In this document: positions 1 through 64,000 of the stretch, piece after piece
How the letters are laid out: each line of letters begins with the position of its first letter
How positions within the stretch are numbered: the stretch's first letter is position 1
Notes under the pieces: model-generated
Seen by the model: the letters and a program-made list of their open reading frames with translations, nothing else
Databases searched by the model: none
What the model was told of the DNA's origin: nothing
Source: an uncultured Bacteroidales bacterium
Lineage (GTDB): Bacteria; Bacteroidota; Bacteroidia; Bacteroidales; P3
Assembly (NCBI GenBank): GCA_947165255.1
Contig: CAMUZR010000002.1
Location: 62,001-126,000, forward strand
DNA: 64,000 nt
Reading direction: 5' to 3'
Translations under genes and position numbers: made by a program

Positions 1-3000
1 AAGTGATGGTGTCGAAGGTGCCGTGGCCGTGGGCGAAACCACGCTCGCCGTATTCCACGACGATGCCTTGGGTGCCTTGGCTGGTCCAGGTTACGGTGAT
101 AGAATTTTGGGTGATTTCGGTGATGCTCAGGTCGGACGTGACGCACTTTTCGATGCATAGGTCGTCGACGTAACACTCGCACCCGTTGCCGTCGGCCGAA
201 AGAAGTTTTAATGCAATAATGTGGTCGTTGCCTGAGTAGGAACTGAGCGACAGTGAATGGTGTTCCCATACGGAGGAGGTGCCTGCAAGGGTGTCCACGC
301 CCACGAAACTGTTGGTGTCAAGAATGTCTGACATAACGCCGACCACAAGTCGGGCAGAAGAGGTGTTTCCAGAAAAGTAGGTCCAGAAGTTGGCATAGAG
401 GCCGCTAACGGCGCTGCATTCGCTGGTGGGATTAATGGTGGGCATGGCAGCGAGGCTGAAAAGGGAGTCGGCGGCAGTGAAAAGCAGGGAGTTGTCCTCG
501 CTGTGGCGAATGTTGGAAGCGGTGCGGGGATAGTCGGTGCCGATGGTGGAGAGCCTGCGCCAGTTATTGGGGAAACTGCTTGAAGACAGGCCGTCAAAGC
601 TGGAACAGAAGGGAATGTCAACCCAGGTATGGAGGGTCTCTTCGCGAAGGGTCTCGTAGTTGCAGTTGTCAGGGGTGCTGTCGCATTGCGGCCAGAGGTT
701 GATGACAAACTGGGTGGCTTCGGTGAGGCCGTCGATATGGATGGGCGAGGAGGTGTAGAATGCGGGTGTGCCACCGCCAGGGGAGTAGGTCATCCATACG
801 CCCTCGGTAGTTGGGGTGGCATGCCACACGACGTCGACACCGTCCTGTCCTAGCCCGCTCAGACTGCAGCTAGTGATGGCACAACTGCGCAGTGTGAGGT
901 CGTCAATATAGGCCCAGCCACTGCTGCAGCCTGTGGCGCGATAGCGGAAAGCAATGTAGCGGCCGCTACCCGAGTAGGAGGCAAGCGAGCGCTTGACACG
1001 CGCCCAGCCACCGCTGGTATGGATGGTGTGGAGGCGGGTGAACGTGTTCGTGTCGCGCGGATTAGTCATGATGCCCACCTCAAGCTGGGCGTTAGGGTTC
1101 TCGTTATAGAAATAGAAATCAATCTGTGTGGAAGATATGTCGTCGGAGAGCATAGGCATGACCGCCATGGAAGTCTGGTCGTCCCAGCCGTTGCAGTAAT
1201 AAGAATAGAATTGCAGCGACTTGGAGGCAGAGCGGCAGCGTTCGGAACTGATTTTGGGATATTGGTCGCCATAGGGACGCACCCAGTCGGCGGGCATACG
1301 GTCTGCTGTCTCGCTGTCGAAATTGTTGCAGAAGGGGGTGAGCAACGGTTCGTCGAGGGTGTGGACGTTGATATGCTCCTGCTGGCATTCGTTGCTATCC
1401 TGGCACGAGGACCATACATAGAACTGGTAGTCAGTGCTGTTGGTCAGGCCTGTGATGGTAACGGAAGTGTCAAAAGTGTGGAGCACGGTGCCCGTCCCTA
1501 GGGAAAAACCTGTATGGCCGTATTCAACGGTGTAGCGTGTGGCGGAAGAGTGGGTGCCGTATTGCCGCCAGCTGAGGCGGGCACTCTGCTCGGTAATATC
1601 GGTGGCACGGAGGTCACCGGGCTTGCAAAGGCTGAAACCCAAATCGTCGAGGTAAGAATAGTAGCAGCCGTCGAGCGAGGTGTAGCGGAAGGCAATGTGT
1701 CTGGCCGAGCCGGAGTAGGAGGAGAGGTCCACCGTATAGCGCTGCCAGTGGCCGGTAGGCCGGATGGTTCTTATGGGCACGAAGGTAGAAGAGTCGTAGG
1801 GAAGGGTCATAACCCCTACTGTGAGCAGCGCACGGTTGCGCACGTCGTTACTAGAGCATCGCAACGAGAAAGAGAGCACCCCGCCTGCAACCGTGCTATC
1901 GGCTGCCGGCATTATGATGAAATTGCCATCGCCGCTTCCGGAACAGGTGTAGAATTCGATAGAGCGGCTGGGGGAGGTGTAATAGGAAGCGTCGCCGTTG
2001 TCGAATACTGTCGGGCGCCCCTCATAGCTTTTCAGCCGGGTCCAAAAATTGGGCGTCTGATTGGCAGCCATCCAGCTGAAGTCCTCGCAATATCCGGGCA
2101 CAATGCTGTCGGTGCGGGTGGTGAAATAGTAGGTCTGGTTGCTGCAGCTGTTCTCGCTACCCGAGCAGTGCGGACGCAGCTGGTAGGCGTAAGTCGTACC
2201 CGCTGCAAGGCCGGTGAGGTGCAGTGGCGGCACGGCGTTTGTAATCAACACGGGCGTACCGCCGGTAGTAGTGTTGCTATACTCCACATCCACACTATCC
2301 ACGGTGCCCGCGTCGCTCCAGGTCAGCCATGCGTCGTGGTTGGTGACGCTGTAGAGGCGTATATTGCTCAGGTCGCACCGGCTCAGTGTAATGTCGTCGA
2401 TATAAACGTTTCCGTCATAGCAGGAAGAGAGGGTGACGCACCAGAAGGCAATGTGCCGCCCCGTGCCGGCATACGAAGAGAGGTCTACCGTGTGGCGCTG
2501 CCACGAGTCGGACCAGTTGTAGTCGATAGTAGCAATGGTGTCGAAGGTAGCAGGATTGGTGGGGTCGGTGATCACACCAACCAGCAGACGATTGCGGTTA
2601 TAGTAATTATAGCCGCGGGTGTAGAAAGTAAGGGTGAGCCCCGTCAGGTCGCTCTCTTCAAGGTAGGGCATAACCGCCATGCTGCTCTGAAAGTCGCCGC
2701 CGCAGTTATAAGACTTCAGATATAGTGAACGGTTGCCCGTGCGGGCAATGCTTTCCACCCTCGGGCGGCTGTCGTAGGTGCGTGGACGAGCCCAACCCCG
2801 GGGGAACCCGTTGTTGCTCACGTCCTCAAAACCGTAGCAGTAGGTGGCCACGGTGGGGAATTCCAAGGTGGTAAAGGTCGAAGTGGTGTAATTGCACGTC
2901 ACGTCCGTCTCGCTGCAGAGGGCGGTGATGAAACAGTCGTATTGGGTGTTAGGCTGGAGGGTGTCGACAGTGTAGCGGAACGTATTGGCGTCGACGGTAT

Positions 3001-5860
3001 CCTTAGTGCCGTTGCCGCGGGTGAAACCGTGAGGACCCCACTCTAGATATGCCCCGTTATAGGCGCGGCCGCTTGGTTGCCAGGTGAAGGTGGCGCCGTG
3101 CGAGGTGATGCTGCTTACCGTTCGGTGCGAGGTTCCCGCTTCGCTCACGATAATGTCGTCAATATAGCATATATAGTCGCAGCCGTTACAATTCTCGAAG
3201 AACCAGCGGAAAGCAATGTAGCGCCCCATTCCGTGATAGGTCGAGAGGTCCACCACGTTCGACTCCCAGCTATTGTATTTAGGCGTAATGGTTCCCACCG
3301 GCACAAACGAATCCTCGTCGTTGGGGTCGGTCATCACGCCTACCTGCAAATGCCTAGTGTTATTGTAGTTACAATTGGCAAAGAAAGCAATGGAAAGATT
3401 AGTCAGGCTGTCGGTGTCCAGCAGCGGAAGGGCAAACATGGCGTGGTTCCGCCCTAGGCCGCCGTTGGCTTGCAGCCCCACCGCGCCCGTGCCCGTGTGG
3501 GCACCGCGCGAGTTCCAAACACAGGGTTCCGAACCGTATGCTCTGGTTCTGATCCATCCTGCCGGAAGGCTCCCTTCGGCCAACCCTTCGAAATCCAGGC
3601 AGTAGGGCAGCACAATGTCCTGCTCGAGCGTGTGGGCGGTGAGCACAGAGGCAGCGCAGTGCTGCACCATCGTGTCGCACAGACCGTAAACCACAAACTG
3701 ATAGCTGCTGTCGGCCGTCAGTCCGCGGACCACAATACGCTGCATTCCGCCAACGGTCTCCACCTCGCTGCCCCTCACGGGAATAGCCAGCCGGGTGCCG
3801 CTGCCCTCGGCAAAGCCCGCTCCGCCATACTCCACCACCATCGTGTCGCCGTGGAAAGACGTTCCCACCGTGTCCCAGCGTATCTCAACCGAGTGCGACG
3901 CAATGTTAGTGACGTGTATGCCCGAAGGTATGCAGGTTGCCAACTGCAGGTCGTCTATATACATCGAGTTGTACCCCGTGGTCGGGTCCGAAGCCCTCAG
4001 GGCAATATATCCGCTACGGACCGGCGCCCCGGCCAGCGACACCTGCTTATACTGCCAACGTCCGCTGGCCGTGCAGTACACCGTGTCCACGGGCACAAAA
4101 CTCCCGTCCCATTCGGGATATTCCATCACACCCACCTCTATGCGGCCCGAGCTGTAGCCGTCGGAGTAAAGGTAGAACGACAAGTTCAAGTGCTGCAAAT
4201 CCACCGTGTCCATCAGGGGCAACACACTGATGGGCCTCGTGGCCATGCCGTTCGGCCTCATGCGCAGCGAGCGGCTGCCGCTGTGGCGGTAGTTCGTCGA
4301 CAGGCAGGGAGTGCCGTCGTACATGACGGCCCGCAGCCAATGGTAGGGCATTGCCGAGGCTGCCTCAAAATCCTCGCATCGGTTCAGCGTATTGTCCGGA
4401 GCGGGCAGCGTAGTCCAACTCACCGTATGCACCTCGTCGTTGGCGCCGTTGCAGTAGGGCAGCACCCTCACCTGGTACGTCGCTCCGGGCAAAAGCCCCG
4501 TCAGGCGGTAGGACGATGTCACGTCCGTCACCGTCACCCCCGTGCCGGGCTCAAACCCCTCCAGGCCGTACTCAATGTCCACTCTGGGATGGCCGATGGT
4601 GTCGAAGTACAGCCACATACTATTGGAAGTGCGGCTGTAGAGCCGTTCGTGCCATGTGCCGCAAGGAATCAGCGCCACGTCGTCGATAAAGATAAACCTT
4701 CCGTCGCCGCCCTGCAGGCTGCGTTGCATTCTGAAGGCCACATACTTGCCGCTGCCCACGTAGGAAGCCAAGTCCACCACCTTCTCCTCCCAAGTGTTCA
4801 CGCTTGCAATGGTGACGGTGTCCACCGGGGTAAAGTTGTTATTGCTCCGCATCGTGCTGTCGCACACACCCACAATGAGGTAGGAGCCGCCGTATGCGGC
4901 CCGCATCCTAAACCGAACCGACATTGTAGAAATGTCGGCCACCGCCATCCTAGGGCCGATGACCATAGCGTAGTGGTTGCCGTCGGAGTTGCTGCCGCAA
5001 TACATGCGCAGCGAACCGGGGAAACTGCTATAGGGGCTGCCCACAATCTGAGGCTCGTTCAGCGTGTCGTCGTAGTTCAGCAGCTTGGTCCAGCAGGTTG
5101 GCAGTATGTTGTAGCCAACGCCGTATTCGTCAAAACTCTCCTGCATCGGGGGAACCATCGAGCCGCAGGCCGTGCGGAAAGCAATGCTGTCCTTGCAGCA
5201 GGCGCCCAAACTGTCGGCCACGCTGCTGACGGCCAAACCGTACAGGGTGTTGGGCGAAAGCCCTGTGAGCGAATAGCTGTTAGTGCTAACGGTGGTAGTG
5301 CTGCCACCATGGCGTAGCAAGAAAGGCCCGTTGGGGTTATCCGCATTCCAGCTCACCAGTGCCGAAGTGGTGGTAATGTTACTGACCGAAAGGTCGGTAG
5401 GCCCGTTGGTGCAGTTCGTCCCCATTCCCCAGCAGTTGTAGCTGAGCGCAAAGCCCGTCCCAGTCACCGACCCGTCGGAAGTGAACTGTACCGTCAGGTA
5501 GCCGGTCGTAGAGTGGGTGTTGATATAACCGTCGCCGCCGGCCTGGTTCACCAGCAGGGTGCCCGTGGTGCCGTTGCCGTCGTAGACCGATATTTTGTCG
5601 CAGCAACTCTCCGTGCTGTAGTTTCCATACAGAAAGATGTTGACTCCCGGCTGAACGCTTATGGTAACCGTACCGCTAAAGGAGTTGTTGTAGCTGCCGC
5701 TGGGGCCTCCGTCGTCGTAAATGGTGCCAAGGGGATATTGGCAGCCGTCTATGTTGAGGTTCTGGCCGTTGGCCATGCTGATGGTGTTCTGTGCATGGGC
5801 TGAAAAGGCAGACGAAAGAAACAGCAAAGCCAGCAGCAAGCGGCGGAGTGGGGCTTTCAT
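1..5860 (-). CDS. Giant secreted multidomain repeat protein (CUB-like, Fn3 and choice-of-anchor J/MAM-like units), 3' end outside the window
   Basis: One open frame runs from the ATG at 5858-5860 to the left edge, about 1953 codons without a stop at the points checked. Residues 1-24 are a signal peptide ending AHAQ. A CUB-like domain follows (to about 165) with paired cysteines (ESCCDK), then a fibronectin III domain and repeated units of about 245-265 residues. Each unit has an Fn3-like stretch with YGxxGF motifs and a jelly-roll (choice-of-anchor J/cleaved-adhesin) domain ending in a Y/F-I/L-DD-hydrophobic motif. Seven such motifs lie near 161, 896, 1643, 2390, 3152, 3950 and 4680, all in the same frame. 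Such proteins in this phylum are surface adhesins or secreted enzymes exported by type IX secretion; the C-terminal signal that would prove this is off the window. Long open frames on the opposite strand are shadows of this gene. Confidence 0.85.
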   Translation of the reverse strand, partial: MKAPLRRLLLALLFLSSAFSAHAQNTISMANGQNLNIDGCQYPLGTIYDDGGPSGSYNNSFSGTVTISVQPGVNIFLYGNYSTESCCDKISVYDGNGTTGTLLVNQAGGDGYINTHSTTGYLTVQFTSDGSVTGTGFALSYNCWGMGTNCTNGPTDLSVSNITTTSALVSWNADNPNGPFLLRHGGSTTTVSTNSYSLTGLSPNTLYGLAVSSVADSLGACCKDSIAFRTACGSMVPPMQESFDEYGVGYNILPTCWTKLLNYDDTLNEPQIVGSPYSSFPGSLRMYCGSNSDGNHYAMVIGPRMAVADISTMSVRFRMRAAYGGSYLIVGVCDSTMRSNNNFTPVDTVTIASVNTWEEKVVDLASYVGSGKYVAFRMQRSLQGGDGRFIFIDDVALIPCGTWHERLYSRTSNSMWLYFDTIGHPRVDIEYGLEGFEPGTGVTVTDVTSSYRLTGLLPGATYQVRVLPYCNGANDEVHTVSWTTLPAPDNTLNRCEDFEAASAMPYHWLRAVMYDGTPCLSTNYRHSGSRSLRMRPNGMATRPISVLPLMDTVDLQHLNLSFYLYSDGYSSGRIEVGVMEYPEWDGSFVPVDTVYCTASGRWQYKQVSLAGAPVRSGYIALRASDPTTGYNSMYIDDLQLATCIPSGIHVTNIASHSVEIRWDTVGTSFHGDTMVVEYGGAGFAEGSGTRLAIPVRGSEVETVGGMQRIVVRGLTADSSYQFVVYGLCDTMVQHCAASVLTAHTLEQDIVLPYCLDFEGLAEGSLPAGWIRTRAYGSEPCVWNSRGAHTGTGAVGLQANGGLGRNHAMFALPLLDTDSLTNLSIAFFANCNYNNTRHLQVGVMTDPNDEDSFVPVGTITPKYNSWESNVVDLSTYHGMGRYIAFRWFFENCNGCDYICYIDDIIVSEAGTSHRTVSSITSHGATFTWQPSGRAYNGAYLEWGPHGFTRGNGTKDTVDANTFRYTVDTLQPNTQYDCFITALCSETDVTCNYTTSTFTTLEFPTVATYCYGFEDVSNNGFPRGWARPRTYDSRPRVESIARTGNRSLYLKSYNCGGDFQSSMAVMPYLEESDLTGLTLTFYTRGYNYYNRNRLLVGVITDPTNPATFDTIATIDYNWSDSWQRHTVDLSSYAGTGRHIAFWCVTLSSCYDGNVYIDDITLSRCDLSNIRLYSVTNHDAWLTWSDAGTVDSVDVEYSNTTTGGTPVLITNAVPPLHLTGLAAGTTYAYQLRPHCSGSENSCSNQTYYFTTRTDSIVPGYCEDFSWMAANQTPNFWTRLKSYEGRPTVFDNGDASYYTSPSRSIEFYTCSGSGDGNFIIMPAADSTVAGGVLSFSLRCSSNDVRNRALLTVGVMTLPYDSSTFVPIRTIRPTGHWQRYTVDLSSYSGSARHIAFRYTSLDGCYYSYLDDLGFSLCKPGDLRATDITEQSARLSWRQYGTHSSATRYTVEYGHTGFSLGTGTVLHTFDTSVTITGLTNSTDYQFYVWSSCQDSNECQQEHINVHTLDEPLLTPFCNNFDSETADRMPADWVRPYGDQYPKISSERCRSASKSLQFYSYYCNGWDDQTSMAVMPMLSDDISSTQIDFYFYNENPNAQLEVGIMTNPRDTNTFTRLHTIHTSGGWARVKRSLASYSGSGRYIAFRYRATGCSSGWAYIDDLTLRSCAITSCSLSGLGQDGVDVVWHATPTTEGVWMTYSPGGGTPAFYTSSPIHIDGLTEATQFVINLWPQCDSTPDNCNYETLREETLHTWVDIPFCSSFDGLSSSSFPNNWRRLSTIGTDYPRTASNIRHSEDNSLLFTAADSLFSLAAMPTINPTSECSAVSGLYANFWTYFSGNTSSARLVVGVMSDILDTNSFVGVDTLAGTSSVWEHHSLSLSSYSGNDHIIALKLLSADGNGCECYVDDLCIEKCVTSDLSITEITQNSITVTWTSQGTQGIVVEYGERGFAHGHGTFDTIT

Positions 5861-5965
5861 GGGGTAAAAATATTTAAATAATAAATAAATTAATAATCTT
5901 AATTGTGTGAAAATAAATCTATTATTACCGAATAGCACTACTGGTAATAACTTAAATTATTTTTG

Positions 5966-5973
5966 CAAAAGTA
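5966..5973 (-). promoter_or_regulatory. -7 promoter element (TACTTTTG) of the giant repeat protein
   Basis: On the minus strand the octamer fits the Bacteroidota consensus TAnnTTTG and lies about 105 bases before the start codon at 5860. The AT-rich leader between holds no other gene. The -33 element is poorly conserved. Confidence 0.55.
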
Positions 5974-6125
5974 CTAAATAAAGTTGAATTGGAGAAAAAT
6001 ATCAACACCTTTCTGTTAGTTAAGTTCGCCCTTCAGTCGCCAAATCCAGTTGTGGCAGCCCAGGCAGCCTGCTTCGGCACCGAGTGCGAACCCCCTTATG
6101 CCTGTACTGAAGCGCCGCTTGTTCC

Positions 6126-6158
6126 TCTATGGTTCGTCTATTGTTGGTCTATCGATGT
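6126..6158. repeat. Three tandem 11-bp units, consensus TCTATnGnTnn
   Basis: Units are TCTATGGTTCG, TCTATTGTTGG and TCTATCGATGT, directly abutting. The same pentamer with the same 11-bp period occurs at 18400-18432 and 61927-61948, also between genes. The rest of 5861-6390 holds only the promoter at 5966, the terminator at 6311, and no gene I can support. Confidence 0.6.
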
Positions 6159-6304
6159 TTGTTTAGCTGCATCAAAGAACTGCAGGACCAAGGCGGCTCA
6201 AAGGGTGGGAGTGGGGTGCGAATTGTCGGGGGGCAGGGCTTATTGGTAGGATGGGGGCATTGGGGGGAAGAAGGGAAGGGTTTGGGGGCGGCGGGCGGGG
6301 GGAT

Positions 6305-6349
6305 GAGAAAAGGCAGGCTCCTTGCGGTTGGGTTGCAAGGAGCCTGCCT
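6305..6349 (-). terminator. Rho-independent terminator of the metal-efflux operon
   Basis: A perfect 15-bp stem (6311-6325 with 6335-6349) and a 9-base loop lie 42 bases beyond the stop codon of the outer-membrane channel gene. It is followed on the minus strand by a short T run. Confidence 0.85.
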
Positions 6350-6390
6350 GGGGTTGGATGTGGACCTGCTTTCAGGCCTGATGGGGGTTG

Positions 6391-7641
6391 CTACAGTTCG
6401 TTGAAGGGGAGGCCGGAGGCGCGCCTGAGCGAAATCCAGGCGGTTGTGCAGTCGTGGAGCGAGGTGGCGTAGGCCTGCTGTATTTCGTTGTAGGTGTGCT
6501 GTGCGGTGATGACTTCGAGGAGGGAGGTTTCGCCGTGGCGGTAGGCGTAGATTTTGCCTTCGAGCACTTGGCGGGCTTCTTCCAGGAGGTGGCTGTCGTA
6601 GTCGGCCACGCGTTGGCGGGCGGTTTCGTAGTTGTTGAAGGCTTGTAGGACTTCCATTTTGATGGAGGCGCGGATGTAGTCGGCTTCCAACTGGGCCTGC
6701 TGGGCGCGCACTTGGGTGGCGCGCACTTCGCCGCGGTTGAAGTTGGAAACGGGCAGTGGGATGGAGAGGCCGACGCTGTAGCCGACGAATTCGGGGGCGG
6801 GGGCTTCCTCGTTGCGCACACGGGTGTTGTATTCGGCTCCGAGGGAGAGGTCGATGTCGGGCATGCGCTCGCGGCGGACGGAGAGGACTTCGCTTTGGGC
6901 GGCTTCGGCCATGCGGAGGGCGGCGGCGAGGTCCTGTCGCCACACGACGGCGCTGTCGAGGAGCAGCTGCAGGGGGTATTGCTGCAGGGGGCTGCGCAGG
7001 GTTCCGGCTACTTCGAGGGTGCCTTGGACGGGGTTGCCCATGTAGAGGTCGAGGAGTGAGAGGGCGTTGCGGTAGTCGGCCAGCTGCGAGCGGTAGTCCT
7101 GCAGGGCCAGGGTGGCTTCGAGGCGGCTTTGCAGCACGTCGAGGGGCGAGATGTCGCCCGAGGCGGCGCGGAGGCTGTCGCTTTCGTAAAGGGACTGCAT
7201 GTGCTGCCACGCCTCGCGGCCGACGGTGGCCAGGTCGCGCGCCAGGAGGGCGTCGGCAAAGGCTTCGGCGGCATTGGCATAGAGCTCCAGGGTGAAGTCG
7301 TCGAGGGTGGCCTGGGCGGCTTCAAGGGTGTGCAGGGCTACCTGCTTGCGGGCGTGGCGCTTGCCCAGCGAGAAGGACTTGCTGAGTTCGACGCCCATGG
7401 ATTGGCCCATCATGATGTCCCAGTCGCTGTTGTTGCTGTAGCCGGCGGAGAGGACGGGGTCGGAGAATTTGCGGGCGGCTATGAGGTCCTGCTGGGCGGC
7501 CTGGAGGTCGAGCTGGGCGGACTTGTAGGTGACGTTGTTGGCCATCACCTGCTGGATGTACTGGGGGTAGGAGAGGCTCTGCGCTTCTGCGGCGGGGAGG
7601 AGCAGAAGGAGGGCGAGTATGAGTGGGATTTGTTTCTTCAT
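6391..7641 (-). CDS. TolC-family outer-membrane efflux channel (CusC/CzcC type)
   Basis: This 416-residue protein has a signal peptide (residues 1-20, cleaving after EAQ) and two long alpha-helical repeats typical of TolC/OEP channels, rich in AQ and heptad leucines. It forms the outer-membrane exit duct of a tripartite efflux system, with the RND pump and adaptor encoded just upstream. Its start is 11 bases beyond the end of the pump gene, so the three genes form one operon that ends at the hairpin at 6311. Specific substrate cannot be read from this subunit. Length is normal for the family. Confidence 0.9.
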   Translation of the reverse strand: MKKQIPLILALLLLLPAAEAQSLSYPQYIQQVMANNVTYKSAQLDLQAAQQDLIAARKFSDPVLSAGYSNNSDWDIMMGQSMGVELSKSFSLGKRHARKQVALHTLEAAQATLDDFTLELYANAAEAFADALLARDLATVGREAWQHMQSLYESDSLRAASGDISPLDVLQSRLEATLALQDYRSQLADYRNALSLLDLYMGNPVQGTLEVAGTLRSPLQQYPLQLLLDSAVVWRQDLAAALRMAEAAQSEVLSVRRERMPDIDLSLGAEYNTRVRNEEAPAPEFVGYSVGLSIPLPVSNFNRGEVRATQVRAQQAQLEADYIRASIKMEVLQAFNNYETARQRVADYDSHLLEEARQVLEGKIYAYRHGETSLLEVITAQHTYNEIQQAYATSLHDCTTAWISLRRASGLPFNEL

Positions 7642-7652
7642 GTTGATGGTTT

Positions 7653-10600
7653 TTATTTCTTTCCTTTCTCTTCGATGCGGCGCTCGACCATGTAGTAGAG
7701 GGTGGGCAGGACGAAGATGGTGATGATGGTGGCGAAGATGAGGCCGTAGACGATGACGGTGGCCAGTGGGCGCTGGACGTCGCTGCCGATGCCGGTGGAG
7801 ATGGAGGCCGGGAAGAGGCCGAGGGCGGCCACGGTGGCCGAGAGGAGGATGGCGCGCAGGCGGTGGGAGGAGCCTTCGACGACGGCGGAACGGAGGTCGG
7901 GCAGGTCGGCCCGCAGGTTGTTGATGTGGGACACCATGATGACGCCGTTTTGTATGGCGACGCCGATGAGGGCGATGAAGCCGACGGCGGAGGATACGTT
8001 GAGGGTCATGCCGCGGACGTAGAGGGCGAGGAGGCCGCCGAAGAGGGCCATGGGTATGATGCTGATGAGGAGGGCGGCGTGGCGCACCTTGCCAAAGGCG
8101 AAGACTAGCAGCAGGAACATGGCGGCCAGGACGAGGGGTAGGACGGTGGCCAGGCGGGTGAAGGCGCGGTTCTGGTTTTCGAACTGGCCGGCCCAGTGGA
8201 GGGTGGTGACTTCGTCGTTGTAGTGTACTTGCTGGGCGATGCGCTTGTCGGCCTCGGCCACGAAGGTGGAGAGGTCGGCGCCGCGGAGGTTGATGCGCAC
8301 AAGGCTGTAGCGGCGGTTGGACTCGCGCATGATGGTGTTGGCGCCCAGCACGGTGCGTATGTCGGCCACGGCCGAGAGGGGCACCTGTATGCCGTCGGGG
8401 GTGGTGAGGGCGAGGGTGCCGATTTTTTCGGGCGTGTCGCGGTAGCGCTCGGCGTAGCGGCAGGTGATGTCGTAGACTTTGCTGCCTTGGTAGATTTCGG
8501 AGATGGCTTTGCCGCCGATGGCCAGCTCGATGAGGTCGGTGACGTCGCTGACGTTGAGGCCGTACTGTGCGATGCGCTCGCGGTCGACAACTATCTGCAG
8601 CTGGGGGGTGGGGGGCTCTTGGTCGACGGCCACGTCGGTGGCGCCTGGGATGTCGGCCACGGTTTTGGCCACTTCTTCAGCCACGCGGCGGCTTTCGACG
8701 AGGTCGTCGCTGTAGATTTTGAGGGCGAGGTCGCTATGGGTGCCGGCCACTTGGTCCATTACCATGTCGATAATGGGCTGGGAGAATCCTGCTTGGTAGC
8801 CGGGCATTTTGGCTATTTCAGCCGACATGGCCTCGACCAGTTCGGCCTTGGTCCGGTGGCTCTTCCAGGTGTTGTAGGGCTTGAGGCCGACGCCTACTTC
8901 GACGTGCGAGAGGGAGAAGCACTCGGCGCCTTCGTCGTCGCGGCCCAGCTGGGTCATGACGTAGGAGGTTTCATCGAAGCTTTTGACCACGCGGCGCAGC
9001 TCTTTGGCCATTTCGTTGGACTTTTCGAGCGAGATGCCCGAGGGGAGCTGCACTTGAATCCAGATGGAGCCTTCGTCGAGAGGGGGCAGGAAGTCTTTGC
9101 CCACGAGGGCGAAGAGGACGCCGGAGCCTACGAGGGTGAAGGAGAGGACGATGATGACCATGCGGCCGTTCTCGACGACGCGGCTGAGGAGGCGGCGGTA
9201 GCCGGCGGTGATTTTCTCGAGCCAGCGGTTGGTGCGTATCTTGCTGGGACGGCGGAAGGCCATGAAGGAGAGTCCGGGGGTGAGGAGCATGGCTACGAGC
9301 AGGGCGCCGATGAGGGCGTAGCCGACGGTGTAGGCCATGGGGGTGAAGAGCTTGCGCTCCATGTGCTGGAAGGCGAAGAGGGGGGTGTAGGCGGTGATGA
9401 TGATGATGGTGGAGAAGAAGGTGGACTTGACCACCTGTGAGGTGCGGAGGCAGACCTGGCGCGTGGTGAGGATGTTGTTGGGGTTTTCCTCGCGGATTTT
9501 GAGGACGGTTTCCATGATGACGATGGCACCGTTGACGAGGATGCCGAAGTCGATGGCGCCGAGGGAGAGGAGGTTGGCGGGGACGTTGGTGAGTTTCATC
9601 AAGATGAAGGCGATGAGGAGTGCCAGGGGGATGGTGATGGCGACAAGGGCGGAGCCTTTGAAGTTGCGCAGGAATATCATGAGGACGACCAGCACGAGGA
9701 GCATGCCCACGAGGAGGGTGTGGGAGACGGTTTTGAGGGTTTCGCCCACAAGGTTGGTGCGGTCCATGAAGGGACGAATCTGCACTCCTTTGGGGAGGAT
9801 TTCGTTGTTGAGCTCGTCGACGGCGGCGTGGATTTCTTCTAGTACCTCGGAGGGGTTGTCGCCACGTAGCATTTGGACGATGCCTTCGACGGCGTCGTCG
9901 TAGTCGCGCTCGTCGTCGCTATAGCCGAGGACGCCTTTGCGCTCGAGGTTGCCGTATTTGAGTTCGCCGAGCTGCTTGAGGAAGACGGGAGAGCCGTTGT
10001 GTGACTTGATGACAATGTTGCCGAGCCCTTGGAGGTCGTCGACGAGGCCGATGCCGCGGATGACGTAGCTGAGGTCGCCCTCCATAAGCATGCTGCCGCC
10101 GGCATTGCGGTTGTTGGCCTCGACTTTTTCGCTGATGTCGGCGAGAGAGACGCCGTATTCGCGCATGAGTTCGGGCGAGAGTTCGATTTGGTACTGTGTG
10201 GTGATGCCGCCGTAGTTGCTGACGTCGGCCACGCCTGAAATTTGGCGTAGGTAGGGGATGATGGTCCACTTGTGGATGTCGGTGAGGTCGCGGAGGCTAT
10301 GGCTGCCGTCGGGGCTTTCGACAATGTAGCGGAAGATTTCGCCGGTGGGTGCGGTGAGGGGATTGAGTTCGGGGGTGGCTTCGTAGGGGAGGTCGAGGCC
10401 GGTGAGGCGCTCGTTGACACGTTGTCGCGCCCAGTAGTCGTCAATGCCGTCGTCGAAGACGAGGATGACGGTGGAGAGGCCGAAGGAGTTTTTGCTGCGC
10501 ATGGTGTTGAGGCCGGGGATGCCGTTGACGGCGCGCTCGACTGGGACGGTGATTTGCTGCTCCATTTCTTCGGCGGCGAGGCCGGGGACTTGGGTGACGA

Positions 10601-10745
10601 TTTGGACGGTGGTGTCGGAAATGTCGGGGTAGGCATCGATAGAGAGGCCGGTCCAGGCGAGGACTCCGCCGATGCCGAGGGCGCAGAAGAGGATGATGAT
10701 GAGCGCCCGATTGCGTATGGCAAAGGTTACAAGTTTCTCTATCAT
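7653..10745 (-). CDS. Heavy-metal efflux RND pump (CzcA/CusA family)
   Basis: This 1030-residue inner-membrane proton antiporter moves metal ions from periplasm or cytoplasm into the outer-membrane channel. It has the RND layout: a first transmembrane helix at 13-32, a large periplasmic loop, helices 2-6, a second loop, and helices 7-12. Family motifs include GLSIDAYPDIS and PVERAVNGIPG near the N-terminus. In helix 4, near residue 400, the relay motif reads DFGILVNGA..MET: the first Asp and the Glu match CzcA (D402, E415), but the position of the second Asp (D408) is Asn. Some HME subgroups are thought to differ here, so the metal cannot be assigned. The adaptor gene ends 4 bases upstream. 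Confidence 0.92.
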   Translation of the reverse strand: MIEKLVTFAIRNRALIIILFCALGIGGVLAWTGLSIDAYPDISDTTVQIVTQVPGLAAEEMEQQITVPVERAVNGIPGLNTMRSKNSFGLSTVILVFDDGIDDYWARQRVNERLTGLDLPYEATPELNPLTAPTGEIFRYIVESPDGSHSLRDLTDIHKWTIIPYLRQISGVADVSNYGGITTQYQIELSPELMREYGVSLADISEKVEANNRNAGGSMLMEGDLSYVIRGIGLVDDLQGLGNIVIKSHNGSPVFLKQLGELKYGNLERKGVLGYSDDERDYDDAVEGIVQMLRGDNPSEVLEEIHAAVDELNNEILPKGVQIRPFMDRTNLVGETLKTVSHTLLVGMLLVLVVLMIFLRNFKGSALVAITIPLALLIAFILMKLTNVPANLLSLGAIDFGILVNGAIVIMETVLKIREENPNNILTTRQVCLRTSQVVKSTFFSTIIIITAYTPLFAFQHMERKLFTPMAYTVGYALIGALLVAMLLTPGLSFMAFRRPSKIRTNRWLEKITAGYRRLLSRVVENGRMVIIVLSFTLVGSGVLFALVGKDFLPPLDEGSIWIQVQLPSGISLEKSNEMAKELRRVVKSFDETSYVMTQLGRDDEGAECFSLSHVEVGVGLKPYNTWKSHRTKAELVEAMSAEIAKMPGYQAGFSQPIIDMVMDQVAGTHSDLALKIYSDDLVESRRVAEEVAKTVADIPGATDVAVDQEPPTPQLQIVVDRERIAQYGLNVSDVTDLIELAIGGKAISEIYQGSKVYDITCRYAERYRDTPEKIGTLALTTPDGIQVPLSAVADIRTVLGANTIMRESNRRYSLVRINLRGADLSTFVAEADKRIAQQVHYNDEVTTLHWAGQFENQNRAFTRLATVLPLVLAAMFLLLVFAFGKVRHAALLISIIPMALFGGLLALYVRGMTLNVSSAVGFIALIGVAIQNGVIMVSHINNLRADLPDLRSAVVEGSSHRLRAILLSATVAALGLFPASISTGIGSDVQRPLATVIVYGLIFATIITIFVLPTLYYMVERRIEEKGKK

Positions 10746-10749
10746 GGCT

Positions 10750-11865
10750 TTATTTGCTGTCTATGAGGTAGAAGGCTCCCTCGGTGATGATTTGGTCGTT
10801 GGTGTTGAGCCCGGAGGTGACGATGAGGCGGTCGTCGTCGAGGCTGGTGACGGTGACGGGGGTGCGGAGGTAGGTGTTGTCGGCCACTTGGCGGAGGACG
10901 TAGCGCTGGGAGTCGCCCTGGAGGACGGCGCTTTTGGGCACGACGACGTACTCGTGGCCGGTGCAGCGGATTTGGAGGTGGGCGTACATGTTAGGGAGCA
11001 TGGCGCCTTTGGGGTTGTCGCACTCGATGATGGTTTGCATGGTGCGTGTTTCGGGGTCGAGAATTTCGCCTTGGTAGACTACCCGGCCGTGGAAGACGCT
11101 GTCGGGGACTGCCACAAGGGATATGTCGACTTGGCTTACGCCGTCAAGCATGGGGGCTTCTTTTTCGGAAATGTTGGCTTTGACCCACACTTTGCTGAGG
11201 TCGGCGACGACAATTGGGGCATCGGCGTCTTCTTTTACGAACTGGCCCATGACGAGGTCGTTGCGGAGGACTTTGCCGGAGATGGGGGAGCGGACTATCA
11301 TGGGTTGGCCTACTTCGGCCCGCTTGAGGTCTATCTGGAATTCCTTGGCCACGGCCTCGGCATGGTGTTGTTCTTCGAGGGCATGGCTGTAGGCGGCATG
11401 GGCCTCTTCAAGGTCTTTGGCGGAGGCTACTTTGTTGTCGAAGAGGCTTTTGGCGCGGTCGTAGGCTTTTTTGGCCACTTCGAGTTCGGATACGGACTGA
11501 CGGTAGTTTTTGACTACCTCGGAGTAGTCGGAGGAGTGGATTTCGAAGAGGGGTGTGCCGGCGGCGACACGCTGGCCGATGCGCACGAGGCTGCGCTGAA
11601 CCCTACCGGCAAAGGGGGCGGCCACTTCGGCATAGGCGGTGGGGATGGCGGTGACTACGCCGGTGGTGGCAATGGTGGGCTCGTGGTATTCCTTGACTAC
11701 CGGGGAGGTGTGGATGCGGCTGACCATGCTGGCTTGGGGATTGACCACGAGGGTGTCGCCGAGGACGGTGACGTCGTGAAGGTCTTTTTCGGCGGCATCA
11801 TTGTTTCTGCCTGCGCAGGAGGCAAGCAGTATAAGGCATAGGAGGGGAAGAAGTTTTTTTGTCAT
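10750..11865 (-). CDS. Efflux adaptor lipoprotein (CzcB/CusB-type membrane fusion protein)
   Basis: The 371-residue protein begins with a lipoprotein signal (LLASC, Cys at about residue 17). It then shows the membrane-fusion order: a beta-barrel strand, a lipoyl half (PFAGRVQRSLVRIGQRV), a helical hairpin rich in Ala, Glu and Lys, the second lipoyl half (SPISGKVLRNDLVMGQFV), and a C-terminal beta-barrel. It bridges the RND pump and the TolC channel in the periplasm. No His-rich metal-binding extension is present within it; the small protein upstream may supply that. It is second in the operon after that protein, with 136 bases between. Confidence 0.9.
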   Translation of the reverse strand: MTKKLLPLLCLILLASCAGRNNDAAEKDLHDVTVLGDTLVVNPQASMVSRIHTSPVVKEYHEPTIATTGVVTAIPTAYAEVAAPFAGRVQRSLVRIGQRVAAGTPLFEIHSSDYSEVVKNYRQSVSELEVAKKAYDRAKSLFDNKVASAKDLEEAHAAYSHALEEQHHAEAVAKEFQIDLKRAEVGQPMIVRSPISGKVLRNDLVMGQFVKEDADAPIVVADLSKVWVKANISEKEAPMLDGVSQVDISLVAVPDSVFHGRVVYQGEILDPETRTMQTIIECDNPKGAMLPNMYAHLQIRCTGHEYVVVPKSAVLQGDSQRYVLRQVADNTYLRTPVTVTSLDDDRLIVTSGLNTNDQIITEGAFYLIDSK

Positions 11866-12001
11866 TATAATGGTAACTAATTGTTAATAAATGCCCGAAG
11901 GGTGTCGGGCTTGAAATAAAGCGAATAAGGCGTTGGCGGAATCGTAATGGGCGGTTCACCAATCCTTCTCTACGGACTGCACAAATGTGATGGGCAGAGT
12001 G

Positions 12002-12340
12002 TTAGGCGCAGGGGAATGACGGAGGGGCGCGAAGGCTGAGGGGACCCCAAGAACTGGGGAGAAGGGCTTCGCTCACTAGCACTGGGAAGTCCCAATGGCC
12101 AAGGCAGACGGCTTGGAGCTGGGGCTGGTGGTCGTCGACGAGAAAGATGTAAGTGGTAAGTTCGTCGATTAGCTGCAGTTCGATGGCGCTGTGGTCGTGC
12201 GGCTGCTTGGCAAAGGGGTGGGAGTGGACCACCACACGGGTGGGCAACTGGTGTGAGTGGACGAAAAAATGGGTGCCGATAAAGTACGACAGGTAGAGGG
12301 TTGCAAGGAGCAATCCTATGATTTTAGAGTGTCGTGCCAT
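12002..12340 (-). CDS. Small His-rich membrane-anchored protein heading the metal-efflux operon
   Basis: This 112-residue protein has one N-terminal hydrophobic segment (about 8-24, anchor or uncleaved signal). It then has histidines in pairs: [19 protein letters not shown], and a DDHQ further on. It lies between the operon promoter at 12412 and the adaptor gene. Proteins of this look precede czcBAC-type operons in many Bacteroidota and are usually left hypothetical. A role as a periplasmic metal-binding or sensing chaperone is inferred from the histidines and position only. The C-terminal 30 residues are low in charge and not recognisable. Confidence 0.7.
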
Positions 12341-12386
12341 ATCAGTCTATTGATTCTATGTTGTTATTATTGTGGTGGTTGGCATT

Positions 12387-12404
12387 TTAGGTACTCCAAC
12401 CTAA
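12387..12404. promoter_or_regulatory. Palindrome TTAGGT-N6-ACCTAA, candidate metal-regulator operator
   Basis: Perfect 6-bp arms sit immediately downstream of the -7 element at 12412-12419, so the palindrome should cover about +1 to +18 of the efflux transcript. The arms are identical to those of the DtxR/IdeR box, although the spacer here is 6 rather than 7 bases. Binding of a DtxR/MntR-family repressor is inferred. Confidence 0.5.
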
Positions 12405-12411
12405 GTTGTTG

Positions 12412-12419
12412 CAAAGATA
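12412..12419 (-). promoter_or_regulatory. -7 promoter element (TATCTTTG) of the metal-efflux operon
   Basis: Exact match to TAnnTTTG on the minus strand, 72 bases before the start codon of the His-rich protein. Transcription should start near 12405. Confidence 0.75.
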
Positions 12420-12892
12420 GTACTTTTTTTTAATTTTATGAATTCTATTTTGTATATGATTTTTCGCAAAGGTTCGAAACGTTGAAAGGGAGTCTGTTTT
12501 TTTAGTAATGGGTGTTGGTGATTTTTCTTTTGTATAGTGGCTGAGAAATAGTTTGGAAGCAGTGCTTTGACCAGTTGTCCAATTCCATAGCGGTAGGGGT
12601 TTGATTCGTCTTTTTTGCAAGGTGGTTTTGTGGTGGCGTTTTTATGCTGAGAGGGATGAAAAAAGGTGGCGTTGTTTCTATCTTATGTAAACTATTGTGG
12701 GATAGGTATTAAAGAGTGGAAGCGGCGTTAAGAAACTTCCACGGCGGGCGGCAATGCCCACGCCTAGTTGAGGGGGAGTGGCATTGTGGAACGAGACTGA
12801 TACGGCTGTCGCCTGGGTCTTCTTCCGCGGGCATTTGATAAAATTGTTTATAAAAAAACTGGGAAGCGGGATTGTATGTCGAAAATATTGTG
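12420..12892. other. Intergenic region with an imperfect inverted repeat
   Basis: No supported gene. TTCCAC and CAATGCCCAC (12737-12761) face GTGGCATTG and TGGAA (12778-12791), which could form a bulged hairpin. Small open frames here lack initiation context and family resemblance. Confidence 0.35.
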
Positions 12893-12900
12893 TACTTTTG
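12893..12900 (+). promoter_or_regulatory. -7 promoter element (TACTTTTG) of the topoisomerase IV gene
   Basis: Matches TAnnTTTG, 20 bases before the ATG at 12920. A TTG about 19 bases upstream (12872) suits the -33 element. Confidence 0.75.
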
Positions 12901-12919
12901 CAATTTCTAAAATTTGCCT

Positions 12920-15631
12920 ATGGACGAAGAACAAAATAAGCCGGAAGCTGGGGAAGGCCATCTGTCGGAGCAACATCACAAAACAGATGAGAACGAGGCG
13001 GCTGAGCCCCTCGCCACCACCGAGGACGATGCACTGGACAAAGGGCAGGGTGATAGCGAAGGCACCACCCTTTCGCTTTCGGGCATGTTCCGCGAATACT
13101 GGATTGACTATGCCTCCGACGTTATTCTCGACCGCTCCGTGCCAGATATTGACGACGGTCTGAAGCCGGTGCAACGGCGCATTCTCCACGCGATGAAGGA
13201 GACCGACGACGGCCGTTTCACCAAGGTGGCCAATATCGTGGGTACCACTATGCTTTACCATCCCCACGGTGACGCCTCCATTAATGACGCATTGGTTAAC
13301 ATGGGACAGAAAAACCTGCTCATCGATTGCCAAGGTAACTGGGGCAACATTCTCACGGGCGACGGAGCTGCTGCCGGCCGTTACATCGAGGCGCGCCTCT
13401 CAAAATTTGCCAAGGAGGTCTGCTTCAATGCTAAGACCACTCAGTGGAAACCCAGCTACGACGGCCGCAAGCAGGAACCCATCTCGCTCCCTATCAAGTT
13501 CCCGCTGCTGCTGGCGCAAGGCACCAAGGGCATTGCCGTCACCCTCACTTCCGTCATTCTGCCCTACAACTTTTGCGAACTACTAGAATCGTCCATAAAA
13601 ATACTGAGGGACGAACCTTTTGAAATATACCCCGACTTCCCCACAGGTGGGCAAATCGACGTGTCTAAATACAACGACGCCGCTTTGGGCGGACGGTTGC
13701 GCATACGGGCCAAGATGCACTACGACGAGAAGCGCAAGGCCATCGTCATCACGGAGTTACCCTACAGCATCACCACCGACGTGCTCATCGAGAGCATTCT
13801 GAAAGCCAACGAAAAAGGCAAGATAAAGATTAAAAAGGTAGACGACAACACGGCCGCCGAGGTTGAGATAGTATGCTATCTGCCCAACGGCATTTCGCCC
13901 GACCAGATGATAGACGCCCTCTATGCGTTCACAAACTGCCAAATCAGTTTCTCGCCCCAGACCTGCGTCATTGTGGACAACAAGCCGGTGTTTATGACGG
14001 CCAGCGAGATTTTACGCCACTCCACTCTGCGCACTAGGGATTTGCTGCGTCAGGAATTGGAGATAAGGCTGGAAGAGCTAGAGGAGCGCTGGCACTGGGT
14101 TTCACTGGAGAAAATCTTTTTCGAGAAAGGAATCTACAAAGTGTTAGAGCGAAAGGATTTTGCTTCGTGGGACGACCAGGTGACCGGCATTGAACGCGGT
14201 TTTGACCCCTATAGGGCTCTTTTCAGAAGGGAGATCACGCGCGAGCAGGTGTTGAAGCTGTGCGAGAGGCCGGTGCGTAAGATTTCTAAATTCGACATCA
14301 AGAAAGCCGAGGAGGAAATTGCGAATGTCGAGATGGAAATTGAGGAGGCCAAGAACCACCTAGCCCATCTAACCGACTATGCCATTGCATATTTCCAGCA
14401 TATTCTGGACACTTACGGCAAGGGGCGCGAGCGCCGGACCGAGATACGCAATTTCGAAGAGATAGAGGCCGTCAATGTGGCCGTGGCCAATGAAAAATTG
14501 TATGTGAATACGGCCACTGGCTTTGCCGGAACCAACCTCAAACGCGAGGAAGGTGTGGAATATGCCTTCGACTGTTCGAAAATGGACGATATTATAGTTT
14601 TCAGAACCGACGGCACGATGATAGTGACCAGGGTGAGCGAAAAGGCTTTTGTGGGTTCGCCCACATGTAAGGAAATACAGCACATTGGCCTTTTCCGCAA
14701 GCACGACGACCGCACGGTGTACAATATGGTATATCGCGACGGCACGTTGGGCTATGCTTTCGTGAAGCGCTTTGCGGTGATGGGCATTACGCGCGACACC
14801 GAGTACCAGCTGACCAAAGGCACCAAGGGCTCTAAAATTCTCTATTTCTCGGCCAACCCAAACGGCGAGGCGGAGGTGGTCACCGTGCACCATGCCACCA
14901 AGGCCAAGCTGAAAAAGGTCAGTTTCGACTTCGATTTTGCCAAACTGGCCATCAAGGGGCGGCAAGCCATGGGCAACATCCTTACCCGCAACGCGGTACG
15001 CAACATCACTAAGAAAGGTGAAGGCGTGTCGACACTCGAGGCGCGAGAGATATGGTTCGACCGCACTGTAAAACGCCTGAACGTGAACGGCGCGGGCGTT
15101 TCGTTGGGTCGGTTTGCGGGGAAGGACAGGATTTTTACCCTCACTCAGTCAGGCCAAATGCGTCTTTCCGGTCACGATTTGGGCACTCATTTCGACGACG
15201 ACCTGCTCGAAATACGCAAGTACAGTCGGCAGGGAGTAGTAACCGTGATTTATCGCGAAGGCGAGACCGGGAGTTACTATATTAAGCGTTTCCAAGCCGA
15301 AGACACCGACAAGAAACTGGCCTTCCTCGACGAGGGGGACACCCTGATTGACTACACCATGGACACTTTCCCCCATCTGAAAGTGCTATACGACGAAAAC
15401 AGCGGGAAGAAGATTCTGGAAGAGGAGATAAACGTGGCAGATTTCATAGCCGTGAAGGGCTATAAGGCCAAAGGAAAGCGCATCACGACCAGCGAAGTGA
15501 AGCAATTTCTGTGGCTGGAGCCCGAACCCGAGCCCGAACCCCAGGAAGACCCCGAAGAGGAAGCATCGGCTGAGCCCGAAGCAGATGAACGCGAAGGCTT
15601 TGCCGAAGGAACCCAGACGGAACTGTTTTAG
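12920..15631 (+). CDS. parC: DNA topoisomerase IV subunit A (ParC-type)
   Basis: A 903-residue type IIA topoisomerase A subunit that breaks and rejoins DNA during chromosome decatenation, as a heterotetramer with the ParE-type subunit. I start at the ATG at 12920, just after the promoter; an in-frame TTG six bases earlier is less likely. Residues 1-55 are an acidic, low-complexity leader. The winged-helix region contains LKPVQRRILHAM and YHPHGD, and the catalytic tyrosine is about Tyr155 in GRYIEARLSK. A coiled-coil segment lies near 440-490, followed by a C-terminal beta-pinwheel that looks less complete than GyrA's. The tail is an acidic run of PE repeats. The GyrA box is not evident, which favours ParC over GyrA; the partner is not in the window. 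Confidence 0.85.
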   Translation: MDEEQNKPEAGEGHLSEQHHKTDENEAAEPLATTEDDALDKGQGDSEGTTLSLSGMFREYWIDYASDVILDRSVPDIDDGLKPVQRRILHAMKETDDGRFTKVANIVGTTMLYHPHGDASINDALVNMGQKNLLIDCQGNWGNILTGDGAAAGRYIEARLSKFAKEVCFNAKTTQWKPSYDGRKQEPISLPIKFPLLLAQGTKGIAVTLTSVILPYNFCELLESSIKILRDEPFEIYPDFPTGGQIDVSKYNDAALGGRLRIRAKMHYDEKRKAIVITELPYSITTDVLIESILKANEKGKIKIKKVDDNTAAEVEIVCYLPNGISPDQMIDALYAFTNCQISFSPQTCVIVDNKPVFMTASEILRHSTLRTRDLLRQELEIRLEELEERWHWVSLEKIFFEKGIYKVLERKDFASWDDQVTGIERGFDPYRALFRREITREQVLKLCERPVRKISKFDIKKAEEEIANVEMEIEEAKNHLAHLTDYAIAYFQHILDTYGKGRERRTEIRNFEEIEAVNVAVANEKLYVNTATGFAGTNLKREEGVEYAFDCSKMDDIIVFRTDGTMIVTRVSEKAFVGSPTCKEIQHIGLFRKHDDRTVYNMVYRDGTLGYAFVKRFAVMGITRDTEYQLTKGTKGSKILYFSANPNGEAEVVTVHHATKAKLKKVSFDFDFAKLAIKGRQAMGNILTRNAVRNITKKGEGVSTLEAREIWFDRTVKRLNVNGAGVSLGRFAGKDRIFTLTQSGQMRLSGHDLGTHFDDDLLEIRKYSRQGVVTVIYREGETGSYYIKRFQAEDTDKKLAFLDEGDTLIDYTMDTFPHLKVLYDENSGKKILEEEINVADFIAVKGYKAKGKRITTSEVKQFLWLEPEPEPEPQEDPEEEASAEPEADEREGFAEGTQTELF

Positions 15632-15729
15632 AAAGATAGAAAGGGTAAAAGCGTGTGTGGGCGAATACGTGTGCAGAGAACAGCATTAATACCCATTAAC
15701 GAAATACTATATTAATATAGCTGCAAACC

Positions 15730-16905
15730 ATGAAAATACTAATTGTGCTGCCGCGGTTTCCCTACCCCTTGGAGAAGGGCGACAAACTGCGTGCCTACAA
15801 TCAGATAAAAGAACTCTCGAAACGCAACGAGGTCTACCTCTTCTGTGTCTCGCATGAGAAGGTCCTGCCCGAAAATGTGGACAAACTGAGGCCTTTCTGT
15901 AAGGAAATCCGCATCGTGCGTTCACCCAAGTTGGTCAACTATAAGAACGTACTCCGCAATTTCCTGGCCACCAAATCGCTGCAGATTGGCTACTGGGATT
16001 CCACCAAAGCGCGCAAGGCCTACAAGGAATTCGAACGCGAGGTGAAGCCCGACGTGCTTTACAATCAGATGGTTCGGACCATGGTTTATGTAGCCCGCTC
16101 AAGCTACCCCAAGGTAATGGACTTCCAGGACGCGCTGTCGATGAATACCGAACGCAGAATGGAGCACTCGCGTTTCCTCTGGCACTATATTCTTCACTTC
16201 GAATTCAAGATGTTGCGCTCCACCGAGTACAACTCCTTCAAAATTTTCGACGCGCTCACCATCATATCCGATGCCGACAGCGACGCCATCCCCCACATGC
16301 GCAACGAGGACATCTACATCACTCCAAACGGCGTGGATTTTGACTACTTCCACCCACTCCAGCGTGAGAAAAAATACGACATTGTCTTCTGCGGCAATAT
16401 GCACTACGAACCCAATGTGCGGGCGGCGCGCTTTCTGGCAGAGCAGGTGATGCCACTGGTGTGGAAGCAATTGCCCTCCGCGCGGCTGCTGCTGGCCGGT
16501 GCCTACCCCAAGAAGCAAGTGGTCGGCCTGGCCAACGAAAGGGTCACAGTGTCGGGATTTGTGGAGGACATTCGCGAGAGTTATGCCTCAGCCAAAATCT
16601 TGGCCGCCCCCATGCAGACAGGCTCCGGCCTGCAGAACAAACTGCTGGAGGCCATGTCGATGCGGATTCCCTGCGTAACCACCACTATAGCCAACAACTC
16701 CCTGCATGCCGCTGCCGGCAAAGAGGTACTCATCGGCGACACCGCCGAGGCCTTTGCCGAACAGGTCCTCCTGTTGCTGCAAGACGAGCAAAAGCGCAAC
16801 GACCTGGCCCAGCAAGGCTACGACTTTGTGCATGAGAATTTCAGCTGGGAGAAGGCTGGCGAGAAACTCGAATCGGTTCTCAAAAGCGTCGTCAAGAGTA
16901 AATAG
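15730..16905 (+). CDS. Glycosyltransferase, GT4-like (PEP-CTERM/Stp1-type sugar transferase family)
   Basis: The 391-residue protein shows the GT-B fold of family 4. The N-terminal half begins MKILIVLPRFPYPLEKGD, the opening seen in the sugar transferase family TIGR03087. The C-terminal donor-binding half includes FCGNMHYEPNVRAARFL, a GAYPKKQV segment, and the late motif APMQTGSGLQNKLLEAMS, whose Glu binds the nucleotide sugar. It probably adds a sugar in surface polysaccharide or glycoprotein synthesis; the substrate cannot be predicted. It stands 98 bases after parC and 53 before hflX. No neighbouring polysaccharide cluster is present. Confidence 0.8.
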   Translation: MKILIVLPRFPYPLEKGDKLRAYNQIKELSKRNEVYLFCVSHEKVLPENVDKLRPFCKEIRIVRSPKLVNYKNVLRNFLATKSLQIGYWDSTKARKAYKEFEREVKPDVLYNQMVRTMVYVARSSYPKVMDFQDALSMNTERRMEHSRFLWHYILHFEFKMLRSTEYNSFKIFDALTIISDADSDAIPHMRNEDIYITPNGVDFDYFHPLQREKKYDIVFCGNMHYEPNVRAARFLAEQVMPLVWKQLPSARLLLAGAYPKKQVVGLANERVTVSGFVEDIRESYASAKILAAPMQTGSGLQNKLLEAMSMRIPCVTTTIANNSLHAAAGKEVLIGDTAEAFAEQVLLLLQDEQKRNDLAQQGYDFVHENFSWEKAGEKLESVLKSVVKSK

Positions 16906-16958
16906 TGCGCAGCAGCCTCCAACGCCGCCCCACCTACAATAACTACTAACCCAACATC

Positions 16959-18263
16959 ATGCCCTGGAAACCGAACAATCACGGCAAGTGGAAGAAACCC
17001 ATTGGCGAATGGGAAGCCGAAGGGCTGCCCAAGAAACGCCCCACGCCCCAGCAACGCAATACCTTCAGCACCGACGAGGTACCCGAAAAAGCCATCTTGG
17101 TTAGCGTCTGCGCCGGCAACACCACCATGGAACGCACCGAGGAATACCTGAACGAACTGGCCTTCCTGCTTGAAACAGCCGGCGGTGTGACCCTGAAAAA
17201 AGTGGTGCAGAAGCTAGAACGCCCCGACCCCCGCACCTATGTGGGTAGTGGGAAACTAGAAGAAATTAAGGAATACAAAAACGCGCTGGATGCGGATATC
17301 CTGGTTTTCGACGACGAACTTTCGCCGACCCAGCTGCGCAATCTGGAGCGCGAATTGGGTTGTCGCATCCTGGACCGCACCACCCTCATTCTGGACATCT
17401 TCGCCAAACGCGCCCGCACCAGCATAGCCAAGACCCAGGTGGAACTGGCACAACTGCAGTACATGCTGCCCCGGCTCACCCGCCTCTGGACCCATCTGGA
17501 ACGCCAGCGCGGCGGCATCGGCATGCGCGGCCCGGGCGAAACCCAGATAGAGACCGACCGACGGCTCATTACCGAAAAAATCGCCCTCCTGAAGGAAAAA
17601 CTGAAGGACATAGACAAGCAGAAAGTCCAACAGCGCAAAAACCGTGAGGCACTCGTGCGGGTGGCCCTGGTGGGATATACCAACGTGGGCAAATCAACCC
17701 TCATGAACCTGCTGAGCAAGAGCGACGTGTTTGCCGAGAACAAACTATTTGCCACCTTGGACACAACAGTCCGCAAGGTGGTGCTGGGCAACCTGCCTTT
17801 CCTGCTTACCGACACTGTCGGGTTCATCCGCAAACTACCCCACGGGCTGGTAGAGTCATTCAAGTCCACGCTCGACGAGGTCTGCGAGGCCGATTTGCTC
17901 ATGCACGTAGTGGACATTTCCCACCCCGACTACGAGGAGCAGATCAATGCCGTCAACCGCACCCTGGAGCAGATAGGCGCGTCGGACAAACCCACCATAC
18001 TTGTCTTCAACAAGATAGACGCCTACACCTATCTGGAGAAGGAGGAAGACGACCTCACCCCTATGACCAAGGCCAACTGGACGCTGGAGATGCTGCAGAA
18101 CTCCTGGATGTCCAAAATGCAGGAGAGTGGCGCCACCGCCCAGCACATCATCTTCATCAGTGCCACCAACAAAGAGAACATCGATTCCCTCCGCGAACTT
18201 ATGTACCAGGAGGTAAAGAAAATCCACGCTGTCCGCTACCCGTACAACAATTTCTTGTACTGA
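16959..18263 (+). CDS. hflX: GTPase HflX
   Basis: This 434-residue GTPase binds the 50S subunit and splits stalled ribosomes. After a basic N-terminal extension of about 40 residues come the HflX-specific domain (DPRTYVGSGKLEE; DDELSPTQLRNLE), the glycine-rich linker GPGETQIETDRR (about 190), and the G domain. G1 is GYTNVGKST (about 238), G3 is DTVGFI and G4 is NKID. Length is typical. The start ATG follows a 53-base gap after the glycosyltransferase; no promoter consensus is visible there, so co-transcription is possible. Confidence 0.95.
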   Translation: MPWKPNNHGKWKKPIGEWEAEGLPKKRPTPQQRNTFSTDEVPEKAILVSVCAGNTTMERTEEYLNELAFLLETAGGVTLKKVVQKLERPDPRTYVGSGKLEEIKEYKNALDADILVFDDELSPTQLRNLERELGCRILDRTTLILDIFAKRARTSIAKTQVELAQLQYMLPRLTRLWTHLERQRGGIGMRGPGETQIETDRRLITEKIALLKEKLKDIDKQKVQQRKNREALVRVALVGYTNVGKSTLMNLLSKSDVFAENKLFATLDTTVRKVVLGNLPFLLTDTVGFIRKLPHGLVESFKSTLDEVCEADLLMHVVDISHPDYEEQINAVNRTLEQIGASDKPTILVFNKIDAYTYLEKEEDDLTPMTKANWTLEMLQNSWMSKMQESGATAQHIIFISATNKENIDSLRELMYQEVKKIHAVRYPYNNFLY

Positions 18264-18399
18264 TTTTTCTAGCCCCCGAGTCTTTTCCTGCTCTTATTCA
18301 GAATGGGAGAGGAAGCCATTTTTCAGTGGTACCAATTGTTCTGAAACGAATTTCCGTTCTTCTCCTTCAGTGTGGATCCACTCGTTCTTTGTTTGATCG

Positions 18400-18432
18400 T
18401 CTATTGATGCTCTATGGTTCATCTATCCTCAA
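18400..18432. repeat. Three tandem 11-bp units, consensus TCTATnGnTnn
   Basis: Units TCTATTGATGC, TCTATGGTTCA and TCTATCCTCAA lie in the 509-base gap between hflX and the GT2 gene. They are related in sequence, period and orientation to the arrays at 6126 and 61927. Apart from the promoter at 18623, the rest of this gap holds nothing I recognise. Confidence 0.6.
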
Positions 18433-18622
18433 TAGAGGAACGAACCGTGGTTATAGAAAGATTGAGAGCGCTGCATGCGGAGTTCCGAATACTTGAAAGG
18501 AAATGTTAAGACCCTTTATTTTGAATACATTGAGTAATTATTAACATACTATTTCTCATTGGATTAACATATCAATGGGCATTTTGTCGTAATTAATAAT
18601 AGCTTGAAATGAAAAAAAATCG

Positions 18623-18630
18623 TATTTTTG
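18623..18630 (+). promoter_or_regulatory. -7 promoter element (TATTTTTG) of the GT2 gene
   Basis: Matches TAnnTTTG, with a TTG 19 bases upstream (18604). It leaves a leader of about 135 bases before the ATG at 18773. Confidence 0.65.
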
Positions 18631-18772
18631 TAATTTGAATTATTGTGTAAGGGGGAATGACCAAGTCTAGGAAAAAGAACGGACATGAGGGAGGGTGTAT
18701 AGGCATGGGGAAATTGCTCAGTGGTATGGTTGATATGAATAGTAAACTCATTATTAAACAAAGAGATTTTGT

Positions 18773-19684
18773 ATGAAGATAGCAGTTTTGTTGCCTTGTT
18801 TCAACGAGGGGATAACCATAGGGAAAGTGGTAAGGGATTTTCGTGCCGCTTTGCCTGATGCTGATATATATGTCTACGACAACAATTCGACCGACAACAC
18901 GGCAGATGCTGCCCGAGAGGCTGGCGCCATCGTCCGTCGGGAACCCATGCAGGGCAAGGGAAATGTCATAAGAAGGATGTTCCGTGAGGTGGAGGCAGAC
19001 TGCTATCTGATGGCCGACGGCGACGACACCTACCCGGCCGACCAGGCTTTGCAGATGGTAAGGCCCGTGCTGGAAGAGGGGGTGGACATGGTGATTGGCG
19101 ACAGGCTGTCGTCGACCTATTTTGAGGAGAACAAGCGCCCGTTCCATAATAGCGGCAACCGGGTGGTGAGATGGCTGATTTGTAGGTTTTGGAAGACCGA
19201 GGTGCACGACATTATGACTGGCTACAGGGCTTTCAGCCGCCGGTTTGTTAAGATGTTTCCGGTTATGTCGGGCAATTTCGAGATTGAGACCGAGATGACC
19301 ATTCATGCCTTGGACAAGCGTTTTCTGCTGCGTGAGGTGCCAATCGTCTACCGTGACCGTCCTGCTGGCAGCGTGTCGAAGCTGAATACCTTCAGCGACG
19401 GAATGAAGGTGCTGAAGACCATTGTGGTGCTTTTTAAAGAGTATAAGCCTATGCGCTTTTTCGGCTGGCTGGCAGCCTTGCTGGCCGTGTTGGCCATTAT
19501 TCTGGTGATACCTGTTCTGGTTGATTATTTCCAAACGGGTCTGGTTCCCCGTTTCCCGACGCTGATGGTGTCGGTGTTTCTGCTGATGTCGGCGCTGCTG
19601 GCGCTTTTCACTGGTTTATGCCTAGATGTCATTGTTGACAAGGATAGGAAAAATTATGAACTTAGATTGATTTCTTTTGACTGA
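18773..19684 (+). CDS. Family 2 glycosyltransferase with C-terminal membrane helices (polyprenyl-phosphate glycosyltransferase-like)
   Basis: The 303-residue protein has a GT-A domain: LPCFNEG near the N-terminus, DNNSTDNT, and the metal-binding MADGDDTYPAD. The later sequence GYRAFSRRFVKMFP is characteristic of dolichyl/undecaprenyl-phosphate sugar transferases. Two membrane helices follow at about 225-285. It probably loads a sugar from a nucleotide donor onto a polyprenyl carrier at the inner membrane. Its TGA stop overlaps the CTG that opens the following broken frame, suggesting the two were once translationally coupled. Confidence 0.85.
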   Translation: MKIAVLLPCFNEGITIGKVVRDFRAALPDADIYVYDNNSTDNTADAAREAGAIVRREPMQGKGNVIRRMFREVEADCYLMADGDDTYPADQALQMVRPVLEEGVDMVIGDRLSSTYFEENKRPFHNSGNRVVRWLICRFWKTEVHDIMTGYRAFSRRFVKMFPVMSGNFEIETEMTIHALDKRFLLREVPIVYRDRPAGSVSKLNTFSDGMKVLKTIVVLFKEYKPMRFFGWLAALLAVLAIILVIPVLVDYFQTGLVPRFPTLMVSVFLLMSALLALFTGLCLDVIVDKDRKNYELRLISFD

Positions 19685-19929
19685 AGACGAAAATTGTAGG
19701 TAAGTATATTGCGGTCTTTCTTTGTTTGATAGCAGCTTACGTTCTGTTTGGCATTGTTTCAGTTCTGTTGCCGAAAAAACCGATTAATGAGAACGTTGCC
19801 GTAGTATGTCGGTTGTCCTCTTGGCTATTTTCTTGGCTGAGGCTAGTTTGGTGGAGCGCAAGGGTTTCAGATGGAGAAAGGTGTAATACCTTGCCTGTTT
19901 TTTTGCTTGACAGGTATTATATTTTGTAA
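19681..19929 (+). pseudogene. Probable remnant of a membrane protein gene, start mutated to CTG
   Basis: The open frame from 19681 translates as LKTKIVGKYIAVFLC..., a basic start plus hydrophobic helix, then LLPKKPINENVA. It overlaps the GT2 stop in the arrangement cTGA where ATGA would be usual, so an ATG to CTG change is likely. After about 40 residues the sequence no longer looks membrane-like and stops after 82 codons, against the convergent uvrC. The opening resembles large membrane proteins that accompany GT2 genes in this phylum; this is an inference. If translated at all, an internal ATG at 19726 would give 67 residues. Confidence 0.4.
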
Positions 19930-19969
19930 AATTCGATAGCTGGCTTTGTGATGCGAAAGCTTTTAGGGG

Positions 19970-21781
19970 CTATTTGAGGTACTCGACTATTTTGCGGGCT
20001 TTGGCAGGGCCGACTACTTTGGCAAGGTCGGCTTCGGTTTGGAGTTTGATTTCTTTCACGCTGCCGAATTTGAGCAGGAGGTCGCGGGCGGTTTTTTCGC
20101 CGATGGTGGGTATGTCGGTGAGCTGAGTGCGGAAGGTGCCTTTGGAGCGCTTGTCTTTGTGGAAGGTGATGGCAAAGCGGTGGACTTCGTTCTGGATTTG
20201 CTCTAGGAGGTGGAAGAGGGGGTCGGTGGGTTTGAGGCCTACTACTTGTGGGGGAAATCCGTAGAGGAGTTCGGAGGTGTGGTGGCGGTCGTCTTTGGCC
20301 AGACCGGCAATGGGTATTTCGAGGTGCAGTTGGTCTTGGATGACCTGCCGGGCTACTTCCATTTGTCCACGGCCACCGTCGACAACGAGGAGTTGGGGCA
20401 GGGGTTTGCCTTCTTCGGAGAGGCGTTTGTAGCGGCGGTAGATGACTTCGGCCATGGAGGCATAGTCGTCGGGGCCTTCGACGGTTTTGATGTTGAACTT
20501 GCGGTATTCTTTTCGATTGGGTTTGCCTCCGGTGAAACGAACCATGGCGGCCACGGGGAAGGCTCCTTGGATGTTGGAGTTGTCGAAGCACTCGATGTTG
20601 ACAGGGAGTTCGGGCAGTTGGAGTGCTTTCTGTATGCGTTCGAGCAGGTGTTCGTTGCGATGGGTGATGCCGCCCTCGTCGGGGTCGACCAGGGCTCGCT
20701 GGTGTCGGCACTGCAGCTGATAGGCTTTGACGTTGCGGAGCGAGAGTTCGAGCAGTTGCAGGCGGTCGCCGCGTGAGGGGATGGTTTGCCGGAGGTATTC
20801 TTCGGGAAGGTCGGCCACACGGAATGGCAGCACGGCTTCTTTGGCGGTGCTTTCGGTGCGCTCGTGCAAGGTGGGGATGACGGTGGAGAGGATTTCTTCG
20901 TCGGTCTCGTCGAGTTGTTTTTTTATTTCGTTGGAGAAGCTGTAGATGATGCTGCCGTTTTTGATGCGCATCATGTTGACGTAGGCGAATTTGTCGTCGG
21001 AAAGAATGCTGTAGACGTCGACGTCGTGCACACTGGTGTTGACGACGGTGGAGCGGCTTTGGTATTCTTCGAGTCGGCGGATGCGGCGTTTCATTATTTC
21101 GGCTTCTTCAAAACGGAGCTGCTCGGCCAGCGAGAGCATTTCTTGCTTCATATCCTTGAGGATGTCGTTGAAGTCGCCTTTGAGAATGCGGCGGATGTTG
21201 GCAAAGGTGGCTAGGTATTCCTCGTGGGTTTCGAGTCCGGCGCAGGGAGCCTTGCAAAGGCCTATCTGATGGTTCATGCAGGGGCGTTTCTGCATGTTGT
21301 TGCAGCGGCGGTAGAGAAAGAGTTGGTTGATTATGTCTTGCAGTTCGCGCAGGATGCGCTGGTTGGGGTAAGGACCGAAATACTGCCCTTTGACATGGTG
21401 TCCGCGGACGAAGAGCAGCCGCGGGTATTCCTCGTCGGTGATGACTAGATAGGGGTAGGACTTGTCGTCCTTGAGCATGCTGTTGTAGCGGGGTTGGTAG
21501 CGCTTGATGAGGTTGTTTTCGAGCAGGAGGGCGTCAACTTCGGTGGCGACGACGGTGACGCGGATGTCGTAGATGTTGCGTACCAGCATTTTGATTTTGG
21601 CACTTTTGTCGTCGTAGTGGGAGAAGTAGGAGCTGACACGTCGCTGCAGGTTGCGGGCTTTGCCTACATAAATGACCGTTCCAGATTGGTCGAGGTGTTG
21701 GTAGACACCGGGATTTTCTGGAATGGTCTTGAGTTTGAGCGCTATGCGGTCAATGTTTTTGTTGATGGACTTGTCTATCAA
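19970..21781 (-). CDS. uvrC: Excinuclease ABC subunit C
   Basis: The 603-residue nuclease makes both incisions around a UvrAB-bound DNA lesion. The GIY-YIG domain is at about 17-100 (GVYQHLD, VIYVGKARNL). It is followed by a Cys-rich stretch (RRCNNMQKRPCMNHQIGLCKAPC), the UVR helical motif (LRFEEAEIMKRRI), the RNase H-like 3' nuclease region (ECFDNSNIQG, VVDGGRGQ), and C-terminal helix-hairpin-helix motifs (IPTIGEKTARDLL). The only plausible start is TTG at 21781, since an in-frame TAA lies five codons upstream and no ATG comes before the GIY-YIG domain. It lies 66 bases after gldH, in an apparent asd-gldH-uvrC operon. Confidence 0.96.
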   Translation of the reverse strand: MIDKSINKNIDRIALKLKTIPENPGVYQHLDQSGTVIYVGKARNLQRRVSSYFSHYDDKSAKIKMLVRNIYDIRVTVVATEVDALLLENNLIKRYQPRYNSMLKDDKSYPYLVITDEEYPRLLFVRGHHVKGQYFGPYPNQRILRELQDIINQLFLYRRCNNMQKRPCMNHQIGLCKAPCAGLETHEEYLATFANIRRILKGDFNDILKDMKQEMLSLAEQLRFEEAEIMKRRIRRLEEYQSRSTVVNTSVHDVDVYSILSDDKFAYVNMMRIKNGSIIYSFSNEIKKQLDETDEEILSTVIPTLHERTESTAKEAVLPFRVADLPEEYLRQTIPSRGDRLQLLELSLRNVKAYQLQCRHQRALVDPDEGGITHRNEHLLERIQKALQLPELPVNIECFDNSNIQGAFPVAAMVRFTGGKPNRKEYRKFNIKTVEGPDDYASMAEVIYRRYKRLSEEGKPLPQLLVVDGGRGQMEVARQVIQDQLHLEIPIAGLAKDDRHHTSELLYGFPPQVVGLKPTDPLFHLLEQIQNEVHRFAITFHKDKRSKGTFRTQLTDIPTIGEKTARDLLLKFGSVKEIKLQTEADLAKVVGPAKARKIVEYLK

Positions 21782-21847
21782 GAGGCAGGGTGGTTAGGGT
21801 GGGGCAAACTGTGTGCGGGAGGAGTGGGCGGCAGGGCAGGAGGCTAG

Positions 21848-22333
21848 TTATTTGGGATATTCGATTTTGGCCTCTTCGATGCGCAGGTGGATGCCGTTGA
21901 TGCCGTCGATTTCGTATTTGTTGGTGCGCTGCGATATTTTGATTGTGTAGTCGCCTTGGGTGTTGAAGGAATAGAATTGGCGTATCTGCTGCGAGACGTG
22001 GAGGATGCCGTGTTCGTCGAATTCGCCCAGCCAGTTGCCTTGGTAGTTGCGCAAGACGATGTCGCTGAACATGGTGCGGGTTTCGCCGTTGGGGCTGCTG
22101 AGTTGAAGGGTGATGGGCAGTCCGTTTTGGCGGTAGCGGGAGGTGTCGATGGAAGCGGAGAAGATGAAGTTGTAGAAGTCCTCTGTGTTTTTACTGGAGA
22201 AGATGAATTGGGCGGGTTCGTCAAAACGCATCCACTTGTTGTTTGGGAAGGTGCATTCTTCGTCGAGAAGGACTTTCTGCTCACAGGAGCAGAAGAGGAC
22301 GAGGGTGAATAGGAGGGGGAGTATCTTTTTCAT
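21848..22333 (-). CDS. gldH: Gliding-motility lipoprotein GldH
   Basis: This 161-residue lipoprotein has a type II signal (LVLFCSC, Cys about 17). The rest is a beta-rich domain characteristic of GldH: NKWMRFDEPAQFIF, then the paired YNF..ASIDTSRYR and a conserved GNWLGEF segment. GldH is needed for gliding in Flavobacterium; non-gliding Bacteroidales retain it alongside type IX secretion. It sits between asd and uvrC, as is common in Bacteroidales. The nearby type IX cargo candidate at 23474 fits the same secretion setting. Confidence 0.85.
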   Translation of the reverse strand: MKKILPLLFTLVLFCSCEQKVLLDEECTFPNNKWMRFDEPAQFIFSSKNTEDFYNFIFSASIDTSRYRQNGLPITLQLSSPNGETRTMFSDIVLRNYQGNWLGEFDEHGILHVSQQIRQFYSFNTQGDYTIKISQRTNKYEIDGINGIHLRIEEAKIEYPK

Positions 22334-22363
22334 TTATAATATGTTTTTTTTGGAAAGGACGGT

Positions 22364-23407
22364 TTAAAGGCGTGAGGTGAGGCATTGTAGGATTTGGACA
22401 GCGTTGGTGGCAGCACCTTTGCGGAGGTTGTCGCCTACGCACCAGAGGTTGAGAGTGCAGGGCTGGGTGCTGTCGCGACGGACGCGGCCGACGAAGACTT
22501 CGGGGCGGTTGTGGGCAGTGATGGGCATGGGGTAGAGGTTGTGGGCGGGGTCGTCGGCCAGGATGACGCCGGGGGTTTCGGCGATGAGGCGGCGCACATG
22601 GTTGATGTCGTATTCGTTGTGGAATTCGATGTTGACGGCCTCGCTGTGGCCTCCTACGACGGGTACGCGGACTACGGTGGCGGTCACTTGGATGGAGGGG
22701 TCGCCTAGAATTTTGCGGGTTTCGTCAACTAGTTTTTGCTCTTCGGTGGTGTAGCCGTCGGGGTTGAAGTCGCCGCCATGGGGGAAGAGGTTGCGGAATA
22801 TTTGATAGGGATAGGCCGGCTGGTATTGGTCGGCGAGTTCTTTTTTCATGGTTTCGCCCAGTTGTGAGCTGGATACATGGTGGTGGGCGAAGTAGCTCTC
22901 TTCGGCTTCGAGTTGACGCACGGCTTTGATGCCGGTGCCGGTGATGCTTTGGTAGGTGGCGATGACGAGTCGTTTGATTTTATATTGCCAATGCAGGCGC
23001 GAGATGGCCAGCACCATCTGAATGGTGGAGCAGTTGGGGTTGGCGATGATGCGATGGTGGGGACGGACGGCGTCGATGTTGATTTCGGGCACTATGAGTG
23101 GCACGTCGTCGTGCATGCGCCAGCAGGAGGAGTTGTCTACCACGGTGCAGCCTGCCTGGGCAAAGAGTGGGGCATAATGTCGGGAGGTGGAGGCTCCGGC
23201 AGAGAAGAGGGCAAACTGTGGCTTTTGTGCAATGGCCTCTTCGGGGCTTACCACGGTGAGTTTGCGGCCGGCGAAATCGATTTGGCGGCCGACGGATTTT
23301 GGAGAGGCGGCAGGTATGATGTCGTGATGGGCAAAGCCTCTTTGGGCCAGTTCTTCGAGCATTACGCCGCCGACGAGTCCGGTGGCACCTACTACGGCAA
23401 TTTTCAT
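22364..23407 (-). CDS. asd: Aspartate-semialdehyde dehydrogenase
   Basis: The 347-residue enzyme reduces aspartyl phosphate to the semialdehyde on the route to lysine, diaminopimelate, threonine and methionine. The NADP-binding loop GATGLVGGVMLEEL is at about 7-20. The catalytic cysteine lies in NPNCSTIQ near residue 126, and the substrate-binding histidine is in the GGHSEAVN segment. Length is normal. A near-consensus -7 element (AACCTTTG) lies at 23464-23471, so it may start its own transcript with gldH and uvrC downstream. Confidence 0.95.
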   Translation of the reverse strand: MKIAVVGATGLVGGVMLEELAQRGFAHHDIIPAASPKSVGRQIDFAGRKLTVVSPEEAIAQKPQFALFSAGASTSRHYAPLFAQAGCTVVDNSSCWRMHDDVPLIVPEINIDAVRPHHRIIANPNCSTIQMVLAISRLHWQYKIKRLVIATYQSITGTGIKAVRQLEAEESYFAHHHVSSSQLGETMKKELADQYQPAYPYQIFRNLFPHGGDFNPDGYTTEEQKLVDETRKILGDPSIQVTATVVRVPVVGGHSEAVNIEFHNEYDINHVRRLIAETPGVILADDPAHNLYPMPITAHNRPEVFVGRVRRDSTQPCTLNLWCVGDNLRKGAATNAVQILQCLTSRL

Positions 23408-23473
23408 GTTGCTATTGTTGTTGAAGGTGGTTTATTGAATTGAGCGGAATGTGTCTGTTTGTGCAAAGGTTGG

Positions 23474-25813
23474 TTAGCGAATCAGTGTGACGGTGCCTTT
23501 GAGGACTTGGGTGACGCCTGGGTTGAGGGCAGTGCGGTAGCGCATGACGTAGACGTAAGTTCCTTGTGGGCAACGTGTTCCGTCCATATTTTTGCCGTCC
23601 CAGTAGCCGTCTGGACCTTGGAAATAGCATACCTGTTCGCCTTTGCGGTTGTAGATATAGACACGCACGTCGCTGATATTGCCCTGGATGGCGGGGGAGA
23701 AGCGATTGTTGGTGCTAAGGTCGGGGGTGAAGGCGTTGGGAATGAAGTTGGACACTTTGATGAGTGGGATGCGCGAGAGGGCGGTGTCGTCGCAGCCGTA
23801 GTCGTTGTGGACGGCCAGGCGGACATCCATAGTGTCGACTCCGTCGAGGGGGAAGATGATGCTGGTTTGCTGCAGGGTGCTGGTTTCGTTATTTGGAAGG
23901 AGCCAGGTGCGGGAGTCGTGTCCGTAGCTCATGTCGTTGAGTTCGATGGTGAGTTCGTCGATGGTGGCGACTTCGGGAGAGTGTGAGATGATGGCCTTCA
24001 TGGGAATGAAGGTGAAGTCGAGGGTGACGATGCTGTCGCAGCCCCATTCGTTGACAAGGTGGACGGTGTCCTGCTCGCGGGTGGCGTCGTTGTCTTCGGA
24101 ATAGGTTTTGCCGTTGATCCAGGTGTAAGGTTTGCAGTCGAGCACAACGTCGGTGTTGTAGCTGAGGTCGGAAACTATGAGGTGGAGGTAGTGGATGCTG
24201 TCGGTTTCGTGGGAGGAGTAGTAGCGGCGAATGGTGTCGAAGGTTTGCTGGGGCTGGTTGAATGTGTAGCCACACCAGGAGTAGCTTTCGCCCCGGCAGA
24301 TGCCTGCGGTGTCGTATATGTGGTAGTTGGGGTAGGTGAGGACGAGTAGGCTGTCGTAGTTGTTGCAGCCGTTGGTGAAGGAGGCTGTGCAGTAGATCCA
24401 TACGGAGTCGATGTGGTTCTCCAAGAGTTGGCCTTCCTGGCTACTAAGGACGACGGAGGTGAAGTTGCTTTGTAGTGCCGTGGAAGGCAGGATGGTGCGA
24501 ACGCCGTTGGTTATCTTGACCGCGCTCCAGACACACGAGTCGAGGGTTTGTGTGTTCGGGTAAATCAATTGGAGAGAGGTTGCTTCGCCTTCAGCAAGAA
24601 TGGGGTCTTCGCAGTAGAGATTGATGGTGCGTGAGGTGTCCATTCCTACGGTGATGGTGTCGCGCATACTGCGATTGTCGATGCCGTACCAGTAGCCGTT
24701 GGCACCTTGGTAGCGGCACTGGACCACGTATTTGGTTGTGCGGGTAGGAGTTACACTGACGACGGTGTGTTCGGAATTGAGGTAGTAGCCGTTGGTGTCG
24801 CCGGGGATGGAGGAAAGTTGGACAGAGTCGATGATGTTGCCGTTATTGTCCATGAAGAGACGCCACCAGGTGATGTTTTTCACTGTTTCGCCTTGGGGGG
24901 TGAAACGCCAGGCCTCGTAGGAGGTTTCACCTCTCCAACCGCCGGATTGTGTGCCCCTGTCGGGAGCCACGAAAGCGCCAGGTGAGTTGGACTGGATATA
25001 GAAGGTGGGATCGCCAAGATAGGAGGCGTCATGATAGTGAGATACTTGGGTGGAGCCAGTGGCATTCTGTACGCCCACAAGGCCTTTACCTCCGTTGGTG
25101 GTGGAACAGCAGCTGCGCTGCTTGATGTGTACCTCGATGATGTTGGTGCCTTCATAGCATACGATTTGGTAGGTGCAGCGGTCGTTATTGTGGCTGCTGG
25201 CAGGGAAGAGGGGCACTTCGTTGACACTGGCGCAGAGGTAACGGCAGGGATAGGTGCCGCCAACCGAGCGGAACATGCCTTGAGTGGTTGAGAGGTCGGA
25301 GGTGGGGTGGATGTCCTCATAGACGCCGTATATGGCGTTCAGCGACGGAAAGTTAGGATTGGGAATTGGAAGGGAGGACTGATAGTTGTAGGCACAATAT
25401 TGACCAACGTAGCTAGTGTTGAACGATACTAGGCCGTTGGAACCTACTACGGCCTGTGTGTAAGGATAGCCGAAGAACATGAAGGTGAAAGGAAACGAGA
25501 TGGTTGAGTTCTCCCAGGCGTCGTCGGTGCTGATGTTCAGATGAGAGCCGGCATGGAAGGTGGTGTCGACAGGATTGTAGGGGATGGACTCAATAAGGTA
25601 GTTGCCGTTGAAGTGCTGGGTGGTGATGAAGGGGGTGGCATTGAGGATAAGGGTGCCGTTTTTGCAGTTAACAAGCGTGTCCCAGCCGTTCTCCACACAG
25701 ATGCCAGATAGCTGATGGTCGTATTTCTCGTTGATGGTGATTTCTGGACACTGAGCCATGAGGTATGTTGAGGAACATAACATTAATAAGGCGGTGAGTA
25801 AAACTTTTTTCAT
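23474..25813 (-). CDS. Secreted protein with gliding-motility-type C-terminal (type IX secretion) domain
   Basis: This 779-residue protein begins with a signal peptide (residues 1-20, cleaving at LMAQ). The first 300 residues include a beta-rich domain with WENSTISFPFTF and VVGSNGLVSF, common in Bacteroidota surface proteins. Two further beta domains follow. The last 90 residues (FIPNAFTPDLSTNN; VYIYNRKGEQV; YWDGKNMDG; CPQGTYVYV) match the gliding-motility-associated C-terminal domain, a type B sorting signal. It is thus a type IX cargo, likely an adhesin or matrix protein. No catalytic motif is visible. It lies 66 bases upstream of asd. Confidence 0.85.
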   Translation of the reverse strand: MKKVLLTALLMLCSSTYLMAQCPEITINEKYDHQLSGICVENGWDTLVNCKNGTLILNATPFITTQHFNGNYLIESIPYNPVDTTFHAGSHLNISTDDAWENSTISFPFTFMFFGYPYTQAVVGSNGLVSFNTSYVGQYCAYNYQSSLPIPNPNFPSLNAIYGVYEDIHPTSDLSTTQGMFRSVGGTYPCRYLCASVNEVPLFPASSHNNDRCTYQIVCYEGTNIIEVHIKQRSCCSTTNGGKGLVGVQNATGSTQVSHYHDASYLGDPTFYIQSNSPGAFVAPDRGTQSGGWRGETSYEAWRFTPQGETVKNITWWRLFMDNNGNIIDSVQLSSIPGDTNGYYLNSEHTVVSVTPTRTTKYVVQCRYQGANGYWYGIDNRSMRDTITVGMDTSRTINLYCEDPILAEGEATSLQLIYPNTQTLDSCVWSAVKITNGVRTILPSTALQSNFTSVVLSSQEGQLLENHIDSVWIYCTASFTNGCNNYDSLLVLTYPNYHIYDTAGICRGESYSWCGYTFNQPQQTFDTIRRYYSSHETDSIHYLHLIVSDLSYNTDVVLDCKPYTWINGKTYSEDNDATREQDTVHLVNEWGCDSIVTLDFTFIPMKAIISHSPEVATIDELTIELNDMSYGHDSRTWLLPNNETSTLQQTSIIFPLDGVDTMDVRLAVHNDYGCDDTALSRIPLIKVSNFIPNAFTPDLSTNNRFSPAIQGNISDVRVYIYNRKGEQVCYFQGPDGYWDGKNMDGTRCPQGTYVYVMRYRTALNPGVTQVLKGTVTLIR

Positions 25814-25923
25814 GTAGTTATCCCTAATTGTAAATATTTTGATATATTTAAATATAACGTATGTTTTCTATTAATATTGTTCTTTGTTAATACATTTTTT
25901 TGTATTTTGTCACCGAATGGACA

Positions 25924-25962
25924 CAAAAAAACACCATTTGCTGCTACAAATGGTGTTTTTAA
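25924..25962 (-). terminator. Rho-independent terminator of the pyrophosphatase gene
   Basis: A 14-bp stem (25927-25940 with 25947-25960) with a 6-base loop is followed on the minus strand by six T. It lies about 40 bases after the hppA stop. It is symmetrical enough to work on both strands. Confidence 0.85.
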
Positions 25963-25998
25963 TATTGTTTAACTGTAAGTAAAGTCTTTGAAAAGAGT

Positions 25999-28413
25999 TT
26001 ATTTGTCGTTCTTGATGCGCATCTTGTAGAAAGAGCGGTAAACAAAATAGAGTGCGAGCAGGAGGAAGATGATGCCTACCCAGGGGGCAATATGGCGGAA
26101 GCCTTCGCTGATGGCGATTTCCATGGCTAGCACACCGAAGAGGGTGGTGAACTTGATGATGGGGTTGAGAGCCACGGAGGAGGTGTCCTTGAAGGGGTCG
26201 CCGACGGTGTCACCCACGACGCTGGCGGCATGGAGGTCGGTTCCCTTGGCATTTAAATCTACCTCGACGACTTTTTTCGCATTGTCCCAGCTGCCGCCGG
26301 CGTTGGCCATGTAGACTGCCTGGAAGAGACCGAAGACGGCAATGCTGATGAGGTAGCTAATAAAGAGGCAGACGGCGTTCTGACCACCGATGCTGTCGGG
26401 CGAAGAGAAGCAGGCAAATGCGAGTGCGAAGCAGAAGATGGCGATGAAGATGTTTATCATACCCTTTTGTGCGTACTGGGTGCAGATTTTCACTACTTCC
26501 TGCGACTTGGCAATATCGGCCTTCTTCGGGGCGTTGGGGTCGAGACGGATGTTGTCTCTAATGAATTCCACAGCACGGTTGGCACCGGTGGTGACGGCCT
26601 GCATGGAGGCACCGGTGAACCAGTAGATGACGCAGCCGCCTAGGATAAAGCCGACGAGTGAGTAGGGATTGAGGAGGTTGAGAATGCTTTCGGGTTCGAT
26701 GCCGAGAGTTTTCTGAATCATCAGAATGAGGGAGAAAATCATAGTGGTTGCTCCCACTACGGCGGTGCCGATTAGCACGGGTTTTGCAGTGGCCTTGAAG
26801 GTGTTGCCAGCGCCATCGTTGGCTTCAAGGTAGTGCTTGGCTTTTTCAAAGTCGGGGGTGAAGCCAAATTCTTCTTTCACCTCCTTGGTTGTTTTTTCAA
26901 TGTCGTCCTCGATAAGGGAAAGCTCATAGACGGACTGTGCGTTGTCGGTGACGGGGCCATAGCTGTCGACAGCGATTGTGACAGGTCCCATGCCGAGCAT
27001 ACCGAAGGCCACAAGGCCGAAGGCAAAGATGGAGTAGTAGCTGCCGAAGATGTCGCCGATGCCAAAGGCGGTGGAGGCCATGTAGGCTATCACCATGAGG
27101 AAGACAAAGACGAGGCCGGTCCAAAAACCGCCCATGTTTCCTGCCACGATGCCGGAAAGGATGTTCAGCGAGGCACCGCCTTGCTCAGAGGCTTTGACCA
27201 CTTCCTGGACGTGTTTGGAGGTGGGGGAGGTGAAAAGTTTAGTGAGTTCGGGGATAAGGGCTGCGCCCAGGGTGCCGCAGCTGATGATGATGGCAAGGGC
27301 AAGCCAGAGGTTTTCGTGTCCGGGGATGCCGCTGAGCATAAAGTAAGAGGCGAGGAATGTTCCAAAGATGGAAAGGATGGAAGTAATCCACACCAGTACT
27401 GACAGAGGAGTTTCGAAGTTCATGTCGTCGGCATTGGCGTAACGGGCTTTGGATATTGCACCATTAATATAATATGCAAGAACGGAGGCGATGATACCGA
27501 GAATACGCATGACGAAAATCCAGGCCAACAGTTTCACCTGCATAGAAGGGTCTGGGACGGCCAAAAGAATGAAGCTTACTAATGCGACGCCAGTAACGCC
27601 ATAGGTCTCGAAACCATCGGCGGTGGGTCCGATGCTGTCGCCTGCGTTGTCGCCGGTGCAGTCGGCAATGACGCCGGGGTTGCGGGGGTCGTCCTCGCCA
27701 ATCTTGAAGACCACTTTCATCAGGTCGCTTCCGATGTCGGCAATCTTGGTGAAGATGCCGCCGGCAATACGAAGGGCGCTGGCGCCAAGGCTTTCACCGA
27801 TGGCAAATCCGATAAAGCAGCTGCCTGCCAGATTTTCGGGCATAAAGAGCAAGATGACCAACATCAGTACCAACTCAATGCAGATGAGAACGATGCCGAT
27901 GCTCATACCGGCACGAAGGGGTATGTTAAGTAGGTCGAGGGGTTTGCGACGAAGGGAAGCAAAAGCCATACGGGCATTGGCATAGGTGTTCATGCGGACA
28001 CCAAACCATGCCACGCTGTAGGAACCTAGGATGCCAATGATGGTCCAAGCCAATACGAGGCATACCGAACCGAAGCCCATGTGTGAGAGCACTCCGAAAT
28101 AGAGTGCGATGGCGGCTCCGATGAAGACAAACAGGATGATCAAGAACTTCCCCTGTTGTTTGAGATAGGTAGAGCAGGTCTTGAAAATGACGTTGCCGAT
28201 TTCCAACATTGATTTATGGGCACCAAGTTTGCGAACCTTGTTGAACTGCCAAAAACCAAAAAGGAGTCCGAGAACTACGATTAAAAAGCCCCAATAAAGA
28301 ATTTTTGTAGCGGGATCTTGGGCGAATCCTGTGGGCATTTGCAGATCTGCCTCACTTGCAAAAGAGAAAAGTGGAAGTGCAAGCGCTGTTAGTACTAATG
28401 TTAACTTCTTCAC
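25999..28413 (-). CDS. hppA: Membrane-bound ion-translocating pyrophosphatase
   Basis: The 804-residue integral membrane protein couples pyrophosphate hydrolysis to H+ or Na+ export. I choose the GTG at 28413 (VKKLTLVL...) as start, giving a normal signal-like N-terminus; a TTG two codons earlier is the alternative. The substrate site is clear: GEDDPRNPGVIADCTGDNAGDSIGP near 250, and Asp-rich repeats near the C-terminus (GDTVGDPFKDTS). The motif near 535 is GNTFKAT, with Lys at the site that marks potassium-independent enzymes. A charged insertion of roughly 20 residues precedes it (DDIEKTTKEVKEEFGF). Ion type cannot be settled by eye. Confidence 0.95.
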   Translation of the reverse strand: MKKLTLVLTALALPLFSFASEADLQMPTGFAQDPATKILYWGFLIVVLGLLFGFWQFNKVRKLGAHKSMLEIGNVIFKTCSTYLKQQGKFLIILFVFIGAAIALYFGVLSHMGFGSVCLVLAWTIIGILGSYSVAWFGVRMNTYANARMAFASLRRKPLDLLNIPLRAGMSIGIVLICIELVLMLVILLFMPENLAGSCFIGFAIGESLGASALRIAGGIFTKIADIGSDLMKVVFKIGEDDPRNPGVIADCTGDNAGDSIGPTADGFETYGVTGVALVSFILLAVPDPSMQVKLLAWIFVMRILGIIASVLAYYINGAISKARYANADDMNFETPLSVLVWITSILSIFGTFLASYFMLSGIPGHENLWLALAIIISCGTLGAALIPELTKLFTSPTSKHVQEVVKASEQGGASLNILSGIVAGNMGGFWTGLVFVFLMVIAYMASTAFGIGDIFGSYYSIFAFGLVAFGMLGMGPVTIAVDSYGPVTDNAQSVYELSLIEDDIEKTTKEVKEEFGFTPDFEKAKHYLEANDGAGNTFKATAKPVLIGTAVVGATTMIFSLILMIQKTLGIEPESILNLLNPYSLVGFILGGCVIYWFTGASMQAVTTGANRAVEFIRDNIRLDPNAPKKADIAKSQEVVKICTQYAQKGMINIFIAIFCFALAFACFSSPDSIGGQNAVCLFISYLISIAVFGLFQAVYMANAGGSWDNAKKVVEVDLNAKGTDLHAASVVGDTVGDPFKDTSSVALNPIIKFTTLFGVLAMEIAISEGFRHIAPWVGIIFLLLALYFVYRSFYKMRIKNDK

Positions 28414-28456
28414 AGTCAAATCGTTTTGATTTATTATTAGTTTTTTTTACGTGATA

Positions 28457-28464
28457 CAAAAATA
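28457..28464 (-). promoter_or_regulatory. -7 promoter element (TATTTTTG) of hppA
   Basis: Matches TAnnTTTG on the minus strand, 43 bases upstream of the GTG start. It is divergent from the argS promoter at 28496, with about 30 bases between the two -7 boxes. Confidence 0.65.
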
Positions 28465-28495
28465 CTAAATTTTGTGATGATACAAAAAAAAAATG

Positions 28496-28503
28496 TATTT
28501 TTG
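28496..28503 (+). promoter_or_regulatory. -7 promoter element (TATTTTTG) of argS
   Basis: Matches TAnnTTTG, 48 bases before the ATG at 28552. Confidence 0.65.
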
Positions 28504-28551
28504 CAAAAATTTTTAATACATAAATAACATCATATTATATTGCTAACACAC

Positions 28552-30339
28552 ATGATTGAGAATAAACTCCAACAAGCAGTCGCTTCAGCACTAAAGAACC
28601 TTTATGGCATCGATGCCACCCCCGAATCGGTGGTTCTACAAACTACTAAGAAAGAATTCACAGGCGATTACACCATTGTGGTCTTCCCATATGTCAAGCA
28701 GGCACGCAAATCGCCCGAGATGGTGGCCAACGACTTGGGTGCCGCTGTTAAGCAAACGGTAGAAGAAGTGTCTGACTATAATGTGATTAAGGGGTTCCTC
28801 AATTTTTCCATAGCCGACAGCTACTGGAACTCTTTCGTAAGCCAAAACCGCAACAACGAAAACTACGGCCTTAAAGCTCCTGCTGCCGACGAGAAACCCA
28901 TCGTGGTAGAATATTCCTCCCCCAACACCAATAAGCCCCTTCATCTGGGTCACATTCGTAATAATCTCTTGGGCTGGTCGGTGAGCGAATTGCTTTCCGC
29001 GAACGGAGCCAATGTGAAGAAAGTCAATCTTGTGAACGACCGCGGCATACACATTTGCAAGTCCATGCTGGCATGGCTTAGATACGGCAATGGCGAAACT
29101 CCCGAATCTTCGGGCATGAAAGGCGACCATCTTGTGGGCAAATATTACGTCGAGTTCGACAAGCACTATAAAGAGGAAATCAAGCAATTGATGGCTCAAG
29201 GAATGGAAGAGGAAGAGGCAAAAAAACAGGCTCCGCTTATGGTTGAAGCCCAGCGTATGCTCAAGCGTTGGGAAGAAGGCGATAAAGAGGTTCGTGACCT
29301 TTGGACAAAAATGAATTCCTGGGTTTATGCCGGTTTCGACGAGACATACAACCGTCTGGGGGTCAGCTTCGACAAGGTTTATTATGAGTCCAATACCTAT
29401 CTTCTCGGAAAAGAACTGGTGCAAAAAGGCCTTGATATGGGTGTCCTTTTCCGTAAGGAGGACGGCTCCGTCTGGTGCGACCTCACCGCCGACGGACTCG
29501 ACCAGAAACTGCTTCTCCGTAAGGACGGCACTTCGGTCTACATGACTCAGGACTTAGGCACCGCATTGCTCCGCACTCAAGATTTCGATGCCAAGCAGCT
29601 GATATACGTCGTAGGCAACGAACAAGACTACCATTTCAAAGTGCTCAAACTAGTGCTCGGAAAACTGGGCTTCGACTGGGGTGAGAAACTTTATCACCTC
29701 TCCTACGGCATGGTGGAACTGCCCAACGGCAAGATGAAATCGCGCGAAGGCACCGTTGTCGACGCCGACGACCTAATCAGTGAGATGGAGGCCACCGCCG
29801 AAGAGATGAGCCGAGAACATGGCAAAAACGACGGCATGAGCGAGCAGCAGCTCAAAGAACTCTATCACATACTGGCATTAGGTGCCCTCAAGTATTTCAT
29901 TCTTAAGGTAGACCCTGCCAAGAATATGCTTTTCAACCCAGCCGAGAGCATCGATTTCAACGGCAACACCGGCCCCTTCATCCAGTACACCCATGCCCGA
30001 ATCCGCAGCATCGTCCGCAAGGCCGAGGAACAAGGTATTCACGACCAGGAGCCCGTCGTTGTCCCCGCCCTCAACGAGAAGGAACGTGCTGTCATTAAGT
30101 GCCTGCACGACATGCCCGGCATCATTTCATCTGCTGCCGAAAACTACAGCCCGGCCATGATAGCCAATTACGCCTACGACCTGGCCAAGAGTTTCAACAG
30201 CTTCTATCAGGACACTCCCATCCTTCGCGAGGAAAATGTGGCAGTCAAGACTTTCCGCGTTCAGCTGTGTGCGGTTGTCGCTCAGGCCATTAAGAACACG
30301 ATGCGTATCCTTGGCATTGAGGTTCCAGAAAGAATGTAA
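28552..30339 (+). CDS. argS: Arginyl-tRNA synthetase
   Basis: A class I synthetase of 595 residues that charges tRNA-Arg. I start at ATG 28552 (MIENKLQQAV), since the in-frame TTG 12 bases upstream is less likely. The N-terminal Add-1 domain covers about 1-110. The HIGH-type motif is LHLGH near 130, after SSPNTNKP. The KMSKS equivalent is KMKSR near 393, and the helical anticodon-binding domain covers the last 130 residues. It opens a run of four same-strand genes ending at the terminator at 33633. Confidence 0.96.
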   Translation: MIENKLQQAVASALKNLYGIDATPESVVLQTTKKEFTGDYTIVVFPYVKQARKSPEMVANDLGAAVKQTVEEVSDYNVIKGFLNFSIADSYWNSFVSQNRNNENYGLKAPAADEKPIVVEYSSPNTNKPLHLGHIRNNLLGWSVSELLSANGANVKKVNLVNDRGIHICKSMLAWLRYGNGETPESSGMKGDHLVGKYYVEFDKHYKEEIKQLMAQGMEEEEAKKQAPLMVEAQRMLKRWEEGDKEVRDLWTKMNSWVYAGFDETYNRLGVSFDKVYYESNTYLLGKELVQKGLDMGVLFRKEDGSVWCDLTADGLDQKLLLRKDGTSVYMTQDLGTALLRTQDFDAKQLIYVVGNEQDYHFKVLKLVLGKLGFDWGEKLYHLSYGMVELPNGKMKSREGTVVDADDLISEMEATAEEMSREHGKNDGMSEQQLKELYHILALGALKYFILKVDPAKNMLFNPAESIDFNGNTGPFIQYTHARIRSIVRKAEEQGIHDQEPVVVPALNEKERAVIKCLHDMPGIISSAAENYSPAMIANYAYDLAKSFNSFYQDTPILREENVAVKTFRVQLCAVVAQAIKNTMRILGIEVPERM

Positions 30340-30376
30340 TTTATAATATATCATATATTATTTACAGCACTACTAA

Positions 30377-31102
30377 ATGTATTACACACTCCCGTATACT
30401 ATTCCTAATTTCATTTGCGACAACCACGACACCCTCACTGCATGGGGTTGTGCGCGGTTGCTTCAGCAGGCAGCCGACAACCACACCAAACTGTTCGGCA
30501 TAGGATTTCAGCAGCTTCAGGAACAGCACAAAGCATGGGTGCTCTGCCGCACCTACTACGACGTTCGCCGCCTCCCAATGGACTATGAGGAGGTAACCGT
30601 CCGCACTTGGTCGCGTGGCACCGACGGCCTCTACGCCTGGCGCGATTTTGAAATGACCGACAGCCAGGGCACTGTCATCGTAGCCGGCGCCACCAGTTGG
30701 GTTGTAATAGATACCAATGCCCGCCATGTGGTGCGCCTGGGCGAAATCGTCAAAGGCTTCGAGTCGCATCCCGACATGGCCACCGACTGCGACAAACTGG
30801 GCCGAATCCGTTTCCCGAAAGGGGAGGAGGGTGAACTTGTCGTGGAGCACCAGCAAGTTAAGTACTCCATGCTCGACCACACCCAGCATGTCAACAACGC
30901 CGAATATATTAAATGGATATTCGACAACCTTCCCGAAGGAACAACCCAATCTGCTCCCTTCAAGTTGGACGTGGAATACCTTCAGGAAACCCGCCCCGAC
31001 GATGAAGTGTCCATCCACCGTCTCTGCCAACCCGACGGCACGTTGCTATTCAAAATATCCAATCCCCGTACCACCGCCGTTGTGGCAACCCTCAAGTTCT
31101 AA
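30377..31102 (+). CDS. Acyl-ACP thioesterase
   Basis: The 241-residue protein has two hot-dog domains of the plant FatA/FatB-like acyl-ACP thioesterase family, which releases free fatty acids from acyl carrier protein. The first domain includes CDNHDTLTAWGCARLLQQAADNH and WVLCRTYYDVRRLP. The second contains DHTQHVNNAEYIKWIFD, which carries the conserved Asn-His. Single genes of this family are widespread in anaerobic Bacteroidota. It lies 37 bases after argS. Confidence 0.88.
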   Translation: MYYTLPYTIPNFICDNHDTLTAWGCARLLQQAADNHTKLFGIGFQQLQEQHKAWVLCRTYYDVRRLPMDYEEVTVRTWSRGTDGLYAWRDFEMTDSQGTVIVAGATSWVVIDTNARHVVRLGEIVKGFESHPDMATDCDKLGRIRFPKGEEGELVVEHQQVKYSMLDHTQHVNNAEYIKWIFDNLPEGTTQSAPFKLDVEYLQETRPDDEVSIHRLCQPDGTLLFKISNPRTTAVVATLKF

Positions 31103-31166
31103 CCCTTCATTCCGAGCATCCTGCCTTTCCTACCTTCAATTCACCATTATCTATTTTCATCCGTAA

Positions 31167-32786
31167 ATGAAAAAAATAATCTTTCTCCTGCTGGCCACCG
31201 CTCTTTTTATAGGTCCTCTCAGCGCCCAGTCCAAATTCTCCCTTTTCAAAAAAAAGAAGTCGCCCGACGTGACCGACACCGCCATCGCCGGTGTCAAGCG
31301 GGTGCTCGAAACCTTCGAACTGCTCGATAACTACTATGTGGTAGACCCCAACACCGACGGCCTCTCCGAGACGGCCATCCGTGCCATGCTCACCAGTCTC
31401 GACCCCCACAGCGTCTACATACCCGCCAAGGACGTCCAGCGCACCAACGAAGCCCTGCAGGGCAATTTTGAGGGCGTGGGCATCTCCTTCACCATTCTCA
31501 GCGACACCATCTGCGTTTCAGAAGTCATCGCCGGCGGCCCTGCCGAGAAAGTAGGCATCCTCAGCGGCGACAAATTTCTCCATATCGACGGCATCCTTGC
31601 CACCGGCGACAGCGCCAAGCAACCTTTCGTCTTCCGCCATCTCCGCGGCAAGAAAGGCACCGAGGTGGTCGTAGATATGCTGCGCGGACGCGACACCCTT
31701 ACTTTCCACATCACTCGCGACCGCATCCCCATCCACTCCGTCGAAGTGGCCTTTATGGAGGACGACTCCATTGGCTACATCAGCCTGCTGCGTTTTGCCC
31801 GCACCTCCGTTTTTGAATTCCGCAAGGCGCTCAACGACCTTAAAAAGCAGGGCCTGAAGAGCCTCATTCTCGACCTTCGCGGCAACACCGGTGGCTTTCT
31901 TGACATCGCCTGTGGCATGGCCAACGAGTTCATCTCGCCCAACCGGCTGCTAGTCTACCAAGAGGGGCGCGCCCAAAAGCGCCAGGACTTCAAATCGGTC
32001 TACAACGGCTCCTTCCGCAAGGGCGACCTTGTGGTGCTCATAGACGAGAACACTGCTTCGGCCTCCGAGATTGTCAGCGGCGCCGTGCAGGACTGGGACC
32101 GCGGCATCCTCATCGGCCGCCGTACCTTCGGCAAGGGGCTGGTGCAGCGCATGTTCGAACTCTCCGACGGGTCTCAGGTACGCATCACCACTGCCCGCTA
32201 CTACACCCCTTCGGGGCGTTGTATCCAAAAGCCCTATTCCACAGGCACTGCCGACTATAACAACGAACTCAGCAACCGCTACAAACACGGCGAGCTTTTC
32301 TCCGTCGACTCCATCCATTTCCCCGACTCGCTCAAATACACTACCCATGGCGGACGCACCGTCTACGGCGGGGGCGGCATCATGCCCGACCTTTTCATCC
32401 CCCTAGACACCACCCCGGCCTCCAAGTACTACCAGGCCTGCCGCCGCAAGGGCATCCTCAACCAGTTTCCACAATACTATGCCGACCGCCATCGCAACGA
32501 CACGCTGGCCGCCGATTTCGAGTCCTTCCTCCGCAACTACGATCAGTTGCAGCTCGACTCACTTTTCGATGCCTTCGCTGCCGAAAAGGGCGTCTATCGC
32601 GACTCTATCAAAGAAACCGCCATCGACAGCATTGTCCAGTACAACGACCATTTCCTATCGCTACAGGTGAAGGCACTCGTGGCCGACCGCCTCTTCGGCC
32701 GGGGACACTACTACCGCATCATGAAAGAAGAGGACAAATTCTACCAGGCCGCATTGGTCGAACTGCGTAAGAAAAAGCAGCAATGA
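31167..32786 (+). CDS. C-terminal processing peptidase (S41 family)
   Basis: The 539-residue periplasmic serine protease has a signal peptide (residues 1-18, LSAQ). A PDZ domain lies at about 90-175 (GNFEGVGISF, GGPAEKVGILSGDKFLHIDG). The S41 catalytic domain has Ser near 299 in ENTASASEIVSGA and Lys near 323 in RRTFGKGLVQ, the Ser-Lys dyad of Ctp/Tsp proteases. Such enzymes trim or degrade envelope proteins from their C-termini. About 190 further residues follow the catalytic core, typical of Bacteroidota members. Its stop overlaps the next gene's start (ATGA). Confidence 0.93.
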   Translation: MKKIIFLLLATALFIGPLSAQSKFSLFKKKKSPDVTDTAIAGVKRVLETFELLDNYYVVDPNTDGLSETAIRAMLTSLDPHSVYIPAKDVQRTNEALQGNFEGVGISFTILSDTICVSEVIAGGPAEKVGILSGDKFLHIDGILATGDSAKQPFVFRHLRGKKGTEVVVDMLRGRDTLTFHITRDRIPIHSVEVAFMEDDSIGYISLLRFARTSVFEFRKALNDLKKQGLKSLILDLRGNTGGFLDIACGMANEFISPNRLLVYQEGRAQKRQDFKSVYNGSFRKGDLVVLIDENTASASEIVSGAVQDWDRGILIGRRTFGKGLVQRMFELSDGSQVRITTARYYTPSGRCIQKPYSTGTADYNNELSNRYKHGELFSVDSIHFPDSLKYTTHGGRTVYGGGGIMPDLFIPLDTTPASKYYQACRRKGILNQFPQYYADRHRNDTLAADFESFLRNYDQLQLDSLFDAFAAEKGVYRDSIKETAIDSIVQYNDHFLSLQVKALVADRLFGRGHYYRIMKEEDKFYQAALVELRKKKQQ

Positions 32787-33616
32787 AAAAACTGACCTTC
32801 ATTCTCATAGCCTTCACTCTGGCCACAGCCTGCGGCCAACGTCAGGAGTCTCAGGAGTCCGATTTTCCCGAACCCACCTACCCTAACGTGGTACTCACGC
32901 GCGAGATGCGCAGCATCGAAGGGCTCGACACCCTCTGGGGCGACCGAGTGGAGCAGGACTACGACGGCCGCGGCCGATTCCTCTCCTACGCCCGCTACAA
33001 CAGCCAGGGAACCCTCCTGCAACGCATGACCCATAGCTACAGCGGCTGCGTCGACACAGTCCGCGACTACGACGGGGCGGGCAATTTGCGCCATGTGGTA
33101 GTCTACACCTATCTCGACTCGGCCTACCTCCGCGAGCCCAACTACAGCGACTCCTACTATCGTAACCTCGTCAGTGCCGATTTCTACAATGCCGACGGCG
33201 TCCTGATTGTGAAGCGCAACTGCACCTACGACTCCAAAGGGCGCCTATCGCAGGTGGACGGCTTCGACGTCACCGACAACAGCACCTTCGTCTGTATGCA
33301 TGTCTACTCCGACCGCAAATGCCAGAGCAACCAAGTCCAGAACCCCGGCACCGACCATGAGACCAGCTTTGCCACCGAGCGCACCTTTGCCGACAGCCGC
33401 TGCCGCCACGAACTCACCTCCACCTCGCAGCTCAGCTCCGGCAACTTAGTGGTGGAATACCAATACGACACCCTCGGCCGTGTCGTCCAGAAACAGACCA
33501 CTGCCGCGGGCATCCTCATCGAGCGCATCGAATACGACTACTACCCCGACTTCGAGCGCGAAATCATCTTCGACGACAAGCCCCTCCGCGGCTACCTTCG
33601 CTACTACAAGCATTAG
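32783..33616 (+). CDS. Predicted lipoprotein with YD-repeat-like sequence
   Basis: This 277-residue protein starts with a lipoprotein signal (LATAC, Cys about 17). The mature part holds several YD-type motifs (YDGRGRFLSYARY, DYDGAGNLRHVVV, YDSKGRLSQVDG, YDTLGRVVQKQT) spaced as in RHS/YD beta-strand repeats. The repeats probably form a small beta structure on the periplasmic or outer face. Translation is coupled to the S41 protease through a 4-base overlap, which suggests a functional link, perhaps as substrate or partner. No enzymatic motif is visible and I do not assign a function. Confidence 0.75.
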   Translation: MKKLTFILIAFTLATACGQRQESQESDFPEPTYPNVVLTREMRSIEGLDTLWGDRVEQDYDGRGRFLSYARYNSQGTLLQRMTHSYSGCVDTVRDYDGAGNLRHVVVYTYLDSAYLREPNYSDSYYRNLVSADFYNADGVLIVKRNCTYDSKGRLSQVDGFDVTDNSTFVCMHVYSDRKCQSNQVQNPGTDHETSFATERTFADSRCRHELTSTSQLSSGNLVVEYQYDTLGRVVQKQTTAAGILIERIEYDYYPDFEREIIFDDKPLRGYLRYYKH

Positions 33617-33632
33617 CCCAGACCATAAGAAT

Positions 33633-33675
33633 AAAAGAGGGTGTCCCGACTCTGTCAGGGCACCCTCTTTTGTTT
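33633..33675 (+). terminator. Rho-independent terminator of the argS-to-lipoprotein operon
   Basis: The arms AAAAGAGGGTG (33633-33643) and CACCCTCTTTT (33661-33671), with extra CCC/GGG pairing inside, form a strong hairpin. It begins 16 bases after the lipoprotein stop. Confidence 0.85.
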
Positions 33676-33980
33676 GCATGAAACAGGTCATTTCGAGTTC
33701 GGAGTTGTCCGAGTGTAGTGAGCATCCGTCGGCAACAAAGAACCATATCTTGCATCTCCGATACGCAGCACATGCCAAAATGAGTAAGGCTATGGTTTGT
33801 CAGGTCGCCACAGCCATAGATGTTGCTGCACTTATTCATCACATTTTCAGTATTGTCATTCTTCCCATCCTATGTGTTTATGCCATTGATGCCTCATAGT
33901 TAGCAATGCCGGTTCTCCTGTCCATACCCCTCTTCGCACCCTTCTCGAAAAAAGGCCTTTCCGTCGCTGATTCTTCGCCT

Positions 33981-34013
33981 TTTAGTTTGCATTTAGTTTG
34001 CATTTAGTTTATG
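33981..34013. repeat. Tandem 11-bp repeat TTTAGTTTGCA (three units, the last diverged)
   Basis: Two identical units and one TTTAGTTTATG lie in the 651-base gap between the lipoprotein and the arginine deiminase gene. The remainder of this gap holds the terminator, the promoter at 34190 and two small leader hairpins. No gene is supported there. Confidence 0.7.
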
Positions 34014-34189
34014 TTTTATTTATCTCAGATAGGTAAAATATAAAAGAAATGTAGGTAAAACACTGATTAAAAGGTGAAGTTACGGGGAGGGAGAGGGGTG
34101 GGGAGGGTTTGGGATGGAGATGTTCAAATGGTTGTTGATATTTTTGTGAGAAGAGAGAGCTGATTTTCGATAATATCGAAAAAATTTCG

Positions 34190-34197
34190 TATATTTG
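34190..34197 (+). promoter_or_regulatory. -7 promoter element (TATATTTG) of the arginine deiminase gene
   Basis: Matches TAnnTTTG. The leader to the ATG at 34268 contains two short hairpins: CCGATA/TATCGG at 34206-34222 and one around 34232-34248. These may stabilise or regulate the transcript. Confidence 0.7.
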
Positions 34198-34267
34198 CAA
34201 TGCCACCGATATGTGCTATCGGTAGTGAAAGGCGCTGTGTTGCAGCGTCTAACATTTATTTTAGTAT

Positions 34268-35521
34268 ATGACGCTAACAAAAGATATAACCCAAACGACA
34301 GTAAATGTCCAATCGGAGTACGGCCACTTAAATGCCATACTGCTCCATCGCCCCGGAATAGAAATCGAGAGGATGACCCCTTCGAATGCGGCCGAGGCTC
34401 TTTTCAGTGACATTCTCAGCAAACATATTGTAGATAAGGAATACGCCTCGTTCAGTGGCGTGTTCGAGAAATGGTGTAAGGTTTATTATGTCGAGGACCT
34501 CCTCACGTTGTTGTTGGAGGAAGACGACATACGCCAGCGTCTGGTGGTGGCCTGCTGCAAGTTGGACGATTGCGAGCATTTGGAAGACTGGCTGTTGCAG
34601 TTGCCAAGTGCCGAGCTGGCCAATGCCCTGATTGAGGGCGTTTTCTACCACGGCGACACCGACCCGGCCCGCTTCAGGGACAGCCGGTTTACGCTGAAAC
34701 CCCTGTACAACCTGTTCTTCACGCGCGATGCCTCCTCGTCGATGTACAACGAGGTGCTTATCAACTCGATGTCGTTCCGTGTGCGTGAGCGCGAGACGTT
34801 GATTTACCGTGCTATTTTCGAGCAGTTGTTCCATGCCAATATCGTCTGTGCCAAAGACGCGCACAGCGGTGCCCGCACTGAGGGTGGCGACGTGCAGATT
34901 GCAGCGCCCGACCTGCTTTGCATTGGCCAGGGCATCCGCACCAATACCAAGGGCATTCTCTACCTGGCCGACAAGTTTGCCAAGGAGCGTCCCCATTTCC
35001 GCATCCTTACGCAGGAGTTGCCCCATCACCCCGACTCTTTTATCCACCTGGACATGGTGCACACTTTTCTTGGTGCCCACCAGCTGATGGTCTATCAGCC
35101 GATGATTGACAAGACGGGTGTTTTTGCCGGGAAGGCCACTACGCTGATTACCTGCGACAACGGTAAGCTCAATTATAAGGAATATCCCAACATGCTGGCA
35201 GGACTGAAGGCCTGTGGCATGGACATGGAACCCGTGTCGTGCGGAGGTCTGGACAGCTGGTATCAGGACCGCGAGCAGTGGCACAGCGGAGCCAATTTCT
35301 TCGCCCTCGACGACGGAAAAATCATTGGTTACGAGCGCAATGTGAATACCATAGAGTCGCTTAACCGGGCAGGATTCGAGGTGTTGGATGCCGACGATGT
35401 GTGCAGCGGCAAGGTAGATATGCACGACTACAAGAAATTCGTGGTCACCTTCAAGGCCTCTGAGCTGCCCCGTGCCGGTGGCGGTGCCCGCTGCATGACC
35501 ATGCCCATCAATCGTGATTGA
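34268..35521 (+). CDS. Arginine deiminase-family protein
   Basis: The 417-residue protein belongs to the guanidino-group hydrolase superfamily and most resembles arginine deiminase, which turns arginine into citrulline and ammonia. Substrate and catalytic motifs are all present: FTRD, TEGGDVQ, the histidine in SFIHLDMVHTF, and the catalytic Cys409 in GGARCMTMP. No ornithine carbamoyltransferase, carbamate kinase or arginine antiporter lies nearby, so the usual energy-yielding operon is not present here. It has its own promoter and a two-hairpin leader. Confidence 0.85.
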   Translation: MTLTKDITQTTVNVQSEYGHLNAILLHRPGIEIERMTPSNAAEALFSDILSKHIVDKEYASFSGVFEKWCKVYYVEDLLTLLLEEDDIRQRLVVACCKLDDCEHLEDWLLQLPSAELANALIEGVFYHGDTDPARFRDSRFTLKPLYNLFFTRDASSSMYNEVLINSMSFRVRERETLIYRAIFEQLFHANIVCAKDAHSGARTEGGDVQIAAPDLLCIGQGIRTNTKGILYLADKFAKERPHFRILTQELPHHPDSFIHLDMVHTFLGAHQLMVYQPMIDKTGVFAGKATTLITCDNGKLNYKEYPNMLAGLKACGMDMEPVSCGGLDSWYQDREQWHSGANFFALDDGKIIGYERNVNTIESLNRAGFEVLDADDVCSGKVDMHDYKKFVVTFKASELPRAGGGARCMTMPINRD

Positions 35522-35582
35522 GCCAAGGGGGCTATAGTTTAACGTGAAAATTAGTATTACATTATAATTAACTAAAAACTTT

Positions 35583-38500
35583 ATGAAAAAGTACCAACTG
35601 ATGAACAACATTATAGGCTGGGTGGTCTGCATCGTGGCCTGTAGTGTTTACATCCTTACTGCCGAAGCCACCGCATCGTGGTGGGACTGTGGTGAGTACA
35701 TTGCCACCGCTAATAAACTGCAAGTGGGCCATCCCCCGGGAGCCCCCTCTTTCCAGTTGATTGGACGCCTTTTCTCCATGTTCTCCTCGCCTGAGAATGT
35801 GGCTCATGCCGTTAATGTGATGTCGGCTGTGTGCAGCGGATTCACTATCCTCTTCCTTTTCTGGGGCATCACCCTGTTGGGCAAGCATTTGTTGCCCGAC
35901 CCCAAGAATCCCGATGTGAAGGACTGGCGCACGTGGGGCGTTTTCGCCGCCGGCATTGTGGGCGCTTTGGCTTATACTTTCAGCGACACCTTCTGGTTCT
36001 CAGCCGTGGAGGGCGAGGTGTATGCCATGTCGTCGCTCTTTACTGCCATTGTGTTCTGGGCCATCCTCAAATGGGAGGAGCAGGCCGATGACCCGCGTTC
36101 GTTGCGTTGGTTGGTGCTGGTGTGTCTGCTGGTGGGTATTGCTATCGGTGTCCACCTGCTGAACTTGTTGACCGTTCCCGCCATCGTTTACGTGGTATAT
36201 TTCCGCAAATGGCCCAAGACCACCGTCAAGGGCTTCATTTGGAGCGGTGTCATAAGCGTGGTGCTGCTGGCGTTGATTCTGTGGGGCATCATTCCCGGTA
36301 TTGTCAATGTCGACTCGGCCTTCGATGTCTTCTTTGTCAATGTGTTGGGCCTGCCTTTCAATAGTGGCACTATCGTTTTCTTCCTGCTGTTGGCTGCTTT
36401 CATCGTGTGGGCTTTGTGGTTCACTTCGCCCAAAAAGAAAAACAAACCAGTTTGGAATGCCGCCGCCCTGGGTCTGCTGATGCTGATAATTGGCTACAGC
36501 ACTTTCTTCGTGCTGGTAATCCGTGCCAACACCAACACCCCGTTGAATGAGAACGCACCTAAGGACGCCGTTGCGATGCGTGCCTATCTGGGACGTGAGC
36601 AATACGGCGACACGCCCTTCCTCACCGGCCAGTACTATACCGCCGGCGACCCCATCGATGCTGAACGCGGCTATACTAAGTATGTCCGGGGTACCGACGA
36701 GAAGGGCAAGGACCGCTATATTCCCGCTTCCTATCAGCAGAAGTTTGTCTACCGCCAGAACCATACAGGTGTGTTTCCCCGTATGTATAGTAATGACGAG
36801 TCGCGCCAGCACCCCAGATTTTATGAGTACTGGGCAGGCAAGGTCAGCGGCGACCACAAGCCCTCGGCCGCCCAGAACCTGAAGTACTTCAACGGCTACC
36901 AAATGGGCTTCATGTATTGGCGCTACTTTATGTGGAACTTTGCCGGTCGCCAGAACGACATTCAGGGTCACTATTTCAACGACGACGGCACCCGCGACTA
37001 TATGAACGGCAACTGGATTAGCGGCATTAAGGCTATCGACCAGGCTCGTCTGGGTCCGCAGGACAACATGCCCGACCACATGAAGGACAACAAGGCGCGC
37101 AACGTTTACTATATGTTGCCCCTGTTGCTGGGTCTGATTGGCCTGGTGTACCATATCCGTAAGAATAAGAAGGATGCCTTTATCGTGTTCATCATGTTCT
37201 TTATGACCGGTATAGCCATCGGTATCTACCTGAATATGCCCCCGCGTCAGCCGCGTGAGCGTGACTACGCCTTTGTGGGCTCGTTTAGTTTCTTCGCAAT
37301 CTGGATAGGCCTGGGCGTGATGGCTTTGGCCGACTGGCTGACCAAACTGTTTAAGAAAGAACAGCTGTATAAGGTTATCATGCCTGTGGTGTTCGTTCTG
37401 TGCATGTTGGGTGTGCCGGTGCTGATGGCTTGCGAGAACTGGGACGACCATGACCGCTCGGAGAAGTATGCTGCCCGCGACTTTGCCGAGAACTATTTGG
37501 CCTCGGTCGACCAAAACGGGATCCTGATTACCTTTGGCGACAACGACACCTTCCCCCTGTGGTATGCGCAGGAGGTTGAGGGGTTCCGTACCGACGTGCG
37601 TATCCTCAACTACACCCTCAGCGGCATGCACTGGTATTGCGAGCAATTGTTCAACAAGCTGTACGACAGCGAGCCCATCGCCTTTACTCTACCTAAGGAA
37701 TTTTATGGTTTGGGTAAGGACATCGTATACTTGCAGGACCGCAGTGACGAGTACTTTGAGGTGACCGACCTGCTGGCTTTGCTGCGCGACCACCCCGACA
37801 AGTTTAAGGCCAGAGATGGTCGTGGCGAAGAGGTTACCCTCATTCCCACAAGCCATTTTAAGATTACCCTTGACATTCCTGACCTGGTGAAGCGTGGCAT
37901 CATACCGGCCGAAATAGCCGATAAAGTGGACCCCGTCATTATGTGGACCGTTACTAAGGGCAGTCTGATGCGTCATGAGCTGATGATTCTTGATATGTTG
38001 GGAACCAATAAGTTTGTCCGCGACATCAACATTATGAATCCCAGTTACATCCAGCGTGTTTTCTCGCCCATCCGCCAGTACTGTGTGCAGGACGGCATGA
38101 ACTACAAACTGTTGCCCTACAAGGCTCAGTTGGGTCAGCCCATTCTATTTGACAATCGCGACAATAGATACGTCATGCAGCAGTTTACGGAAGAGAGTTA
38201 CGACTACTTCCTGAACGGCTATAAGGACAAGAACGGCGAGATGCACCCGCTGAAGTGGGGCAACCTCAATGCCGATATCTATATCGACCCCGTCAGCTTA
38301 AACATGGGCACAGTCCAGCGCCAGACTTTCTGCATGGCGGCACAAGAGCTGATGCAGAAGGGTGACACTGTCCGCGCTCGTAAGATGCTTGACCTAAGCG
38401 ACGAGTTCTTCCCCGAGAAGAATTTCTGCTACGATAAGTACAGCATGATGATGGTTGACCTGTATAACAGCCTCTATGGTAAGGAGAGGGCCACCTATAT

Positions 38501-38708
38501 TTGGGACGGTATCTTCAAGTACTATAGTCAGAACCTTGCCTACTACAGCCAGTACACCGGCGCTAAAGCTCCGGGCGTGAACCAGCTGATGCAGGAGACC
38601 GCTCAGCTGCTGTACGGCCTCAACCAGTTGGCCGAGCAGGTGCTTGGCGATAAGGGACGCGCTGAAAAGTGCATGACCCTGTTGCAACAGCATGGCTTTC
38701 AACTCTAA
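35583..38708 (+). CDS. DUF2723 multi-spanning membrane protein (GT117-type)
   Basis: This 1041-residue protein opens with about 12 membrane helices (to roughly residue 600). The signature after the first helix is [26 protein letters not shown], with the acidic residues that in related oligosaccharyl and mannosyl transferases sit at the active site. DUF2723 proteins are classed as family GT117 and may use a lipid-linked sugar donor to modify proteins in the periplasm. The soluble C-terminal half is helical with repeat-like segments. It leads a tight gene run (9 and 6 bases to the next two genes). The substrate is unknown. Confidence 0.85.
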   Translation: [1041 protein letters not shown]

Positions 38709-38717
38709 CCTCCGCTT

Positions 38718-38984
38718 ATGAGCACAAAGCCCAAAATGAGAAGAATTAAGAAGATAACCATCACCCTCTCGGAGAAAGAGGGTGAATGGTTGTCTTTATA
38801 TTCTCAGGACTTGGGCATTTCGCGTCCGGCCGTGGTGCGCCGATTGGTGCGCGAGGGGCTGCGTGAATATAAGTCTTTGAGGGGCGGACGCATAGAGCCC
38901 GAAAATCAGCTGGGACTATTTGACTCTATCCAAGTGGATATCTTTAATAATACTTCCAAGACAGATGATTTGTCTGAAAACTGA
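38718..38984 (+). CDS. Small ribbon-helix-helix DNA-binding protein
   Basis: In this 88-residue protein, residues 8-52 show the RHH pattern: a beta strand with alternating residues (KKITITLS), then two helices (EKEGEWLSLYSQDLG; SRPAVVRRLVREGLREY). The tail is acidic and unstructured. No toxin partner sits next to it, so a transcriptional regulator is more likely than an antitoxin. It sits between the DUF2723 gene and atpB. Confidence 0.7.
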   Translation: MSTKPKMRRIKKITITLSEKEGEWLSLYSQDLGISRPAVVRRLVREGLREYKSLRGGRIEPENQLGLFDSIQVDIFNNTSKTDDLSEN

Positions 38985-38990
38985 CTTGCT

Positions 38991-40184
38991 ATGAAACGTG
39001 TGTCTTTATTATTGTTATCACTATTTTTCTCGCTGAGCGTGATGGCTCATCCGAATTGTTTCACGGGTGCTCTTTCCAATCCTCCTTCCAGTGCTGCTGG
39101 GGCTGCGGGTGGAACGTTGTCCGAGCAGGAGGATATGCCTGAGGAGAAGGCGGCCAATAAGAATGGATTCGACCCGGGTTCCATCATTGTCGGACACGTC
39201 ACCGATGCTCATTCCTGGCACATGTTTGACTACTACACGAAAGATGGCGAGGAACATGCCGTGGCAATCCCGCTTCCGGTAATCCTAATTAACGATGGGC
39301 ACATCGACTGCTTCATGTCCTCTAAATTCCATCACGGCCATGCCGACTATAAGGGCTACCGCTTGGTGGGTGGCGGACTGGAAAGGGAAGAGGTGATTTG
39401 TGTGGATGCCAACGGTCAGCCTAAGCTCGATGCAGCGGGCAATGTGGTGAAACCACTCGATTTCTCTATCTCAAAAATTCCAGCCGCAATAATGATTATT
39501 GTGGTGATGCTGATAGTGATAGTGATGATTGCTAAGAACGGGTACAAAAAACGCGACGGACATGCACCCAAGGGGTTGCAGTCGTTGGTGGAAACTTTGG
39601 TGTGCTTTGTGCGAGACAGCATCGTGCGGCCGATGATTGGCGAGGAACATTATCAGAGGTATCTTCCGTATATGCTCTCGCTGTTTTTCTTTATCTTCTT
39701 TAGCAACTGCATGGGTCTGATACCCTTCTTCCCCGCAGGTGCAAATGTTACTGGCAACATCGCAGTAACCGCCATCCTAGCCGTCATTACCTTTTTCATT
39801 ACCAATATCAGCGGCAATAAACATTATTGGACAGATATTTTCAATACTCCTGGCGTACCTGCCTGGCTCAAGATTTTCCCACTGATGCCTATTGTGGAAT
39901 TGATGGGCGTTTTCACTAAACCGATTGTACTGATGATACGACTTTTTGCCAATATGGCGGCAGGTCATATTGTTGTGCTGGGTTTTGTGGTGATGATTTT
40001 CATTCTTAGCAACAGTATCTCTGTGTGGGTGGGAGCCGGAGTGTCGATTTTTTCGGTTCTGTTCAGTGTCTTTATTGATGTTTTGGAATGCCTTGTGGCC
40101 TATATCCAGGCATTTGTCTTCACGATGCTTTCCGCACTGTATATCGGCATGGCTGTGCAGGAGCCTCACCACGCAAAAGCATGA
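38991..40184 (+). CDS. atpB: ATP synthase F0 subunit a
   Basis: The 397-residue protein carries the proton channel of F-type ATP synthase. A signal peptide (1-19) and a long extracytoplasmic N-terminal domain (to about 165) precede the core; such extensions are known in Bacteroidota and Chlorobi. The essential arginine is near 317 in IVLMIRLFANMAAGH, and the last helices carry LECLVAYIQAFVFTML. Oddly, no other ATP synthase gene is adjacent: pgk follows after 33 bases where atpE and atpF would usually be. Confidence 0.93.
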   Translation: MKRVSLLLLSLFFSLSVMAHPNCFTGALSNPPSSAAGAAGGTLSEQEDMPEEKAANKNGFDPGSIIVGHVTDAHSWHMFDYYTKDGEEHAVAIPLPVILINDGHIDCFMSSKFHHGHADYKGYRLVGGGLEREEVICVDANGQPKLDAAGNVVKPLDFSISKIPAAIMIIVVMLIVIVMIAKNGYKKRDGHAPKGLQSLVETLVCFVRDSIVRPMIGEEHYQRYLPYMLSLFFFIFFSNCMGLIPFFPAGANVTGNIAVTAILAVITFFITNISGNKHYWTDIFNTPGVPAWLKIFPLMPIVELMGVFTKPIVLMIRLFANMAAGHIVVLGFVVMIFILSNSISVWVGAGVSIFSVLFSVFIDVLECLVAYIQAFVFTMLSALYIGMAVQEPHHAKA

Positions 40185-40217
40185 GTTTATTTAAACACTT
40201 ATTAAATTATTCCTGTT

Positions 40218-41414
40218 ATGAAATCGATAAAAGAAATCAATTTTAAAGGTCGCAAGGCCTTAGTCCGCGTTGACTTTAACGTCCCTATGGACGAAAATAA
40301 GAAAATTACCGACGACACCCGCATCCGTGAGTCACTTCCCACTATTGAAAAGTTGCTGAATGACGGTGCTTCAGTGATACTGATGGCTCATTTCGGCCGT
40401 CCTAAGAAAGGCGGTTTCGAACCCGAGCTTACGCTGAAACCCGTTGCTGAGTATTTGGAGAAGATGCTCAATCGTCCCGTCCAGTTTACCCAGGCATTGC
40501 TCGGCGAAGGCAAGGTGGAAGAGATGGCTAAGAATCTGAAGGCTGGCGAGGTGATGTTGCTGGAGAATATCCGCTTCTACCCAGGTGAGACTAAGGGTGA
40601 TGTTGCATTGGCTGAACAGCTTGCCAAGTTGGGTGATTGCTATGTCAATGATGCCTTTGGGGCAGCCCACCGCGAGCACAGCTCCACTGCCACCATTGCA
40701 AAGTTCTTCCCCAATGATAAATATTTCGGTCTCTTGATGGAGAATGAGGTGGTCAATCTGGAAAAACTGATGCACAATGCGCCCCGTCCTTTCACTGCCA
40801 TTATCGGCGGTAGCAAGGTCAGCAGCAAGATTGGCATTTTGGAGAATCTGATTGACAAGGTGGACAACATGATTATCATCGGAGGCATGCGCTACACCTT
40901 TACGAAGGCTTTGGGTGGCAAAATCGGTAACAGCATCTGCGAGGACGACAAGATGGATCTTGCATTGGAGTTGATGAAAAAGATGGATGCCCACGGTGTG
41001 AAGTATTATCTGCCCGTGGATAGTGTCATTGGCGATAAGTTTGGCAACGATGCCAACACGCAGATTGTCCCCTCCGGCGAAGTACCCGATGGTTGGGAGA
41101 GCATGGACTGCGGCCCCGAAAGCTGCAAGGCCATTCGCGATATCATCATGGCTTCTAAGACTATTCTATGGAACGGTCCTGCCGGTGTATTCGAACTCAG
41201 CACTTTTGCCAAAGGTACCAACGAAATAGCTAAGAGCGTTGCCGATGCCTGCAAGCAGGGCTGCTTTGCTGCTGTTGGCGGAGGCGACAGTGTTGCTGCC
41301 GTTAAGCAGATGGGGCTAGCCGACCAGATGAGCTATGTGTCAACTGGTGGCGGCGCAATGCTTGAATACCTCGAAGGTAAAGTCCTTCCTGGTATCAAAG
41401 CCATTCAGGACTAA
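40218..41414 (+). CDS. pgk: Phosphoglycerate kinase
   Basis: The 398-residue glycolytic enzyme transfers phosphate from 1,3-bisphosphoglycerate to ADP. Signatures include RVDFNVPMD at 18-26, HFGRPK, the NDAFGAAHREHSS segment, SKVSSKIG, the nucleotide-site WNGPAGVFE, and GGGDSVAA near the C-terminus. Length is normal. It closes the run from the DUF2723 gene and is followed by a strong terminator. Confidence 0.97.
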   Translation: MKSIKEINFKGRKALVRVDFNVPMDENKKITDDTRIRESLPTIEKLLNDGASVILMAHFGRPKKGGFEPELTLKPVAEYLEKMLNRPVQFTQALLGEGKVEEMAKNLKAGEVMLLENIRFYPGETKGDVALAEQLAKLGDCYVNDAFGAAHREHSSTATIAKFFPNDKYFGLLMENEVVNLEKLMHNAPRPFTAIIGGSKVSSKIGILENLIDKVDNMIIIGGMRYTFTKALGGKIGNSICEDDKMDLALELMKKMDAHGVKYYLPVDSVIGDKFGNDANTQIVPSGEVPDGWESMDCGPESCKAIRDIIMASKTILWNGPAGVFELSTFAKGTNEIAKSVADACKQGCFAAVGGGDSVAAVKQMGLADQMSYVSTGGGAMLEYLEGKVLPGIKAIQD

Positions 41415-41429
41415 TATAAAGAATGATTT

Positions 41430-41464
41430 GAGCGACAGGGTAGTGTGCCCTGTCGCTCTTTTTT
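41430..41464 (+). terminator. Rho-independent terminator after pgk
   Basis: A perfect 11-bp GC-rich stem (41430-41440 with 41448-41458), a 7-base loop and a T tract lie 16 bases after the stop codon. Confidence 0.95.
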
Positions 41465-41580
41465 ATGTTTCTATTGCCAAAGCTATGCAGAATAGAGTCC
41501 TCGTTTGTGTTATCACAGGTTTTGATAAGAATATCCGTATAAATATTGGCATTTGCCACACTGTCGATATACAATAACCC

Positions 41581-43386
41581 ATGCCGCATTTTTTGCCAAT
41601 AACACTGGAGGAGGTCAAGCGTCTCGGATGGGACGAGGTGGACATCATCATGGTTAGCGGTGATGCCTACGTCGACCACCCATCGTTTGGCACGGCTGTC
41701 ATTGGACGCACCCTTGAGGCAGAGGGCTATCGCGTGGCCATCATTCCGCAGCCTAACTGGCGCGACGACCTGCGCGATTTCCGCAAGTTCGGTCGTCCTC
41801 GGCTCTTCTTCGGTGTCACCTCCGGCGTGATGGACTCTATGGTCAACCATTACACCGCTGCCCGTCGTCTGCGGCACGACGATGCCTACACCCCTGGTGG
41901 TGCCTCCGGTTTCCGACCCGACTACGCCACATACGTATACTCTCGCATACTAAAGCAACTCTATCCAGACACACCAGTGGTGATAGGAGGAGTGGAGGCT
42001 TCTATGCGGCGACTTTCGCATTATGACTATTGGAGCGACAGTCTCAAACCCTCTATTCTCTTTGACTGCCCCGCGGACCTCATGGTTTACGGCATGGGCG
42101 AAAAGCCCATGGTCAACATCGCCAACATGCTGGCCGATAGCGAGCCACTTTACAAGCTGCAATCCCTTCCCCAAGTGGGCTATCTTGCCGCTCGTGCGCC
42201 CAAGGGCGACAATGTCATCATGCTGCACAGTTACGACCAGTGCCTTGCCTCCAAGCGCAGCCAAGCCGAAAACTTCCACCAGATAGAGGTGGAGAGCAAT
42301 AAGATAGAGGCCGCCACTCTCGTTCAGCCTCATGGCGACAAGTTTGTCGTCATTAATCCCCCCTTGCCCCCCATGACCACAGAGGAGATGGACGCCTCCT
42401 TCGACCTGCCCTATACACGTTTGCCCCATCCCAAATACAAGAAGCGCGGCACTGTCCCTGCTTACGAGATGATAAAAAACTCCGTCAATATCCACCGAGG
42501 CTGTTTTGGTGGTTGCTCTTTCTGCACTATCTCCGCCCATCAGGGCAAACAGATAGTCTCGCGATCTGAGGATTCAATCATGCGGGAGGTTCACCAATTG
42601 GTGCAGAGAGAAGACTTTACCGGTGTCATTAGCGACCTTGGCGGTCCCTCGGCCAACATGTACCGCATGTCGGGCAAAAACAAGGCACTTTGTAAGCGGT
42701 GCGCTCGCTACAGCTGTATCCAGCCCACCATGTGCCGGAACCTCAACTCCGACCACACCCCTCTCTTGGAACTTTACCGAAAGGTGATGTCAGTGCCGAG
42801 GGTAAAGCACGTCTATATCGGCAGCGGCATCCGCTGCGACCTTTTCACCGATAGTAACCATGGGTGGGACTATTTCCGACAGGTGGTGCTGCACCATGTG
42901 GGCGGCCGTCTCAAAGTGGCTCCGGAACACACCAGCGCCCGCGTCCTCTCACTTATGCGCAAGCCCAAGTTTGACCTTTTCTTGCAGGTCAAAAGCCGTT
43001 TCGACGCCATTTGTCGGCAGGCGGGTGTCAGGTACCAGCTTATCCCTTATTTCATCAGTTCACACCCTGGCTGCCAATTGAAGGACATGGCCGACCTCGC
43101 CGTTGAGATGAAACGTTTGGGCTACCGACTGGAACAGATACAGGACTTTACTCCCACACCCATGACTCTCAGCACCGAGATGTACTACACCGGAATCAAC
43201 CCCGAAACCATGGAGCCTGTCTATGTGGCTACTACCCCCAATGAGAAGAAGGAGCAGAACCTCATGTTCTTCTTCTACCGTCGTGAGAGCCAGCCCGCCA
43301 TCCGTCTGGCCCTCCACAACCACCATCTTGATGCCTATATCTCCCAGTTGGGCCTTGCGACCAGTCACAATCCTAAGAAAAGGTAA
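41581..43386 (+). CDS. ygiQ: YgiQ-family radical SAM protein (UPF0313)
   Basis: The 601-residue protein has the UPF0313 N-terminal domain (MPHFLPITLEEVKRLGWDEVDII). The radical SAM cluster motif CxxxCxxC lies near residues 306-313 in RGCFGGCSFC. A C-terminal region follows with APEHTSARVLSLMRKP and a Cys-rich KRCARYSCIQPTMC segment that may bind a further cluster. The reaction carried out by this widespread family is not known to me. It is shorter than the E. coli protein, mostly at the C-terminus, as usual in Bacteroidota. Confidence 0.92.
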   Translation: MPHFLPITLEEVKRLGWDEVDIIMVSGDAYVDHPSFGTAVIGRTLEAEGYRVAIIPQPNWRDDLRDFRKFGRPRLFFGVTSGVMDSMVNHYTAARRLRHDDAYTPGGASGFRPDYATYVYSRILKQLYPDTPVVIGGVEASMRRLSHYDYWSDSLKPSILFDCPADLMVYGMGEKPMVNIANMLADSEPLYKLQSLPQVGYLAARAPKGDNVIMLHSYDQCLASKRSQAENFHQIEVESNKIEAATLVQPHGDKFVVINPPLPPMTTEEMDASFDLPYTRLPHPKYKKRGTVPAYEMIKNSVNIHRGCFGGCSFCTISAHQGKQIVSRSEDSIMREVHQLVQREDFTGVISDLGGPSANMYRMSGKNKALCKRCARYSCIQPTMCRNLNSDHTPLLELYRKVMSVPRVKHVYIGSGIRCDLFTDSNHGWDYFRQVVLHHVGGRLKVAPEHTSARVLSLMRKPKFDLFLQVKSRFDAICRQAGVRYQLIPYFISSHPGCQLKDMADLAVEMKRLGYRLEQIQDFTPTPMTLSTEMYYTGINPETMEPVYVATTPNEKKEQNLMFFFYRRESQPAIRLALHNHHLDAYISQLGLATSHNPKKR

Positions 43387-43672
43387 ACCTTCATTTCAGG
43401 TATCTATTAAGGTCGCATGAAACCCTTTCTCGGACGGAGATACTTTTGGTGCAGGGGGGGGCTAATGACGAATAACTGTTGAATCTCAAGTGTATACTTC
43501 ATTTTAACGATGAAAACAGTATGTGATTCGATGATAGTAGTGCATTAAGTCCTATGTAGAACTACGAATAGTGGACACAAGAAAGTAAATAAAAACTAGA
43601 TGTTTGCAGAATGGATCATAATCCATAGTGTTTGCATCGTATCGGGTGATAAATAACCCACCATCAGGGAAA
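43387..43672. other. Intergenic region, convergent genes; G9 homopolymer
   Basis: AT-rich, no gene. It contains nine consecutive G at 43455-43463 and a small hairpin ATGGAT/ATCCAT at 43612-43627. Confidence 0.4.
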
Positions 43673-45235
43673 CTATTTCCCTTTGAGCAGGGACCCCAGC
43701 AGGCCGCGCCCCAGTTTGAAAGCTTCGTTGACCAGTTCACGCTTAGCTTTGGTGACTACCATTTTTTGCAGGCTGCCACCCAGGCTTTTATCTTTGGCGC
43801 GTTGGCGCTCACGTTCTTCGGCTTTGTGTTTGCGTTCTTCGGCTGCCAGCAGGCGTTCCTCTTCACGCTGTTTCTTAGCCTCCTCTTTTTGCAGGCGTTC
43901 CTCCTCTTTCTGCTGTTGGGCAAGGGCTTTCTCTTCCTGCTGTTTAGTAAGTCTCTCGGTGAGGATTTCGTATGCAGACAGGCGGTCGACCTGGGTGTCG
44001 TATTTGCCATAAACCATAGAGGTGCGTATAATCTGCTGACGCTCTTCGATAGGCAAGGCCCCAGCTTGACCCTCGGGGGGCAGCACACGGGCGCGTTCTA
44101 CCATGGTGGGTATGCCTTTGGCATCTAGGAAGGAAACAAGGGCTTCGCCAACGCCCAGCTCGGTAATGACTTTGGCAGTGTCAAAGGCGGGATTAGCACG
44201 GAAAGTCTCGGCAGCGGTGCGGACAGCCTTTTGGTCGCGAGGAGTATAGGCGCGGAGGGCGTGCTGCACACGGTTGCCCAGTTGGCTAAGGATGGTGTCG
44301 GGAATGTCGTCGGGGTTTTGGGTGCAGAAATAGATGCCTACGCCTTTGGAGCGGATGAGGCGGACCATCTGCTCTATTTTTTCCAATAGTGACTTGTTGA
44401 TGTTGTTAAAAAGCATGTGGGCCTCGTCGAAAAAGAAGACCAACTTGGGCTTATCGAGGTCGCCCACCTCGGGCAGCTGCTCGTAGAGTTCGCTCAGCAG
44501 ATAAAGTAGGAAGGAAGTGTAGACCTTTGGGGAGTTGATAATTTTGTCGGAGGCCAAAATGTTGATGACACCCTTGCCCTGGCGGGTCTGCATAAAGTCG
44601 TAAATATCGATAGCGGGTTCGCCGAAGAACTGGTTGCCGCCCTGGTCCTCAAGGCTTAGAAGACTGCGCTGGATGGCACCGACGGTGGCCACGCTGATGT
44701 TGCCGTAGGCGGTGATGTAGTTGGCACGGTTGTTGCCCACCTCTTCCAGCATTTTGCGCAAGTCTTTCAGGTCGATGAGCAGCAGCTGTTGGTCGTCGGC
44801 TATACGGAAGACCATATTGAGAACGTCGCTTTGAGTGTCGTTGAGATCGAGGATGCGAGAGAGGAGCATAGGCCCCATCTCGCTGACGGTAGTGCGGAGG
44901 GGGTGACCATCCTTGCCGAAGACATCCCAAAGGCAGACGGGGAATGCTTTATAGGCGAAGCCGAAATCGGAAAGGCGGTTGTCGGCAATGCTTTTCTCGA
45001 AATGTACGTTGCCGCCGCCTGCTTTGCCCACTCCGGAGAGGTCGCCTTTAATGTCGGTGGCAAACACAGGGACACCCATGGCGCTGAAGGATTCGGCTAA
45101 ATTCTGCAAGGTGCAGGTTTTGCCAGTGCCGGTAGCACCGGCGATGAGGCCGTGTCGGTTGGCCATTGAAGGGAGAATGCCGAGGTGAATTTCACCGGCA
45201 ATTGCATTGAAAGGGGTACCAGTGTTGTCTATCAT
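43673..45235 (-). CDS. HerA-like / DUF853 (YjgR) P-loop ATPase
   Basis: The 520-residue ATPase has Walker [10 protein letters not shown] at 32-40 and [11 protein letters not shown] soon after. Walker B is [12 protein letters not shown] near 268, with a sensor-like [11 protein letters not shown]. This matches the DUF853/YjgR family related to HerA/FtsK hexameric DNA motors; its role is poorly known. Residues about 420-495 are a highly charged Glu/Lys/Arg/Gln coiled coil, followed by a short hydrophobic tail. The stop codon lies in the loop of a small palindrome (GGGAAA-TAG-TTTCCC). No nuclease partner (NurA-like) is adjacent. Confidence 0.88.
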
Positions 45236-45319
45236 GGGGTTGAAAGTTAAGTGTTATTATCAATTTTAATAACGCAAAATAGCGTTTTTTATTGCTCTAT
45301 CTAATAAAAATGTCTATTT

Positions 45320-45347
45320 CTAAATTCCAGTTGCAAGTGCAATACTG
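45320..45347 (+). repeat. 28-bp direct repeat, left boundary of the RHS island
   Basis: The sequence begins CTAAATTCCAGTTGC and matches 50711-50738 at 26 of 28 positions in the same orientation. Together they bracket the whole RHS toxin region. It resembles an insertion-sequence terminus, but no transposase gene remains. Confidence 0.6.
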
Positions 45348-45406
45348 AGCTTAAGGTGAACTTACTTGAGTGGCAATAAAAAACAAACCTCTTCGTTATA
45401 CAATTG

Positions 45407-46621
45407 ATGATGAAAAAACACGGCATACAAGACCCTCCCACCTTTACGGGCATGGAGCGCGTTGCCGCCCGCATAGGGGACGGCGGCCTGGATGTGGGCT
45501 TCTACCTGTCGAACACCGGCAGTCTCCACGCAAGGGCCTACAGGCTGTTCGGCCAAAGCCTTGCGCAGGTGAACGGTCGGGGGCTTGAAACGAATGACGT
45601 GGACTGCATCATGGACGGGGAAATGCCTGTCGAGGAGTTGGGAATCCCCATTGAAGCGATACCCGAACAGATGTCGGCGACCGTTGGGACGGAATACGGT
45701 GAGTTTTCCGGTGCGATGCATCTGGTTTCGAATGCCGGCGAGAGTCCCGAGGTGTATTACTACCATGGAGACCACCTTGGCAGTGCGAGCTGGATTACCG
45801 ACTCGGCGGGGACAGCTGTTCAGCACCTACAGTACCTGCCATTTGGCGAACGCTTTGTTGACCAGCGCACGAGCGGCTACTGCGAACGTTTCACCTTTAC
45901 TGGCAAGGAACGCGACAAAGAGACTGGCTTTGGCTATTTCGGCGCAAGGTATCTGGACTACGAGCTGATGGCCATGTGGCTGAGCGTCGACCCGCTGGCG
46001 GATAAGTATCCTGGCATTTCCCCGTATGCTTATTGTGCTTGGAATCCTTTGAAGCAGATTGACCCAGACGGGAGAGAGATGGGCGATTTCTACTCCAAAG
46101 ATGGAACATATTTGAATACAGATGGAAACAATGATGGCAAAGTGTATATTGTAAAAGATCAAGCTTGGGGTACCAAAATCAAGAATGATAGGCTAAGCGG
46201 TAAAAATGCGACTCTCGATCTAGATAAAGTTGAAAGATTCATGGATGAGAATGGTGACGACCTGTTTTTGACAGAAGACATTATAAGAAAGATTAGTTCT
46301 GCAGAAAATTTGTCAAGAGATGGCAATGAGCATGGATATTTTTACAGGAGAGATAATGAGACGCCTGAAAGAGAACTCGAAAGCTTTCCAGACCATTTGA
46401 CTTTTAATAAGTACCCTGATTTGTGGCTGTCAATGCACACCCATCCTCAAGAACAAGATGCCACCATGTCAGAACAAGACCATGCTGACATGGATCAAAT
46501 TCCAATAAATATCGTAATAGGAAACAATAAGCCATCTGAATCAGGTAATGTCAAATCTACAATTTCCCAACTTACCGAGTCGTCAATTTTTACAGGCATG
46601 AGGAACCCGCCTTTTCAATGA
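45407..46621 (+). CDS. Headless RHS core protein with JAB-like metallopeptidase toxin tip
   Basis: This 404-residue protein starts at ATG 45407 (a TTG one codon earlier is also possible). It lacks the signal peptide and long YD-repeat shell of a full RHS protein. It keeps only the last repeats (YYYHGDHLGSASWITD, YLPFGE) and the RHS-associated core (FTGKERDKETGFGYFGARY, WLSVDPLADKYPGISPYAYC, IDPDGRE, ending near residue 225). The variable tip that follows is AT-rich and contains HTHPQEQDATMSEQD, an HxH...SxxD arrangement like JAB/MPN metallopeptidases used as toxin tips in polymorphic toxins. It is probably an orphan toxin module that can swap onto a complete RHS gene. The candidate immunity gene follows after 58 bases. 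Confidence 0.75.
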   Translation: MMKKHGIQDPPTFTGMERVAARIGDGGLDVGFYLSNTGSLHARAYRLFGQSLAQVNGRGLETNDVDCIMDGEMPVEELGIPIEAIPEQMSATVGTEYGEFSGAMHLVSNAGESPEVYYYHGDHLGSASWITDSAGTAVQHLQYLPFGERFVDQRTSGYCERFTFTGKERDKETGFGYFGARYLDYELMAMWLSVDPLADKYPGISPYAYCAWNPLKQIDPDGREMGDFYSKDGTYLNTDGNNDGKVYIVKDQAWGTKIKNDRLSGKNATLDLDKVERFMDENGDDLFLTEDIIRKISSAENLSRDGNEHGYFYRRDNETPERELESFPDHLTFNKYPDLWLSMHTHPQEQDATMSEQDHADMDQIPINIVIGNNKPSESGNVKSTISQLTESSIFTGMRNPPFQ

Positions 46622-46679
46622 ATATGACGTGTATCAATAAAATGGTGAAACGAATCAATAATAAAAACAAATAGCCGCG

Positions 46680-47354
46680 ATGAAACAATTATTCTGTCTT
46701 TTTGTGCTGTGCCTGTTGAACATGTCCTTCCTATGTGCTCAGGATATGCAAACAACATATCCGGTATCAAATGTTTCCCGGCTTTATGAGCCAATCCTTA
46801 AATATATATGTAATTATTCTTATCGTGATACAAGTGAGAAGGCATACGCTAATTGCGCATTTTTTGTGAATGGACAGTTCGTCGGATCAAGTGCAGGTTT
46901 TGTGTTATTCACAAATACGGAAGGGAACAGAGACTCTGCCTTTTTCATGCAAGATGGTAGTATGCTTATTTTTAGACGACAAGATTATAATAGAATGTTT
47001 CCTGGTAATACGCTAAAGGATGTGTTAGAAAATGTAAAAGGCAGGGATGAAATAACTATTGTATACGAAATCGATACCCGAGATAAATCCTATATGCGTG
47101 GTGATAGAAAAACGTGGGTGAATGGGACTTTCGTATTTGACAGTAAATTAATGCTCTTATACACATCCCCCAGACTCCCATATTGCAGTTATGTGTGTTT
47201 CTTTACAGCTAGAAAGTATTATAAGTATCCCTATTGTTATAATGTCTTTTGGAAATTTGGATCCAAATCCGATATTCGATATTATGGCGATAAGAAATAC
47301 GAAAAAAAGGTAGATCGTAATATGAGAAAAGTATGCAGTACTGCTTATTTTTAA
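46680..47354 (+). CDS. Secreted small protein, candidate immunity protein for the first RHS tip
   Basis: This 224-residue protein has a clear signal peptide (1-20, SFLCAQ). I do not recognise the mature part, which is rich in Tyr and Lys with several Cys (YCSYVC, YPYCYN). It follows the JAB-tipped RHS fragment on the same strand and shares its AT-rich composition. In polymorphic toxin loci the gene directly after the toxin usually encodes immunity; that is the only basis for the proposal. A signal peptide would place protection in the periplasm. Confidence 0.55.
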   Translation: MKQLFCLFVLCLLNMSFLCAQDMQTTYPVSNVSRLYEPILKYICNYSYRDTSEKAYANCAFFVNGQFVGSSAGFVLFTNTEGNRDSAFFMQDGSMLIFRRQDYNRMFPGNTLKDVLENVKGRDEITIVYEIDTRDKSYMRGDRKTWVNGTFVFDSKLMLLYTSPRLPYCSYVCFFTARKYYKYPYCYNVFWKFGSKSDIRYYGDKKYEKKVDRNMRKVCSTAYF

Positions 47355-47379
47355 TCCCCAATAATTTTTTATTTATGAG

Positions 47380-48207
47380 ATGCTAGTTCCTAATAACGAT
47401 ATCACATTCTCTTTCACGGGGAAAGAGAATGACGCGGAAACAGGGTATGGTTACTTCGGAGCGCGGTATATGGACCACGAGCTGATGACCATGTGGCTTA
47501 GCGTCGACCCGATGGCGGATAAATACCCATCCATTAGTCCGTATGCTTATTGTGCTTGGAATCCTGTGAAGCTGGTTGATCCAGATGGAATGGAAATATA
47601 TATTATAATTGAAGGAACCAAATATTATCTAAAAATCGGAAAAGGGGATGTTCTAAGTTGGCAAAGTAAAGATGGTCAGACGTACAATCCTACTACAGAT
47701 TCATGGGCAGGGAAACTAACAGGCGCGATGGAGAAATTGATGGAATGCGAAACAGCTAATACCCTAATTAGATGTATAGTAAAAGATAATAGGGAATTAG
47801 AAATAAAAAATGACAAGTATGGAAATAGGGCTGACAACGATAATGCCGAATACATCAAATGGATGGGAAAAAATCGAATTGGGGGATCATGTCTATATCA
47901 AGAAAAGGACCAATATGGCAATAATGTTTTTAGTAAACCTAATGGAAGCAATTCACCTGCATTCATTAGTTTAATACATGAACTTGCACATATTCATGAT
48001 ATGTGGTTTGACATTGTCCCTGATAGAAATAGCACTTGGGAAAAATGTACTCTTAGCAATGGAAAGCCTTACAACATACCTAAAGCTGAAATGTATGCGT
48101 GTTGGGTTGAAAATAAAGTCCGATACCATTTTGGGTTACCATTAAGGTTTTACTATTATTATGATTCGCCTAGTCATTGTGGTGGTAATACTGGTGCAAA
48201 TTATTAG
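47380..48207 (+). CDS. Headless RHS core protein with HExxH zinc-metallopeptidase toxin tip
   Basis: In this 275-residue protein the RHS core is reduced to about 70 residues (FTGKENDAETGYGYFGARYMDHEL, WLSVDPMADKYPSISPYAYC, VDPDG). The AT-rich tip has the zinc-binding helix HELAHIHD at about 209-216. A later AEMYACWVENKVR may supply the third ligand Glu, an arrangement like M91/NleD-type effectors. It starts at ATG 47380 with no signal peptide. A peptidase toxin activity is inferred from the motif and the fusion. The candidate immunity gene begins 17 bases after it. Confidence 0.75.
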   Translation: MLVPNNDITFSFTGKENDAETGYGYFGARYMDHELMTMWLSVDPMADKYPSISPYAYCAWNPVKLVDPDGMEIYIIIEGTKYYLKIGKGDVLSWQSKDGQTYNPTTDSWAGKLTGAMEKLMECETANTLIRCIVKDNRELEIKNDKYGNRADNDNAEYIKWMGKNRIGGSCLYQEKDQYGNNVFSKPNGSNSPAFISLIHELAHIHDMWFDIVPDRNSTWEKCTLSNGKPYNIPKAEMYACWVENKVRYHFGLPLRFYYYYDSPSHCGGNTGANY

Positions 48208-48224
48208 ACTCAATAATAATCAAT

Positions 48225-48821
48225 ATGAAAACGATACGAATCTTTACCTTTTTCATCTTTCTGTTTTGGCAATGTCCGGTGATTAGTGCGCAAAACACTG
48301 TAAATATTATACCTCTCATTCATTCTGCTATTATAGAAACAGGTTCTGACGAAATAAATAATGAGCGACATGTTATCGAAATCCTCAAAGAATTGCCATG
48401 TAATTTTGATGCAGATACAGTATTTGCCATAGAGTATTTCTCATATATAGGTAACTTTCTATATTTAATGTATTGGTCTCAAAAATTTCGTTATTCTATA
48501 GAAGGTCCTATGGATGACACATTAAAAGTGTTTCGCGAGCGAAGATTTGAGAAATGGCTGATAGAGCAGGTTGAAGAATGGAATAAAGATTCCATAATGG
48601 GAGCCCAATGCGGTGTATACGGACCAGACGAAACACATTATGTGATACGTATCATTTTCAATAGTGGGCAAATCCAAATGGATTCATTTAGTTTTGGCCA
48701 TATTGAAACACCTGCTGACTATAAAGATGATGTCTATTTGTGGGAATATTGGATTAATAAAGAACAAAAAGAACCTATCGCTACATATAAATGCCCGACC
48801 CAGCGGATGTTCGCACCGTAG
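48225..48821 (+). CDS. Secreted small protein, candidate immunity protein for the HExxH tip
   Basis: This 198-residue protein has a signal peptide (1-22, VISAQ). The mature part is not recognised: mixed alpha/beta, acidic, with many aromatic residues (YFSYIGNFLYLMYW). The last few codons run into the palindromic repeat at 48798, so the true C-terminus may have been altered by repeat insertion. Its place directly after the HExxH-tipped RHS fragment suggests immunity. Confidence 0.5.
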   Translation: MKTIRIFTFFIFLFWQCPVISAQNTVNIIPLIHSAIIETGSDEINNERHVIEILKELPCNFDADTVFAIEYFSYIGNFLYLMYWSQKFRYSIEGPMDDTLKVFRERRFEKWLIEQVEEWNKDSIMGAQCGVYGPDETHYVIRIIFNSGQIQMDSFSFGHIETPADYKDDVYLWEYWINKEQKEPIATYKCPTQRMFAP

Positions 48822-48910
48822 GCCCCGCCCGACCCGGCGGATGTTCAATCCGTGCCGTTGGTCTGGATTTGCAATCTAGACCCATTGAGTATAAGGATTT
48901 TCAATCCGCA
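48798..48910. repeat. Cluster of REP-like palindromes between the second and third RHS cassettes
   Basis: Repeated GGATnTTCAATCC-type and GGATTTGCAATC-type palindromes occur here, including GTCTGGATTTGCAATCTAGAC split by a short loop. CGGCGGATG also occurs twice in slightly different contexts. Similar hairpins recur at 50646-50695. Confidence 0.6.
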
Positions 48911-48939
48911 AAAGCAATGAACTGAACCGAAATAGCGCG

Positions 48940-49026
48940 TGTGGCAATAAAACAGCCACATCTTCGTTATCCTAGTGATGATGATTAAAAACGGCATACA
49001 AAACAGTATTGCTTTCACTGACAAAG
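48940..49026 (+). repeat. Repeated leader shared by the first and third RHS cassettes
   Basis: The stretch from TGGCAATAAAA through CTTCGTTAT and the doubled ATG to GGCATACAA matches 45370-45430 with scattered differences. The two open frames therefore begin at the same point of an ancestral RHS gene. Confidence 0.6.
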
Positions 49027-49775
49027 GCCCCCGCAAGGGGCGGCGAACACCTTTGAATATAATAAATGATAGTGAGCAACGCGACGAGGAGAAAGAATGG
49101 TCCCGCGGACCTTTCGCCAGCGAGCGAGGCGACGAGCCGAGGAGCGGAATACCGAATGGCTCTACCTACTTATACACCTATTTCGGTGCAAGGTACATGG
49201 ATCATGAGCTGATGACTATGTGGCTGAGTGTCGACCCGATGGCAGACAAATACCCGAGTATTAGCCCATACAACTATTGTATGTGGAACCCCATCAAATT
49301 AGTGGATCCAGATGGAAAAGATACCATAAAGATCCACATAGATAAAGGGGCTATTGAAAAAATAGCATCTGACGGTAACCATCGTATTAATTATTATAGG
49401 AATGGAGAACTTATTGATTCATATTCAATTGAAAAAGACAAATGCACGTTCCGAACAAGATCGATTGATTATGAAAATACTGACCAAAAGATAGACTGTC
49501 GTACTTATCATTTATACTGTAGCAATGACAAGATAGGGGAACAAATATTTAATAAAATAGCAAGTTTAGGTTCGCCCGTGGAATGGGACTATTATTCGAT
49601 TAGAGTGAACGAAGAAACCATTAATGGGGATTTATCTTCCTCAGGGATTGAGGACAAAATGGTACATTCGCCGGGAATATATACTGCAAATAATGTATTA
49701 TTTTGGGATCATTATCATCCTAATAATAGTTCAGACAGTTTCTACCCATCTCACAAGGACCAAGACCATGTGTAA
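48978..49775 (+). CDS. Headless RHS core protein with JAB-like tip, interrupted core and early stop
   Basis: This 265-residue protein starts at ATG 48978. The opening NGIQNSIAFTD parallels the first cassette, but 49027-49160 encodes an unrelated GC-rich, palindrome-filled insertion where the FTGKE motif should be. The core resumes at YFGARYMDHEL, WLSVDPMADKYPSISPYNYC and VDPDGKD. The AT-rich tip ends with FWDHYHPNNSSDSFYPSHKDQDHV, again HxH...SxxD. An in-frame TAA at 49773 ends it, but the same frame continues for 40 coherent codons (CTIFHGGKSMDF..., to 49898), so the domain is probably truncated by a point mutation. The candidate immunity gene overlaps that extension. Confidence 0.65.
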   Translation: MMIKNGIQNSIAFTDKGPRKGRRTPLNIINDSEQRDEEKEWSRGPFASERGDEPRSGIPNGSTYLYTYFGARYMDHELMTMWLSVDPMADKYPSISPYNYCMWNPIKLVDPDGKDTIKIHIDKGAIEKIASDGNHRINYYRNGELIDSYSIEKDKCTFRTRSIDYENTDQKIDCRTYHLYCSNDKIGEQIFNKIASLGSPVEWDYYSIRVNEETINGDLSSSGIEDKMVHSPGIYTANNVLFWDHYHPNNSSDSFYPSHKDQDHV

Positions 49776-49888
49776 TTATTAAAAGGAGCCAGATGTACAA
49801 TTTTTCATGGTGGTAAATCAATGGACTTCCAGAATTATGTTCCAACAGGTGACAATAAGTATATTTCATTCAAAGCTTTTTCAGAAAT

Positions 49889-50584
49889 ATGGTACTAATT
49901 TGCAAGATAATAAGAACTATCCTATGGGGGATGATTCTCTCTCATCCTTTTGGGTGTATTGGACAAAACGTCTACAATTCAAGAACCATATACTATAATA
50001 TGGATACTATGCAGTGCGTAGATAAGGATGCAAGATTCTGGGGAGGAGATAGCCTAAATATTCATGCGGGCAATCCTGATAGTACTGGATTGTATTGTGT
50101 ATTAGCAGACAATATTGAAGTACCTCTTGTGACAGTAAACGACGATATTATTATTCACTTATTAGATTCTTGCTTAATTGATGCGACAAAGGATATTTTT
50201 TTACAGTTTCCAGATTCATCCGGATATTTCGTGGAGTTAGAAATAAATAATGTGGTAGAAGATTCCTTGAAATTAAAAATTGCCATAACTCTACACCCTA
50301 ATTATTATATGGCAGAGATATTATCGCGTGATCTAAATGAAATTATTTATGATTTGAATGGCATCAAATTGTGGGAATTGCATGGTTGTTTTTTTAGGAA
50401 TGATATCTTGTGTGTGATAGTTACTCGAGGGGGGATGGATTATAAAAGAGCCTCCTGTCTTTTCTCTCAAACAGAATCTACAATAATGCTGGCAATTTAC
50501 TCCCCATTCATCTGGTTAGTAACGGACGAATATCCCGTACATGGGTATTATTATTATTGTAGCGATTGTGGTTCTAATTATTAG
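49889..50584 (+). CDS. Secreted small protein, candidate immunity protein for the third RHS tip
   Basis: This 231-residue protein has a hydrophobic signal-like N-terminus (to about residue 26, GCIGQ). The mature domain is beta-rich and not recognised (DSTGLYCVLADN; LQFPDSSGYFVELEIN). It begins inside the 40-codon extension that would be translated if the stop of the preceding RHS fragment were absent, and so would have overlapped it by a few bases in the ancestral arrangement. Immunity function is inferred from position. Confidence 0.5.
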   Translation: MVLICKIIRTILWGMILSHPFGCIGQNVYNSRTIYYNMDTMQCVDKDARFWGGDSLNIHAGNPDSTGLYCVLADNIEVPLVTVNDDIIIHLLDSCLIDATKDIFLQFPDSSGYFVELEINNVVEDSLKLKIAITLHPNYYMAEILSRDLNEIIYDLNGIKLWELHGCFFRNDILCVIVTRGGMDYKRASCLFSQTESTIMLAIYSPFIWLVTDEYPVHGYYYYCSDCGSNY

Positions 50585-50645
50585 CTCTCTGTTATAAATA
50601 AAAAAAGGGCTATTGGGATATGCCTTCTTGAAGAGTGTTCTTGTT

Positions 50646-50695
50646 GGGCTGGATTTGCAGTCCAGCCCAAGGGGGTAACAGGATTTGCAATTCGC
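50646..50695. repeat. REP-like palindromes at the right end of the RHS island
   Basis: A perfect GGGCTGGA/TCCAGCCC hairpin (50646-50653 with 50661-50668) encloses TTTGCAG. A GGATTTGCAATTC half-palindrome follows. Both are related to the cluster at 48798. Confidence 0.6.
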
Positions 50696-50710
50696 AATAA
50701 CAATGTCCGC

Positions 50711-50738
50711 CTAAATTCCAGTTACAAGTGCAACACTG
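50711..50738 (+). repeat. 28-bp direct repeat, right boundary of the RHS island
   Basis: Matches 45320-45347 at 26 of 28 positions, same orientation. Its reverse complement begins CAGTGTTGCACTTG, which looks like an insertion-sequence end. Confidence 0.6.
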
Positions 50739-50797
50739 TGTAGAAAAAAAACACCAAGGTAATAATAATATATAGGGTTTTGCGTTATAGTGGAGTT

Positions 50798-51481
50798 ATG
50801 ATTAAAGAAAATCTTACTAAGGTGCGTTCAACCCTTGCCGACGGAGTGCGGCTGATTGCGGTGTCAAAGACCAAGCCTGTGACTGACCTACAGGAGGCGT
50901 ATGATGCAGGCCAACGGTTGTTTGGCGAGAACAAAGCGCTGGAAATGCGCGACAAACATGCCGTGCTGCCAAATGATATAGAATGGCATTTCATTGGCCA
51001 TTTGCAAACCAATAAGGTCAAATATATTGCTGAGTATGTCAGCATGATTCACAGCATTGACAGCCTGCACCTGCTGGAGGCAGTTGACAAGGAGGCTACA
51101 AAGCATGACCGCGTGATTGACTGCCTGCTGCAGTTCCATATTGCCACCGAGGAAACCAAATTCGGATTGGATATGACAGAGGCTCAGGCTTTGCTCGAAT
51201 CGCCTGAATATGCGCAAATGAAGCATGTGCGCATCGTGGGTGTGATGGGCATGGCCACAAATACTCCCAATCGGAACTTGGTAAGGCAGGAGTTCCACAC
51301 ATTGCATTCCTATCGAGACCAACTGGCTGCAAAATATTTTATTGGGCATCCGGAGTTTAAGGAAATCTCGATGGGAATGTCTCATGATTATGACATTGCA
51401 ATGGAGGAGGGTAGCACTCTGGTTCGCATAGGTTCTTCTATCTTCGGCGCCCGCGACTATGGTGTCCCCGTTAACGACTAA
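50798..51481 (+). CDS. YggS/PLPBP-family pyridoxal phosphate-binding protein
   Basis: This 227-residue protein starts at ATG 50798; an in-frame TTG 18 bases earlier is less likely. It is a single-domain fold III PLP protein that helps keep vitamin B6 and amino-acid pools in balance. The cofactor lysine is Lys24 in AVSKTKP. Other family motifs are GENKALEMRDK, WHFIGHLQTNKVK, MGMATN and the phosphate-binding SMGMSHDYDIAMEEGSTLVRIGSSIFG. It is the first gene after the RHS island. Confidence 0.93.
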   Translation: MIKENLTKVRSTLADGVRLIAVSKTKPVTDLQEAYDAGQRLFGENKALEMRDKHAVLPNDIEWHFIGHLQTNKVKYIAEYVSMIHSIDSLHLLEAVDKEATKHDRVIDCLLQFHIATEETKFGLDMTEAQALLESPEYAQMKHVRIVGVMGMATNTPNRNLVRQEFHTLHSYRDQLAAKYFIGHPEFKEISMGMSHDYDIAMEEGSTLVRIGSSIFGARDYGVPVND

Positions 51482-51495
51482 ATCAGTGATATAAT

Positions 51496-52380
51496 ATGCA
51501 AATATTTAAGAAAAGACATCAGATAGTCTTGTCCTATATTATTATCACGCTTGGCATCCTGATTTACACCTTTGCATGGTCGGCAGTGATGCTTCCAGCC
51601 AAAATTGTAGGTGGTGGTGTGAGCGGTATCTGTTCGGTGCTCTATTATGCTGCGGGTATTAAAATACCCATCGGTGTCATGAGTCTCATTATTAACGCCA
51701 TTTTGGTGCTAGTGGGCTTTAAGTTTTTAGGTTCAAAATTCGGGGCCAACACCATTTATGGCATCATTATGTCTTCTTTGAGCTTTATATTATGGCAGCA
51801 GGTGCTGCATGTGGAAACCCTTTTTGATGTCAGCCAGTTTGGAGGTTTCATGTGTGCCATTATTGGTGGCGCTTTGTGCGGGGCCGGTATAGGCATCACT
51901 TTCTCCAGAGGAGCTAACTCAGGTGGTACGGACATTATAGCTCTGATTCTGAGCAAATATTATAATATTTCCCCAGGTAAGGTCATCATGTATCTCGACA
52001 TTTTCATCATCGGAAGCTCTTTTTTTGTTTCCCATAAGATCGAGAATGTGATTTTCGGCTATATTGTCATGGTCACAATGACTTACGTTCTGGACATGGT
52101 GCTGGACGGCAACAAGCAGTCCTATCAAATTATGGTATTCTCCGAGAAAAACAATGAAATCGGCGACACTATCACCACCGAGGTTGGGCGCGGCGCCACT
52201 TTGCTGGATGCCGAGGGCTGCTATAGCCATCAGCAGCGTCCGGTGCTCATCGTCATGGTTCACAAGACCGACAAACCCCATGTGATGCAAATAATCCACC
52301 GCATTGACCAAGATGCCTTTATCTCAGTCTCTAAGACCCAAGGTGTGTATGGCCGTAATTTTGAAAAACTCAAACTCTAA
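51496..52380 (+). CDS. YitT-family membrane protein (DUF161/DUF2179)
   Basis: The 294-residue protein has about six membrane helices up to residue 200, with the family motif GGVSGI and the repeated GANSGGTDIIA. A soluble C-terminal DUF2179 domain follows (YQIMVFSEKNNEIGDTIT, RGATLLDAEGCYSHQQRPVL). The transported substrate, if any, is not established. It lies 14 bases after the YggS gene, and its stop abuts the rpe start. Confidence 0.9.
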   Translation: MQIFKKRHQIVLSYIIITLGILIYTFAWSAVMLPAKIVGGGVSGICSVLYYAAGIKIPIGVMSLIINAILVLVGFKFLGSKFGANTIYGIIMSSLSFILWQQVLHVETLFDVSQFGGFMCAIIGGALCGAGIGITFSRGANSGGTDIIALILSKYYNISPGKVIMYLDIFIIGSSFFVSHKIENVIFGYIVMVTMTYVLDMVLDGNKQSYQIMVFSEKNNEIGDTITTEVGRGATLLDAEGCYSHQQRPVLIVMVHKTDKPHVMQIIHRIDQDAFISVSKTQGVYGRNFEKLKL

Positions 52381-53025
52381 ATGAAACTCATTTCTCCATC
52401 CCTTCTTTCTGCCGATTTCGGCAACCTGCAGCGCGACATAGAGATGCTGAATGCCAGCGAATGCGACTGGCTTCATGTCGACGTAATGGACGGTATTTTC
52501 GTCCCCAATATCAGCTTTGGACAACCTGTCATTAAACATATCAAGAAACATGCGCAGAAACCGCTAGATGTCCATCTGATGATTATGGATCCTGGGCGTT
52601 ATGTCAATGATTTCAAGGCAGCAGGTGCTGATATTTTAACTGTCCACTACGAGGCTTGTACGCATCTTGATAGAACTCTCCATGCCATTAAAGATGCTGG
52701 GATGCAGTGCGGTGCGGTGCTCAATCCGGGCACAGCGGTTATGCTTCTGGAAGATACGGTACAACTATGTGATGTGGTGCTTCTTATGTCGGTCAACCCT
52801 GGTTTTGGTGGCCAAAAATTCATCGAGAACACTTATAATAAGGTTCGGCAGTTGCGCGACCTCTGCAACAGAAAGAATCCACAGTGCCTTATCGAGGTGG
52901 ATGGCGGCGTGACTACCGAGAATGCCCATCTGCTGTTCGAGGCCGGAGCCGATGTCCTCGTGGCTGGCAGCTCGGTGTTCAAATCGGCTAATCCTACCGA
53001 AACAATAAAACAATTGAAGAAGTGA
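52381..53025 (+). CDS. rpe: Ribulose-phosphate 3-epimerase
   Basis: This 214-residue TIM-barrel enzyme of the pentose phosphate pathway interconverts ribulose 5-phosphate and xylulose 5-phosphate. Motifs present: SPSLLSADFGNL at the N-terminus, HVDVMDGIFVPN, LDVHLMI, LLMSVNPGFGGQKFI and the catalytic EVDGGVTTENA. Its ATG directly follows the YitT stop, and its TGA overlaps the GTG start of the next gene. Confidence 0.97.
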   Translation: MKLISPSLLSADFGNLQRDIEMLNASECDWLHVDVMDGIFVPNISFGQPVIKHIKKHAQKPLDVHLMIMDPGRYVNDFKAAGADILTVHYEACTHLDRTLHAIKDAGMQCGAVLNPGTAVMLLEDTVQLCDVVLLMSVNPGFGGQKFIENTYNKVRQLRDLCNRKNPQCLIEVDGGVTTENAHLLFEAGADVLVAGSSVFKSANPTETIKQLKK

Positions 53026-54206
53026 ACCGCCCATCGCTAATACTTGCCCCGGGTAAAGACAAAGCCGTTCTGCGCCGCCATCCATGGATCTTTTCTGGTG
53101 CAGTGCGCAAACGTGTGGGCTCACCGAAGGAGGGCGAAATTGTAGATGTGTATGGTTCTGACGGCAAGTGGTTGGCAGCCGGACATTTCCAAGACGAAAG
53201 CATCATCTGCAAAGTGCTCAGTTTCGATACGCCCGACGTTGACCCCGAAGCCCATCCCGAATTTTGGCGAGAGCGTGTCCATCAAGCGGTAGAGTATCGC
53301 AGACGGCTGGGATTCTTTGATATGAAGGAAACCAATGTTTTCCGACTGGTTCATGCTGAGGGTGATTTCTTGCCGGGACTAGTGGCAGATTTTTACAACG
53401 GAGTTTTGGTTCTGCAGGCGCACAGCGTGGGTATGCACAATGCCTTCCCCCTTTTGTCACAACTCTTCACCGAGGAATTGCAACTAAAGTCTATTTTCGA
53501 CAAGAGTTCCTCCACAATTCCCGGTGGTGGGGTAGAGGATGGCTATATTTGGGGCGAAGAACCTGTCGAGTGGGAGATTTGTGAAGACGCTAATCGTCTG
53601 TTGATAAACTTCTTCGAAGGACAGAAAACAGGTTTTTTTGTGGACCAACGTGAGAACCGCCATCTCGTTTCCTCGCTTGCGCAGGGCAGCCGAGTGCTCA
53701 ATTGCTTCGGCTATACAGGTGGTTTCAGCCTAGGAGCCCTGAAAGGAGGCGCCAGCTATGTCGAGACAGTAGACATCAGCAAGAAAGCCATAGAGCTCTG
53801 CAACCGCAATGTGGCTTTAAACTATGGTTCAGAAGCGCCCCATAAGGGGGTGGTTGCCGATGTGTTGCAATATCTGGACACCGTCAGCAATCAGTTCGAC
53901 CTCATCATCCTCGACCCTCCTGCTTTCGCCAAGAATCATCGCAGTCTGCAGCAGGGGCTCAAAGGGTACCGCAATATTAACCAAAAGGCAATGGAGAAGA
54001 TTCGACCTGGCGGACTTCTATTCACCTTCAGCTGCTCGCAGGCCGTCAGCCGCGATGATTTCCAAACCATGTGTTTCACCGCTGCAGCCAATGCCCACCG
54101 AAAGGTGCGTATTGTGCGTCAGCTGCCCCACGCTATGGACCATCCTGTAAGCATTTATCATCCAGAAGGAGAGTACCTTAAAGGGCTGCTACTGAGCATA
54201 GAATAA
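53022..54206 (+). CDS. Class I SAM-dependent rRNA methyltransferase (RlmI/RlmK-like)
   Basis: The 394-residue protein starts at GTG 53022, overlapping the rpe stop (GTGA). An N-terminal PUA domain (HPWIFSGAVRKR) precedes a Rossmann methyltransferase domain. That domain has DQRENRH, the SAM loop NCFGYTGGFSLGALKGGA near 225-245, and the catalytic-type DPPAFAKNHRSLQQGLKGY. It matches the YccW/RlmI family that methylates a cytosine in 23S rRNA; the exact target is inferred by family. Confidence 0.9.
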   Translation: MNRPSLILAPGKDKAVLRRHPWIFSGAVRKRVGSPKEGEIVDVYGSDGKWLAAGHFQDESIICKVLSFDTPDVDPEAHPEFWRERVHQAVEYRRRLGFFDMKETNVFRLVHAEGDFLPGLVADFYNGVLVLQAHSVGMHNAFPLLSQLFTEELQLKSIFDKSSSTIPGGGVEDGYIWGEEPVEWEICEDANRLLINFFEGQKTGFFVDQRENRHLVSSLAQGSRVLNCFGYTGGFSLGALKGGASYVETVDISKKAIELCNRNVALNYGSEAPHKGVVADVLQYLDTVSNQFDLIILDPPAFAKNHRSLQQGLKGYRNINQKAMEKIRPGGLLFTFSCSQAVSRDDFQTMCFTAAANAHRKVRIVRQLPHAMDHPVSIYHPEGEYLKGLLLSIE

Positions 54207-54267
54207 TAAAAATTTAGCAACAAAATACTGAACAAATCAGCCATTTATTGGCAATAAAAACAATCGT

Positions 54268-54882
54268 ATGTGCGAAACTGAGAAAGGATATCTGAAAATA
54301 GACCAATACGACGAGAAATGTGTGGCTGAAATGGCCATGCATTATAAGGAAATCCTCCGCCTGCTGGGCGAAGACCCAGAGCGTGAAGGGCTTCTGAAGT
54401 CGCCGGAACGCATTGCCAAAGCAATGCTTTTCTTCACTAACGGCTACGACCTCGACCCAGAGGAAATCCTCAGGTCAGCACTTTTTCACGAGGATTATAA
54501 GCAAATGGTAGTGGTGAAGAACATCGAGCTTTACTCGCTTTGTGAGCACCACATGGTACCCTTCGTTGGCAAAGCCCATGTGGCCTACATTCCCAACGGC
54601 ACTATCGTGGGATTGAGCAAGATACCCCGCATAGTGGATGCTTATGCCCGCCGTTTGCAAGTGCAGGAGAGACTCACCCGTCAGATTAAGGACTGCATTC
54701 AAAATACGCTGAACCCCTTGGGTGTGGCTGTGGTGATAGAGGCTCAACACATGTGCATGTCCATGCGGGGCGTTCAGAAACAGAACAGTGTCACCACAAC
54801 CAGCGATTTCACCGGAGCCTTTATCAAGGATCCCAAGACCCGCGAGGAGTTCATGAACATCATCGGACAAAACCTTCATTAA
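54268..54882 (+). CDS. folE: GTP cyclohydrolase I
   Basis: The 204-residue enzyme converts GTP to 7,8-dihydroneopterin triphosphate, the first step of folate synthesis. Zinc and catalytic residues are present: [18 protein letters not shown] and [17 protein letters not shown]. The middle segment [23 protein letters not shown] is characteristic. Length is normal. Confidence 0.97.
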
Positions 54883-54895
54883 AAGAATTGTAAAA

Positions 54896-55543
54896 ATGAA
54901 AAAGTTACTTGCATTAGCTATCGCCTCACTACTTTTCGTGTCGGCTTCCTACGCCCAACTGACCCATACCGCCAATGGCACAGTGGATCAGAATGCCACC
55001 AATATCATCAAAAAAGCCTCAGCCAAAATGTCGGGCACAGTTTCTTTCTCCGTCACCGTAGTAAACTACGATGCCAATAAAAAAGAAACCTTCCGACAGA
55101 AAGCCGATGTGCTTTACAATGCTCCGCGCTATCGTGTCAAAGCCGGTTCCGTGGAGATTTATTGCGACGGCAAGTCGGTCTGGCAGGTCAACAAGTCGGC
55201 CAAAGAAGTGGTGGTCACACCCATTGCCGACAGCGACGACGACCTGACTAACCCTGCCCGTCTGCTGGCCAACTACAGCAAAAACTATCGTGCCAAATTC
55301 ATCCGCGAGGAGGAGAACGGCACCTCCATTGTCGATCTGCAACCCAACAAAGGGCGCAGCTATCACAAAATCCGTATCTATATCGACAAAAACGGTCAAC
55401 TGAAAAAATTAGAGCAGCACAACTACGACTCCTCCCGTAGCGAATACACCGTCAGCAACTTTAAAAATGTATCCGCCCCCGATGCCGACTTCGTCTTCGA
55501 CACCAAGGCCAACCCCGGAATCGAGGTTATCGACATGCGGTAA
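54896..55543 (+). CDS. LolA-like outer-membrane lipoprotein carrier
   Basis: This 215-residue protein has a signal peptide (1-20, SYAQ). The mature part has the LolA half-barrel pattern: an early helix with ATNIIKKASAKM, strands FSVTVVNYDANKKET, then VEIYCDGKSVWQVNKSAKEV and a late YDSSRSEYTVSNFKNV. LolA proteins carry lipoproteins across the periplasm. The family is divergent in Bacteroidota, so this may instead be a LolA-related protein with another hydrophobic cargo. It lies 13 bases after folE. Confidence 0.8.
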   Translation: MKKLLALAIASLLFVSASYAQLTHTANGTVDQNATNIIKKASAKMSGTVSFSVTVVNYDANKKETFRQKADVLYNAPRYRVKAGSVEIYCDGKSVWQVNKSAKEVVVTPIADSDDDLTNPARLLANYSKNYRAKFIREEENGTSIVDLQPNKGRSYHKIRIYIDKNGQLKKLEQHNYDSSRSEYTVSNFKNVSAPDADFVFDTKANPGIEVIDMR

Positions 55544-55576
55544 TCTTTACATCAATTTGCTAAAACAATACTATCC

Positions 55577-56269
55577 ATGTCTTTACTACTTCTCCTAGAA
55601 ACTGCCACACCTGTCTGTTCCGTCGCGCTGGCGCGAGACGGCCAGGTCGTGACCGAATTGCATTCCAACGAACAGAATGCCCATTCCTCCAAGCTGTCAC
55701 CCTTCATAGACCAGATTTTCAAACAGTGCGGCATTCGTCCGGCTCAACTCGATGCCGTCTGTGTATCCAGTGGCCCTGGAAGTTACACAGGGCTTCGGAT
55801 CGGAGTCAGTTCTGCCAAAGGACTCTGCTATGCCCTCGGCAAGCCGCTCCTTTCTGTGCCCACCCTTCAAGGAATGGCCATGCAGTATTTCACCGCCCAT
55901 CCCGATTATACCGGTCTGGTCTGCCCAATGATTGACGCCCGCCGCATGGAGTGCTACACTGCCTTCTACAACCGCCAGGGCGAAGTTCGGCCTGTCGATG
56001 CCGACATCATCGTACCAGGCATTTATGACACCTATCTTGAAAAGGGAGAAGTCGTCTTTTTAGGCGATGGAGCCAAAAAGACCCGTGATATTCTGGGTAT
56101 ACATCCCAATGCCAAATACGCGCCCGACTTCCAAATATCTGCTGCCGGTATGCTGCCCATTGCCCTGAAGAAACTACAGGACAACCAATTGGAGGACGTG
56201 GCCTACTTCGAACCCTATTACCTAAAAGACTTTGTCGCTAAAAAATCGGTAGTGAGGGGGCTCCGATAG
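55577..56269 (+). CDS. tsaB: tRNA threonylcarbamoyladenosine synthesis protein TsaB
   Basis: The 230-residue protein has an ASKHA-fold N-terminal half: LLLETATPVCSVAL, and SSGPGSYTGLRIGVSSAKGLCYAL around residues 68-91. It is the partner of TsaD and TsaE in making t6A in tRNAs. It lies 33 bases after the LolA-like gene and 16 before the ABC permease. Confidence 0.93.
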   Translation: MSLLLLLETATPVCSVALARDGQVVTELHSNEQNAHSSKLSPFIDQIFKQCGIRPAQLDAVCVSSGPGSYTGLRIGVSSAKGLCYALGKPLLSVPTLQGMAMQYFTAHPDYTGLVCPMIDARRMECYTAFYNRQGEVRPVDADIIVPGIYDTYLEKGEVVFLGDGAKKTRDILGIHPNAKYAPDFQISAAGMLPIALKKLQDNQLEDVAYFEPYYLKDFVAKKSVVRGLR

Positions 56270-56285
56270 ACAACCAACAGTTAGC

Positions 56286-57365
56286 ATGCTCCGCTATACC
56301 ATCAAACGGCTCCTCTATGGCCTCCTAGTATTACTCGGAGTCGTCACGCTTGTGTTCTTTCTCTTCAATATCCTCCCTGGCGACCCGGCTCGAATGATGC
56401 TAGGCCAGCGGGCCGACGAAGAGAGCATAGCCATCATCAACAAAGATTTGGGGCGCGACAAACCAGTGGGAGTCCAATATCTGAACTATCTCAACGACCT
56501 GTTACCCATTTCATTCCACAACAATTGCGACCCAGAGAATTTCTTTTTTCTTTCAGAAGAAAAATACGCCCCCTATACCACCCTGTTCACAGCCGGTCAT
56601 ACCTCTGTTGTGCTCAAAGCCCCCTATCTCAGGCGCAGCTACCAGTCCAAGCGTAAGGTTTCAGAGATAATTACTGCCGCTTTCCCCCAGACAGCACTTC
56701 TTGCCGTGGTGGCACTCTCCATCGCCCTGGTCCTTGGCATCTTGCTCGGAGTGCTTTCGGCTTTGTACAAAGACAGCTGGGTCGACCGCCTCACCCTGGT
56801 GCTATCCACTTTGGGCATGTCGCTGCCTTCCTTTTTTGCGGCCATTCTCATCGCATGGTTCTTCGCGTATGTGCTAGCCGACTATACTCACCTGAACATG
56901 TTCGGCAACCTCTACACCATAGACGACTATGGCACTGGCGAATACCTAGACCTCAAAAACCTCATCCTCCCAGCCCTCACCCTGGGCATCCGGCCTTTGG
57001 CCACCCTCACCCAGCTCACCAAGAACAGTATGCTTGAAGCCCTCTCTCAGGACTATATCCGCACGGCACGTGCCAAAGGGCTGCCTTTTCGTAGGGTGGT
57101 CTTCCATCACGCCCTCCGCAACGCCATGAATCCTGTGGTCACTTCGGCTTCGGGTTGGTTGGCCGGACTGCTGGCTGGTGCCGTTTTCGTAGAATATGTT
57201 TTCGACTGGAAAGGCATGGGCATCGTCATTGTCGATGGGCTGGACAAATACGATTTCCCCGTTGTCATGGGTTCCATCCTTTTCATTTGCGTGCTGCTAA
57301 TCGTCATCAACATCATCACCGACATTCTCTACGGCCTCCTCGACCCGCGGGTGCGCATACAGTAA
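56286..57365 (+). CDS. ABC transporter permease, DppB/OppB type
   Basis: The 359-residue inner-membrane permease opens with LRYTIKRLLYGLLVLLGVVTLVFFLFNILPGDPARMMLGQRA, typical of peptide and nickel transporter permeases. An extended periplasmic segment (about 65-120) precedes five more helices. The ATPase-contacting EAA loop is EALSQDYIRTARAKGLPFRRVVFHHALRNAMNPV. No second permease, ATPase or substrate-binding protein is next to it; the downstream gene is convergent. Confidence 0.9.
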   Translation: MLRYTIKRLLYGLLVLLGVVTLVFFLFNILPGDPARMMLGQRADEESIAIINKDLGRDKPVGVQYLNYLNDLLPISFHNNCDPENFFFLSEEKYAPYTTLFTAGHTSVVLKAPYLRRSYQSKRKVSEIITAAFPQTALLAVVALSIALVLGILLGVLSALYKDSWVDRLTLVLSTLGMSLPSFFAAILIAWFFAYVLADYTHLNMFGNLYTIDDYGTGEYLDLKNLILPALTLGIRPLATLTQLTKNSMLEALSQDYIRTARAKGLPFRRVVFHHALRNAMNPVVTSASGWLAGLLAGAVFVEYVFDWKGMGIVIVDGLDKYDFPVVMGSILFICVLLIVINIITDILYGLLDPRVRIQ

Positions 57366-57371
57366 GAATCG

Positions 57372-58535
57372 CTATCGAACCCGGTGTCTCAGGTTGGACA
57401 ATAGTCGGCAGACAAGGATAAGCGAGATGGGTAGTATGGCTGCGTTCAGCTGTTGCGGAAGAGGTCCAATAGTCATGACCATTGCGGCCAGAAGCATAAC
57501 CATCTGAAGGCATATCATCCATTGTTTGCTGCGGCGTTGTGCAATGGCAAAATAGAGGAACAGCGGCGACGCCCACAATATATTGAAATTAGGCTTAGTG
57601 CAGTAGTGCTCTGTGAAGAACCATAGGAAGACAACCAACACCGAAACAAGGAATGTAACGCTGTAGATGATAGCATCCAACCAATTGAGCCTCCAATTCT
57701 TACTCCATTCGAAAAGTGTCAGAAGCAGCACCACAAAGAAAAGCACCCAGAACAAAAGGGTAGGGGATATGCTTCTGGCCAGAGGCATCCGGGTCTCGGC
57801 AAGCACCTGCTGCGAAGGGTCGACAACAGGCTGCTGGGTGTTGTCCACTTTCATGGTGTCCAACAGGTGCATCATCTCTATGGGCGAAAACATATACTCA
57901 TAGTTACTGCAGCGGTGGTCGCAACGCTGCCCTAGGGCAATGTCAACACCCAGCCTCCACCAGAGCAGGCTTTCTTCGGTATTTTTGTATACTATATCGC
58001 GGTAGGAAAGGTTCGTGTCCGTCACTGTCTCGGGGCTCAGCCTGCGGTGGTCTAGACAATTCACCACCATGTCGCGCACCCGTGTGGCGCAGTTGTCACG
58101 AAAGAAATCGTAGCTATAGTAGCGATATTGCGGCAGATAGTTGGTTTCCAGCAGGACAAAGAGATTATTAAGCTCCTGCTTACTTATTCTCAGCTTCTGC
58201 TCCCAAACGGCGCGCCCCTCGTAGGCGTATTCAAAGAGAAACGACTCATACGTCGTTCGGCTGAGACAGTAGTCCAGCCGGCCGCAGGCAAACGACCAAT
58301 AGAAATGCGGCTTATCGAAATCGAAAGTGCCGTAGTTGTAAACCAAATCTAAACCAAGCGTTGAATCGCACACACGTATGGCGCTGTGTCCAAAGGAGGT
58401 ATAAAACTCTTCACCAGGGCCGCAGGTGAGCACACTGGCAAATGCCGAATCGGTAAGGTCGGCCTCTAAAAGCTGCGCCTTTGCCATCGGCGCCAGAACT
58501 AATAGAACTAGAAATAAGAAAACCTGTTTTTTCAT
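57372..58535 (-). CDS. DUF4105 (Lnb N-terminal-like) periplasmic/membrane protein
   Basis: This 387-residue protein starts at the ATG at 58535 (MKKQVFLFLV), giving a clean signal peptide ending AKAQ; an upstream extension in the same frame overlaps mscS and is not credible. The DUF4105 domain has FYTSFGHSAIRV and FFRDNCATRVRD, with His and Cys spaced as in papain/NlpC-like folds. The C-terminal 130 residues contain about four or five membrane helices. The family is common in Bacteroidota and its activity is unknown to me. It lies 4 bases after the MscS gene, clearly in one operon. Confidence 0.85.
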   Translation of the reverse strand: MKKQVFLFLVLLVLAPMAKAQLLEADLTDSAFASVLTCGPGEEFYTSFGHSAIRVCDSTLGLDLVYNYGTFDFDKPHFYWSFACGRLDYCLSRTTYESFLFEYAYEGRAVWEQKLRISKQELNNLFVLLETNYLPQYRYYSYDFFRDNCATRVRDMVVNCLDHRRLSPETVTDTNLSYRDIVYKNTEESLLWWRLGVDIALGQRCDHRCSNYEYMFSPIEMMHLLDTMKVDNTQQPVVDPSQQVLAETRMPLARSISPTLLFWVLFFVVLLLTLFEWSKNWRLNWLDAIIYSVTFLVSVLVVFLWFFTEHYCTKPNFNILWASPLFLYFAIAQRRSKQWMICLQMVMLLAAMVMTIGPLPQQLNAAILPISLILVCRLLSNLRHRVR

Positions 58536-58539
58536 GAGC

Positions 58540-59625
58540 TTAGGCTTGGGTTTGGGGAACTGACTCAATATCGGGCACATGCACCATCTCCGTGTTGCCG
58601 TAGTGGGGCGCTTTGGGCGCGGCCGGATCCAGATGCACATCCAGTTGTGGGAAAGGAATAGAAATGTCGTTGGCATAGAATGCCTTGTATATATTTTCGC
58701 TCAATCTCAGCCAAACAGTCCAGTAGTCCTCCACTTTCACCCACAGCCACAGGGCAAAGTCCACCGAACTGCTGCCCAATTCCTTCACCGCAATGGTGGG
58801 GGTTTTGGGTTCGTGCAGTATGAGCGGGTCACTGTCCACCACCTGTTTTAGCACCTCTTTCACCTTGTCCAGGTCGCTGCCGTATGCCACGCTGGCCACG
58901 GCATCGAGGCGTATAATCGGTTCGCGCGTGTGGTTGATAATGGTTTTGTTCGACAACTCGCTATTGGGAACAATAATACTGCGGCCGTTGAAAGGCTGGA
59001 TAGTAGTGTTGAAGATGCGTATTTCGCGCACATAGCCCTTAAACTCGCCAGTCTCGATATAGTCGCCCACCTTGAAATTATGCAGCATCAGTATCATCAC
59101 ACCGCCTGCAAAGTTCTGCAATGTGCCCTGTAGGGCCATGCCCACGGCCAGACCCAGCGCGCCCAGAATGGCAATGAACGAGGTGGCCTTAATGCCAATC
59201 ACATCCATGGCCATAATGATAAAGAGTATCTTCAGCAGCACGTCTATCAGCGACGAGAAGAAGCCCTTAATGTTCGACTCCGCATGACGTTTCTCCAGCA
59301 CCCGGTTGATAGACTTCTTAATGACCTTGATGATTTTGAACCCAATCCAAAGGATAAGGATGGCGCCTATCAGTTTGGGAATAAAGCCAATGAACATCTG
59401 AAAGGCGTAGTCCATCGCATCGCGCAAGAGGGTGTTCTCTCCGGTGAATAGGCCTTTCACGTCGTCCAAATCCATATTGGCAATGCTGTCTTTCACGGCG
59501 CGTGAAATGCTGTCGCTCTCAAGCAGGGTCTGCGTGAACTCGTCCTTTGGCAGGTTTTCGGGTGTCTGCCCGGGTGTTTGGGCAAGCGCCAGAACGGTGG
59601 GAGTGTTGTCGTCAGTCGGTAGCAT
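58540..59625 (-). CDS. MscS-family mechanosensitive ion channel
   Basis: The 361-residue protein has an amphipathic N-terminal stretch, three membrane helices (about 75-170) and the pore helix motif IAILGALGLAVGMALQGTLQNFAGGVMIL with alternating Gly/Ala. A cytoplasmic beta domain follows (GDYIETGEFKGYVREIRIFNT, IIVPNSELSN). It releases solutes on osmotic downshift. The Ser- and Asp-rich N-terminus (about 70 residues) before the first helix is longer than in E. coli MscS. Confidence 0.93.
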   Translation of the reverse strand: MLPTDDNTPTVLALAQTPGQTPENLPKDEFTQTLLESDSISRAVKDSIANMDLDDVKGLFTGENTLLRDAMDYAFQMFIGFIPKLIGAILILWIGFKIIKVIKKSINRVLEKRHAESNIKGFFSSLIDVLLKILFIIMAMDVIGIKATSFIAILGALGLAVGMALQGTLQNFAGGVMILMLHNFKVGDYIETGEFKGYVREIRIFNTTIQPFNGRSIIVPNSELSNKTIINHTREPIIRLDAVASVAYGSDLDKVKEVLKQVVDSDPLILHEPKTPTIAVKELGSSSVDFALWLWVKVEDYWTVWLRLSENIYKAFYANDISIPFPQLDVHLDPAAPKAPHYGNTEMVHVPDIESVPQTQA

Positions 59626-59647
59626 AACTATCTATTAAATCAAATTG

Positions 59648-59655
59648 CAAAAATA
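59648..59655 (-). promoter_or_regulatory. -7 promoter element (TATTTTTG) of mscS-DUF4105
   Basis: Exact match to TAnnTTTG on the minus strand, 22 bases before the mscS ATG. Confidence 0.7.
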
Positions 59656-59847
59656 CTACAAATATTTTAATTGTCAAAAAAAAACTTCCTCTTCCATCTT
59701 GTGTGGCAAGCAAAGCCATGTTTGTCACCTTTTTCCACATCACCCATTGCCCCTTCCGCCTCAAGCTCAAACAGAAAAACCACCGTGGCAGGGGAAAGAA
59801 GTAGCGCCAAAAACAAAAAAGATTCTGTCTCATTCGGCAAAAAGTCG

Positions 59848-59855
59848 TATCTTTG
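59848..59855 (+). promoter_or_regulatory. -7 promoter element (TATCTTTG) of the cupin gene
   Basis: Exact match to TAnnTTTG, 23 bases before the ATG at 59879. This placement rules out a longer reading frame that begins 234 bases upstream. Confidence 0.75.
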
Positions 59856-59878
59856 TAATCTCAAAAAGACTAAAAAAA

Positions 59879-60211
59879 ATGGTTATCGATTTTAATAACA
59901 TTGAGTTGTCCCTTCTGCCCAATTTCAAAGGGGGAGAGGGCGTTACGAAAACCCGCATGGTGTTCGACGGCACCAACAAGATAATGCTGGGCACCCTAGA
60001 ACCCGGCTGCACCATCGGCTACCACCTCCACGACACTTCCAGCGAAATCATCTACATTCTCAGTGGCCGCGCCCGCTGCCTCTTCGACGACGGCGAGGAA
60101 ACCCTCCTCCCCGGCATGGCCCACTACTGCCCCAAAGGCCACAGCCACAGCCTCATCAACGCCAGCCCCACCGAGCCGCTCAACTATTTTGCCGTCGTGC
60201 CCGAACAATAG
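59879..60211 (+). CDS. Small cupin-domain protein
   Basis: This 110-residue single cupin barrel has GYHLHDTSSEIIYILSGRARC as motif 1, with metal-ligand-type His, His and Glu. Motif 2 is HYCPKGHSHSLIN. It is probably a metal-binding sensor or small isomerase; no substrate can be assigned. The winged-helix gene begins 7 bases after it, so the two are likely co-transcribed. Confidence 0.85.
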   Translation: MVIDFNNIELSLLPNFKGGEGVTKTRMVFDGTNKIMLGTLEPGCTIGYHLHDTSSEIIYILSGRARCLFDDGEETLLPGMAHYCPKGHSHSLINASPTEPLNYFAVVPEQ

Positions 60212-60218
60212 TCCCACC

Positions 60219-60881
60219 ATGGAGAAAGTCACCAATTGTCCCGAGATGATGGACCTCATCCAGCGCATGGGCTTCCTGCCTTTGCTCTACAGCGGCATAC
60301 CCGGCTTTTCGGCCGACGAAATGGTCGACCCCTCCTGCCGCTACCGACTTCTGCCCGATGGCGGATGGGAATGGCCCCTATGGAAATGGAAGGGCAACAT
60401 CGTCACCGAAGGCCGCTGTGTCTACGGCAAGTTCTTCGCTGGCAAGGCCGGCTTCATCACGCTCGACTGGTGGCCCGATTTCTGCAACTACAGGCGCAGC
60501 CGTCACCCCCAACCCGAGGAAGGCTCTGTCGAGGACACCATCCTCCTCATCCTCCGCACCAACCGCAGCATGATCACGCGCGAGCTGCGCGCCGCCTGTG
60601 GCTTCACCGGTCCCAAGATGCGCAGTCGTTTCGACGCCTACGTCACCCGCCTCCAATCGGCCTGCCGGGTGGTGACCGAAGATTTCGTCTACCCCCACGA
60701 CAAGCACGGCCGCCCCTACGGCTGGGGATGGTCTCTCCTGACCACGCCCGAACAGCTCTACGGCCACGAGGCCTGCCTCTGCCAGCGTTCGACCGACGAG
60801 TCGTACCGCCGCATTCTTGACCACCTCGCCCGGCTGCTCCCACAGGCAACCCCCAAGCAGCTCGCCAAAATCATCGATTAG
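60219..60881 (+). CDS. Winged-helix protein related to AlkZ/YcaQ DNA glycosylases
   Basis: The 220-residue protein starts at ATG 60219. Its first half (QRMGFLPLLYSGIPGFS; GWEWPLWKWKGNI; CVYGKFFAGKAGFIT) matches a Bacteroidota family I know as AlkZ-related. The second half has winged-helix-like segments (RSMITRELRAACGFTGPKMRSRFDAYVTRLQ; VTEDFVYP). The QxQ/QxD catalytic motif of true AlkZ/YcaQ enzymes is not evident, so glycosylase activity is doubtful; a DNA-binding or damage-response role is possible. Confidence 0.6.
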   Translation: MEKVTNCPEMMDLIQRMGFLPLLYSGIPGFSADEMVDPSCRYRLLPDGGWEWPLWKWKGNIVTEGRCVYGKFFAGKAGFITLDWWPDFCNYRRSRHPQPEEGSVEDTILLILRTNRSMITRELRAACGFTGPKMRSRFDAYVTRLQSACRVVTEDFVYPHDKHGRPYGWGWSLLTTPEQLYGHEACLCQRSTDESYRRILDHLARLLPQATPKQLAKIID

Positions 60882-60904
60882 GTTCCCCTCCGGGTCTCTC
60901 GGCC

Positions 60905-61308
60905 CGCCCCTTCCGAGTGTCAGCCACCCCATCGGCTCCATCGGCGCTTTCGTGGAGCGCTTGGTATCTCCCAACTTCACCTACGACTACAACGAGCAGG
61001 GCCGCCGCCGCCATCCCATCATCGAAAAGCAAACGGCCATGATTTTCACCATGAACATACCCGAACAGGCCATGCCCGAATGGCATCACCCCGTCCTGCT
61101 GGGCACCTGCGCCAAGCAATTGGAAGAAAACTTCGGCCACAGCGAAACCCTCTACGCCTGCAACACCTACCAGTTTGCCGACTACTCGCGCTATGCCTTT
61201 ACCTATTTCAGCGAGGAAGAGAAGCGCCGCTACCGTGACGAGCATTTCCCACAGGATTTGGCCAATGCACACGCACTAGGCCGTCGGCTGGTGGAGCAGG
61301 CCAAGTGA
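60905..61308 (+). pseudogene. C-terminal fragment of a flavodoxin-like NADPH-dependent FMN reductase
   Basis: The coherent part begins around GAFVERLVSPNFTYDY and runs through AMIFTMNIPEQAMPEW, GTCAKQLEENFGHSETLYACNTYQF and RDEHFPQDLANAHALGRRL to the stop. This is the last half or less of the flavodoxin-fold reductases common in anaerobes; the FMN-binding N-terminus (GSPR..N..L) is absent. Upstream is the intact winged-helix gene. From QTAMIFTMN onward it is nearly identical to 63012-63296. Confidence 0.75.
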
Positions 61309-61329
61309 CGGCCTTCGGTGGCCGTGCCG

Positions 61330-61749
61330 TCAGGCGTGGCCGTCACCTCCTCCCGCATGGTAGGCAGCCCACCCGGCAGGGGTCATCAGTCCGCGGGCAT
61401 CGAGTTCGCGGACCCGCTGGCGATTCAGCTCTGTCCAATGGCTCCCTCTGCGGCGGGGCGAAAGCCGCTGCGCCAGCCGCCCGTCGGGCATACGCTTGTT
61501 CGTAGAGTCTATCCAGCCAAAACAGAGGGCCTCCTCGACCACCTCAACGTAGGGCAGCGTCCCAGGCTGTGGGGTGCGCGAGCGCGAAGTGACCACCCAG
61601 CAGTGGGTGGCAGTGGCATGGTGCTCCATAAGCCAGTGGCGCAGCTCGTTGCGATGGCCGAATTCAAGCAGTAGGTCAATTTCCATACGCTCAAAGTATT
61701 TTATTTCCTCTATTAACGCCCTTTTGCCTTTTTTATTGTCCGCGGCCAA
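61330..61749 (-). CDS. YdeI/OmdA-family protein, apparently C-terminally short (copy A)
   Basis: This is a 139-residue frame; the family match begins at MEIDLLLEF, giving about 118 residues, so the first 21 codons may be untranslated leader. The conserved motifs THCWVVTSRSR, YVEVVEEALCFGWIDST, RLAQRLSPRRRGSHWTELNRQRV and LMTPAGWAA are present, but the C-terminal helix region (about 50 residues) of full-length YdeI proteins is missing. It is convergent with the FMN-reductase fragment. A frameshifted second copy lies at 63300-63657. Confidence 0.65.
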   Translation of the reverse strand: MAADNKKGKRALIEEIKYFERMEIDLLLEFGHRNELRHWLMEHHATATHCWVVTSRSRTPQPGTLPYVEVVEEALCFGWIDSTNKRMPDGRLAQRLSPRRRGSHWTELNRQRVRELDARGLMTPAGWAAYHAGGGDGHA

Positions 61750-61926
61750 TCCCTCGTCTTTGCGCCGCCAGCAATCGCCGCTCCCCGCCGGCCTTGGCCT
61801 TCATCTCCCTTTTCGTTGCCTATTGCTCCTCGGTTTTCCAACCTCATGGCCGGGCATGGCATCATCCACCCGACGGCAGGTGTGCCTCCACCTTTTCCCT
61901 TTCTCCACTTCATCCTCTTTATTTCC

Positions 61927-61959
61927 TCTATAGATGGTCTATGGTTCTTTGGTTCCTGT
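61927..61959. repeat. 11-bp-period repeat, consensus TCTATnGnTnn (third locus)
   Basis: TCTATAGATGG and TCTATGGTTCT are followed by a degenerate TTGGTTCCTGT. ATCAAAGAACTG follows soon after, as it does after the 6126 array. The surrounding 61750-62062 has no supported gene; it is CT-rich and ends with the terminator at 62011. Confidence 0.55.
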
Positions 61960-62008
61960 TATCAAAGAACTGTGGACTACCGCTAGTAGACATAAACGGG
62001 CGGAAACG

Positions 62009-62037
62009 AAGAAAGGCCCCCGGATGGAGGGCCTTTC
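62009..62037 (-). terminator. Terminator hairpin after the DUF1015 fragment
   Basis: GAAAGGCCC (62011-62019) pairs with GGGCCTTTC (62029-62037) and a short T-rich stretch follows on the minus strand. It lies 25 bases after the fragment's stop, so the fragment kept its original terminator. Confidence 0.7.
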
Positions 62038-62062
62038 TCTCTATTGTGTAGTTAGTTACAGA

Positions 62063-62302
62063 CTAGCAGAGCTCGTGGATTACGAGACCGGAACGCAGCT
62101 TGGGCTCAAACCAAGTGGTCTTGGGGGGCATGATGTTGCCGGTGTCGGCAATGTCGATAATCTGTTTCATGCTGACGGGATAGAGGGCGAAGGCGACCTT
62201 CATTTCGCCGTTGTCCACGCGACGTTTCAGCTCGCCGATGCCACGGATGCCACCGCCTACGACTGGCTTTGGAGCGGCCTGCTCAACAATGTCCACATCC
62301 AT
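62063..62302 (-). pseudogene. C-terminal fragment of a DUF1015 protein
   Basis: The segment GGGIRGIGELKRRVDNGEMKVAF, ALYPVSMKQIIDIADTGNIMPPK, TTWFEPKLRSGLVIHEL is the conserved end of DUF1015 proteins (normally over 400 residues). Only about the last 65 residues are credible; the upstream part (VEQAAPKPVV) no longer fits. The sequence ahead of it belongs to a fragment on the other strand. Confidence 0.75.
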
Positions 62303-62560
62303 GAGGGCGATTTTTCACAAGTGGAGCGCATCACTCACACCGGTGCCCTGCTGATAGGTACCTATGACAACTTTACCGATGGCGATCCTGTCGGTTTCCT
62401 TACGCTTATCAATAGTCACATGCCCACTGCTGACCGTAACAAACTTATCTTCATAGAGCATACCGGCCACACCTATCAGATGAAGCAGCAAGAACTGGCC
62501 GACCAAATTCTGCTCCTTCTCCGCTTCTGGTTGCCTGCCCCCTTGCTATCTACTCGCTAA
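62260..62560 (+). pseudogene. C-terminal fragment of an alpha/beta-hydrolase-like protein
   Basis: The frame reads ITHTGALLIGTYDNFTDGDPVGFL, INSHMPTADRNKLIFIEHTGHTYQ, MKQQELADQILLLLRFWL and then stops. The HTGHTYQ near the end looks like the catalytic-histidine turn of an alpha/beta hydrolase, after which the closing helix is complete. The nucleophile-bearing N-terminal part is absent. The join to the DUF1015 remnant lies somewhere at 62250-62300. Confidence 0.5.
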
Positions 62561-62677
62561 AAAATGTGTCGGAAATGGTTTGGAGACGAGAGGGGAGAGG
62601 GTACGGAACGACCGAAATAGAGCCTTACCGTGACAATTATCGCCATGGCACTATTTGTTTATAATACCCAAATGAAT

Positions 62678-62685
62678 TATCTTTG
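62678..62685 (+). promoter_or_regulatory. -7 promoter element (TATCTTTG) of the chimeric flavin-enzyme gene
   Basis: Exact match to TAnnTTTG, 18 bases before the ATG at 62703, so the chimera is probably transcribed. Confidence 0.7.
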
Positions 62686-62702
62686 CAAAAAGAATTGAGA
62701 CT

Positions 62703-63296
62703 ATGCACAACGCAAATAAAACACTGTTTGATAGGGCCATACTGCGCCACACTACTCTGCGCAACCGCCTCTGGCGCTCTGCCACATGGCTGGGTTTGGC
62801 CGACATGGACAGCAGGGTGACTACTCCCATTGTCGAGACCTATCGTTCTTTGGCCGCCGGTGGGGTGGGACTCATTGTCACGGGACTCACATCCATTGCG
62901 TCGAATGATGCCAGCATTGGGGGCGAATGCAAATTCTATGACGACAGTTTCATTGAAGGGCATTGCCTACTCACAGAGGTTGTCCATCGCCAAGGGTGTC
63001 CCATACTGCTGCAGACGGCCATGATTTTCACTATGAACATCCCTGAGCAGGCCATGCCCGAGTGGCAGTACCCCACGCTGTTGGGTACCTGTGCCAAACA
63101 ATTGGAAGAAAACTTTGGCCACAGCGAGACCCTCTACGCCTGCAACACCTATCAGTTTGCCGACTACTCACGCTATGCTGTCAGCGTTTTCAATGAGGAG
63201 GAGAAGCGTCGTCATCGTGACGAACATTTCCCCAAAGATTTGGAGAACGCTTTTGCCCTTGGACAACGACTAGTGAAACAAGCGGCCGCGAACTGA
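62703..63296 (+). CDS. Chimeric gene: Old Yellow Enzyme N-terminus fused to flavodoxin-reductase C-terminus
   Basis: In this 197-residue protein, residues 1 to about 104 (RNRLWRSATWLGLADMDS, YRSLAAGGVGLIVTGLT, VHRQGCPILLQ) are the start of an NADH:flavin oxidoreductase/OYE TIM barrel. At TAMIFTMNIPEQ the sequence switches in frame to the last 90 residues of a flavodoxin-like FMN reductase, nearly the same as 61034-61308. Neither half can fold as its complete family domain, so the product is probably non-functional, although a good promoter remains. The OYE half keeps the FMN-proximal N-terminal strands only. Confidence 0.7.
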   Translation: MHNANKTLFDRAILRHTTLRNRLWRSATWLGLADMDSRVTTPIVETYRSLAAGGVGLIVTGLTSIASNDASIGGECKFYDDSFIEGHCLLTEVVHRQGCPILLQTAMIFTMNIPEQAMPEWQYPTLLGTCAKQLEENFGHSETLYACNTYQFADYSRYAVSVFNEEEKRRHRDEHFPKDLENAFALGQRLVKQAAAN

Positions 63297-63299
63297 TTG

Positions 63300-63657
63300 T
63301 CAACTATTGTTTGGGTCTAATCCCGCTTGGTAGGCAGCCCATCCGGCGGGAGTCATCATCCCCTGCGCATCGAGTTGGCAGACCCGTTGGCGGTTCAGCT
63401 CTGTCCAGTGGCTGCCTTTGCGGCGCGGCGAGAGCCGCTGGGCCAACCGCCCGTCGGGCAACCGCTTGAGCGTGGAGTCTATCCAGCCAAAGCAGAGCGC
63501 CTCCTCCACCACCTCATGGTAGGGGAGGCTCTTGCCTTTTGGGATCACGAGAACGATAAGTCGCTACCCAGCAGTGGGTGGCCACGGTGTGGTGTGCCTG
63601 CAGCCATTGGCGCAGGTCCTCGCGTTTTTCGTATTCCAAAAGATTGTCTATCTCCAT
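63300..63657 (-). pseudogene. YdeI/OmdA-family gene, copy B, with a one-base frameshift
   Basis: From the ATG at 63657 the frame reads MEIDNLLEYEKRED..THCWVATYRSRDPK, then goes out of frame. Removing one base of the four-T run at 63537-63540 (AAAA on the coding strand) restores GKSLPYHEVVEEALCFGWIDST and the rest, to LMTPAGWAAYQAG. Like copy A it lacks the usual C-terminal third. It has its own promoter at 63690. Confidence 0.7.
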
Positions 63658-63689
63658 TATCGGCAGGATTCTATGTCAAAAACATGCTG

Positions 63690-63697
63690 CAAAGATA
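63690..63697 (-). promoter_or_regulatory. -7 promoter element (TATCTTTG) of ydeI copy B
   Basis: Exact match to TAnnTTTG on the minus strand, 32 bases before the ATG at 63657. It diverges from the promoter at 63749. Confidence 0.7.
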
Positions 63698-63748
63698 CAA
63701 CTTTTTGCTGATACTTGTTCTTTTTTTATTTATATGAGAAAAAAGTCG

Positions 63749-63756
63749 TATCTTTG
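63749..63756 (+). promoter_or_regulatory. -7 promoter element (TATCTTTG) of the structured RNA
   Basis: Exact match to TAnnTTTG directly upstream of the highly structured region that runs to the window edge. Confidence 0.75.
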
Positions 63757-64000
63757 CAATCGGTTTTGAGCGAAATGCTCATGCCGAAAGTTTTTTATTA
63801 ATAGAAGCGTTATGCTTCCTTGTACTTGAGAACGTCGGAACTTTTCAAGTGTGATATTCAAGGTTGTATAGCGGCTTCACGCTTATAGCGTGGGCTGTTA
63901 CTACATTTGAATATCAGGTTTCCGACGACCTTCAAGTACAATGTGAGACATACAGACCCACGCTTCTTTTGTATAATGCTGTTGAGGGTCGGACGGTATA
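63757..64000 (+). ncRNA. Unidentified structured RNA or long leader, continuing past the window
   Basis: No reading frame of note. Two small hairpins come first (GAGC/GCTC in GAGCGAAATGCTC; GAAGC/GCTTC). A nested long hairpin follows: 63820-63829 pairs with 63932-63941 (10 bp), 63833-63840 with 63920-63927 (8 bp), and 63852-63861 with 63907-63916 (10 bp). The apex holds CACGCT-TAT-AGCGTG (63878-63892). AGCGTGGG (63887-63894) can instead pair with CCCACGCT (63957-63964), and GTCGGA at 63988 can compete for TCCGAC at 63921. This could be a free small RNA (6S-like rod shape is one option) or a switching mRNA leader; I do not recognise the family. Confidence 0.5.

Follow-up and report, generated by a model that had tools for sequence, protein, structure and literature searches.

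The window (the whole stretch of 64,000 nucleotides that was analysed, from an uncultured Bacteroidales bacterium) carries at positions 45320-50738 an island of three RHS core fragments, each of which runs to a DPDG junction, continues into its own distinct tip and is followed by a small gene. Open reading frames, TIGR03696 RHS core scores (58.1, 54.2 and 34.2 bits for units 1, 2 and 3; cut-off 32.5) and base composition (GC about 0.33-0.40 in the AT-rich tips vs. 0.576 in the unit 1 core) bore out this layout, proposed earlier in a sequence-only reading, together with the same-strand small gene behind each tip (46680-47354, 48225-48821 and 49889-50584). Over 139 nt, two of the core copies shared 83 and 76% identity with the third, far beyond chance. 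The description of the fragments as headless stood for units 2 and 3 but not fully for unit 1, which retains about 150 residues of RHS shell ahead of its core. The features of the island and its neighbours are:

43673..45235, minus strand: left neighbour, HerA-like ATPase (HerA_C), outside the island
45320..45347, plus strand: IS-end relic at the left island edge, a 28-nt direct repeat with 50711-50738
45370..45433, plus strand: leader copy before unit 1, 81% identical to 48941-49004
45404..46618, plus strand: unit 1, RHS shell, core (to about 46072) and tip 1 with HxHP...SxxD
46680..47354, plus strand: follower 1, putative exported immunity gene, signal-peptide-like N-terminus
47380..48207, plus strand: unit 2, headless RHS core and tip 2, Peptidase_M91 (HExxH), undamaged by sequence
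48225..48821, plus strand: follower 2, putative exported immunity gene, signal-peptide-like N-terminus
48857..48919, plus strand: palindromic repeat upstream of unit 3, with a 78% copy at 50643-50705
48941..49004, plus strand: leader copy and start region of unit 3, 81% match to 45370-45433
48975..49775, plus strand: unit 3, headless RHS core with in-frame insertion and tip 3 (HxHP...SxxD), premature stop
49889..50584, plus strand: follower 3, putative exported immunity gene, hydrophobic N-terminus just under the threshold used
50643..50705, plus strand: second palindromic repeat copy, right cassette end and right border of the 97.7% match in G044
50711..50738, plus strand: IS-end relic at the right island edge, the same 28-nt repeat
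50780..51481, plus strand: right neighbour, YggS-type protein (Ala_racemase_N), outside the island

The 28-nt border repeat has 16 copies in the genome, ten of them near contig ends, and a copy on C3 adjoins an HTH_38/rve transposase, IS30-like by its transposase domains. A role of the border repeats as integration sites was rejected, because they match IS ends elsewhere in the genome and are missing from five empty sites. In these five relatives the HerA_C and YggS genes are adjacent, with gaps of 180-1213 nt and no island, and this adjacency supports the view that the island is an insertion. An Rfam scan gave no match at E values up to 0.1, and PHROGs returned one RHS-region family only, in units 1 and 2.

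The tips were compared with known peptidases. Tip 2, with its HExxH motif, matched Pfam M91 (PF14891) at 26.3 bits (E 1.1e-5; curated cut-off 25), in agreement with its proposed metallopeptidase nature; 199 of 203 residues align with a tip of the sister species G044, and a sequence search of solved structures with its family alignment gave nothing significant (best E 0.28). Tips 1 and 3 had been called JAB-like. Their HxHP...SxxD motif is indeed present and invariant in the family alignments (17 rows for tip 1, 14 for tip 3), but no JAB profile matched either tip above its curated cut-off, and AlphaFold models were poor (pLDDT 40.6 for the tip-1 family and 45.6 for the tip-3 family). Prok-JAB appeared below its cut-off in all four scanned relatives of tip 1 (E 0.0095-0.12) and in none of the six scanned relatives of tip 3; Pfam Toxin-JAB1 matched neither tip, and profile comparison with Toxin-JAB1 clusters was not significant. 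Solved structures searched by sequence with both family alignments returned RHS-core matches and nothing convincing in the tips. The JAMM motif includes a glutamate, which was not located in tips 1 and 3 beside the conserved HxHP...SxxD. It is the conserved motifs, not profiles or models, that suggest a JAB-like nature for these two tips. The notion that an all-peptidase set is unusual in Bacteroidota proved weak, since peptidase motifs are common in tips of the genus (HExxH in 38 and a JAMM-like word in 11 of 169) and JAB RHS toxins of Bacteroidetes are described in the available text of a 2012 survey (PMC3482391).

Two of the three tips, 1 and 3, look damaged at their ends. Tip 1 drops out of the reading frame common to 16 of 16 aligned relatives and loses the frame before the C-terminus. 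Tip 3 ends about 45 residues short of its closest full relative; among 13 relatives, 11 are longer by at least 30 residues and one by 4, and P0024 ends at the identical residue. In the unit 3 core, about 50 residues are inserted or replaced in frame (about 49021-49177).

The followers are putative cognate immunity genes, as linkage across the genus indicates. Neither Pfam nor NCBIfam gave a family above cut-off for followers 1-3. Homologous followers accompanied 48 of 171 homologous tip pairs vs. 1 of 10,560 other pairs, with a mean of 0.76 and a maximum of 5 in 1,000 shuffles; for 123 of the 171 pairs the followers had no detectable homology. Most followers (135 of 147) begin no more than 30 nt from the tip stop, in a search window opened 30 nt ahead of that stop. 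Wide occurrence away from RHS tips, named earlier as evidence against the pairing, was not found for followers 1 and 3 and was found in part for follower 2, for which five of nine places had no core inside the 1.5 kb examined, in a gene that is rare (8 of 120 genomes). Relatives of follower 2 adjoin tip-2-like tips in G044, G052 and G121; a 95% relative of follower 3 adjoins tip 3 in G044, and among seven places in the genus follower 3 has a core within 1.5 kb in six and a tip-3-like tip in five.

The statement that none of the fragments has a secretion signal held for the tips, but the followers look exported. By our own hydropathy rule, which is not SignalP, an export-like N-terminus was called in 120 of 147 followers vs. 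32 of 121 size-matched neighbours (120-300 aa) and 15 of 38 other window genes. Among 148 scanned units (E up to 0.01), cell-wall enzyme tips comprised two M23, one Hydrolase_2 and one YkuD, and Toxin-JAB1 matched 17; most tips had no Pfam family, and most families found were uninformative on the target. The exported-looking followers, together with the M23, cell-wall hydrolase and YkuD tips, suggest that the toxins have envelope targets.

Comparison with relatives supported recombination of the tips through the shared core. Database relatives display the same heads with other tips, switching near DPDG: P0021 joins the unit-1 head to tip 3, P0025 the unit-2 head to tip 3, and P0014 the head of a C1 unit from this same genome to tip 1. 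Moreover, window positions 49178-50709 recur in G044 (97.65% identity, 1,533 nt), where they occupy the place that the C1 island has in this genome (neighbour genes compared by eye), bordered on the left by core and on the right by the palindromic repeat at 50643-50705. The earlier proposal of a reservoir of toxin/immunity cassettes recombining via the core is upheld by the three reassortments, by one cassette at two loci with its border in the core, and by the tip-follower linkage; recombination products were read from sequence comparison, and the events themselves are inferred.

The proposed recipient fared differently. A search for a complete RHS gene sharing this core elsewhere in the genome found none in the draft, which is 98.46% complete in 43 contigs and may miss one; the only long RHS gene, a 2,017-aa frame on C4, has a different core. 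G044, which shares a cassette, gave only a weak match for a full-length gene with this core (E 2.1e-4). With no full-length donor found here and only a weak match in G044, exchange onto a delivered toxin stays hypothetical in this clade. G111, one of the species of the genus, has a TcdB/TcaC-type RHS polymorphic toxin plan (signal, SpvB, propeller repeats, TcdB, RHS, variable tip), which was not found in the window's genome; the full-length relative in G111 has SpvB, FG-GAP, TcdB, RHS and M91 domains, and five long genes have lipobox-like N-termini, as read by eye.

Taken together, the island is probably a small array of toxin-immunity cassettes that were swapped through the core, likely act in the envelope and are now stranded in this genome. 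A cassette would consist of core, tip and immunity gene, then a leader with the palindromic repeat, and the array would be related to the large lipoprotein-like SpvB/TcdB/RHS polymorphic toxin found in other species of the genus. Homologous recombination could swap cassettes with the RHS core as the left arm and the repeat and leader, or the next core, as the right arm, and a full-length gene could thereby gain a new tip while its former one moved into the array. The victim's envelope would be the most likely site of toxin action; the immunity proteins would therefore be exported, and a headless tip in the cytoplasm would be harmless to its owner. Given that a full-length gene with this core was not found, that two tips are damaged and that the immunity genes are open, the array appears stranded, and any role left to it may be that of an immunity store and tip donor.

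An unlikely alternative is that the island is kept solely for its immunity genes: the tips would be useless cargo, and the followers would be orphan genes that protect against neighbours with full-length versions. The missing full-length donor fits it, as do the broken window tips 1 and 3 with followers still open and the case of G123, which lost most of tip 1 and keeps an open relative of follower 1 at 89% identity. However, most headless tips in the genus loci examined are full length (175-224 residues after the core in 115 of 146 ORFs not cut by a contig end), tip 2 is undamaged by sequence, and follower 1 has a dN/dS of 1.1 (8 synonymous and 35 non-synonymous changes). For follower 3 the value was 0.46 (6 synonymous and 11 non-synonymous changes), and neither ratio lent support to purifying selection.

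We consider it rather improbable that the headless units are independent genes which are transcribed from their own leaders and work either as toxin-antitoxin pairs within the producer or after lysis, a role suggested for Salmonella orphan rhs. At 16 repeat copies in the window's clade the leader spacing ahead of the core is 149-153 nt. In 37 of 145 headless units the motif TAnnTTTGC lies no more than 250 nt from the core (controls: 8 of 135, 2 of 140 and 7 of 145 stretches), and it marks 21 of 32 first units of runs vs. 8 of 94 internal units. As a promoter motif at first units it implies that arrays may be transcribed, and internal promoters are described in Salmonella rhs in the accessible part of one report (PMC7043789). 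Against this, exported-looking immunity proteins could hardly neutralise a cytoplasmic toxin, and units 2 and 3 of the window, the two examined, have no TAnnTTTGC. A reading of the followers as unrelated neighbours with no immunity role is highly improbable: followers 1-3 are without a Pfam or NCBIfam match above cut-off and follower 2 also lies away from RHS, but followers track tips far beyond permutation and mostly start close to the tip stop.

Further properties of the leaders were also recorded. Of the 10 genomic copies of the palindromic repeat pattern, 8 lie at RHS islands, and the palindromes also brought integron-like cassettes into consideration as a possible reading. Taken singly, leaders folded more stably than controls (z < -2 in 26% of 149 vs. 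5% of 139, 7% of 140 and 10% of 29), and RNAalifold on three leader groups yielded no common helix in two and a weak four-pair helix in the third. A conserved leader hairpin, as RNA or recombination site, is not claimed, because of this RNAalifold outcome; a conserved peptide at the leader ACATA box was rejected, because distances and frames differ among groups.

Returning to the cassette array, stored spare toxin cassettes are a known pattern, and what differs here is the export-like majority of followers in this genus. As in the orphan rhs-CT/rhsI of Enterobacteriaceae, a headless core, tip and immunity gene recombine via a shared core; in Salmonella LT2 a main rhs gene precedes the orphan, with 522 bp at 95% identity, and start signals are usually missing from orphans (PMC3967940). 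By contrast, no main gene of this core was found in the island's genome, several loci carry arrays, which are often divergent, and leader modules occur on units of the genus, with promoter motifs at first units. Headless arrays are common in the genus, and none in Bacteroidales was described among the literature matches listed, judged by titles and abstract starts, with subscription journals thinly covered. Like Tox-JAB-1/Imm65, tips 1 and 3 are JAB-motif tips behind a Bacteroidetes RHS, and Imm65 appears to be lipidated; they differ in having no Toxin-JAB1 match, and the genus differs in its export-like majority (PMC3482391, available text). Compared by features, tip 2 resembles the C-terminal peptidase of VgrG2b, an HExxH metallopeptidase that acts in the periplasm and whose immunity protein PA0261 is exported; unlike the RHS-borne tip 2, VgrG2b is borne on a T6SS spike (PMC6899460, in part). 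TANFOR/BaCT toxins are likewise large proteins of Bacteroidetes whose tips vary and whose immunity genes lie downstream, and differ in their N-terminal part (TANFOR) and a proposed T9SS link; the word 'orphan' is absent from the paper text available (PMC7073777).

Across the genus, it is possible, though we put it forward tentatively, that headless units form an organised arsenal: runs with a promoter-bearing first unit, leader modules on internal units, and banked envelope-aimed tips with exported immunity. If so, separate compartments for tip and target would permit safe expression, broad immunity and ready tips for a surface RHS protein. With core at one border of a cassette and leader or palindromic repeat at the opposite one, tip exchange can be measured in metagenomes. 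In the collection covered by the available 2012 survey, Imm65 was the only apparent lipoprotein among immunity proteins, so that lipoprotein immunity appeared exceptional there (PMC3482391), in contrast to the export-like majority in this uncultured gut Bacteroidales genus. That majority points to envelope killing as a main mode of its RHS toxins, and envelope targeting offers a testable reason why intact headless tips do not kill their owner.

We read the island as an array of RHS toxin-immunity cassettes that is stranded and has in part decayed. The architecture described in the sequence-only reading was recovered, with three RHS cores, each ending at a DPDG junction and continuing into a different low-GC tip with a small same-strand gene behind it (window coordinates; TIGR03696 core scores, cut-off 32.5 bits):

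45404-46618, + strand, unit 1 (core and tip 1), core 58.1 bits
46680-47354, + strand, follower 1, small gene on the strand of unit 1
47380-48204, + strand, unit 2 (core and tip 2), core 54.2 bits
48225-48821, + strand, follower 2, small gene on the strand of unit 2
48975-49772, + strand, unit 3 (core and tip 3), core 34.2 bits
49889-50584, + strand, follower 3, small gene on the strand of unit 3

The description of the fragments as headless has to be amended for unit 1, which keeps about 150 residues of RHS shell ahead of its core. Across 139 nt, the core DNA of two copies shares 83 and 76% identity with the third. An in-frame insertion that opens with a CCCCCGCAAGGGG-like inverted repeat interrupts the core of unit 3 (window about 49021-49177) and that of a unit on C1, another contig of the same genome. 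Further sites are locus L030 near 12300-12450 and loci L085, L145, and L146; because cores of other species have similar letters, the insertion may be a small mobile element. Of 29 other loci examined in relatives, the best-scoring of the matches found, five had the island's left and right neighbors, a HerA-like ATPase and YggS, adjacent to each other, with gaps of 180, 242, 359, 799, and 1,213 nt; YggS was not seen within 1.5 kb in the other 24, in some cases owing to contig ends. The 28-nt border repeat was absent from all five intergenic stretches, and no strong island match was found there. This repeat is an insertion-sequence end, and the adjoining transposase, with its HTH_38 and rve domains, leads us to take the element to be IS30-like. 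Ten of its 16 sites in the genome lie near contig ends, so the insertion sequence breaks the assembly.

Probable products of tip exchange were seen in related proteins. P0021 and P0025 join tip 3 to the heads of unit 1 and unit 2, respectively, and P0014 joins tip 1 to the head of a C1 unit of the window's genome (90%, 114 residues), in each case switching near DPDG. A contig of the sister species G044 (G044:C20) matches window 49178-50709 with 97.65% identity across 1,533 nt; the match starts inside the core, ends at a palindromic repeat and, compared by eye, adjoins genes that flank the C1 island of the window's genome. Of 10 copies of the repeat pattern in the window's genome, eight lie at RHS islands, and the pattern was found in 14 of 119 genus genomes. 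At 23 checked loci, a core lay no more than 2 kb away from 27 of 49 copies; 16 of the 27 stood 149-153 nt upstream of it on the same strand, and the remaining 22 copies were farther away or in core-less loci. The repeat is thus dispersed and at the same time belongs to the units. It is expanded in G044, with 52 copies (14 forward, 38 reverse).

RHS cassette arrays are used widely in the genus. The core family was present in 83 of 119 genomes, and named relatives (75 loci) were mostly uncultured rumen or hindgut Bacteroidales, one being Candidatus Colimorpha. The fetched loci, a non-random sample picked because of their matches, gave 197 core matches: 155 headless and 17 partial ones, 13 truncated where a contig ends, and 12 long ones. 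Divergent orientation was frequent among runs, as read from coordinates. On one contig (G107:C15, loci L132 and L133) a full-length RHS gene is flanked on one side by seven headless units that form a divergent run, and two further units lie behind it. The motif TAnnTTTGC, which we take to be as in Bacteroidales promoters, was present in 37 of 145 headless units (controls 8/135, 2/140, and 7/145), no more than 250 nt ahead of the core and at preferred distances; it was found in 21 of 32 first units of runs versus 8 of 94 internal units, and in 8 of 19 units with short upstream sequence, and is absent from window units 2 and 3. In many internal units an ACATA box comes after a start codon, and its distance from the core takes one of a few values. 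Leader hairpins were enriched, yet not conserved.

Tips and followers are linked. The comparison covered 147 units that have a follower and whose tip reaches 110 residues (16 further units had no follower by the rule used); followers were homologous in 48 of 171 homologous tip pairs versus 1 of 10,560 other pairs, and permutations averaged 0.76, with a maximum of 5. Followers 1, 2, and 3 occurred in 2, 8, and 5 of 120 genus genomes, own included. The concern that such genes are common without RHS was allayed for followers 1 and 3, with a core within 1.5 kb at 2/2 and 6/7 places, but only partly for follower 2 (4/9). In G123, follower 1 has a core behind it and tip 1 remnants in front. Outside the own genome, a core accompanies follower 2 at three places, each of which has a tip-2-like tip. 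A tip-3-like tip stands at 5 of 7 follower-3 places; at the island on contig C3 of the own genome the core has a short tip, and in G054 no core lies within 1.5 kb, but an array ends about 1 kb before. A second follower-2 relative in the own genome (G000:C4:50200-50691, locus L257) is stop-interrupted and has no RHS core closer than 1.5 kb. Because dN/dS of follower 1 (1.1, window vs. G123) and follower 3 (0.46, window vs. G044) rests on few changes, selection on them is not demonstrated.

A hydropathy rule assigned an export-like N-terminus to 120 of 147 followers (41 of them also have a lipobox-like word), against 12/147 shuffled followers, 6/147 toxin ORFs, 58/192 other genes of the same loci, 32/121 locus genes of 120-300 aa (Fisher p 4e-20 vs. 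followers) and 15/38 other window genes. The simplest reading is that many RHS toxins of the genus would act in the envelope. A studied precedent for an HExxH toxin with an exported immunity protein is VgrG2b, toxic in the periplasm and harmless in the cytoplasm (PMC6899460).

The proposal that all three tips are metallopeptidases was borne out for tip 2, which matches Peptidase_M91 over the curated cut-off and is linked by profile comparison (85% probability) to a tip cluster containing a long RHS gene of G111, which carries its own M91 match. For the supposedly JAB-like tips 1 and 3, HxHP and SxxD are invariant in aligned relatives, but no profile match exceeded the cut-off; sub-cut-off Prok-JAB matches appeared in 4/4 tip-1 and 0/6 tip-3 relatives scanned, and AlphaFold models of both tips were too poor to use. 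Tip 1 is likely, and tip 3 possibly, a JAB domain. Even then the name metallopeptidase would be insecure, since Zhang and colleagues suggest that toxin JAB domains are possibly nucleases, not peptidases (PMC3482391). The N-terminal 26-35 residues of tip 1 (window about 46073-46170) match the starts of several otherwise different tips (loci L079, L151, and L145), so tips are mosaic at a finer scale. Of 169 tips of the genus, 38 have HExxH and 11 a JAMM-like word (shuffled tips, 0.9 and 1.3). A Pfam scan at E up to 0.01, covering 148 of the 163 units whose tips reach 110 residues (11 long, two long partial, one duplicate and one short unit left out), gave no tip family for most; the families found include Toxin-JAB1 (17), M91 (8), Ntox44 (5), M23, M10, and M12-type (2 each), Hydrolase_2 and YkuD (1 each).

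Tips 1 and 3 look damaged, and intact relatives exist. The tip 1 search gave 18 proteins including the window's own; 16 of the 17 others were aligned, all sharing a C-terminus from which the window's frame departs. All 13 tip-3 relatives found were aligned; 11 extend at least 30 residues beyond the window's stop, P0021 extends 4 residues past it and P0024 terminates at the identical residue. In tip 2, 199 of 203 residues align with a G044 tip, and no damage was seen.

The genome (2.93 Mb, 43 contigs) has 12 RHS core matches, ten of them in three islands, with four on C1, three on C2 (those of the window) and three on C3, where cores are of the window's type, judged by their letters, and no open frame exceeds 553 aa. 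The other two, on contig C4, are of another core type, one within a 2,017-aa frame. This C4 gene (L029:7338-13373; 2,011 aa from ATG, HEYGH tip) is the genome's sole long RHS gene; an orphan with its core type lies behind it (L029:6253-6819). The expected full-length gene with the window's core was thus not found in this 98.46% complete draft. A query of 1,800 residues taken from the full-length RHS protein of G111 matched this genome at the C4 gene alone (30%). The query matched 34 of 119 genus genomes, 27 strongly (E below 1e-20) and seven weakly, the own genome and G044 being among the latter, so full-length donors are not evident even in the cassette-sharing sister. This slightly strengthens the alternative that the tips are dead weight and the island is kept for its immunity genes alone, which we nevertheless consider unlikely, and slightly weakens the explanation that we favor as probable, an array of recombining, envelope-acting toxin-immunity cassettes, now stranded. 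Orphan rhs modules were already known; this array stands apart from them by its export-like immunity proteins, by multi-locus runs whose first units have promoter motifs, and by leader modules.
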